This document shows, in pieces, positions 1 to 28,715 of a stretch of 28,715 nucleotides of DNA. The DNA comes from a virus. Positions within the stretch are counted from its first letter, which is position 1, and each line of letters opens with the position of its first letter. The stretch spans positions 1 to 28,715 of IMG/VR virus record IMGVR_UViG_3300042518_000880; one strand, given 5' to 3'. The position numbers and the translations under genes were made by a program. A model generated the notes under the pieces. That model ran no database searches. It was not told the origin of the DNA and worked only from the letters and a program-made list of their open reading frames with translations.

Positions 1-156
1 CGCAACGGTGGTCGCCGTGAGGGTATCGGCATGGGTTCGACGCCCGAGGCGGCAGAGCGGGCGTGCTGCTTCTACGGCCGGTATCGGATCGTCGAGAAGG
101 GCGTGGCGTGGTCGCCCGTCCGCCGCATGTGGTTCGCCGTGATTCGCTACGAGTGA
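1..156 (+). CDS. C-terminal fragment of an unknown protein
   Basis: The reading frame is open from the first base to a TGA at 154-156, giving 51 residues of a gene that begins outside the window. The fragment contains a GxGxTxExAExACCFYGRYRIVE-like stretch and ends in WFAVIRYE. The Gly-rich turn followed by an Ala-rich helix loosely recalls the second half of small alpha/beta RNA-binding folds, but that is only a resemblance. I do not recognise the family. A strong intrinsic terminator follows ten bases after the stop, so this is the last gene of an upstream transcription unit. The frame and stop are clear; the function is unknown. Confidence 0.6.
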   Translation, partial: RNGGRREGIGMGSTPEAAERACCFYGRYRIVEKGVAWSPVRRMWFAVIRYE

Positions 157-165
157 GCCGCGAGA

Positions 166-208
166 CGCGGGGGTCGCTTCGCACGTGAGCGGCCCCCGCG
201 TTTTTCTT
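166..208 (+). terminator. Rho-independent terminator
   Basis: The arms 166-178 (cgcgggggtcgct) and 188-200 (agcggcccccgcg) pair over 13 bp with a single G-T wobble around a 9-base loop. They are followed directly by TTTTTCTT (201-208). This is a textbook intrinsic terminator on the + strand. It separates the gene ending at 156 from the methyltransferase/glycosyltransferase group that starts about 12 bases further on. Confidence 0.9.
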
Positions 209-219
209 GAGTGCATGGC

Positions 220-849
220 ATGCCAGCCGAAATTACGCCCGACGACCCGTTCGGAAAAGCCATCGCGGCGGTGATGGCTCAGGGCGGGTTTTCGTCTGTG
301 CTTGAGATTGGATCGTTTGACGGGCAAGGCTCGACGCAGGTGTTCATCGAATCGCTCCGCGGCGCGGCGTCGCCCCGGCTTGTCTGCGTCGAGGCCAACC
401 CGGCCCGACACCTGGAACTTCGGCAGCGAACCGCGGCATACCCGTGGGTTTCGGCGGTCTGCCGGTCGTCTATTTCCCTTGCGTCGCTGACGCCGCGGGT
501 CTTCGACCGCGACGTGTGGCAGTCGCCGTACAACGGCCTGCAGTACCCGCGCAAGGTGGTCGAAGATTGGTGGCACGAGACTCAGCGAACCCTTGCCGGC
601 GCAGGGCGTGGCTACCTTGAATCCACGACCGACACGTTCGACGTGGCCTTGATCGATGGGGACGAGTTCACCGGGTATGACGACTACCGGCTCATCAAGG
701 ATCGTGTGCGGTGTCTGATGCTCGACGACGCGTTTCACGCATTCAAGTGCCACCGGGCGAACCGCGAACTGGCCGCAGACCCGGCTTGGTTCCCGGTGTG
801 GTGCGACTCGACCGTGCGAAACGGAGCAGCGATATGGGTGCGCCGCTGA
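220..849 (+). CDS. Class I SAM-dependent methyltransferase-like protein
   Basis: The 209-residue product has a Rossmann methyltransferase signature. VLEIGSFDGQGS (about residues 27-38) is the glycine-rich SAM loop, CVEANP with E59 is the acidic residue expected to hold the ribose, and DVALIDGDEF (141-150) followed by LMLDD matches later core strands. FkbM-type and Methyltransf_24-type enzymes, which often act on sugars or small molecules, are the closest families I can name; the substrate is unknown. I prefer ATG 220. A GTG at 211 is also in frame, but it directly abuts the terminator T-tract and has no Shine-Dalgarno. The next gene starts inside this one (834), so it is probably co-translated with two glycosyltransferases. 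The role as a glycan-modifying methyltransferase is inferred from context. Confidence 0.75.
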   Translation: MPAEITPDDPFGKAIAAVMAQGGFSSVLEIGSFDGQGSTQVFIESLRGAASPRLVCVEANPARHLELRQRTAAYPWVSAVCRSSISLASLTPRVFDRDVWQSPYNGLQYPRKVVEDWWHETQRTLAGAGRGYLESTTDTFDVALIDGDEFTGYDDYRLIKDRVRCLMLDDAFHAFKCHRANRELAADPAWFPVWCDSTVRNGAAIWVRR

Positions 850-1556
850 ACATCACCGTCTCGGCATATAACCGCCCGCGGTATCTTGAGCAGACGCTCG
901 CGGCGTTGCGGTCGTGCCGCGGCATCGACGAGTGCCGTGCGGTGGTGCTGATCGACGCCTCTGACGAGTCTGTGCATTCCGCTGCGATCGCGGCCCGGTA
1001 CGGCTTTGAGTCTCGCACCTACGCCGACCGTCAGGGGTGCAACAAAGCGATCCGCAACGCTCTGGCGTACGGGTTCAGCGAGATGGGCAGCGAGTTCCAC
1101 GTTCATCTTGAGGACGACACGGTGCCGACGCGCGACTGCCTGCGGTGGTTCGCGTGGGCGAGGGATGAGTACCGCAACGACCCTCGCGTGATGAACGTCT
1201 CGGGCTACCAAAAGATCAGCAACGGGCGGCCCGGCGAGTGCGGACTGCGGAGGTGGTTCACGCCGTGGGGCTGGGGCGTCTGGCGGGACCGGTGGATCGG
1301 GCTGCACTTCGGGTGGGTGCCAGACGACGAAAATTCGTGGGACGTGATCGTGAATCACGCCCTGCGGGCCGGGCGGTATGAGGTATTCCCCGCCGTCAGC
1401 CGCATCCAGAACATCGGAGCGGAGCGGGGCACGCATGTGCCGAGTGCCGAATGGCACGCCGCACACCACCACGTTGCCGAAACGGCTGACGACATCGCGG
1501 CTCACGTGGAGCGGTGGACGGCGACCCGCGTAGACGACAAGGCCGATCACGCATGA
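834..1556 (+). CDS. GT-A type glycosyltransferase (GT2/GT13-like)
   Basis: The 240-residue product opens with NITVSAYNRPRYLEQTLAAL, the typical first strand and helix of a nucleotide-sugar GT-A fold. An acidic metal-site motif, HLEDDTVPTRDCLRWF (E93-D95), follows, and then an aromatic GWGVWRDRW segment like the acceptor region of GnT-I-type (GT13) and related GT2 enzymes. GGAG at 823-826 lies 7 bases before ATG 834 and decides this start, which overlaps the methyltransferase by 16 bases. It overlaps the next glycosyltransferase in an ATGA. The expected reaction is transfer of a sugar from a nucleotide-sugar to an unknown acceptor. The presence of a whole trio suggests stepwise building of a decorated glycan on virion or host surface. 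Confidence 0.8.
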   Translation: MGAPLNITVSAYNRPRYLEQTLAALRSCRGIDECRAVVLIDASDESVHSAAIAARYGFESRTYADRQGCNKAIRNALAYGFSEMGSEFHVHLEDDTVPTRDCLRWFAWARDEYRNDPRVMNVSGYQKISNGRPGECGLRRWFTPWGWGVWRDRWIGLHFGWVPDDENSWDVIVNHALRAGRYEVFPAVSRIQNIGAERGTHVPSAEWHAAHHHVAETADDIAAHVERWTATRVDDKADHA

Positions 1557-2419
1557 GCGAAATCACCTACAACGACCTGACAGACCACGGGGCCGACAAG
1601 CTCCTGCCGCCCGACGCGGAGTTCGTCGAGGACTACCACTCGCGAGTCGCAGCCGGCCGGCTGTGGGCGTCGCGGTCGTCGGTGGCGTTCGTGGGCATCT
1701 GCCGCAACGCGATGCCGTGGCTGCACTGGACGCTCGGGCGCGTTGAAGTCACCGGTCGCTACTTTGGTCATTGGTCGGCGTTCATCTACGAAAACGACTC
1801 GACCGACGGAACCAAAGAGCGGCTTGCCCAGTGGGCCGACGACGAGGCCCGTCAGGTATCGCTGAACGTCAACGGCCGCCCGCACCTCAACCACACGACC
1901 GAGACGGCCCGCACGTTCGCGCTGGCTGAGTACCGCACCGCGTGTCAGTCATGGGTTCGGGCCAAGGCCGTCGTACCGGATTACGTCGTGGTGTTCGACA
2001 CCGACCCGTGGGGCGGCTGGAGCGTGGACGGCGTCTTGAACTCCATCGGCTGGCTGTCCGACCCGGCGAGCCCGTTCTATGGCGAGGCCGCGATGGCTTC
2101 GTATTCGTGGGGCGAGGTTCGGCAGGCGGCGGGGCCGATGGCGATTCATTACGACGCCTTCGCAGCGCGGCTCAACCACTGGCAGCGGCGGGACCAAAAC
2201 TGGTTTCACCTGTGGCATCCGGCGGTCGGCTCCCCCCCGGTGCCGTTCCGGTCGGCGTTCGGGCAGTTGGCAGTCTATCGAACGGCCGACTACCTCCGCG
2301 GCAGGTACACGGGCGAGGACTGCGAACACGTCACGTTCCACCGCTCGATCGGCCGGCCGGTCTACCTCAACCCGTCGAGCCGCTGCGTTTCATTTTGGGT
2401 ACCGCACGATGCCCGGTGA
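1553..2419 (+). CDS. Glycosyltransferase, GT69-like
   Basis: The 288-residue product contains SVAFVGICRNAMPWL and then YENDSTDGT (residues 79-87). It has a central VVVFDTD (145-151) that would be the metal-binding DxD, and later acceptor-side segments rich in Trp and His. An ENDSTDGT turn followed by DxD is what I associate with GT69 (Cap59/CMT1-like mannosyltransferases) and similar GT-A enzymes found in phages; the donor sugar is not predictable. ATG 1553 overlaps the upstream TGA (ATGA), indicating translational coupling with the other glycosyltransferase. The 3' end overlaps the start of the 2409 gene by 11 bases. Confidence 0.75.
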   Translation: MSEITYNDLTDHGADKLLPPDAEFVEDYHSRVAAGRLWASRSSVAFVGICRNAMPWLHWTLGRVEVTGRYFGHWSAFIYENDSTDGTKERLAQWADDEARQVSLNVNGRPHLNHTTETARTFALAEYRTACQSWVRAKAVVPDYVVVFDTDPWGGWSVDGVLNSIGWLSDPASPFYGEAAMASYSWGEVRQAAGPMAIHYDAFAARLNHWQRRDQNWFHLWHPAVGSPPVPFRSAFGQLAVYRTADYLRGRYTGEDCEHVTFHRSIGRPVYLNPSSRCVSFWVPHDAR

Positions 2420-2807
2420 CACGTCCAAGATCGACATCGGCACGCTGCGGGTGCAGTGGGACTCGCACTCGTCGATGGCGGCCATTTGCTCGTTCTGGAC
2501 GGTTACGCGGGACCAGTTGATCCGGCTCAAGCACGTCGTGCCGCTGGCCCCTCGGCACGACCGCCGGCTGAGGGTCAAGCCCCCGCGGGAAGAAGAACCG
2601 CCGCCTGAGGAAGTCGCGGCCAGCGAGGCCAGCCTCGACCTAGCCCCGATGATCGCGGCCCGTGCCACCTGCGAGTCGGCCTTGTGGACGGACGAGGTGC
2701 GAGCGGCCAGACAGGTCCAGAAAGCGACGCCGTTTCGGCTCCGCGTCGTGGAATGCCCCGCGGAACTCACTGACATGATGGACAGCCTGAATCGCGGCTG
2801 CGAGTGA
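2409..2807 (+). CDS. Small protein with possible helix-turn-helix
   Basis: The 132-residue product has an N-terminal segment (about residues 8-50) that reads like a three-helix homeodomain/GcrA-type DNA-binding unit: a Trp/Ser-rich first part, an AAICSFWTVTRDQLIRLK helix pair, then a basic RHDRRLR tail. An acidic proline-rich linker (PPREEEPPPEE) and a C-terminal Ala-rich helical part follow. It begins inside the upstream glycosyltransferase (overlap 11 bases). A local regulator or DNA-binding accessory role is a weak inference. I do not recognise the C-terminal half, and no catalytic motif is visible. Confidence 0.55.
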   Translation: MPGDTSKIDIGTLRVQWDSHSSMAAICSFWTVTRDQLIRLKHVVPLAPRHDRRLRVKPPREEEPPPEEVAASEASLDLAPMIAARATCESALWTDEVRAARQVQKATPFRLRVVECPAELTDMMDSLNRGCE

Positions 2808-2867
2808 ACTGCAAGGGGGCGGGGCCTGGATGGCAGGATACGACACCCCCTTCGGAGGCATCTACGC

Positions 2868-3167
2868 ATGGACAACTACGGTGCGACGCCAAGCGAGTTG
2901 CAGCAGTACGGCAACCTGAACCTCTGGCAGTCGCTGATGCTCTTGCAGAGGTGGTCGCCGCTCATCAACTTCGTGCGGGCATTTCTTGCCGAAACGGACC
3001 CGTACAGGCAGTCGATCATCGTGGCCGACGCCGCCGAGTGGTGTGCTTCTCAGACCAAGGCGACGCTCGACGACGAGTTCGTCAGGCTGCTGGCTGACGT
3101 GGTGAAGACGCCGCAGGGTGAATCGCTGGCCCGGTGGATCGTGGCCCAAGCAGAGGCACTCCGGTGA
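2868..3167 (+). CDS. Hypothetical small helical protein
   Basis: The 99-residue product appears largely alpha-helical (LWQSLMLLQRWSPLINFVRAFL, then several Ala/Leu-rich helices) with no transmembrane span or known motif. GGAGG at 2854-2858 is spaced 9 bases from ATG 2868 and supports the start. The stop overlaps the GTG of the following membrane protein (GTGA), so it is translationally tied to the membrane-protein and protease cassette downstream. I do not recognise the family. The 60 bases upstream hold only the ribosome binding site and no clear promoter. Confidence 0.65.
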   Translation: MDNYGATPSELQQYGNLNLWQSLMLLQRWSPLINFVRAFLAETDPYRQSIIVADAAEWCASQTKATLDDEFVRLLADVVKTPQGESLARWIVAQAEALR

Positions 3168-3757
3168 ACACCGATGATCTCGTTCGTCTCGCAGCGGTGG
3201 TGGCGGCGGTTGCTCTCGTCGCTGGCCCGTACGTCGGCCAAGCCGGCCCGTGGCTGCTTGAAGCCTGGAAGCGTGGCAAGCCCTACGCCGGCACCGCCGG
3301 CCGGGCAGCGGCCGCAGGGCTGATTCTGTGGGCCGCGTGGGGCAACCTGCCGTCGCTCCCGAGCCTGCCGACGCGGCCTGTCACGGTGGACCTGCCTAGC
3401 GAGTCCATGCGTCAGACGGTCCAGCCGGTCGCCGACGCTTTGCGGTCGCTCCCGGCGTCCGACCGGGCACTGTGGCGTGAGGTGTGGAGCAAGGCTGGCA
3501 TCGTCGTGGCCGCCGAGTCAACGGCTCTCCAGCCGGCGTTCCGCGACACCCGCGAACTGCGGGCTTTCACTGCCACGGCTCTCGACATCGCATGGCGGCG
3601 GATCGGCGGTCACGCTCCCGGCAGACACGAATCGCTCAGGGGGGCCGTGGAAGCCTCGTACAAGGCCGTGCTGGGATCTGACGACGTGCCGGTCACTGCC
3701 GACACTCGCGGCCGCTACGTCGAACTGGCGAAGGCTCTGGCATGGGCGGGGGGCTGA
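3164..3757 (+). CDS. Predicted two-helix membrane protein
   Basis: The 197-residue product has two N-terminal hydrophobic spans, at about residues 6-25 and 45-62, with a short basic loop (LEAWKRGKPY) between them. A Pro/Leu linker and a soluble Ala-rich domain of about 120 residues follow. GTG 3164 overlaps the preceding TGA (3165-3167). The position directly before a papain-like protease, with more membrane proteins following, suggests a role at the host inner membrane, possibly during lysis. It is longer than a classical holin, so it may instead anchor or regulate the protease. Confidence 0.65.
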   Translation: MNTDDLVRLAAVVAAVALVAGPYVGQAGPWLLEAWKRGKPYAGTAGRAAAAGLILWAAWGNLPSLPSLPTRPVTVDLPSESMRQTVQPVADALRSLPASDRALWREVWSKAGIVVAAESTALQPAFRDTRELRAFTATALDIAWRRIGGHAPGRHESLRGAVEASYKAVLGSDDVPVTADTRGRYVELAKALAWAGG

Positions 3758-3760
3758 GAC

Positions 3761-4684
3761 ATGGCCGACCGTGGCATGGGGTACGTCCCCGATCCCGAAG
3801 GTGCGGAGTCGTTCGTCGCCACGTTGCGGCACCCGACGCTGGCACAAGCCGGGCCTGACCTTCGGGCGGCCGGCGAAGACGTGATGCTCTACCCGGCGTT
3901 GCTCGCCTGCTCGCCGTCGTGGCGTCGCGGCTCGCAGGGCAACGTTGGCAGTTGCGTCGGCTGGGGCGCGTCGCTCGCCGTGGACGTGCTCGCCGCGTGC
4001 GACATCCACTGGCGGAAAGAGCCCGAGACGTGGAAGGGCCGCGTGATCGAGTCGAGCCTTTACGGGTTCTCTCGGGTCGAGGCCCGCGGCCAGCGGACGA
4101 ACACCGGCGGCGACGGGTCCACAGGCTTTCACGCGGCCAAGAGCATCCGCGACTTCGGCTGCCTGCACTACGGCGTTGACTACGCCGGGACGATCATCCG
4201 CGAAGAGGGCAAGCAGGCCCGTGATCGCGACTGGGGCCGCAATGGCGTGCCCGACGTGCTCGAGCCGTTCGCCAAGGAACGGCGGTGCTCGGAGACGACG
4301 CTGGCCACGAACTTCAACGAGGCCGCCGCAGCGATCAGCAACGGTTACCCGGTCGTCGTGTGCAGCGGGCAGGGATTCAGCATGTCCCGCGACGCCGACG
4401 GGTTTTGTTCGGCAGGTGGTGTCTGGTGGCACTGCATGGCCTTCATCGGAGCCCGTTTCGGCAAGCGTCCCGGCCTGCTCTGTGCCAATTCGTGGGGCGA
4501 CTCAAACACCACCGGCAAGCACTACCCCGAGGACATGCCCGAGGCCGTCCGCAACTGCTCGTTTTGGGTGGACGCCGAGGTCGTGGACCGCATGCTGTCT
4601 GGCCGTGACTCCTACGTCTACGCCGGGTACAGCGGGTTCAAGCCGACCGCCCTGCCCGACAACTGGCTGCGAGGGATTCTGTGA
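3761..4684 (+). CDS. Papain-family (C1-like) cysteine protease
   Basis: The 307-residue product carries the three landmarks of papain-like peptidases in the right order. QGNVGSCVGWGAS holds a candidate nucleophile C65 (compare QGxCGSCWAF), GGVWWHCMAF holds the candidate H224, and LLCANSWGD holds N243 in the family NSWG motif. There is no obvious signal peptide. No propeptide is evident, although the first 55 or so residues before the Cys motif may be a short one. The gene lies between a membrane protein and a lipoprotein, overlapping the latter by one base (TGATG). A peptidase rather than a muralytic enzyme in this position suggests digestion of host envelope proteins or proteolytic processing. 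A virion-associated role is also possible. Confidence 0.85.
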   Translation: MADRGMGYVPDPEGAESFVATLRHPTLAQAGPDLRAAGEDVMLYPALLACSPSWRRGSQGNVGSCVGWGASLAVDVLAACDIHWRKEPETWKGRVIESSLYGFSRVEARGQRTNTGGDGSTGFHAAKSIRDFGCLHYGVDYAGTIIREEGKQARDRDWGRNGVPDVLEPFAKERRCSETTLATNFNEAAAAISNGYPVVVCSGQGFSMSRDADGFCSAGGVWWHCMAFIGARFGKRPGLLCANSWGDSNTTGKHYPEDMPEAVRNCSFWVDAEVVDRMLSGRDSYVYAGYSGFKPTALPDNWLRGIL

Positions 4685-4950
4685 TGCGTTACCTGCTCGC
4701 TTTTCTCGTCGTCGCTGCCGGCTGCGTTGCCACGCTGCCCAGCGACAACAGCGTATCCGCTGACCTGGCCGCCGAGACGGCCCGCATGATCGTTCAAATG
4801 CGGCACGAGCCGGCCCCGACGCCAGCCCCCCCGAAGCCCGTCGTGCCAGCCGGCAAGTGCCCCAAGTGCCTCGGCACCGGCCGCATGAGCACGGATGGCC
4901 GCATTGTGATCACCTGCCCGGAGTGCGGCGGAACGGGGAACGCGAAATGA
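4684..4950 (+). CDS. Small lipoprotein with DnaJ-like double CxxCxGxG motif
   Basis: The 88-residue product starts MRYLLAFLVVAAGC, a short signal peptide ending in a lipobox (VAAGC) with the lipidated Cys at residue 14. A helical stretch and a Pro-rich spacer (EPAPTPAPPKPVVP) follow, and then two zinc-binding repeats, CPKCLGTGRM and CPECGGTGNA, like the DnaJ central zinc domain. ATG 4684 overlaps the protease stop; a GTG one codon earlier is less likely. A small outer-membrane lipoprotein in a lysis-like cassette would normally be considered an outer spanin candidate, but the zinc motif is unusual and could bind a protein partner. Lipidation and zinc binding are inferred from motifs. Confidence 0.75.
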   Translation: MRYLLAFLVVAAGCVATLPSDNSVSADLAAETARMIVQMRHEPAPTPAPPKPVVPAGKCPKCLGTGRMSTDGRIVITCPECGGTGNAK

Positions 4951-5279
4951 CACGGGACGAACTCGACGCCTACGTGTGGTCGCAGTTGAGCGTGCGGAAG
5001 CACGCCGCCGGCCGGCGCGTGGTCAGCCGCATCGTGGCGGACGCCGTGCGTGATTGGCCGTCGGCCGCCATGGCCAGAAGCGACCACGGCGAGGTCCAGG
5101 CGTTCGGCAGCATCTACGCCAAGAGCCTTGCCAGACGGCAGCAGCAGTACGGCATGGGCATCATCCTGACGCTCGTGCTGTCGGCCTTGATCAGCGAGGT
5201 CGTGAAGACGCTGATCCGCTGGTGGCTGGAAAGCCGCGACAACCGGGCAGCGATGCAAGCGATGCGGGAGACACCATGA
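4947..5279 (+). CDS. Single-pass membrane protein
   Basis: The 110-residue product has a basic amphipathic N-terminal region and one strong transmembrane helix, YGMGIILTLVLSALISEVV (about residues 68-86), followed by KTLIRWWLESRDNR. ATG 4947 overlaps the lipoprotein stop (ATGA), and its own stop overlaps the next gene in the same way. This tight coupling in a run of membrane-associated genes suggests one functional unit, possibly holin or antiholin or an inner-membrane partner for the lipoprotein. No family is recognised. Confidence 0.65.
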   Translation: MTRDELDAYVWSQLSVRKHAAGRRVVSRIVADAVRDWPSAAMARSDHGEVQAFGSIYAKSLARRQQQYGMGIILTLVLSALISEVVKTLIRWWLESRDNRAAMQAMRETP

Positions 5280-5533
5280 CCGACGCCACTAAGGAAACGG
5301 TTTTTCAACTGCTCCGCGAGTACGGATTCGCCACGCTGGTTGCGTGTTTTCTCGGCTACGTCGGCCGACAGGACGTGATCTTGCCGATGGTTGAGTCGCA
5401 CCGGGAGTTCCTGAAGGACATCGCCGAGACGCAACGCGAGATCAGTCAGGCCGTTGGCGAGCAGACGAAACTGCTATACGCACTTCAGCCGCGGCTGGTG
5501 AACGACAACAAGCCTGACCCGACGAGGAACTGA
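5276..5533 (+). CDS. BhlA/UviB-like holin candidate
   Basis: The 85-residue product has the architecture of BhlA/UviB-type small phage membrane proteins: a short N-terminus ending LLREYGFATLVACFLGYVG (one membrane span, about residues 15-30), then an amphipathic coiled helix with repeated acidic and basic residues (ESHREFLKDIAETQREISQAV) and a polar C-terminus. ATG 5276 overlaps the previous stop. In other phages this family is often placed beside lysis genes and can permeabilise the membrane. Here it closes the protease and membrane-protein cassette, which fits a holin role, though function is inferred from shape and context. Confidence 0.65.
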   Translation: MTDATKETVFQLLREYGFATLVACFLGYVGRQDVILPMVESHREFLKDIAETQREISQAVGEQTKLLYALQPRLVNDNKPDPTRN

Positions 5534-5537
5534 CACC

Positions 5538-6779
5538 ATGGGCATGAGCGGACGGCTACTGAGGCCGAAAGGTTCTTCAGCGCCGGTGTTCACCGAAGCG
5601 GGCTACACCCGCCTGTGGTGCGTGACGGATAAATCCACAGGCAACGTCACCGGGACTGCGGAATCCGACACCGGATTCTACGCCGTGAAGTGGTGGGACA
5701 ACACCACGACGGTGTACGAGAGTGGCGACACGTTCAGCAAGTCGGCGGGGGGGAGGAAGGCGTTTGAGATTTTCCCGTCCGATACGATGGGCGATCCAGA
5801 GGGCCAGTTCGACGGCTTCGACATTAGCGACAACGCGCTCACGCAAGTGCGTGCCGAAGATGTATCGCTGTTTGGTTCGGCTGGCTGGCCGGGCTTTTGG
5901 TATTGGACGTACCCGGCGGGAATGCAGAATTGGTTTCCGGGCACGCCCGCCGGGTACGAAGGCGGGACAATCAGCAAAAACTCGCTATCGGCCACCGCGC
6001 TAGACCAGTTCTACGCCGACTTGGACGCAGGCGGTGGAAGACTGTTCGTTGATCGCAATCCCGGCATCGGCGCCGACACCCCGACGATTGCGACAACGAA
6101 GGGGTATACAGTGTTTGGGAGCGTGCCGCCGCAGACGACGGTCCTGCTGCCGTTCGACAGCAATTTCGATGACGCTACGGGGGGCGCGCCGATCCCCTCA
6201 TATAGTGGCGATGTGTTCATCGACGCGTCGGTAAAGAAGTACGGGGCTGGCTCACTGCGCGCGGAAGGCGGGTATCTGGAGTTCGCAGACAGCCCGGCGT
6301 TTGACATCAATTACCTTGAGCCGTTTACGATTGAAATGTGGCTGCGCATCAACGAACGCGGCAATGGCTACTGTACTGTGGCCACGAAGCGATCGGGCGT
6401 TGACTGGCAATGGCTTGTTGGTTTCAGCAATCCCGAGACGGCGAATTTTTACTTTTCTGCAAACTCCTCTGGTGGCGGTGGTGGCGCCGGCGGGCAAAAC
6501 GAAGTATTTGACCCGACCGAAATGGACGAGGGCGTGTGGTATCACTACGCAATCGTCGGAGTCCCTGGCACCGTGAAGATGTATCGCAACGGCGCGGAGG
6601 TCGCATCCGGCCCCTTCGCCTCGCAGCCTAACAACGGGCAACCTGTGACACTGGGAGCGTTGGCGGGAGGAGGCGAGCCGTTTGACGGGAACATTGATGA
6701 CTTTCGCGTTGTGAAAAATGCGGCAGTATATACCGCGAACTTCACCCCCCCCACCGGCCCGCTCGGAGTGTACCCGTAA
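5538..6779 (+). CDS. LRR-cap plus LamG domain adhesin-like phage protein
   Basis: The 413-residue product has two parts. Residues about 20-195 resemble the degenerate leucine-rich-repeat modules seen in phage and environmental proteins. They hold a WDNTTTVYESGDTFS beta region, FDISDNALTQV, and the closing cap NSLSATALDQFYADL...DRNPG...TIATTKGYTVFG. Residues about 200-405 form a concanavalin A-like LamG/Laminin_G_3 sandwich, with LLPFDSNFDD, FTIEMWLRI, GVWYHYAIVG, VKMYRNGAEVASG and GNIDDFRV in order. GAGGA at 5523-5527 precedes ATG 5538. It probably binds carbohydrate, so a receptor-binding or virion-surface role is likely. It overlaps the sulfotransferase gene by one base (TAATG). Confidence 0.8.
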   Translation: MGMSGRLLRPKGSSAPVFTEAGYTRLWCVTDKSTGNVTGTAESDTGFYAVKWWDNTTTVYESGDTFSKSAGGRKAFEIFPSDTMGDPEGQFDGFDISDNALTQVRAEDVSLFGSAGWPGFWYWTYPAGMQNWFPGTPAGYEGGTISKNSLSATALDQFYADLDAGGGRLFVDRNPGIGADTPTIATTKGYTVFGSVPPQTTVLLPFDSNFDDATGGAPIPSYSGDVFIDASVKKYGAGSLRAEGGYLEFADSPAFDINYLEPFTIEMWLRINERGNGYCTVATKRSGVDWQWLVGFSNPETANFYFSANSSGGGGGAGGQNEVFDPTEMDEGVWYHYAIVGVPGTVKMYRNGAEVASGPFASQPNNGQPVTLGALAGGGEPFDGNIDDFRVVKNAAVYTANFTPPTGPLGVYP

Positions 6780-7471
6780 TGTTTTACTACTCCACCCCCA
6801 ACTACAGCGTTGCCCTCAACGCGAAGGTCGGCTCAACGGCGATGGCCCGCGCGCTCATTCGGCAGTTCTATCCGCGACTGGACTGGCTGATTCGCACTGC
6901 TGCCTTTCCGGCCGGCGTGACAGAGGCAGATCGTCCGTTCCATTGGATGTGTCCCGGCAGGCGGACGCCTGACAAACCTGTGGTCCTCCTCGTCCGTGAT
7001 CCTGTGGACAGGTTCATCACAGCCTGCCAGCAAGTCGGCATCAGCACGCGAAAGGCGGATGCCGCGATTGCCTCACTGGTTGAAGACAAGCCGTTCGCGA
7101 GGTCGAAGCCCAGCGACATTACGCCCGAGCGATGGGCCGAGCAGCGAGAGCGGGCGGCCAAGCGGGTGGCGCGAATGCAGCGGCGTGACAGAAAGTGGCG
7201 GCCGGATCGGCTGCGTGCCGACGCGCATTTCTTCCACCAGTACCAGTACGCAGTCGGCCCGACAACCTGTTTCCGATTCCCTCGCGACATTGCGGCGGCG
7301 GCGGCGTTCATCGGCATCGACGCCCCTCTGCCGGAACTCAACCGGGCACGGCGGGAAAAGCCGACACTGACCAAGCAGGAGGCCGATGCGGTGCGGGCGT
7401 ACTACGCGGTGGACCAAGCCCTGTTCGATGCGATCGCGCAGGCTGGATACGTCTACACGCCGCCCGCGTGA
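6779..7471 (+). CDS. Sulfotransferase-family protein
   Basis: The 230-residue product shows the two PAPS-binding signatures of the sulfotransferase fold. NAKVGSTAMARAL (14-26) is the 5'-phosphosulfate loop and VLLVRDPVDRFITAC (69-83) is the 3'-phosphate-binding motif. Later helices include PTLTKQEADAVRAYYAVDQALFDAI, which is like the C-terminal region of carbohydrate sulfotransferases. The length is close to minimal for the family. ATG 6779 overlaps the stop of the LamG protein, so the two are co-translated. It may sulfate a glycan on the virion or the host surface; the acceptor is unknown. Confidence 0.8.
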   Translation: MFYYSTPNYSVALNAKVGSTAMARALIRQFYPRLDWLIRTAAFPAGVTEADRPFHWMCPGRRTPDKPVVLLVRDPVDRFITACQQVGISTRKADAAIASLVEDKPFARSKPSDITPERWAEQRERAAKRVARMQRRDRKWRPDRLRADAHFFHQYQYAVGPTTCFRFPRDIAAAAAFIGIDAPLPELNRARREKPTLTKQEADAVRAYYAVDQALFDAIAQAGYVYTPPA

Positions 7472-7569
7472 CGCTCTTCACCTTAGAGACAGCCGTGCGG
7501 TTCAATGAGATCGAAGTCGTCGCCATCGCTGACGCGGTGGCCCTGCTGCCGCAAACCCCCGAACCGTGA
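7468..7569 (+). CDS. Possible 33-residue ORF after the sulfotransferase
   Basis: GTG 7468 overlaps the sulfotransferase TGA (GTGA), the same coupling used by many real genes here. The frame encodes 33 residues with a helical FNEIEVVAIADAVALL core. No homology can be judged at this length, and there is no independent Shine-Dalgarno beyond what coupling would provide. It could be a genuine small protein or chance. Confidence 0.3.
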   Translation: MTLFTLETAVRFNEIEVVAIADAVALLPQTPEP

Positions 7570-7703
7570 CTGCACCGGGGTAGGCTGAAGCGAAAGGCCA
7601 CGCACCGGGCCATACCCGTGCCTCACAAGGAACCATAGCCATGTCGGGGTCTGCAAGCATAGGAGACCGGTCTGGTAGGGTGCGGTGACACAGGAGAAAC
7701 GCT
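7570..7703 (+). other. Short intergenic region with imperfect hairpin and mini-ORF
   Basis: These 134 bases hold an imperfect hairpin at 7602-7621 (GCAC-c-GGG / CCC-GTGC with one bulged base) lacking a T-tract, so it is not a clear terminator. A 15-codon ORF at 7641-7688 follows, preceded by AAGGA, and could be a leader peptide or chance. GGAG at about 7693 serves the next gene. I see no convincing -35/-10 pair. Confidence 0.35.
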
Positions 7704-8060
7704 ATGTCTGAGATGCGCATCGTTCGCCGGGTCAGGTTCTCGCCGATCACGCTGGCTACGGCCACGGCGTCGTGCGCCACGCTGAACCTCGGCGACATGG
7801 CAGGCGGCGTCGTGTCGTTCGGCACCATGCTGACCGCGGCCACCTCGCTCCAAATGTGGGGAGCCACGGACGAGGCCGGTCCGTTCCGCCGGGTCTACAA
7901 GGCTGACGGCTCGGCGGCCGACGTCACGCTGGCCCCCAGCACGGCCGACGGCCGCGTGTACGCCCTGCCCGACGAAGTGTTCGCCGTGCCGTGGCTCAAG
8001 ATCGCGTCGGCCACTACGAACTCGACCGGCACGATTGGCGTGGTCTCCCTGAAGTCGTGA
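7704..8060 (+). CDS. Small virion-type protein, function unknown
   Basis: The 118-residue product is rich in Ala, Thr, Ser and Val. Its beta-type pattern (SLQMWGATDEAGPFRRVYKADG, then a conserved-looking WLKI...TGTIGVVSLKS ending) resembles small phage proteins that carry deviation-from-nominal data-like beta domains. The gene at 17663-18115 has a similar composition and a comparable closing strand, so both may be capsid-associated or decoration proteins; this is inference. GGAG in acaggagaaacgct precedes ATG 7704. The gene sits immediately before the HNH endonuclease gene with a one-base gap. Confidence 0.6.
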   Translation: MSEMRIVRRVRFSPITLATATASCATLNLGDMAGGVVSFGTMLTAATSLQMWGATDEAGPFRRVYKADGSAADVTLAPSTADGRVYALPDEVFAVPWLKIASATTNSTGTIGVVSLKS

Positions 8061-8061
8061 G

Positions 8062-8403
8062 ATGCCGACGCGTATCCCTACGTTCCGTGCCACGCCGCTG
8101 CTGCGGGCGTTCCGCCAGCCCGACGACAGGCCCAACGCCTACCAGCGTGGATACACCGACCGGCGGCACCAAGCGTGGCGGCTTGCGGTCCTGACCCGCG
8201 ACGCGTGGCAGTGCCAGCGATGCGGCCGCGTCTGTGCCGACAAGCGTGAGGCACACGCCGACCACATCAGCCCGGTGGTGCATGGGACCGGCGTGTGCCG
8301 CGATGGCCGCTCCCGGTACGACGTGGATGGCGGGCAGTGCCTGTGCCACTCCTGCCACAGTCGCAAGACAAACTCCGATCAGTGTGCGATTTCTCAGGGA
8401 TGA
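8062..8403 (+). CDS. HNH endonuclease (packaging-associated type)
   Basis: The 113-residue product has an HNH nuclease core. CQRCGRVC supplies the first zinc-ligand pair, HADHISPVVHG carries the catalytic-type His in the DH motif, and QCLCHSCHSRKT supplies the second Cys pair and the last HNH helix. Small HNH proteins beside terminase genes are known to be needed for cos cleavage in many HK97-like phages, so this is a likely packaging cofactor. Unusually, it is separated from the terminase pair by a ParB-like gene and a DNA-modification cassette. The N-terminal 40 residues are basic and may contact DNA. Confidence 0.85.
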   Translation: MPTRIPTFRATPLLRAFRQPDDRPNAYQRGYTDRRHQAWRLAVLTRDAWQCQRCGRVCADKREAHADHISPVVHGTGVCRDGRSRYDVDGGQCLCHSCHSRKTNSDQCAISQG

Positions 8404-8631
8404 CCGCGATGGAATGGCCCCATGTAATAAGGGGGAGTTGGGCCGACGCCTCGCGGCCGCGTAGCCCCCGGTAGGGGGGGGTGGGGCGCGCCTTCCGGCG
8501 GTTTTTGACGAAAACCGGGTGTTTCCTCCCCCCCGTGCGGCCGGGGGTTTTCGGCCCCCCCGGTCGAACGCTTGCCACGGCCCCTATAACGCGATCCTAG
8601 GCCCGATGCCGCCACCCCCCGTGAAACCCCG
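8404..8631 (+). other. Non-coding gap with G/C tracts and hairpins; possible packaging site
   Basis: This 228-base gap is the largest in the window. It contains CCCCC (8465-8469) facing a G8 run (8474-8481). It also has a perfect 7-bp hairpin CGGTTTT/AAAACCG (8499-8505 with 8511-8517, loop TGACG), a C7 run, and a hairpin CCGGGGG/CCCCCGG (8541-8547 with 8557-8563). A 21-codon ORF at 8409-8474 is not convincing. Structured non-coding DNA next to HNH and terminase genes is where cos or terminase recognition sites often lie, but no cleavage site can be identified by eye. There is no clear promoter. Confidence 0.5.
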
Positions 8632-9267
8632 ATGAACATCCGAAACCGCGTCAAATCGCTCCGCATGGTCCCTGCCAGCGACCTCCGGCCCAATCCGAAG
8701 AACTGGCGAACCCATCCGAAGGCCCAGCAGGATGCCCTCCGGGGCGTGCTGGCCGAAGTCGGCCTTGCCGACGCCTGCCTCGCCCGCGAGTTGCCAGACG
8801 GATCCCTCATGCTGATCGACGGCCACCTGCGTGCCGAGACGCTTGGCGACGGCGACGTGCCGGTGCTGGTCCTCGACGTGAACGAGGCCGAGGCCGACAA
8901 GATTCTCGCGACGCTCGATCCGCTGGCGGCGATGGCGGATTCCGACGCGGCGAAGTTGGACGAACTGCTTCGCACCGTCGATACCGGGAGCGAGGCGTTG
9001 CAGCAGATGCTGTCGGCGACGGCGAGCGCGGCGGGGCTGTATCAAGAACTCAGCACGTCGCTCGGCAACGACGGCGACGACCAGCCGGATGAAGATGCCG
9101 CTGGCGAGCCTCCCCCGAGCGGCGTCCGCATGGTGCAGTTGTTTCTCGACGAGTCGAACATCGGAGAGTTTCAAGACGCCTGCGCTGCGCTCGCCGAAGC
9201 ATACGGCACGCACAACATAACCGACACGATTCTGGAGGCGGTGCGTCGTGCAAGTGCATCACTGTAA
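8632..9267 (+). CDS. ParB/Srx-fold domain protein
   Basis: The 211-residue product has an N-terminal ParB-like (sulfiredoxin fold) domain. The strand RMVPASDLRPNPKNWRTHP is followed by a helix and then LPDGSLMLIDGHLRAE, whose DGHxR is the family nucleotide/phosphate-binding signature. A helical middle section and an acidic linker (GDDQPDEDAAGE) lead to a C-terminal domain (VRMVQLFLDESNIGEFQ...TDTILEAVRR) typical of phage ParB-like proteins. Many such proteins sit beside DNA methylases or terminases; a methylase is absent here. The next gene starts inside its 3' end (20-base overlap), linking it to the TET/JBP dioxygenase. Confidence 0.8.
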   Translation: MNIRNRVKSLRMVPASDLRPNPKNWRTHPKAQQDALRGVLAEVGLADACLARELPDGSLMLIDGHLRAETLGDGDVPVLVLDVNEAEADKILATLDPLAAMADSDAAKLDELLRTVDTGSEALQQMLSATASAAGLYQELSTSLGNDGDDQPDEDAAGEPPPSGVRMVQLFLDESNIGEFQDACAALAEAYGTHNITDTILEAVRRASASL

Positions 9268-10165
9268 GGAGAAGTTCCCGGCCGACCACCTCGCGGGAAC
9301 CAAACTCGACGAGTCGCACTACGATCACCTGCTAGGCGGCGACGAACCGTGCGACGTTTTCAAGCCAGACGGCACGCCGCTGGTCAAGTACCGCCCGCGA
9401 TGGTTCGGCGAGGATTTGTGCCGGTCGGTTCTGCCAGCGTGCCGCAAGGCGGCAACGAAAACGAACAATCGCGGCATGGCGGCTGGTGACATCAAGCAAG
9501 TCTCGCTCGGAACGCATCGGCCAATCGAGGCGCACTCAAAAACGAACTTCCGAACGATCAAGCAAGACGGCACGATCAGCAACACCACTCGCGGCGGCGA
9601 GGTTGAAAGCGGAATCATTGGATACTTCGACCGCAGTGCGAGGTTTCCGTTTTGCCGTCAAACATCGTTCTTGATTTCGCAGGCCGCTACGTGGAAGCGT
9701 TTCCTTCCGTACATCGAACGCGCTGATCAAGGGTTCCGCGAGTTCACGCCGGATCGCTGGGCTGCACAGCGCAACTGCGCGAGTCGCACCGCGTCGGATT
9801 GGGTCATCCCGCAAAGCACCTTCACCACGGTCACCGTCAATAAGAACTTCCAGACCGCGACTCACAAGGACGCCGGCGACCTTGCCGCCGGGTTCGGCGT
9901 CATGTCGTGCCTGCGGAACGACAAGTACGACGGGGCGTATCTGGTGTTCCCGGCGTACCGCGTCGCGGTCAACTTCGACCACGGGTGCCTGTGCCTTGCG
10001 GACGTGCATGAGTGGCACAGCAACACGTCATTCACGCGGATGCGGCTCGGCTACGAGCGCATCACACTCGTCTTCTACTACCGCGAGAACATGATCCACT
10101 GCAAAGAAGCCAAAGCGGAAGTCGAGTGGGCGAAGAACAGAAAAAGAGGGGAGCCGCTCGCATAA
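9248..10165 (+). CDS. TET/JBP-type 2-oxoglutarate/Fe(II) dioxygenase
   Basis: The 305-residue product carries the double-stranded beta-helix dioxygenase core of phage TET/JBP enzymes. STFTTVTVNKNFQTATHKDAGD holds the HxD metal dyad (H206, D208). Then come GAYLVFPAYRVAVNFDHG, ADVHEWHSNT with the distal His (H257 likely, H254 the alternative), and YERITLVFYYRE with R271 as the expected 2-oxoglutarate-binding Arg. TET/JBP family enzymes oxidise the methyl group of 5-methylcytosine or thymine in DNA to hydroxymethyl or further. GTG 9248 is the most upstream plausible start (GTG 9254 is an alternative) and overlaps the ParB-like gene. A glycosyltransferase follows with a TAATG overlap, suggesting oxidation then glycosylation of phage DNA. 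Confidence 0.88.
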   Translation: MQVHHCKEKFPADHLAGTKLDESHYDHLLGGDEPCDVFKPDGTPLVKYRPRWFGEDLCRSVLPACRKAATKTNNRGMAAGDIKQVSLGTHRPIEAHSKTNFRTIKQDGTISNTTRGGEVESGIIGYFDRSARFPFCRQTSFLISQAATWKRFLPYIERADQGFREFTPDRWAAQRNCASRTASDWVIPQSTFTTVTVNKNFQTATHKDAGDLAAGFGVMSCLRNDKYDGAYLVFPAYRVAVNFDHGCLCLADVHEWHSNTSFTRMRLGYERITLVFYYRENMIHCKEAKAEVEWAKNRKRGEPLA

Positions 10166-11109
10166 TGGCTATATGTCTTTTCTATCTCGCAGAGCCGAGG
10201 TACGGCGGTTGGCCTACCTACACGTCGCATCTCTACAGAGGCCTCGCAGAAACAGGCAAGCGGCCAGTGCTGTTCAAGATAGGTAGCAAAACAGACGGCA
10301 GAATGCGGCCGTACGGCAGGGGGATCGAATACACAAACATCACGCTAAGCGATGCAGTTTCAATGGCGCGAAGCAACCCGTGTTTCATCACCGCAGTTGG
10401 AAAGGGATACTACGACGCCGCGTGCAGTTTGATGCTTTCGGGTGCATCCGTTTGCGTGCACGATCCAACGGAACTGAAAGAGCCTTTTGCATCGGCACTC
10501 CCGGCGGCGAAGGTGGTTGTGATCCGTGAGTCGATGCTTTCGCACCTCCCTCATGCGAAGTTCACCCTTCATCCTTACGCGCCCCGTGGGCAGCAAGGAA
10601 CCAAAGAAAAACTGGCGTGCGCGATATCAAGAATCGACCACGACAAAAACACATCCATCATCGCATCCGCGAACGAACGGCTAAAAGAGCCTGTTCAACT
10701 TTACGGCGCGATCAACCGCATCTACTCCTACTTCACGCTCGACGCGAAGCACCCAGGCTGGGAGAAGAACTATGTCTCCTCCCCGAGCGCGAACAGCCTC
10801 TGGGCGTGTCAGAAAATCGCTTGCGGGTACAAAAAAATGGTCGATCTTTCTGTCATCAAAAAAGACGGCAGGGGAACGCAGTACACGTTCCTTGAGGCAG
10901 TGGACGCAGGATGTTCCCTGATTTTGCACGAAGCATGGGAACCGAGCGGCCTGCTTTCGCAACTAAGCCGTACCGTTCGCTGCTCCGATAGCTTGGTCGA
11001 GGAGCTTGCGAAACCGTGCAGGTTCGACAAAAAAGCCGCCCAGCAGTTGCTGCTAAATCACTGTCACAAGAAAATAGCAGCACAAACCTGCGAAGCGATA
11101 GGAGCATGA
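10165..11109 (+). CDS. GT-B glycosyltransferase coupled to the dioxygenase
   Basis: The 314-residue product looks like a GT4-like GT-B enzyme. An N-terminal YGGWPTYTSHLYRGLAETG loop (13-31) is followed by SRIDHDKNTSIIASANERL (155-173), which resembles the hinge of the C-terminal domain. Then comes GRGTQYTFLEAVDAGCSLILHE (236-256), whose FLEA E244 matches the donor-sugar binding Glu region. ATG 10165 overlaps the dioxygenase stop; GGGGAG lies about 11 bases upstream. Its DNA is clearly more A+T rich than its neighbours, with many AAA, ATA and AGA codons and several A-runs, which suggests separate acquisition. The natural role is adding a sugar to hydroxymethylated bases, inferred from adjacency. 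Confidence 0.78.
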   Translation: MAICLFYLAEPRYGGWPTYTSHLYRGLAETGKRPVLFKIGSKTDGRMRPYGRGIEYTNITLSDAVSMARSNPCFITAVGKGYYDAACSLMLSGASVCVHDPTELKEPFASALPAAKVVVIRESMLSHLPHAKFTLHPYAPRGQQGTKEKLACAISRIDHDKNTSIIASANERLKEPVQLYGAINRIYSYFTLDAKHPGWEKNYVSSPSANSLWACQKIACGYKKMVDLSVIKKDGRGTQYTFLEAVDAGCSLILHEAWEPSGLLSQLSRTVRCSDSLVEELAKPCRFDKKAAQQLLLNHCHKKIAAQTCEAIGA

Positions 11110-11110
11110 C

Positions 11111-11638
11111 ATGGGCAAACGTGGCCCCGCCCCCGAACCGTCGATCCTGAAATACATTCGCGGCAACCCGTCGAAGGCGGCGCTGCCGACGAACGAGCCG
11201 ACGCCCGACCTGCTCGACAACCTCGACCCTCCCGGGTGGATTGCCGAAGACCCGGTCGCGGTGAAGAAGTGGAACGACACCGTGCCGATGCTGCGGCGGA
11301 TGCGAGTGTTCACGGAGGCCGACGTTGATGCGTGGGCACTCTATTGCCACACGTGGTCTAAATGGCTGGAGGCCCGCGACAAGTGCAAGCAGTTGGGCCG
11401 CGACAACATCACGATGGAGCCAGACCCGAACCGCACGGACGGACGGCTGCGAATCAAATGGACGCAGCCGTTTTCATGGTCGGTCGATGAACGGTCGCTG
11501 CGTGGCGACTTGCGAAGGATGCAGCAAGACTTCGGCATGACGCCAAGCAGCCGGTCACAGGTGAGCACGCATGGCAGTGAAGAAGCAGACCCGGTTGCCG
11601 CCTACGCTGCGAAGCGACGCCGCACGCCTGGGGCTTGA
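11111..11638 (+). CDS. Terminase small subunit, P27 family
   Basis: The 175-residue product begins MGKRGPAPEPSILKYIRGNPSK, the hallmark opening of P27-family small terminases. A helical DNA-binding and oligomerisation region follows (EDPVAVKKWNDTVPMLRRMRVFTEADVDAWALYC), then LRRMQQDFGMTPSSRSQV, a common end of the conserved part. It recognises phage DNA and recruits the large subunit for packaging. Its last 23 codons are basic and Ala-rich and overlap the large terminase by 68 bases in another frame. It starts right after the glycosyltransferase stop. Confidence 0.92.
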   Translation: MGKRGPAPEPSILKYIRGNPSKAALPTNEPTPDLLDNLDPPGWIAEDPVAVKKWNDTVPMLRRMRVFTEADVDAWALYCHTWSKWLEARDKCKQLGRDNITMEPDPNRTDGRLRIKWTQPFSWSVDERSLRGDLRRMQQDFGMTPSSRSQVSTHGSEEADPVAAYAAKRRRTPGA

Positions 11639-13184
11639 CTACTACTTCGACCCTGAAGCCGCGCAGCACGCCGTCAACTTTTTTGAAGGCTGGCTGCGGC
11701 ACAGCAAAGGGAAGCACGCGGGCCAGCCGTTTGCCCTGCTTGAGTGGCAGACGGTGATGATCGGCGAGTTGTTCGGCTGGAAGCGACTCGCCGACGACAC
11801 CCGTCGCTATCGCGTGGCCTACATCTCCACGGGGAAGAAGCAGGGGAAGTCAACGCTCCTCGCGGGCATCGGTCTGTATCTGCTTGTGATGGATGGAGAG
11901 AACGGGGCCGAGGTGTACGGGGCGGCTGCGGACCGTGAGCAAGCCTCGTTGGTCTACAGAGAAATGGCGTCGATGGTGCGGGCGTCGCCGCAACTCTCCC
12001 GCGTGCTGGAAGTCATCGACTCCCGCCGCACGATCGCCTACCGCAAAGAGGCGTCGTTCTACCGCGTACTTTCGGCGGATGCTTTCAGGGCGGAAGGGTT
12101 GAACATTCACGGGCTGCTGTTTGACGAGCTGCACAGCCAGCGTGACCGAAGGCTTTTCGACTCGCTCCGCTACGGAGGCGCGGCGCGAGAGCAGCCGCTC
12201 CTTGTGTCGGTGACGACGGCCGGCCACGACCGCAACTCTATCTGCTGGGAGCAGTACACCTACGCCAAGGCCGTGCTGCGGGATTGGACGCACGACCCGA
12301 CGTTCTTTCCTTGCATCTACGAGGCCGAGGAATCGGACGAATGGACAGCCGAGGATACGTGGCCGAAGGCGAACCCGTCGTGGGGCGTGACGATCAAACC
12401 GGAGGACTTCGCCGCCGACTGCCGCGAGGCCCAACTTTCCAACACGAAAGAAAACTCGTTCCGCCGCTACCGACTCAACCAGTGGACGCAGCAGGACACG
12501 CGCTGGATTCGCATGGAGGCGTGGGACGCTTGCGCCTCGGAGCCGCCCGGCCCGCTCGACCGGCGGGAGTGCTGGTGCGGCCTCGACCTTGCGACCACCT
12601 ACGACACCTCGGCGTTCGTCGCGGTGTTCCCCGCCCCCGACGGCACCTACGACGTTCTGTGCCGTTTCTGGATTCCAGGGGACAACGCACAGGAGCGGGA
12701 GCGAAAGGACCGCGTGCCGTACGTGTCGTGGGCGAAAGACGCGTCCACCGGCCTGACCATGACGGGCGGAAACGTGACGGACTTCGACGTGATCCGCCGG
12801 GACATTGTTCAGTTTTCCAAGCAATACAACGTGCGGCAGCTGGCCATCGATAGATGGTCGGCTACGCAGTTGTCCTTGCAACTGCAAGGGGACGGGCTCG
12901 ACGTTGTAGGTTTTGGACAGGGCTACGCCAGCATGAGCCCGGCCGCAAAGCAACTGGAAAACCTCATCGCATCGGGGAAGCTCCGGCACGGTGGTAACAA
13001 AATCCTCGGATGGATGGCCGGCAACGTCAGCGTGAAGATGGACGCCGCAGGGAACATCAAACCGATCAAGCCGGAATACGGGAAAAGCGAACGGATCGAC
13101 GGCATCGTGGCTTTGACGATGGCAGTCGGCATCCACGCCGCGAAGAAGCCTCAAGAACAAGCCCCCGAAATCTTCATCATCTGA
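11571..13184 (+). CDS. Terminase large subunit (Terminase_1/HK97 type)
   Basis: The 537-residue product is full length for the family. The ATPase half has the Walker A-like STGKKQGKST (86-95), Walker B LLFDE (182-186) and an SVTTAGHD coupling segment. The nuclease half has WCGLDLATTYDTSAF with acidic D339 and D345, later IDRWSAT, and a closing ERIDGIVALTMA acidic motif. It powers DNA translocation into the prohead and cuts the concatemer. ATG 11571, with AGGTGAG just upstream, overlaps the small subunit by 68 bases. P27 plus Terminase_1 plus HNH is a typical cos-packaging set. Confidence 0.95.
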   Translation: MAVKKQTRLPPTLRSDAARLGLDYYFDPEAAQHAVNFFEGWLRHSKGKHAGQPFALLEWQTVMIGELFGWKRLADDTRRYRVAYISTGKKQGKSTLLAGIGLYLLVMDGENGAEVYGAAADREQASLVYREMASMVRASPQLSRVLEVIDSRRTIAYRKEASFYRVLSADAFRAEGLNIHGLLFDELHSQRDRRLFDSLRYGGAAREQPLLVSVTTAGHDRNSICWEQYTYAKAVLRDWTHDPTFFPCIYEAEESDEWTAEDTWPKANPSWGVTIKPEDFAADCREAQLSNTKENSFRRYRLNQWTQQDTRWIRMEAWDACASEPPGPLDRRECWCGLDLATTYDTSAFVAVFPAPDGTYDVLCRFWIPGDNAQERERKDRVPYVSWAKDASTGLTMTGGNVTDFDVIRRDIVQFSKQYNVRQLAIDRWSATQLSLQLQGDGLDVVGFGQGYASMSPAAKQLENLIASGKLRHGGNKILGWMAGNVSVKMDAAGNIKPIKPEYGKSERIDGIVALTMAVGIHAAKKPQEQAPEIFII

Positions 13185-13187
13185 CCC

Positions 13188-15041
13188 ATGATCGCAGACG
13201 CACACCCGCGAATCCTCTGGCTCCCGTCTGGTGACGCGGAGTCGCGGCACTGGGATTACGAGGGCGGATCGTTCGGTGGCAGCAACCGCAACCCTGCCGG
13301 CGTGCGGATCGACTCCGAGACGGCGATGCGTTCGACCGTCGTGCTGGCGTGCGTCCGCGTGCTGGCGACCTCGGTCGCGGGTTTGCCGCTGCACCTCTAC
13401 CGGCGGCAGGCCGACGGCGGCAAGACGATCGCCCGCGAGCATCCGCTCTACCGCCTGCTGCACGCCACGCCGAACGGCTGGCAGACGAGTTTTGAGTGGC
13501 GCGAGCAGTTGATGCTGCACCTCTGCCTGCACGGCAACGCCTACGTCGAGATGCGGGCCGGGGCCGCCGGCTTCGCGTCGGAGTTGATTGCTCTGCATCC
13601 AAGCCGCATGAAGCCCGAGCGGATCGAGAACGGGCGGCTGCGGTACAAGTACCGCGAGGAAAGCGGAGCCGAGACGGTCTACACGCAAGACCAGATCATG
13701 CACCTGCGGTGGCTGTCCGATGACGGCGTCAACGGCATGATTCCTGTGGAACTGGCCCGCGATGCTATCGGGCTTGCCCGAGCGTGCGAGATTCACGGGG
13801 CGTCGTTCTTCGCGAACGGGGCACGCCCCGGCGTGGTCCTCGCCACCGACAACATGATGGACGCCGAGGCGGCCCGCTCGCTCCGCGAAAACTGGGAGCG
13901 GGTGCATCGCGGACCGGACCGGAGCAACCGGACGGCGGTACTGACCAACGGCCTCAAGCCTGTGGAGTTCGGCGGCACGAATCAAGAGTCGCAGTTTCTG
14001 GAGACGCGGCGGTTTTCCGTCGAGGAAATCTGCCGCATCTACGGGTGCCCGCCGCATCTCGTCGGCGACTTGACCCGCTCGTCGTTTTCCAACATCGAGC
14101 AGCAGAGCCTCGACTACCTCCAGAACACGCTGCTCGGCTGGCTGCGTCGGTTTGAATCGGCGTTCGCCCGCGACCTCATCACGGACGATTCGCTGTTCGC
14201 CGAGTTCGACGTGCGCGGCCTGCTGCGTGGCGACGCCACGGCCCGCGCGTCGTACTACCAGACGCTCTGGAATCTCGGCGTGGCGAGCATCAACGAAATC
14301 CGCGGGTGGGAGAACCTCGACCCGGTGGAGGCCGGCGACACGCGGTTCGTGCAACTCAACATGACGACGCTTGGCCGGGCGGCCGCGATGCCCGAGCCGA
14401 CGGCGACGGTGGAGTTGCCGGCTACCGAGCCGACCGCTGCGGCGGGGCCGACCGACGCGGTCCCCGGCGAGCCGCAGGCGGCAGACGTGTCGCTCAACGG
14501 GTCACAAATCACGGGGCTGCTCGCGATCCTGCAGGCTGTCAGCACAGGCATCTTCACGAAGAGCGGTGCCGCTGCAGCGGTCGCGGCAGCCTTTCCGTTC
14601 ATCCCGCAATCGCAGGTCGATGCGATCCTCGCGGGCGTCCCCGAGCCAGCCGCACCGCTGCCGCTGCCGGCTCCGCCGCCAGCACGCTCGCAGCCCGAGT
14701 CGCGAGCCATGACGATCAGTATCGACTTCGACCGGACGTTCGCGGCCGACCCGGCACTGTGGGGCAACTTCGCCCGCAAAGCGGTATCGGACGGGAACAC
14801 GGTGGTCATGGTCAGCCGTCGGCCAGATACGGCCGACGACCGGCAGACCGTGACCGACACGCTGGGCGAGTACGCCGAAGCGTTCAGCCAAGTGCTGCTC
14901 GTTGGCGACGCGCTCAAGGACGACGCCGCCAAGGCGGCTGGCGTCAACGTAGACGTGTGGGTGGACGATTCGCCGCAGTTCGTCCGCAAGTACGCCAAGC
15001 CGCGACGCAAGCGAAAGGGCAGCGATGGCGGCACGGTATGA
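13188..15041 (+). CDS. HK97-type portal protein fused to a HAD-like domain
   Basis: The 617-residue product is unusually long. Residues about 30-390 are an HK97-family portal, with STVVLACVRVLATSVAGLPLHLYR, HPLYRLLHATPNGWQT, HGNAYVEM, LETRRFSVEEICRIYGCPPHLVGD and LGVASINEIRGWENLDPV. A Pro/Ala linker and a GSQITGLLAILQAVSTG helical segment (438-490) follow. The last 110 residues then show HAD-phosphatase motifs in order: ISIDFDRTF (D513, D515), MVSRRP (S543), a Lys/Asp region, and VWVDDSPQF (D593, D594). The portal is the dodecameric DNA entry vertex. The HAD module could be a phosphatase or nucleotidase carried on the virion, or only a structural fold. It overlaps the protease gene by 17 bases. 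Confidence 0.9.
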   Translation: MIADAHPRILWLPSGDAESRHWDYEGGSFGGSNRNPAGVRIDSETAMRSTVVLACVRVLATSVAGLPLHLYRRQADGGKTIAREHPLYRLLHATPNGWQTSFEWREQLMLHLCLHGNAYVEMRAGAAGFASELIALHPSRMKPERIENGRLRYKYREESGAETVYTQDQIMHLRWLSDDGVNGMIPVELARDAIGLARACEIHGASFFANGARPGVVLATDNMMDAEAARSLRENWERVHRGPDRSNRTAVLTNGLKPVEFGGTNQESQFLETRRFSVEEICRIYGCPPHLVGDLTRSSFSNIEQQSLDYLQNTLLGWLRRFESAFARDLITDDSLFAEFDVRGLLRGDATARASYYQTLWNLGVASINEIRGWENLDPVEAGDTRFVQLNMTTLGRAAAMPEPTATVELPATEPTAAAGPTDAVPGEPQAADVSLNGSQITGLLAILQAVSTGIFTKSGAAAAVAAAFPFIPQSQVDAILAGVPEPAAPLPLPAPPPARSQPESRAMTISIDFDRTFAADPALWGNFARKAVSDGNTVVMVSRRPDTADDRQTVTDTLGEYAEAFSQVLLVGDALKDDAAKAAGVNVDVWVDDSPQFVRKYAKPRRKRKGSDGGTV

Positions 15042-16011
15042 CCACATCGACTTCACGCCGCCGGCCGGCGTGCGAGCCGAAGCACAGAAGGGACTCGATT
15101 GGCGAAGCGAGTACGGCCGCGGCGGCACGGAAGTCGGCGTCGCCCGCGGTCGCGACCTGAGCAACGGAGTGAACATCAGTCCGGAGACGGCACGCCGAAT
15201 GAAGGCGTACTTCGACCGGCACGAAGTAGACAAGCAGGGCAAGGGATGGTCGCCCGGTGAGGACGGGTTTCCGAGCAACGGCCGGATCGCGTGGGCCTTG
15301 TGGGGCAGCGATCCCGGCTGGGCTTGGAGTCGCAAACTGGTGGAACAGATGAACGCCGCAGACGAGGAGAACCGCAGCATGGCCGTTGAACGTCGCAGCC
15401 TGTACGAAGAGGAGAACGGCACGCTGCCGCTGCTCCGCATCGAGTCGCGGGCTGAAGAAGGCGCCGCCGAGTCGCAGTGGATTGTCGGCTACGCAGCCAA
15501 GTTCGGAGTCACCAGCCTCGACCTCGGTGATTTCCAAGAGCGGATTCACCCCGACGCGTTCGGCATCGTGTCCGAGCGGCGCGGCCGCAAGAAGCCGCTG
15601 GAGACGCGAGCGCTCTGGAACCACGATGCGAATTTCCCCCTCGCCCGCTATCCCGGCACGCTGCGGATGAACGTGGACGAAGTCGGCCTGCGGTACGAGT
15701 TCCCTGTGCCGAACACGACGTACGGCCGCGACCTCGCCGCCAACATCGAAGCGGGCATCGTGCGGGGCAGTTCGTTCTCGTTTCAGATCGCCCCCGACGG
15801 CGAGGCATGGAGCGTGGAGGAAGGCCGCTCGATCCGCACGGTGACGCGGATTGACTCGCTGATCGACGTCGGCCCAGTGACTTTTCCTGCCTACCCGGCC
15901 GCGGATACGGCCGTCGCCAAGCGGTCGTTTGACGCGTTCCGTTCCAAGCGAATCGCCGTCGCCAGCCGGGCCGCTTCGTTCCGCGACTACCTGAGGCAGC
16001 ATGGCCGCTAA
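15025..16011 (+). CDS. Prohead protease with extra N-terminal domain
   Basis: The 328-residue product is nearly twice a normal HK97-type (S78) prohead protease. Residues about 120-310 carry the protease: PLLRIESR, IVGYAAKFGVTS, DFQERIHPDAFG, ALWNHDANFPLAR with catalytic-type H200, IVRGSSFSF with the Ser at 249/250, and SLIDVGPVTFPAYPAA. The first 115 residues (DHIDFTPPAGVRAEAQKGLDWR...NISPETARRMKAYFDRHE...GRIAWALWGSDPGWAW) match a conserved domain that also exists as a stand-alone phage protein. It matures the capsid by cutting delta domains. ATG 15025 with AAAGGG upstream overlaps the portal end. Confidence 0.88.
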   Translation: MAARYDHIDFTPPAGVRAEAQKGLDWRSEYGRGGTEVGVARGRDLSNGVNISPETARRMKAYFDRHEVDKQGKGWSPGEDGFPSNGRIAWALWGSDPGWAWSRKLVEQMNAADEENRSMAVERRSLYEEENGTLPLLRIESRAEEGAAESQWIVGYAAKFGVTSLDLGDFQERIHPDAFGIVSERRGRKKPLETRALWNHDANFPLARYPGTLRMNVDEVGLRYEFPVPNTTYGRDLAANIEAGIVRGSSFSFQIAPDGEAWSVEEGRSIRTVTRIDSLIDVGPVTFPAYPAADTAVAKRSFDAFRSKRIAVASRAASFRDYLRQHGR

Positions 16012-16177
16012 ATCCGGCGACGTGTGCGAGCGGTGCCGCAAGGCCCGGCTCGGCGTCGTGTCGAGTCAGTCACGCGGCGAATACCAAACCCGCTACCTGC
16101 GGTGCGCCGCGTGTGGTGCGACGGCCAAGAGCGTCGTGCCTGCCGATGCGATTCGTCGCCGCAGTCTTACTACCTAG
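16001..16177 (+). CDS. 58-residue zinc ribbon protein
   Basis: This small gene encodes 58 residues with two Cys pairs, CERC (9-12) and CAAC (35-38), spaced 22 residues apart with basic residues between, which is a zinc ribbon pattern. GAGG at 15993-15996 lies shortly before ATG 16001, and the gene overlaps the protease end by 11 bases. Small zinc ribbon proteins are recurrent next to capsid genes in HK97-like phages, but their job is not established. The stop TAG lies inside an AT-rich inverted repeat. The clean motif spacing and coupling argue that it is real. Confidence 0.7.
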   Translation: MAAKSGDVCERCRKARLGVVSSQSRGEYQTRYLRCAACGATAKSVVPADAIRRRSLTT

Positions 16178-16182
16178 TAAAG
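16166..16182. promoter_or_regulatory. AT-rich inverted repeat before the capsid gene
   Basis: TTACTA (16167-16172) and TAGTAA (16175-16180) form a perfect 6-bp inverted repeat around CC, in an otherwise very GC-rich region. It overlaps the TAG stop of the zinc ribbon gene and precedes a 101-base gap before the major capsid gene. It could be an operator or part of a promoter; no convincing -35/-10 pair is visible. Confidence 0.35.
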
Positions 16183-16265
16183 ACCACCGTGCGGCATCTG
16201 GATGGGTGGCGTGGTGTATCCGTAGTTTGGCAGCAGGCGGCCAGTGGTGCCGCTGTCCGAACAAC

Positions 16266-16270
16266 AGGAG
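16266..16270 (+). promoter_or_regulatory. Ribosome binding site deciding the capsid start
   Basis: AGGAG sits 8 bases before GTG 16279. The frame stays open further upstream to 16024, but that extension overlaps the zinc ribbon gene in another frame and has no such signal. The start is therefore placed at GTG 16279. Confidence 0.75.
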
Positions 16271-16278
16271 CCGCGAAC

Positions 16279-17637
16279 GTGGACAAGATCAAGAAGCTGC
16301 TGGACGAACTCGCCGCCGTCGTCGCCGAGATGGAGACGATGACCGAGGCTCCCGCCGAGGGCGATGCCCCCGCGATGAGCGAGGAGCAGGAAGCGTCGCT
16401 CCGCAGCCTTGAGTCCCGTGCCGACAAGATCAAGGAGCAGATCGCGTTCTGCGAGCGGCTCGCCGTGAAGGAGAAGGAGATGCGGGCGATTCTGGAGCGT
16501 GCCGCTCCCGCCGCGAAGGTCGAGACCGCCACCAAGCAGGAGACCGCCGCCGTGACCGAGAATCGCAGCAAGCCGTTCGCCGTCCCGAACCACGGCAGGC
16601 TCAAGGCATTCCGCTCGGCGGAAGCCGCCTACCGTGCCGGCCAGCACATTCGCGGCTACGTCCTCGGCGATGCCGAGGCCCGCCGGTGGTGTGCCGACCA
16701 CAACGTCGAAAGCCGGGCGCAGGCCGGCGGCATCAACGCCCTCGGCGGTGTGCTGACCAGCGACGAGATGAGCACGGAAATCGTGCGACTTGTCGAGGAA
16801 TTCGGGTCGTTCCCCGCGAACGCCAAGCGCGTTCCGATGAACTCCGACACCATGCTCGTCGCCCGCCGCAAGGGCGGGCTGGCGGCTCGGCCGATCGGTG
16901 AGAACGCCGCTCCCGACACCAGCGACGTGACGTTCGACAACATCTCGCTCGTCGCGAAGATGTGGGGCATCGACAACCGCATTCCGAACTCGCTGCTGGA
17001 AGATTCCGTCATCGACCTCGCAGACGCGATGGCCGTCGAGGTGGCTCAGGCGTTCGCCGAAGCCTTCGACAACGCCGGCTGGATCGGCACCGGGGCGCTG
17101 GCTTCGTATCACGGCGTGGTTGGTGCGTCGGTGGGGATCGACGACGGCACCCACACCCGCAGCGTGGTTTCGGCTGGCTCCACCCGCAACACGTTCGAGT
17201 CCCTCAACCTCACCGACTTCACGAACACGGTGGCTCGCCTGCCGGTGTTCGCGAGGCGGAACGCCAAGTGGTACATCAGCCCGGCCGGCTACGGCTCCGC
17301 GATGCTGCGGCTCATGGTTGCGGCCTCGGGCAACAACGTGGCCGACGTGGCCGGCGGTGCTGGGCTTCAGTTCCTCGGCTTCCCGGTGGTGCTGGCGCAG
17401 CCGCTCCAGAGCAACCTGACCGGGACGGGCAGCACGATCGCCTGCATGTTCGGCGACCTGTCGCAAGCCGCGACGTTCGGCGAGCGGCGAGCGATCAGCA
17501 TCAAGACCTCGACCGAGCGGTTCATCGAACTGGACCAGACCCTGACGTTCGCCACGACCCGCAACGCGATCGTCATTAACGACCTGGGAGACAACTCCAA
17601 GGCCGGCCCGCTCGTCGCCCTCAAGTTCGCCGCCTGA
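16279..17637 (+). CDS. Major capsid protein, HK97 fold
   Basis: The 452-residue product starts with a charged coiled-coil delta-type region (about 1-75: IKKLLDELAAVVAEMETM, EEQEASLRSLESRADKIKEQI). A flexible segment follows, then the capsid body: LGGVLTSDEMSTEIVRLVEEFGSF, MLVARRKGGLAARPIGENAAPDTSD, ISLVAKMWGIDNRIPNSLLEDS, WIGTGALASYHGVVGA, KWYISPAGYGSAMLRLM, FLGFPVVLAQPL and FGDLSQAATFGERRAISIKTSTERFIELDQT. The prohead protease probably removes the N-terminal scaffold segment. An upstream AGGAG supports GTG 16279. It is followed 25 bases later by a capsid-associated candidate. Confidence 0.93.
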   Translation: MDKIKKLLDELAAVVAEMETMTEAPAEGDAPAMSEEQEASLRSLESRADKIKEQIAFCERLAVKEKEMRAILERAAPAAKVETATKQETAAVTENRSKPFAVPNHGRLKAFRSAEAAYRAGQHIRGYVLGDAEARRWCADHNVESRAQAGGINALGGVLTSDEMSTEIVRLVEEFGSFPANAKRVPMNSDTMLVARRKGGLAARPIGENAAPDTSDVTFDNISLVAKMWGIDNRIPNSLLEDSVIDLADAMAVEVAQAFAEAFDNAGWIGTGALASYHGVVGASVGIDDGTHTRSVVSAGSTRNTFESLNLTDFTNTVARLPVFARRNAKWYISPAGYGSAMLRLMVAASGNNVADVAGGAGLQFLGFPVVLAQPLQSNLTGTGSTIACMFGDLSQAATFGERRAISIKTSTERFIELDQTLTFATTRNAIVINDLGDNSKAGPLVALKFAA

Positions 17638-17662
17638 CCCTGACTCAAGGAGACCCTGACCA

Positions 17663-18115
17663 GTGAATCACGTTGAAAACACCCGCAGCGTTGCGTCTGG
17701 CGTCGCGACCGGTTCTTCGGTTGCCGGCGGCACCGTGGCCCTGACGGTTGACACGCTGGGCTACGGCTACCTGTCGGTCGATGCGGTGTATTCCACCTGC
17801 GTCGTCGCCTCGGCCGTTGCCTCCATCTTCACGCTGGAAGCGGCCGACACGACCGCCGCGCTCGCCACGTACACGGCGACCTACGGCTCCGTGACGGCGG
17901 TGACCAGCGTGGCGAACACCGCGGCGGCTCAGACCTCGACGCCGACGATCATGCGGTTCGACTTCGACCTGCGTGGCAAGCCGCGGTATATCCGGTTCGC
18001 CACCGCTCCCAACGACACCAACGCCCGCGCGGTCATCGTGGGCCGGCTGTCGAAGGGTGCCGACGGCCCCGACTCGGCCGACGAGAAGAACACCCGCCTC
18101 AAGTTTTCCAACTGA
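17663..18115 (+). CDS. Capsid-associated or decoration protein candidate
   Basis: The 150-residue product is beta-rich and low in charge until its tail. Alternating Thr/Ala/Val strands (TVALTVDTLGYGYLSVDAVYST) lead to a conserved-looking RFDFDLRGKPRYIRFATAPND and a charged C-terminus (DSADEKNTRLKFSN). AAGGAG at 17647-17652 precedes GTG 17663. Its position right after the major capsid gene and before a strong terminator suggests an abundant head protein, such as a decoration or stabilising protein. It resembles the 7704-8060 protein in general character. Function is inferred from position. Confidence 0.65.
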   Translation: MNHVENTRSVASGVATGSSVAGGTVALTVDTLGYGYLSVDAVYSTCVVASAVASIFTLEAADTTAALATYTATYGSVTAVTSVANTAAAQTSTPTIMRFDFDLRGKPRYIRFATAPNDTNARAVIVGRLSKGADGPDSADEKNTRLKFSN

Positions 18116-18139
18116 AAAACTTGACACCCTCCCGACACT

Positions 18140-18184
18140 GATGGCGGGGCAGGCATCAGACCTGCCCCGCCATCGCGTTTTTTT
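18140..18184 (+). terminator. Rho-independent terminator after head genes
   Basis: The arms 18140-18153 (gatggcggggcagg) and 18161-18174 (cctgccccgccatc) pair perfectly over 14 bp with a 7-base loop. They are followed by GCG and seven Ts (18178-18184). The hairpin lies between the capsid-associated gene and a glycosyltransferase, so it probably sets a high-expression boundary for the capsid genes. Confidence 0.95.
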
Positions 18185-18194
18185 GGAGGCATTC

Positions 18195-18929
18195 ATGCTG
18201 GTCAAAGTCGGCGGAACGGACGTTGAGGTGCGGGTCGAGTGCGTGCTCTCGGCTCCGCGGTTCGGTCCCTTGGCGAACGTGTTCGGCTGGATTCAGGCGT
18301 TGATGCCGCTTCATATTCGCCCGACGCTCGGGCAGGGGGCGCTGTGGGGGCAGGTGCTGGCTCGCCTGCTCGACCAGTTCAAGGACACGACCGAGTACAT
18401 TCTTTGCACCGACTACGACTCGTTTTGGGATCAGCGAGTTGTCGAGGAACTCATCGCGACCGCGATGGTGTTTCAGTGCGACGCGATCGCCCCGCTTCAG
18501 GTCAAGCGGGAGGACGGCCGCCCCATGTTCACGCTCCTGAACACGCTCGACAACCCGCCGCCGAACGGGCAGACCGAACTGGACATGTCGTGGTTCGCCC
18601 AGCCGGTGCAGGAAGTGGACAGCGCCCACTTCGGCTGCACGGTCATTTCAACGCGGGCGCTACGGCGAACGCTCAAGCCGTGGTTCCAAGATCAGCCGAA
18701 CGAGGCCGGCGACTTCTCCGACGGGCGTACCGATGCGGACATTTGGTTCTGGAAGCAATTCAAGAAGTCGGGCAACAAGCTCTACATCTCGCCGCGAACG
18801 TGCATCGGGCACGGGGAGTACGTGGCGGTCTGGCCGGGGCAGCAACTCCAGAAGCCTGTGTACCAGTACCTCTCGGACTACCAGGCCAACGGCAAGCCGA
18901 AAACTGCATGGAGCGTACCCCAATCGTGA
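18195..18929 (+). CDS. GT-A type glycosyltransferase in the head-tail region
   Basis: The 244-residue product has a nucleotide-sugar transferase layout. TEYILCTDYDSFWD holds a DxD-type D73-x-D75. QCDAIAPLQVKREDGRPMFTLL is an inner strand region, SAHFGCTVISTRALRRTLKPWF an acceptor-side loop, and DADIWFWKQFKKSGNKLYISPRTCIGHGEY carries the late Asp and His found in GT2/GT-A enzymes. GGAGG (18185-18189) directly follows the terminator T-tract and precedes ATG 18195. Its place among virion genes suggests glycosylation of a capsid or tail protein, but it could equally be a moron acting on the host. It overlaps the next gene in GTGA. Confidence 0.78.
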   Translation: MLVKVGGTDVEVRVECVLSAPRFGPLANVFGWIQALMPLHIRPTLGQGALWGQVLARLLDQFKDTTEYILCTDYDSFWDQRVVEELIATAMVFQCDAIAPLQVKREDGRPMFTLLNTLDNPPPNGQTELDMSWFAQPVQEVDSAHFGCTVISTRALRRTLKPWFQDQPNEAGDFSDGRTDADIWFWKQFKKSGNKLYISPRTCIGHGEYVAVWPGQQLQKPVYQYLSDYQANGKPKTAWSVPQS

Positions 18930-19159
18930 GAATACGTCTGACGAGAAACTACTCGACCTACAGCGTCGGAACCGTGATTGACATCGAGCCGCCGGCGCTG
19001 GCTGACCGGCTCGTTGCCGATGGCGTGGCCGTCGTTGAAAGCCAGCGTGCCCTGTTCGTGGAGCAGGCCACCGCTGAACCCGCCGCCGAGCAGGCGGCTC
19101 TGACACCGCGACGAGGACGCCCGCCCCGTGCAATATCGCAGCCTGAACACGACGGTTGA
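18926..19159 (+). CDS. Small connector-region protein
   Basis: The product is about 77 residues from GTG 18926, which overlaps the glycosyltransferase TGA; an ATG at 18908 would add six residues. The N-terminal part (VRIRLTRNYSTYSVGTVIDIEPPALADRLVADGVAVVE) looks like a small SH3-like beta-barrel that recurs in this position in HK97-like phages. It is followed by an Ala/Glu stretch and a basic PRRGRPPRA tail. Its role is unknown. It overlaps the start of the head-tail connector gene by 32 bases. Confidence 0.6.
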   Translation: MRIRLTRNYSTYSVGTVIDIEPPALADRLVADGVAVVESQRALFVEQATAEPAAEQAALTPRRGRPPRAISQPEHDG

Positions 19160-19724
19160 GCCTGCCGCCGCACCGGTGACGCTCGCGGAGGCCAAGGCTC
19201 ACCTGCGGGTGGACGTTTCGACCGACGACACCTACATCTCTGCGTTGGTCAACGCCGCGACCGAGTACGCAGAGACGTACACCAACGAGTGTTTCGTGCA
19301 TCGCAAACTGCGGATGCGGATGGACTTTTTCCCTACGGAAATCGAACTGCCCCGCCCGCCGATGGCGACGGCCGGCACGACTACGGTGGTGACGATCACC
19401 TACACGCTCGCCAGCGGATCGACCACGACGCTTGCCGAGAATCGCTACCGAGTGGACCGCGACTCGACGCCGGGCGTGCTGCGGTTCAACTACGGCGGTT
19501 CGTGGCCGGAACACCTCAGCGACTACAACGCCGTCACCGTGGACTGGTGGGCCGGCCGCGGGGCCGACGGCGCGGCAACTTCGCAGCGGGTCAAGAACGC
19601 GATCCTGTGGATCGTCGGCCTGTGGTACGAGCGGCGAATGGCGGCCGACAACTTGCAGGCCAACGAGATTCCTTTCGGCGTCAAGGCGTTGCTCGATTCT
19701 GCAAAGTGGGGAGCATACGGATGA
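19128..19724 (+). CDS. Head-tail connector protein, gp6/phiE125 gp8-like
   Basis: The 198-residue product begins PVTLAEAKAHLRVDVSTDDTYISALVNAATEYAETYTNECF, the opening helix pair of HK97 gp6/phiE125 gp8-type adaptors (PhageQLRG family). A beta-rich insert (TTVVTITYTLASGSTTTLAENRYRVDRDS) and a closing helix (RVKNAILWIVGLWYERRMA) follow. It would form the ring under the portal. GTG 19128 is the best start, with GAGGA nearby. Its stop overlaps the next ATG (ATGA). Confidence 0.85.
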   Translation: MQYRSLNTTVEPAAAPVTLAEAKAHLRVDVSTDDTYISALVNAATEYAETYTNECFVHRKLRMRMDFFPTEIELPRPPMATAGTTTVVTITYTLASGSTTTLAENRYRVDRDSTPGVLRFNYGGSWPEHLSDYNAVTVDWWAGRGADGAATSQRVKNAILWIVGLWYERRMAADNLQANEIPFGVKALLDSAKWGAYG

Positions 19725-20107
19725 GCGTCGAAGGACGGATCACGGTCGATGCCTTGTTCCACGACGCTGACGGCACGGCGTCCCTCAAGGTGTTGTCGCT
19801 GGAGTCGTCGATGGCGTTCGACGCGGGAGTCGTCGCCGTGGTCAGCGGCACCGCCGGCACCGCTACCGCGGCCGTCTCGACGGCGTCGTACCGCAACGCG
19901 GCCGGGGCGACGGTATCGCTGTCCGCGACCCGGCTGGCGTTCGTGTCCGACAACGAGGCCCACTGTCAGGCGGCCGGCAACCGGCCGGCGCTGTTCACCA
20001 GCGGAGGGCAGGTGGCGGTGACGAAGATGCCAGCCGGCACGCTGTTCTACGTATTCACGACTGCCGGCACAGCGACCTACCGACTGCTCATGTGGGGGGA
20101 GACGTGA
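19721..20107 (+). CDS. Small beta-rich virion protein, unknown role
   Basis: The 128-residue product is composed mostly of short Ala/Thr/Val/Ser strands with regular turns and no charged clusters, like a compact beta-barrel. GGGGAG lies 7 bases before ATG 19721, which overlaps the connector stop. The location between connector and head closure genes points to a structural or neck-accessory protein. I do not recognise the family. Confidence 0.6.
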   Translation: MSVEGRITVDALFHDADGTASLKVLSLESSMAFDAGVVAVVSGTAGTATAAVSTASYRNAAGATVSLSATRLAFVSDNEAHCQAAGNRPALFTSGGQVAVTKMPAGTLFYVFTTAGTATYRLLMWGET

Positions 20108-20424
20108 TCGATCCCGGCCGGCTCCGCGAGCGGGTGACGATCCAGCAGGCCGCCGAGACGCGGAACCGGCTTGGCGAAAGCGTGTCGTCGTGGTCCACGT
20201 TCGCGGAGCGGTGGGCGAGCGTCGAAGGCCTGTCGGGCCGCGAAGTGCTTCAGGCTGGGCAGCAGCAGACCGAGGTCACGCACCGCGTGCGGCTGCGGTA
20301 CGTGGGTGGGCTCAAGGCCACGATGCGGATTCTGTGGCGCGGCCGCACGCTGGAAATCACGTCGCTTCTGGAACACAACAACCGGAGCGAACACGAACTG
20401 CTCTGCGCGGAGGCCGTGGTATGA
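20104..20424 (+). CDS. Head closure / head-tail joining protein
   Basis: The 106-residue product matches the Phage_H_T_join family (SPP1 gp16-like). IDPGRLRERVTIQQAAETRNRLGE is the typical first hairpin, and WSTFAERWASVEGLSGREVLQAGQ and RVRLRYVGGLKATMRILWRGRTLEI follow in order. GTG 20104 overlaps the previous stop; an in-frame ATG at 20092 is less likely. It closes the portal-connector channel after packaging and joins the tail. Confidence 0.85.
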   Translation: MIDPGRLRERVTIQQAAETRNRLGESVSSWSTFAERWASVEGLSGREVLQAGQQQTEVTHRVRLRYVGGLKATMRILWRGRTLEITSLLEHNNRSEHELLCAEAVV

Positions 20425-21206
20425 GCATCGTTGGCATCAGCCTGCGGGCGAACATCGCGGAACTGCGGCAGTTGCAGGAAGGGCTCACGACGCTTTTCAC
20501 TCCGCAAAAAAACGCCGAGACCACGGCGGCTGCGATTCGCAAGGCCGTGCGGCCCGTCTTGCAGCGGCTTGAGGAGATCACGCCGGTCGGCCCCACGGGC
20601 AACCTGAAGCGAGCGGCCGCGCTCAAGGTCGTGCGGTACAACCGCGATGGCGTCGCGGTCGGCCTTGTCGGCTACCGGCGTGCCGGTGCGGCGGAATCGA
20701 CGAGCGCGGCTGGCGGCTCGGTTCGCGCCAGCAAGGACCGGGCATTCCACCAGTGGTTTGTCGAGCAGGGAACGCGGGACCGGTTCGTGGGGAAACTGGC
20801 TGACAAGCCGTTCACCCGCAAGTCCCACACCCGCCGCTACCGAAACGGCACGACGGTCGAGGTGCAGCAGCATCAAGTCAAGGGGCAGGGGGCAGTCATC
20901 GCGTCGTCATTCAACCGGCTCGGCCCTTTCAAGGTGGTCAGGGCTGGTGACGGCGAAAGTGGTGGCGGCCGCGTCCAGACCGACCCCGCGTACCCGCGAG
21001 CGTTTTTCAAGAAGGGGAAAAAGGGCGAGACGGCGATCAAGATCAACGCGTCGCCGCCCGGCGGCCGCGCCGGCGTGCCGCCGCTCAAGACCGCGTGGGA
21101 CCAGACCCGCCCCGCCGTGGCTGAAATACTTGTCCGCGAACTCCGCATCTCGATGGAGCAGGCCGTCGCTGCCCTGCGGACGTTCGCCGGCGCCCTCGGA
21201 GATTGA
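20421..21206 (+). CDS. HK97 gp10-like tail completion/neck protein, enlarged
   Basis: The 261-residue product contains the HK97-gp10 core: N-terminal helix pair, RLEEITPVGPTGNLKRAAALKVVR, GLVGYRRAGAAE, FHQWFVEQGTRDR. It is about 100 residues longer than common gp10 proteins because of a basic middle part (KPFTRKSHTRRYRNGTTVEVQQHQ) and a Gly-rich region before the closing helix (PAVAEILVRELRISMEQAVAALR). GGAGG precedes ATG 20421, which overlaps the previous stop. It belongs to the neck/tail joining set. Confidence 0.8.
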   Translation: MSIVGISLRANIAELRQLQEGLTTLFTPQKNAETTAAAIRKAVRPVLQRLEEITPVGPTGNLKRAAALKVVRYNRDGVAVGLVGYRRAGAAESTSAAGGSVRASKDRAFHQWFVEQGTRDRFVGKLADKPFTRKSHTRRYRNGTTVEVQQHQVKGQGAVIASSFNRLGPFKVVRAGDGESGGGRVQTDPAYPRAFFKKGKKGETAIKINASPPGGRAGVPPLKTAWDQTRPAVAEILVRELRISMEQAVAALRTFAGALGD

Positions 21207-21209
21207 CTC

Positions 21210-21641
21210 ATGCCGGTCCCCCGCACTCCCGAGGCCGTGCTGGCAGACACGCTCGCGGCCAGCCCCGCCACCGCCCGGCTGCTGGGCTTCCGCGTGTACC
21301 CGCTGCTGGCCCCTGAGGCGGCCCCGCTGCCGTTTGCGACGTGGAGGCGGGTGTCGGTGCAGCGGCCCGACGCCACGCTCTCAGGGCCGTCCAGCATGGC
21401 TACGGTGCAGATGGCCCTGGAACTCTACGCCGCGACCTACGAGGCGGTCCGCGAACTGGCCGACGCCTGCCGGGGCAGTCTGGATGGGTGGTACGTCCAT
21501 CGGAATACTTCAGTAGACATCCGCAACGTCACGCTGATCGGCGAAACAGACGGCATCGTGACGCTTGCGGGGGGCGAAGCCCCGCCCGTATACGCGGTCA
21601 CGCAGACGTATTCCATATTCTGGAAGGAGAATGAATCGTGA
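21210..21641 (+). CDS. Tail completion (terminator) protein, DUF3168-like
   Basis: The 143-residue product begins with an AVLADTLAASPATARLLGFRVYPLLAPEAAPLPFATWRRVS segment and continues with a helix (YEAVRELADACRGSLDGW) and strands ending AVTQTYSIFWKE. This is the order of DUF3168/HK97 gp11-type proteins that cap the tail tube end at the neck. GGAG precedes ATG 21210. The stop overlaps the next GTG. Confidence 0.75.
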   Translation: MPVPRTPEAVLADTLAASPATARLLGFRVYPLLAPEAAPLPFATWRRVSVQRPDATLSGPSSMATVQMALELYAATYEAVRELADACRGSLDGWYVHRNTSVDIRNVTLIGETDGIVTLAGGEAPPVYAVTQTYSIFWKENES

Positions 21642-22072
21642 GTCAGACCCCGCACGACGGAACGGGAACGGTGCTTCGCTTCGGCGCGTCCCTCTACACG
21701 GTGACGAACATCGTCATCAGCAACACGAACCCTGCCGCGGCGGCCGACGCGCAGATCGACATCGCGCATCTCGGCCAGACGACCGGCGAGCAGGCGCTGC
21801 GGATGAACCGGCCGCTCGTCATTCCGGCCGAGGACGGCTCGTCCGGTCGGCAGATCACCTTCGACTACTACGGCCGCACGATCCTGCTGGACGGAGCGAC
21901 GGGCACGGTCCTCATCACGGTGGGCGGCACGGCTCTGATCGGAGCGACCGCCGCGACTCCGGCCACGGCGTTCTTCGCCACGGTGGCAAGCGCTCAGCTC
22001 ACGCTGGCGACGAACGACGTTGTTCGCGGTCAGGCCGTGCTGAGCCTCGTTCGGACCGGTTCGCTGACCTGA
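21638..22072 (+). CDS. Tail tube protein candidate 1
   Basis: The 144-residue product is beta-rich: TVLRFGASLYTVTNIVISNT, then LGQTTGEQALRMNRPLVIPAEDGSSGRQITFDYYGRT, then Ala/Thr-rich strands. The first half looks like the strand order of siphovirus tail tube or tube-associated proteins. AAGGAG lies 8 bases before GTG 21638, which overlaps the preceding stop. Together with the following 22091 gene it may form or line the tail tube. Assignment rests on position between tail completion and chaperone genes. Confidence 0.6.
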   Translation: MSQTPHDGTGTVLRFGASLYTVTNIVISNTNPAAAADAQIDIAHLGQTTGEQALRMNRPLVIPAEDGSSGRQITFDYYGRTILLDGATGTVLITVGGTALIGATAATPATAFFATVASAQLTLATNDVVRGQAVLSLVRTGSLT

Positions 22073-22090
22073 CCATGACGAGGAGTCGTC

Positions 22091-22450
22091 GTGGCAATTC
22101 CGATTCAGGGCTGCACCGTGACGTGGGGAACTGCCACGCTCACGGAAGTGCGAGCGGTTGAGATCGACTTGCAGCGCGGTCCGCCGCGGGGCCGCACGAC
22201 CATCTGGACGCTCGACCTCGGGCAGATTCGCGTACAGACCTTCGGTGTCGGCGAGGTGCCTGACTCCGAATACGGCAAGCGGAAGCGGCTCACGGTGAAA
22301 TGCCCGGTCGGCACGGCGACGCCGCTCACGCTCCACGACTCCGACTGCATCTACCAAGACCGCGGCACGCAGTTGGAACCCAACGGCGTCGTCACGCTTG
22401 CCCTCTCGTTTAGGGTGATGGACACCGTTGGTGCCCCATCAAACCCGTAA
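22091..22450 (+). CDS. Tail tube protein candidate 2
   Basis: The 119-residue product reads IPIQGCTVTWGTATLTEVRAVEIDLQ, then TIWTLDLGQIRVQTFGVGEVPDSEYGKRKRLTVKCP and a closing VVTLALSFRVMDTVGAP. Such alternating strands ending in a LSFRVMD-type strand resemble the major tail tube fold. GAGGAG before GTG 22091 gives a good ribosome binding site. The next gene is the tail assembly chaperone, and in most siphoviruses the tube gene lies directly before it, so this is the better candidate for the major tail protein. Confidence 0.65.
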   Translation: MAIPIQGCTVTWGTATLTEVRAVEIDLQRGPPRGRTTIWTLDLGQIRVQTFGVGEVPDSEYGKRKRLTVKCPVGTATPLTLHDSDCIYQDRGTQLEPNGVVTLALSFRVMDTVGAPSNP

Positions 22451-22460
22451 GGAACACACC

Positions 22461-22808
22461 ATGTCCGCGTTGACCGCTGCACAGATTCTTTCCGCCGATG
22501 ACCTCGGGCTGCTCAAGGTTGCCGTGCCTGAATGGGGCGGCGACGTTTTCATCCGCGTCATGAGCGTCGGAGAGCGTGACGACTACGAGCGGCTGTGGAT
22601 CGGCAAGAAGGAAACCGGCATCGCCAACTTCCGCACGAAGTACCTTCAGCGGGTGCTGTGCGACGAGAGCGGGGCGCTGCTGTTTACCAACGAGCAGGTC
22701 GAGGCACTCGCGGCCAAGAGCGGCGCGGTCCTCGGGCGGCTGTTCGACAAGGCATCGGCCCACAACGCGATGAGCGAGAAGGACGTGGTGGAACTGGGAA
22801 AATCCTGA
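22461..22808 (+). CDS. Tail assembly chaperone, short (G-like) product
   Basis: The 115-residue product (LTAAQILSADDLGLLKVAVPEWGGDVFIRVMSVGERDDYERLW..., then helices rich in Ala and Leu) matches tail assembly chaperone (phage TAC) proteins in position and character. AAGGA precedes ATG 22461. Its end carries a slippery heptamer two codons before the stop, so a fraction of ribosomes should continue in the -1 frame to make the longer 217-residue GT-like product. It helps fold and hold the tape measure protein before tube assembly. Confidence 0.8.
   Translation: MSALTAAQILSADDLGLLKVAVPEWGGDVFIRVMSVGERDDYERLWIGKKETGIANFRTKYLQRVLCDESGALLFTNEQVEALAAKSGAVLGRLFDKASAHNAMSEKDVVELGKS
22796..22802 (+). 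other. -1 ribosomal frameshift slippery site
   Basis: GGGAAAA lies with the 0-frame phasing G GGA AAA (codons GGA at 22797 and AAA at 22800), the canonical X XXY YYZ arrangement; lambda G/T uses GGGAAAG. The 0-frame stop follows after one codon (TCC TGA). The -1 frame is open from 22802 to 23113. No strong downstream stem-loop stands out. Confidence 0.85.
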
Positions 22809-23113
22809 ACGTCTCTCCAACGCGGCGGTTCATGTTGCGGCTTGCTGCCACCCTGCACATGACCGCTCGCGAACTCGGAGAGCGGATGGACAGCCGGGAG
22901 TTTTCGGAATGGATTGCACTCGACCGCTACTTCTGCCCGCTACCCGACCCGTGGCGTCAGACTTCGCTCGTCGCCACGTCGATGTTGGCCCCGCACTGCA
23001 AGGAGACGCTCAAGCCCGATTCGTTTGTCCCCGTGGAAAAACCGCCGCAGCACGCGTCGCAGGACTTGTCGGCGATTCTGGAACTGCGACGACAACTGGG
23101 CATCGTTGAGTAA
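22802..23113 (+). CDS. Frameshift extension of the tail assembly chaperone (T-like)
   Basis: This is the -1 frame continuation, 103 residues (ILNVSPTRRFMLRLAATLHMTARELGERMDSREFSEWIALDRYF...). It joins 114 residues of the upstream product into a GT-like 217-residue protein. The LHMTARELGERMDSREFSEWIA segment is the recurrent motif of T-like chaperone domains. An in-frame ATG at 22832 has no Shine-Dalgarno, so separate initiation is less likely. It ends 3 bases before the tape measure start, as expected. Confidence 0.82.
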   Translation: MLNVSPTRRFMLRLAATLHMTARELGERMDSREFSEWIALDRYFCPLPDPWRQTSLVATSMLAPHCKETLKPDSFVPVEKPPQHASQDLSAILELRRQLGIVE

Positions 23114-23116
23114 GTC

Positions 23117-25915
23117 ATGGCAAACGTCCTTTCACTGGCGCTGAAGGTCACGGCTGACGCGTCGGGCTTGAAGCTCGACCCGGTGCAGCGTGCGCTTCAG
23201 CGGCTCGGCGACCAGTCCGACGCCCTGTCAGGGCAGTTCGCCAAGTTCGCCGGCGAGTCGTCGGCGGCGGGGGAGGCTCAGAAACGATTCGCGGACAGGT
23301 CGCAAGACCTCATCGACGCTTTGCGTGACGGGAAGATCGGAGCCACGCAGTTCGCTATCGAGATGGAGCGGCTGTCGGCGGCGGCCGAAGAGGAAGCGGC
23401 GGCATTTGAGCGGGCGGCGCAGATCACGGAGCAGAACCGCAGCGAGGCCGAGCGGTTTGCCCGGTCGCAGACCGACCTGCGGGCGCAACTCGACGCCGGC
23501 CGCATTACGCAGGAGACCTACAACCGAGCCGTCGAGGCAGCAGCGAAGAAACTGACCGACGCGGAGCGAGCCGCGGCCGGGCTTCCGCCGCGGCTCGACA
23601 AGATCGCCGACTCGGGGGAGAAGGCGACGCTCAAGTTCAACGAACTCTCGGGCGTGTTCTCGGCTCTGCCCGGTCCGATTGGCAGCATCGCCGGGCGAAT
23701 CAGCGGAATCACCAGCGCCGGCGAGGGGCTGGGGCGGGTGTTTTCCGGTGGGATTCAGCAGGGGTTCACGTCACTCGGGGCGTCGATCACGCCACTCATC
23801 AATAAGTTCACCGTCGGTGCCGCAGCGATCCTCGGCTTCGGGGCGGCGGCTACGGCCGTGACCAACGGCTTGCTCCAGTTGGAGGACCGCGTCGAAAAAC
23901 TGGGCAACACGGCAGACAAACTCGGCGTTTCGTTTCAGTTCATTCAGACGTTGGAGGAATCCGCCCGCCGCAGCGGCACCAGTATCGACGCGGTCAGTGC
24001 CGCGTTTGGGCGACTGCAAAAGAACGTCCTCGGTGTGGACGAGGAGAGCAAGGCGGCAAGGAAGGCGCTGGACGAACTCGGAGTTGCTGCCGCCGACATT
24101 CAATCGCTGGAGCCGGAGGAGCAGTACCGCCTCATCGCCGAGAAAATGTCGCAGATCGAAGACCCGGCACGCCGCACCGCGACCGCGATGGCGCTGTTCG
24201 GCAAGGCCGGTGCCGACATGCTGCCGTTCTTCCGCAACCTCAACGGCTCCGCACAAGACATCGAGGAAGTCGGCCGGGCACTCACTGGCATCGACCGGCA
24301 GCGCATCGACGACTTCGGGGCGGGAGTAGACCGGCTCGGCGTGGCAACGCAAGGGCTGGGGCAATCCTTGCTCTTGCCGTTCGCCGGACTGGGGGAAGGA
24401 ATCGCGAGGGCACTCGCGCAGGTCACCGGCGGCATCACGCGGATCGTGGACCCCATCGGGAAGATACTCCAGCCGCTGCTCACGCAGATTGGCCGCAACT
24501 TTGAGGTGCTCGGCACCGTAATCGGCGGCCTCGGGCAGATCATTGGGGCGGTGTTTGAACCGTTTGCTGCGGTGGTCGATGCCGTATTCACGGCCGTCGA
24601 GCCGCTACTCGACTTGTTCAAGGGCGTTGTCACGTCGCTGACGAACGCCAGCGTCGAGACGGTCAAGTGGGTCGTCTCGTTCACTCCGCTCGGGCAAGTC
24701 GCGGCGAACATCGGTGCGATTGGAGACACGATCGGCCGCATCGTGACTGTCATCGTGACCGCGTTTCAGCGTGCCGGCGAGTTCGTGGCGGGCTTTGTCG
24801 AGAAGGTCGGATCGTTCATCTCACAAGGCCCGCTGCTCGACGCCATCGGCAGCACGATCACAGCCGTTTTCGGGTCTATCTCCAGCGTGTTTGGTGCCAT
24901 TTCCAGCGCCATCGGCGGCACGGTGGGACGGCTACTGGCGATTGCCGAGCAGTTCCTCGGCATCAAGGCCGCGGCCGACGCGGCCGGTGAATCGGTATCA
25001 CAGGCCGTGGAAGTTGGACCGCCGGAATGGTTCAACGACTACGAGAAGGCGGTCGAGAAGACTCGCGAACTGGTCAGCAAGGCCATCGACGAGTCGGCGA
25101 AGTTCGGGCAGGCAGGGTTCGACGCGGCTTTGCAGTTCCAAGAAGCGGTCGCCGCGTTGCAGCAGCAAGCCGACGACGGCATCCTCAACGAAGCGGCCTA
25201 CGAAAAGGAAGTGCAGAAGGCGAACGCGGCGTACCAGCAGCAGATCGAAGTGATCAAGGGCGCGGCCGATGAGTCGGAACGGCGGGCCAAGGCAGAAGCG
25301 GACAACGTCCAGGGAATCATCGACGCCTACTCGCGGCAGCAGAACATCGACCAGAACTTCGGCGGGTCTGCGGAGCGGGCCAAGGCGGCCGAGAATCTTT
25401 TGTCGATTGAAAACGAGATCGCCCGCATCGAAGCGGAGCAGCAGCGTGCCCGCGAGGCCGGCGATCAGAAGGCACTCGACGCCGCCACGCAGCGGCTGGC
25501 GACGCTGGATCAAGTCGCTGCCAAGGAGCGGGACGTTGCCAGCGGCGCGGCCGCGGAGCGAGAGAAGCAGCGGGAACTTGAGGAGAAACTCCGCGACGAA
25601 ACGCTGGCGAACATCGCGAAGCAGCAGGAAGCGATCCGCAAGGTCAACGAGCAGGTCGCGGAGAAGAACACGGCGCTCGCCGAGCGGCAGTTTGAGATCG
25701 ATATGGAGCGGATCAAGGAACTCGCGGACGCCCGCACCGGGGCAATCAAGATCAACGACCTCCGCGACGGCGGTATCGGCCAGTTCTTTGCCACGCTTCA
25801 GGAAGACCCCGCGCTTTCGGAAGCCAAGAAGCAAACGAAGGAACTTCAGAAGCTCCGCGAGGACATCAAGAAACTGGAAGCCACCAAGGTTGACATACTC
25901 GCGGGGGTTGGATGA
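23117..25915 (+). CDS. Tape measure protein
   Basis: The 932-residue product has the family architecture. Coiled-coil Ala/Glu/Gln-rich segments span residues 1-165. A conserved TMP segment follows (VEKLGNTADKLGVSFQFIQTLEESARRSGTSIDAVSAAFGRLQKN; LFGKAGADMLPFFRN), then a hydrophobic central region of several membrane-like stretches (about 430-640). Long C-terminal coiled coils end in KKQTKELQKLREDIKKLEATK. It sets tail length and is threaded through the tube with the chaperones. By the usual rule of about 1.5 angstrom per residue, the tail would be roughly 140 nm. The next gene overlaps its stop (ATGA). Confidence 0.93.
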   Translation: MANVLSLALKVTADASGLKLDPVQRALQRLGDQSDALSGQFAKFAGESSAAGEAQKRFADRSQDLIDALRDGKIGATQFAIEMERLSAAAEEEAAAFERAAQITEQNRSEAERFARSQTDLRAQLDAGRITQETYNRAVEAAAKKLTDAERAAAGLPPRLDKIADSGEKATLKFNELSGVFSALPGPIGSIAGRISGITSAGEGLGRVFSGGIQQGFTSLGASITPLINKFTVGAAAILGFGAAATAVTNGLLQLEDRVEKLGNTADKLGVSFQFIQTLEESARRSGTSIDAVSAAFGRLQKNVLGVDEESKAARKALDELGVAAADIQSLEPEEQYRLIAEKMSQIEDPARRTATAMALFGKAGADMLPFFRNLNGSAQDIEEVGRALTGIDRQRIDDFGAGVDRLGVATQGLGQSLLLPFAGLGEGIARALAQVTGGITRIVDPIGKILQPLLTQIGRNFEVLGTVIGGLGQIIGAVFEPFAAVVDAVFTAVEPLLDLFKGVVTSLTNASVETVKWVVSFTPLGQVAANIGAIGDTIGRIVTVIVTAFQRAGEFVAGFVEKVGSFISQGPLLDAIGSTITAVFGSISSVFGAISSAIGGTVGRLLAIAEQFLGIKAAADAAGESVSQAVEVGPPEWFNDYEKAVEKTRELVSKAIDESAKFGQAGFDAALQFQEAVAALQQQADDGILNEAAYEKEVQKANAAYQQQIEVIKGAADESERRAKAEADNVQGIIDAYSRQQNIDQNFGGSAERAKAAENLLSIENEIARIEAEQQRAREAGDQKALDAATQRLATLDQVAAKERDVASGAAAEREKQRELEEKLRDETLANIAKQQEAIRKVNEQVAEKNTALAERQFEIDMERIKELADARTGAIKINDLRDGGIGQFFATLQEDPALSEAKKQTKELQKLREDIKKLEATKVDILAGVG

Positions 25916-26820
25916 GCGTCTACAACTGGCGAGAACTTCCCCGAGTCAACACGCACAAGATCGGCGAACTGCCGAAAATGAAGCGGACGTTCGTCGTCAC
26001 GCTCAACACACCGGACACCTCGTCGGCTGCGATCCTTGATACGCTCGGCTTGTATCACGGCGTGTCGCACCCCGAGAAGTTGGACATCACATGCTCCAAC
26101 ATCGAGGTCAACGAGGGCTACGAGGAGTCGCGGTATCACGTTGAGGTCGTCGCGGACTACGAGGAGTACGCCAAGAAGGACTCCGAGAACGACGACACGA
26201 AACTGCCCTGGGAGCGACCGGCGAAGTGGACGTTTCAGACGCAGGGCGTCGCCGTCCCGGCCTTGGCGTACTACGACGGCAGTACACAGAAGCCGTTGGT
26301 CAATTCTGCGAACGACTTTTTCGAGGGGCTGACGGTCGATGAGGCTCAACAGAAAATCATCATCGAATCCAACCGCCAGTATTTTCCGTCGGCCATCGCC
26401 GCTGCGGTAACGAACTGCCTGAACGACGAAACGTACCTTGGGTTCGCGCAGGACTGCGTGAAGGTTCAAGGCATCAGCGGCGAGCAGGCTGTCGAGACGA
26501 TCAAGGTGCCGAACGCGGACCAGACCGGTAGCCCCCCGCAGATCGAAGTGCAGTACTGGAAGATCAAGGCCGAACTGCTTTGCCGCCAGACCGGGTGGAA
26601 CTTGCTCCTGCCAGACGTTGGCTTCAACTACATTGCGGCCGGCGTGAAGAAACGGGCTTTCGTCACGGACGAAAACGGCCAGAAGATTGCCAGCGCGAAC
26701 CCGATCGCGCTCAACGGCTCCGGTGGTATCTCAAGCGGTCTGCCTGCGGTTTTGACGCGACGCATCTACAAGCGAGTCACCATGTCCACGTACTTTGGAA
26801 CCCCACCAGCCACCTCATAG
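25912..26820 (+). CDS. Tail-tip-region protein, family not recognised
   Basis: The 302-residue product is mixed alpha/beta, with YNWRELPRVNTHKIGELPKMKRTFVVTLNTPDT, EVNEGYEESRYHVEVVADYEEYAKKD, ERPAKWTFQTQG and a closing PAVLTRRIYKRVTMSTYFG. ATG 25912 overlaps the tape measure stop. The first gene after the tape measure usually encodes a distal tail or tip protein, but I do not see the motifs of Dit or Tal families. A tail-tip role is inferred from position only. Confidence 0.65.
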   Translation: MSVYNWRELPRVNTHKIGELPKMKRTFVVTLNTPDTSSAAILDTLGLYHGVSHPEKLDITCSNIEVNEGYEESRYHVEVVADYEEYAKKDSENDDTKLPWERPAKWTFQTQGVAVPALAYYDGSTQKPLVNSANDFFEGLTVDEAQQKIIIESNRQYFPSAIAAAVTNCLNDETYLGFAQDCVKVQGISGEQAVETIKVPNADQTGSPPQIEVQYWKIKAELLCRQTGWNLLLPDVGFNYIAAGVKKRAFVTDENGQKIASANPIALNGSGGISSGLPAVLTRRIYKRVTMSTYFGTPPATS

Positions 26821-26829
26821 GAGAGCACC

Positions 26830-27204
26830 GTGCCCGACCTCTTGTATTCCATCCGAGTGACGCTCGACAAAGACGGCTTGCAGCAGTCGTACGCCGCTAC
26901 GGCGCAGACGTCGAGCATGGCGATCAACGGCCTGATGAGCGTGACGCTCGACCTTGCCACGGCCACCGAGCAAATCTCGACCGTGACGATGACGACGCTT
27001 GGGTTGTGCGTTGCCCGGTCGCTTGTCACCGACACGACTGGCACCACGATCGTCTCGTTCGGCCGCCTCAGCGGTACGACGCTTTTTGAAAGCGTGCGGC
27101 TGGAGCCGGGCGAGATGAACCTGTTCCGCATGTCGCCCGGCAATTACGCCGCCAAGGCCAACGCCAACGACGCCCGGCTGCTCATCACCATCTTTGAGGA
27201 TTGA
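26830..27204 (+). CDS. Small tail-region protein, unknown role
   Basis: The 124-residue product is beta-rich, with LLYSIRVTLDKDGLQQSYAATAQTSS, TTLGLCVARSLVTDTTG and ESVRLEPGEMNLFRMSPGNYAAKA. AGGAG lies 6 bases before GTG 26830. The last strands describe a small barrel of the kind found among tail-region accessory proteins. I do not recognise a family. Confidence 0.6.
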   Translation: MPDLLYSIRVTLDKDGLQQSYAATAQTSSMAINGLMSVTLDLATATEQISTVTMTTLGLCVARSLVTDTTGTTIVSFGRLSGTTLFESVRLEPGEMNLFRMSPGNYAAKANANDARLLITIFED

Positions 27205-27207
27205 CGC

Positions 27208-27552
27208 GTGGCCGACCGCGTGACATTCGTGCCGAGCGCCGCCGAGCGAATCGCCGCGGCAGTGCGCGGCTTTGAGGCCGGCGAGCGGAACGGCACGCCT
27301 CTGACGTTCAAGCGTCCGCTTCCGCTGCCCGCTGACGCCGTGTTCATGAAACTCGGCAAGACGACTGCCGCGTGGTCGAAAGGCACGACCGCTACGATTG
27401 ACGTTTACGCGGGAGGGACGGCGGGTAGTGAGACGCAGACGGGGACGCAGGCTGGAGCGGTCAACAAGTTCGCCGACGTGTCGTCCAGCAAGTGGGTGAT
27501 GCTCGGCCTCGGACCGCTGAACGCGTGGTACCTCATTTCGGCGGAGTGCTGA
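27208..27552 (+). CDS. Small tail-region protein with AAERIAAAVR helix
   Basis: The 114-residue product opens VTFVPSAAERIAAAVRGFEAGERNG, a short helix motif that recurs in small proteins preceding phage tail fibre genes. A beta domain with Thr/Gly-rich strands follows (TIDVYAGGTAGSETQTGTQAGAVNKFADV, WVMLGLGPLNAWYLI). GAGGA before GTG 27208 supports the start. It is probably a virion accessory or fibre-linked protein; its role is unknown. Confidence 0.6.
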   Translation: MADRVTFVPSAAERIAAAVRGFEAGERNGTPLTFKRPLPLPADAVFMKLGKTTAAWSKGTTATIDVYAGGTAGSETQTGTQAGAVNKFADVSSSKWVMLGLGPLNAWYLISAEC

Positions 27553-27554
27553 TC

Positions 27555-28715
27555 GTGTTTGAAGTCCTTGCCGTTATCGTGCAGGCAGACCCGGCCCCGT
27601 TCGCCGCGTGGGCGATCCTGCTACTTGCACTGGGAATGTACCCGGTTGGCATCCTGCTGCCGTCCTGCTGCGCGTGCGGCAACGCCCCGTGCGAAAACTG
27701 CCCGGCCGGCACTCTGCCCGATACGGTCACCGTGACATTCCCGGCGTGGGACGACGAGATGCTGGGCGCATACCGGCACCGGATCAGCATCAGCACGATC
27801 ACTGACTGGGCCGCCGGGGCCGTCCGTCCGTCCGTCCGCGTCAACGAGACGGTGGCCGGCGTGATCACGAAAATCGACATCCTCGACGGCGGCTCCGGGT
27901 ATGCCCTGATCGGCCGCGTCGCCCCGACGCTGACGCTCTCCGGCGGCGGCGGCGTCGGCGCGACGTTCGCGCCGACGCTCACCAGCAGCGGGACGCCGGC
28001 CGTCTGGACGCTCGACAGCGCGACGGCCAGCGGCGGCAGCGGCTACGTTGACGGGTCGTCGCTGACGATCACGGCCGCGGCGGGCGACACGACGACGACG
28101 AAGGCCTCGGCGACGGTCGTCGCCCGTAGCGAGCCGACGATCACGGCCACGGCCCCGGGCGGCAATGGGGCGTCCCTGAGTGTTTCGCTGTCGCAGTCCG
28201 GGTCGCCGCCGACCTGGGCCGTATCTGGCGTGAGCGTGTCGGCTGGCGGCACGGGCTACACGAACGAAGGTGGGGTGACGTTCGCCAGCGCAGGCACGAC
28301 CACCGTTGCCGCACCGGCTGCCACAGTCGGCACGCTTGAGCAGGCGTCGCACGCAGTCGATGCCTCCGGGGCCGGCGGAATCGGGGCGGCGTTTTCAATC
28401 ACTTACGAAGAAGATGGGGAGTTCCCGGGCTATTGGTACATCACGAACATCACCGTGACCAACGGCGGTTCGGGCTACTCGACTGGCGGCACGGTCCTGC
28501 TCAAGCCCAACGCCGGAACGCGGTTTGGCTTGTGGCCTGATGGCGACGCCAGCGACATCGAGCTGGGCTATACGCTGTCGGGCGGCGCGATCGCGAGTGT
28601 GTCTGGCTACGACAACGCGGTGTATTACCGTGACCGCGGCATCATTCAGTCAGTGACAGTCACCGATGGCGGCTCCGTCTACGCAAACACCGGCCCGGCC
28701 TACGGCGTCACCGTT
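27555..28715 (+). CDS. Membrane-anchored Cys-rich repeat protein, cut by window edge
   Basis: The frame opens at GTG 27555, two bases after the previous stop, and runs 387 codons to the window end without a stop. Residues about 16-36 (FAAWAILLLALGMYPVGILLP) form one hydrophobic span. A compact Cys cluster follows at once (C38, C39, C41, C46, C49). The rest is a Gly/Thr/Ser-rich beta repeat region with five GGSGY-type turns (about 200-base spacing), typical of phage tail fibre or spike shafts. A membrane span at the start of a fibre-like protein is odd. It may be a tail fibre, a tip protein that inserts in the host membrane, or a host-surface protein. Confidence 0.75.
   Translation, partial: MFEVLAVIVQADPAPFAAWAILLLALGMYPVGILLPSCCACGNAPCENCPAGTLPDTVTVTFPAWDDEMLGAYRHRISISTITDWAAGAVRPSVRVNETVAGVITKIDILDGGSGYALIGRVAPTLTLSGGGGVGATFAPTLTSSGTPAVWTLDSATASGGSGYVDGSSLTITAAAGDTTTTKASATVVARSEPTITATAPGGNGASLSVSLSQSGSPPTWAVSGVSVSAGGTGYTNEGGVTFASAGTTTVAAPAATVGTLEQASHAVDASGAGGIGAAFSITYEEDGEFPGYWYITNITVTNGGSGYSTGGTVLLKPNAGTRFGLWPDGDASDIELGYTLSGGAIASVSGYDNAVYYRDRGIIQSVTVTDGGSVYANTGPAYGVTV
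27885..28682 (+). repeat. Five degenerate GGSGY coding repeats
   Basis: Turns encoding DGGSGY, GGSGY, GGTGY, NGGSGY and DGGSVY start near 27885, 28032, 28245, 28461 and 28665, spaced 147, 213, 216 and 204 bases. Each is followed by a short strand and a Gly pair. This is a coding repeat typical of beta-rich fibre shafts. Confidence 0.65.

What the first reader, a model, noticed from the sequence alone, without database searches (positions are those of the whole stretch)
9248..11109. TET/JBP dioxygenase coupled to a GT-B glycosyltransferase: probable DNA hypermodification cassette
The 9248 gene has the TET/JBP metal site (H206, D208, distal H257) and Arg271, and its stop overlaps the start of a glycosyltransferase. 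Phage TET/JBP enzymes are known to oxidise methylated pyrimidines in DNA, and known systems then glycosylate the hydroxymethyl group. Co-translation of the two genes suggests a two-step base modification, perhaps protecting virion DNA from host nucleases.
Basis: partly seen in the sequence, partly recalled or inferred. Interest (0 to 1): 0.9.

Follow-up and report, generated by a model that had tools for sequence, protein, structure and literature searches.

The report
Phage DNA-base oxidise-and-glycosylate gene pair
A bacterial virus from metagenomes carries a TET/JBP-type oxidase gene directly joined to a sugar-transferase gene, and comparison with many relatives suggests that the pair puts a sugar on DNA bases, more likely thymine than methylcytosine, probably to hide the viral DNA from host defences.

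Summary
Gene 9248-10165 is a Tet_JBP dioxygenase (Pfam E 9e-21) with H206, D208, H257 and R271 invariant in 107 of 107 rows. Its stop shares one base with the start of gene 10165-11109, which no profile library names but whose deep-alignment model (pLDDT 97) is a GT-B fold; T4 DNA alpha-glucosyltransferase is the top Foldseek hit in the PDB. DNA hypermodification is well supported: ParB precedes TET in 79 of 80 relatives, and the gene after TET varies among this GT-B, TAGT, ADDT plus P-loop kinase, and FkbM methyltransferase. The GT-B belongs to a phage family: 57 of 79 loci also hold TET; of the other 22, 14 hold a thymidylate-synthase-family and/or 5-hmdU DNA kinase gene; none holds both kinds. 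ParB is in 53 of 57 TET loci and 0 of those 14. I favour thymine to 5hmU to glycosyl-5hmU, a base-J-like route, over 5mC. Against it, 6 of 19 TET+GT-B records from other TET clades carry a C5 methylase. No chemistry is shown. TET-plus-GT cassettes are known; the GT-B family, the swap of hydroxymethyl source and the ParB link are the new variant.

The parts
8632..9267 (+). ParB-like protein (211 aa), overlaps the TET start by 20 bases; proposed DNA-binding or loading partner of the oxidase
   Evidence: PHROG ParB-like families, phrog_723 E 4.4e-10 and phrog_620 E 1.4e-9; no Pfam match for this copy. A ParB-like gene lies upstream of TET in 79 of 80 relatives.
9248..10165 (+). TET/JBP 2-oxoglutarate/Fe(II) dioxygenase (305 aa, GTG start)
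   Evidence: PF12851 E 9.2e-21, 74.2 bits, cut-off 34.9; H206, D208, H257, R271 invariant in 107 of 107 rows.
10165..11109 (+). GT-B glycosyltransferase (314 aa), start shares one base with the TET stop; member of a phage family without a Pfam model of its own
   Evidence: No Pfam, PHROG or NCBIfam match; model pLDDT 97.0, pTM 0.93; Foldseek rank 1 in PDB 1ya6_A, T4 DNA alpha-glucosyltransferase, E 2.3e-10; Z 22.1-24.7 for the first 23 rows, mostly retaining GT-B enzymes.

Best explanation
8632-11109 is a three-gene DNA base-hypermodification cassette. The ParB-like protein binds or loads on phage DNA (inferred). The TET/JBP dioxygenase then hydroxylates the methyl group of a 5-methylpyrimidine in finished DNA, most likely thymine, giving 5-hydroxymethyluracil (family and active site shown; substrate inferred). 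The GT-B enzyme then moves a sugar from a nucleotide-sugar onto that hydroxymethyl group (fold shown by a predicted model; donor, linkage and acceptor inferred), giving a glycosylated base analogous to kinetoplastid base J. The modified DNA is packaged by the adjacent terminase and resists host nucleases (inferred). The place after TET is a plug-in site in which phages exchange the second-step enzyme.
For: Tet_JBP family and active site. GT-B fold with T4 AGT as top Foldseek hit; T4 AGT has been solved with DNA holding an HMU base (titles of 1y8z and 1y6g). In the window's own TET clade (30 loci at 66% identity or more) the locus after TET holds TAGT-type 15, GT-B 7, ADDT plus kinase 6, FkbM 2 (families checked by Pfam on examples). 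ADDT (amino acid:DNA transferase) plus P-loop kinase points to the 5hmU route; a cultured phage with parB-like, tet-like, aGPT-Pplase2 and 5-hmU kinase genes is described as possibly a thymidine hypermodification system (PMC11955845, passages). Of 79 loci of the GT-B family, 57 carry TET and 14 carry a PF00303-type gene and/or a 5-hmdU DNA kinase; 0 carry both. PF00303 is in 13 of 22 TET-less records (12 over the cut-off) and in 0 of 50 chosen TET records. ParB is in 53 of 57 TET-linked GT-B loci (in the 4 misses TET begins within 70 bases of the contig end) and in 0 of 14 linked to TS/kinase. C5 methylase PF00145 is in 0 of 19 records of the window's lineage, many of them fragments but among them two that look complete, G017 and G008.
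Against: No modified base has been measured. 8 of 50 TET records carry PF00145, 6 of them among the 19 TET+GT-B records (about 4 distinct lineages), all of other TET clades (Fisher p 0.04 on contigs that are not independent). One of these, L198, has one of the two nearest GT relatives outside the window's clade (46%). One record of the window's own TET clade (G023) has a weak partial PF00145 hit (25.2 bits). Phage Melnitz-3 has a HhaI-type methylase gene just before TET. PF00303 also covers ordinary thymidylate synthases, so the TS-family gene need not be a hydroxymethylase. Two of the 8 GT-B loci with neither TET nor TS/kinase do carry ParB (L201, L203), so ParB is not strictly tied to TET, and 6 of 8 named TET phages show no ParB within 4 kb. 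The residue five after the metal His is D in 67, N in 39 and S in 1 of 107 rows and does not separate C5-bearing from ADDT-bearing loci. Six archaeal GT-B relatives have no such neighbours, so DNA as acceptor is not built into the family.
Confidence: 0.6

Rival explanations
1. Same cassette, but the base is 5-methylcytosine: a host or phage C5 methylase makes 5mC, TET oxidises it to 5hmC, and the GT-B glycosylates 5hmC.
For: This is the published picture of phage TET systems (PMC12730594, passages). PF00145 is in 6 of 19 TET+GT-B records of other TET clades, in 2 of 31 other TET records, and in Melnitz-3 next to TET. T4 AGT, the top Foldseek hit, glucosylates hmC in T4 (PMC13216743, passages).
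Against: PF00145 in 0 of 19 records of the window's lineage, and 1 weak partial hit in 22 searched of the 30 records of its TET clade. The same TET clade also takes ADDT plus kinase. The GT-B family occurs with TS-family and 5-hmdU kinase genes where TET is missing.
Confidence: 0.28
2. TET and GT-B do not act in series on DNA: the GT modifies a virion, surface or other glycan and is only a neighbour.
For: The window holds other GT-like genes far from TET (834-2419). Archaeal relatives of the GT-B stand without TET, TS or ParB.
Against: TET is next to the GT-B in 54 of 79 loci, in both gene orders (30 TET first, 24 GT first); the well-supported branches of the TET tree force at least 3 changes of the GT-B label, so the pairing is not one frozen ancestral event; 14 of the 22 TET-less loci have 5-hmdU pathway genes.
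Confidence: 0.08
3. The TET enzyme acts on RNA or on free nucleotides rather than on polymerised DNA.
For: Little; one weaker PHROG match carries a tRNA-modification label (phrog_6059, E 2e-9).
Against: Tet_JBP enzymes studied so far act on DNA (PMC12730594, passages); a ParB-like gene precedes TET in 79 of 80 loci and the partners are DNA-modifying families.
Confidence: 0.04

Closest known systems
Phage C5-methylase / TET / glycosyltransferase cytosine hypermodification cassettes (PMC12730594, passages; Burke 2021 and Iyer 2013 recalled, not held)
   Same: TET/JBP dioxygenase beside a glycosyltransferase in a phage, with interchangeable tailoring enzymes
   Different: No C5 methylase found in this lineage; the GT is a GT-B that Pfam does not recognise instead of the GT-A TAGT; a ParB-like gene is part of the unit
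parB-like / tet-like / aGPT-Pplase2 / 5-hmU kinase genes of Rhodococcus phage Tonitrus (PMC11955845, passages) and ParB-TET-ADDT-kinase ahead of the terminase in Gordonia phage LittleMunchkin
   Same: ParB then TET, then a tailoring module (in LittleMunchkin followed by the terminase)
   Different: The tailoring module here is one glycosyltransferase, with no kinase or ADDT between TET and the terminase
T4 DNA alpha-glucosyltransferase (GT63, PF11440)
   Same: GT-B fold, top Foldseek match, DNA hydroxymethyl acceptor in T4
   Different: 11-14% identity, no profile match; works in T4 on hydroxymethylcytosine put in during replication, not after TET; many cellular retaining GT-B enzymes score as high
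Base J synthesis (JBP thymine hydroxylase, then glycosylation) of kinetoplastids (PMC12730594, passages)
   Same: Same proposed two-step chemistry: thymine to 5hmU in DNA, then glycosyl-5hmU
   Different: A phage operon; sugar and linkage unknown; the GT was not compared with the kinetoplastid one

Membership tests
Tet_JBP (PF12851) | Profile score over the curated cut-off | tested here: met
   74.2 bits against 34.9
Tet_JBP (PF12851) | HxD...H iron site and distal Arg for 2-oxoglutarate | tested here: met
   H206, D208, H257, R271, invariant in 107 of 107 rows; the roles of the residues are recalled
Tet_JBP (PF12851) | Oxidation of the 5-methyl group of a pyrimidine in DNA | not testable with these tools
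   Needs enzyme assay or LC-MS
GT-B fold glycosyltransferases | Two Rossmann-like domains matching solved GT-B enzymes over the full length | tested here: met
   Model pLDDT 97.0; first 23 rows aligned over 289-304 residues at Z 22.1-24.7, rmsd 3.1-3.8
GT4-type Pfam families (PF13524, PF00534, PF13439, PF13692) | Profile match over the cut-off | tested here: not met
   No match for the window protein up to E 10; of 55 aligned members 5 match PF13524 and 1 each the other three, at E up to 0.01
T4 alpha-glucosyltransferase family (GT63) | Sequence-family membership | tested here: inconclusive
   Top Foldseek hit but tied in Z with other retaining GT-B enzymes; no sequence match in the PDB
TAGT (PF20691) | Profile match in the gene after TET | tested here: not met
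   None for the window GT; found over the cut-off in the same place in relatives L007, L014, L016
5mC-based phage TET cassette | Phage-encoded C5 cytosine methylase (PF00145) | tested here: not met
   0 of 19 records of this lineage, including two that look complete; the window record itself is a fragment
Thymidine hypermodification, nucleotide-level route | Thymidylate-synthase-family enzyme (PF00303) | tested here: not met
   0 of 19 records; TET would take its place
Thymidine hypermodification by TET/JBP | 5hmU or derivative in phage DNA | not testable with these tools
   Uncultivated phage; inferred from neighbours of relatives
ParB-like proteins | Profile match of the 8632 gene | tested here: met
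   phrog_723 E 4.4e-10, phrog_620 E 1.4e-9; the window copy has no Pfam match, a relative in L049 matches PF02195

The most novel reading that the evidence does not exclude
Phages run a base-J-like pathway: a TET/JBP enzyme hydroxylates thymine in finished DNA, standing in for the hydroxymethylase and kinase route of the classical 5hmU phages. A ParB-like protein is the dedicated loader or guide of that in-DNA oxidation step, since it accompanies TET and is absent from the 14 loci with the nucleotide-level genes. A new GT-B family, not found in 50,697 deposited phage records by four protein queries, then glycosylates the 5hmU.
Probability: 0.45. Interest if true: 0.8.

Novelty: new variant of a known kind. 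Interest (0 to 1): 0.62.

Why it matters
It ties a glycosyltransferase family that Pfam recognises in only a few members (5 of 55) to phage TET enzymes, and gives a direct test of whether phage TET enzymes oxidise thymine as well as 5mC. A small ParB/TET/GT-B set acting on ordinary T in DNA would also be a useful reagent for writing glycosyl-5hmU into DNA. The apparent exchange of TET for a TS-family route suggests how phages mix hydroxymethyl sources with tailoring enzymes.

Tried and rejected
Single-sequence AlphaFold of the GT gave pLDDT 39 and was discarded. PDB sequence searches with the TET and GT alignments found nothing; the deep GT alignment gave five chance-level matches, E 0.14 or worse. 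The genome-contig scan with the TET protein confirmed none of 25 candidates. I tried the residue five after the metal His (D211) as a T-versus-5mC marker; it fails. The iterative profile 'Amidolig' became contaminated through a chimeric ORF and was dropped from later counts. One TET-GT pair (L128) was missed by the distance rule because its GT ORF was called with an early start, so 54 adjacent cases are at least 55. No promoter-like site was found in 8000-11700, and 6 terminator-like sites against 4.4 expected, so nothing is drawn from that. A motif search for the GDP-mannose dehydratase ORF of G008 gave no clear answer. In the two Pfam bulk scans only the first 25 of 36 and of 27 families are shown, and I gave 43 of 55 and 51 of 65 listed ORFs, picked by a longest-ORF rule that can take the wrong strand; the absence of a C5 methylase rests instead. 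Families not listed by the fold searches are not excluded.

Limits of the counts. They are contigs, some near-identical (for example L050 and L051, G049 and G050, G053 and G054). The TET survey kept the best 80 of 426 relatives, the GT survey the best 80 of 91, 79 distinct loci. Labels other than those tested by Pfam come from my own iterative profiles and mean 'somewhere in the fetched locus'. For alignment A6, the model and the GT tree I left out 4 of 59 non-redundant GT rows (L201, L203 and the second copies in L158 and L169) and put the window in place of its twin L050. PF00145 was searched in 22 of the 30 records of the window's TET clade. The 50 TET records were picked by hand as longer contigs. 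The control genomes did not ring for PF12851, though the same search rings in the window.
Full report
Observation. The 9248 protein matches Tet_JBP over residues 123-280 at E 9.2e-21. H206, D208, H257 and R271 are present and invariant in 11 of 11 close sequences and 107 of 107 rows of a wide alignment. The second gene starts on the last base of the TET stop. Upstream, a ParB-like gene (8632-9267) overlaps the TET start; downstream lie the terminase genes. The window is a virus record of 28,715 bases; relatives of 52-54 kb suggest that it is a fragment.

Setting. Of 17 viral contigs with a close TET, 17 show ParB before TET and 14 show a TerS like the window's after the next gene or genes; the other 3 (L013-L015) do not. 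What lies between differs: the window's GT (6 of 17), TAGT-type glycosyltransferases, an FkbM methyltransferase (L013), and in L012 an amidoligase, a phosphatase-like protein, a further protein without a Pfam match, ADDT and a P-loop kinase. TAGT is over Pfam's cut-off in L007, L014 and L016; L011 is below it and L005 has no match, so the TAGT label for that subgroup rests on my own profile.

Wider survey of TET. An alignment query found 426 relatives; the best 80 were kept. A ParB-like gene lies upstream in 79 of 80 (in the exception, L084, TET begins 50 bases from the contig end). The loci hold ADDT and/or kinase in 46, TAGT-type in 24, GT-B in 7, FkbM in 2, none recognised in 1; one of the 80 also has a C5 methylase in the fetched stretch. 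Within the window's clade (30 loci, 66-100% identity) the numbers are TAGT-type 15, GT-B 7, ADDT plus kinase 6, FkbM 2. Pfam confirmed ADDT in 5 of 5 and the kinase in 6 of 6 examples tested. A TET tree (107 rows, quick method, several long branches flagged) needs at least 16 changes among the four partner types; the GT-B label alone needs 6, of which well-supported branches force 3. So the second-step enzyme is exchanged repeatedly. Among 8 named phages with a TET, my profile finds ParB within 4 kb only in HTVC112P and LittleMunchkin.

The GT. No profile library names the window protein, and no deposited phage record matches it or three distant members of its family by tblastn (0 of 50,697 records each). 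Searches with growing alignments found 91 relatives in metaviromes, 79 loci kept. From an alignment of 55 sequences a model with mean pLDDT 97.0 was made. Its top Foldseek match in the PDB is T4 DNA alpha-glucosyltransferase (1ya6_A, E 2.3e-10); other GT-B enzymes follow within a factor of ten (7fg9_A, 2.1e-9), and by Z many retaining GT-B enzymes tie with it (Z 22.1-24.7 for the first 23 rows). It is thus a GT-B enzyme; DNA as acceptor does not follow from the fold. Twenty-four positions are invariant in the 55, including H99, D100, R156, D160, K161 and T238-Q239-Y240, with E244 nearly so; the R-K pair and the late Glu resemble donor-site residues of retaining GT-B enzymes (recalled, not tested on the model).

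What the GT travels with. Of 79 GT loci, 57 hold a TET gene, adjacent in 54 by script (30 TET first, 24 GT first) and in one more by hand. Of the other 22, 14 hold a thymidylate-synthase-family gene and/or a 5-hmdU DNA kinase helical-domain gene (PF00303 in 4 of 4 and PF18723 in 5 of 5 examples tested), some with a radical-SAM gene; 8 hold neither. No locus holds both kinds. Whole-record searches agree: PF00303 in 13 of 22 TET-less records (12 over the cut-off) and in 0 of 50 chosen TET records; PF12851 in 0 of the 22 (where the control genomes did not ring either, though the same family rings in the window). The GT tree separates the two partner kinds with 2 changes (39 rows with TET, 13 with TS/kinase, 3 unassigned). 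ParB is in 53 of 57 TET-linked loci, with TET within 70 bases of a contig end in the four misses, in 0 of 14 TS/kinase-linked loci, and in 2 of the 8 with neither (L201, L203). The simplest reading is that TET and the TS-family route are alternative sources of the same hydroxymethyl group, hence 5hmU, and that ParB serves the TET step. PF00303 alone does not tell a hydroxymethylase from a thymidylate synthase; the 5-hmdU kinase beside it carries that weight.

Counter-evidence on the base. C5 methylase PF00145 is absent from 19 of 19 records of the window's lineage. Two of these look complete: G017 has a 127-base terminal repeat, and G008 has its large terminase gene split over the two ends (my inference). 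Among 8 named TET phages it is in 1 (Melnitz-3), directly before TET. It is in 8 of 50 chosen TET records: 6 of the 19 that carry the GT-B, all of other TET clades and about 4 distinct lineages, and 2 of the other 31 (Fisher p 0.04 without correction for relatedness). One belongs to L198, one of the two nearest GT relatives outside the window's clade. One of 22 searched records of the window's TET clade, G023, has a weak partial hit. 5mC therefore stays a live rival, and the GT may accept both bases: T4 beta-GT glucosylates 5hmU in single-stranded DNA, and in double strands only when 5hmU is mispaired with G (abstract of PMC4111573 as listed).

What is in print. [quoted passage not shown] PMC13216743 (passages) places TAGT in the GT-A and T4 AGT/BGT in the GT-B superfamily. 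PMC9599517 (passages) reports TS with aG/PT-PPlase1 in pelagiphages; PMC13390438 (passages) shows TAGT in T-even phages. Iyer 2013, Burke 2021, Lee 2018 and Lee 2022 are recalled only; they were not held. Searches listed no paper that I recognised as reporting this GT-B family with TET, but I saw only their listings and the library is open-access only.

Verdict. The cassette is a real member of a known kind, phage TET plus glycosyltransferase (about 0.9 for DNA hypermodification as such), in a new variant: a GT-B family of its own, a likely thymine substrate (about 0.6-0.7), and a ParB-like partner that goes with the TET step.

Noticed in passing
L205-L210 (Nitrososphaerales / Nitrososphaeraceae / Thaumarchaeota records): All 6 relatives of the GT-B family confirmed in genome contigs lie in records of ammonia-oxidising-type archaea, without TET, TS, kinase or ParB in the fetched stretch: a possible cellular source of the phage family.
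   Followed up: partly
window 211-2419: A methyltransferase-like and two GT2-like genes in a row; a second sugar-related cluster, virion or other target unknown.
   Followed up: no
window 6779-7471 and 18204-18926: A weakly sulfotransferase-like gene (phrog_3347, E 0.013) and a protein near the capsid genes that looks GT-A-like by eye only (no profile run on it).
   Followed up: no
L012 2209-5506: Amidoligase, LMW phosphatase-like, unnamed protein, ADDT and P-loop kinase between TET and TerS: an unusual multi-enzyme tailoring module.
   Followed up: partly
L142 61-2506 and L148 130-1859: A TAGT-type gene directly followed by the GT-B (L142 with TET before it), suggesting two sugar steps in series (TAGT checked by Pfam in L142 only).
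   Followed up: no
L152, L157, L158, L160-L164, L169: Radical-SAM-like genes beside or near the GT-B in L152, L157, L158 and L160-L164 (by sequence; Pfam checked in L160 only), and two GT-B copies in L158 and L169.
   Followed up: no
L023 16-973: The GT-B frame is split in two overlapping ORFs in this contig, a frameshift or an assembly error.
   Followed up: no
G008 and G017 records (L024-L029): Phage_integrase-family genes in both near-complete relatives, and a GDP-mannose 4,6-dehydratase in G008: possibly temperate, with own sugar-nucleotide chemistry.
   Followed up: no
phages collection hits H1, H4, H9, H11: The TET-matching genes are deposited as 'SNF2 DNA repair protein' (H1 also 'DnaJ chaperone protein'), which may be annotation errors.
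   Followed up: no
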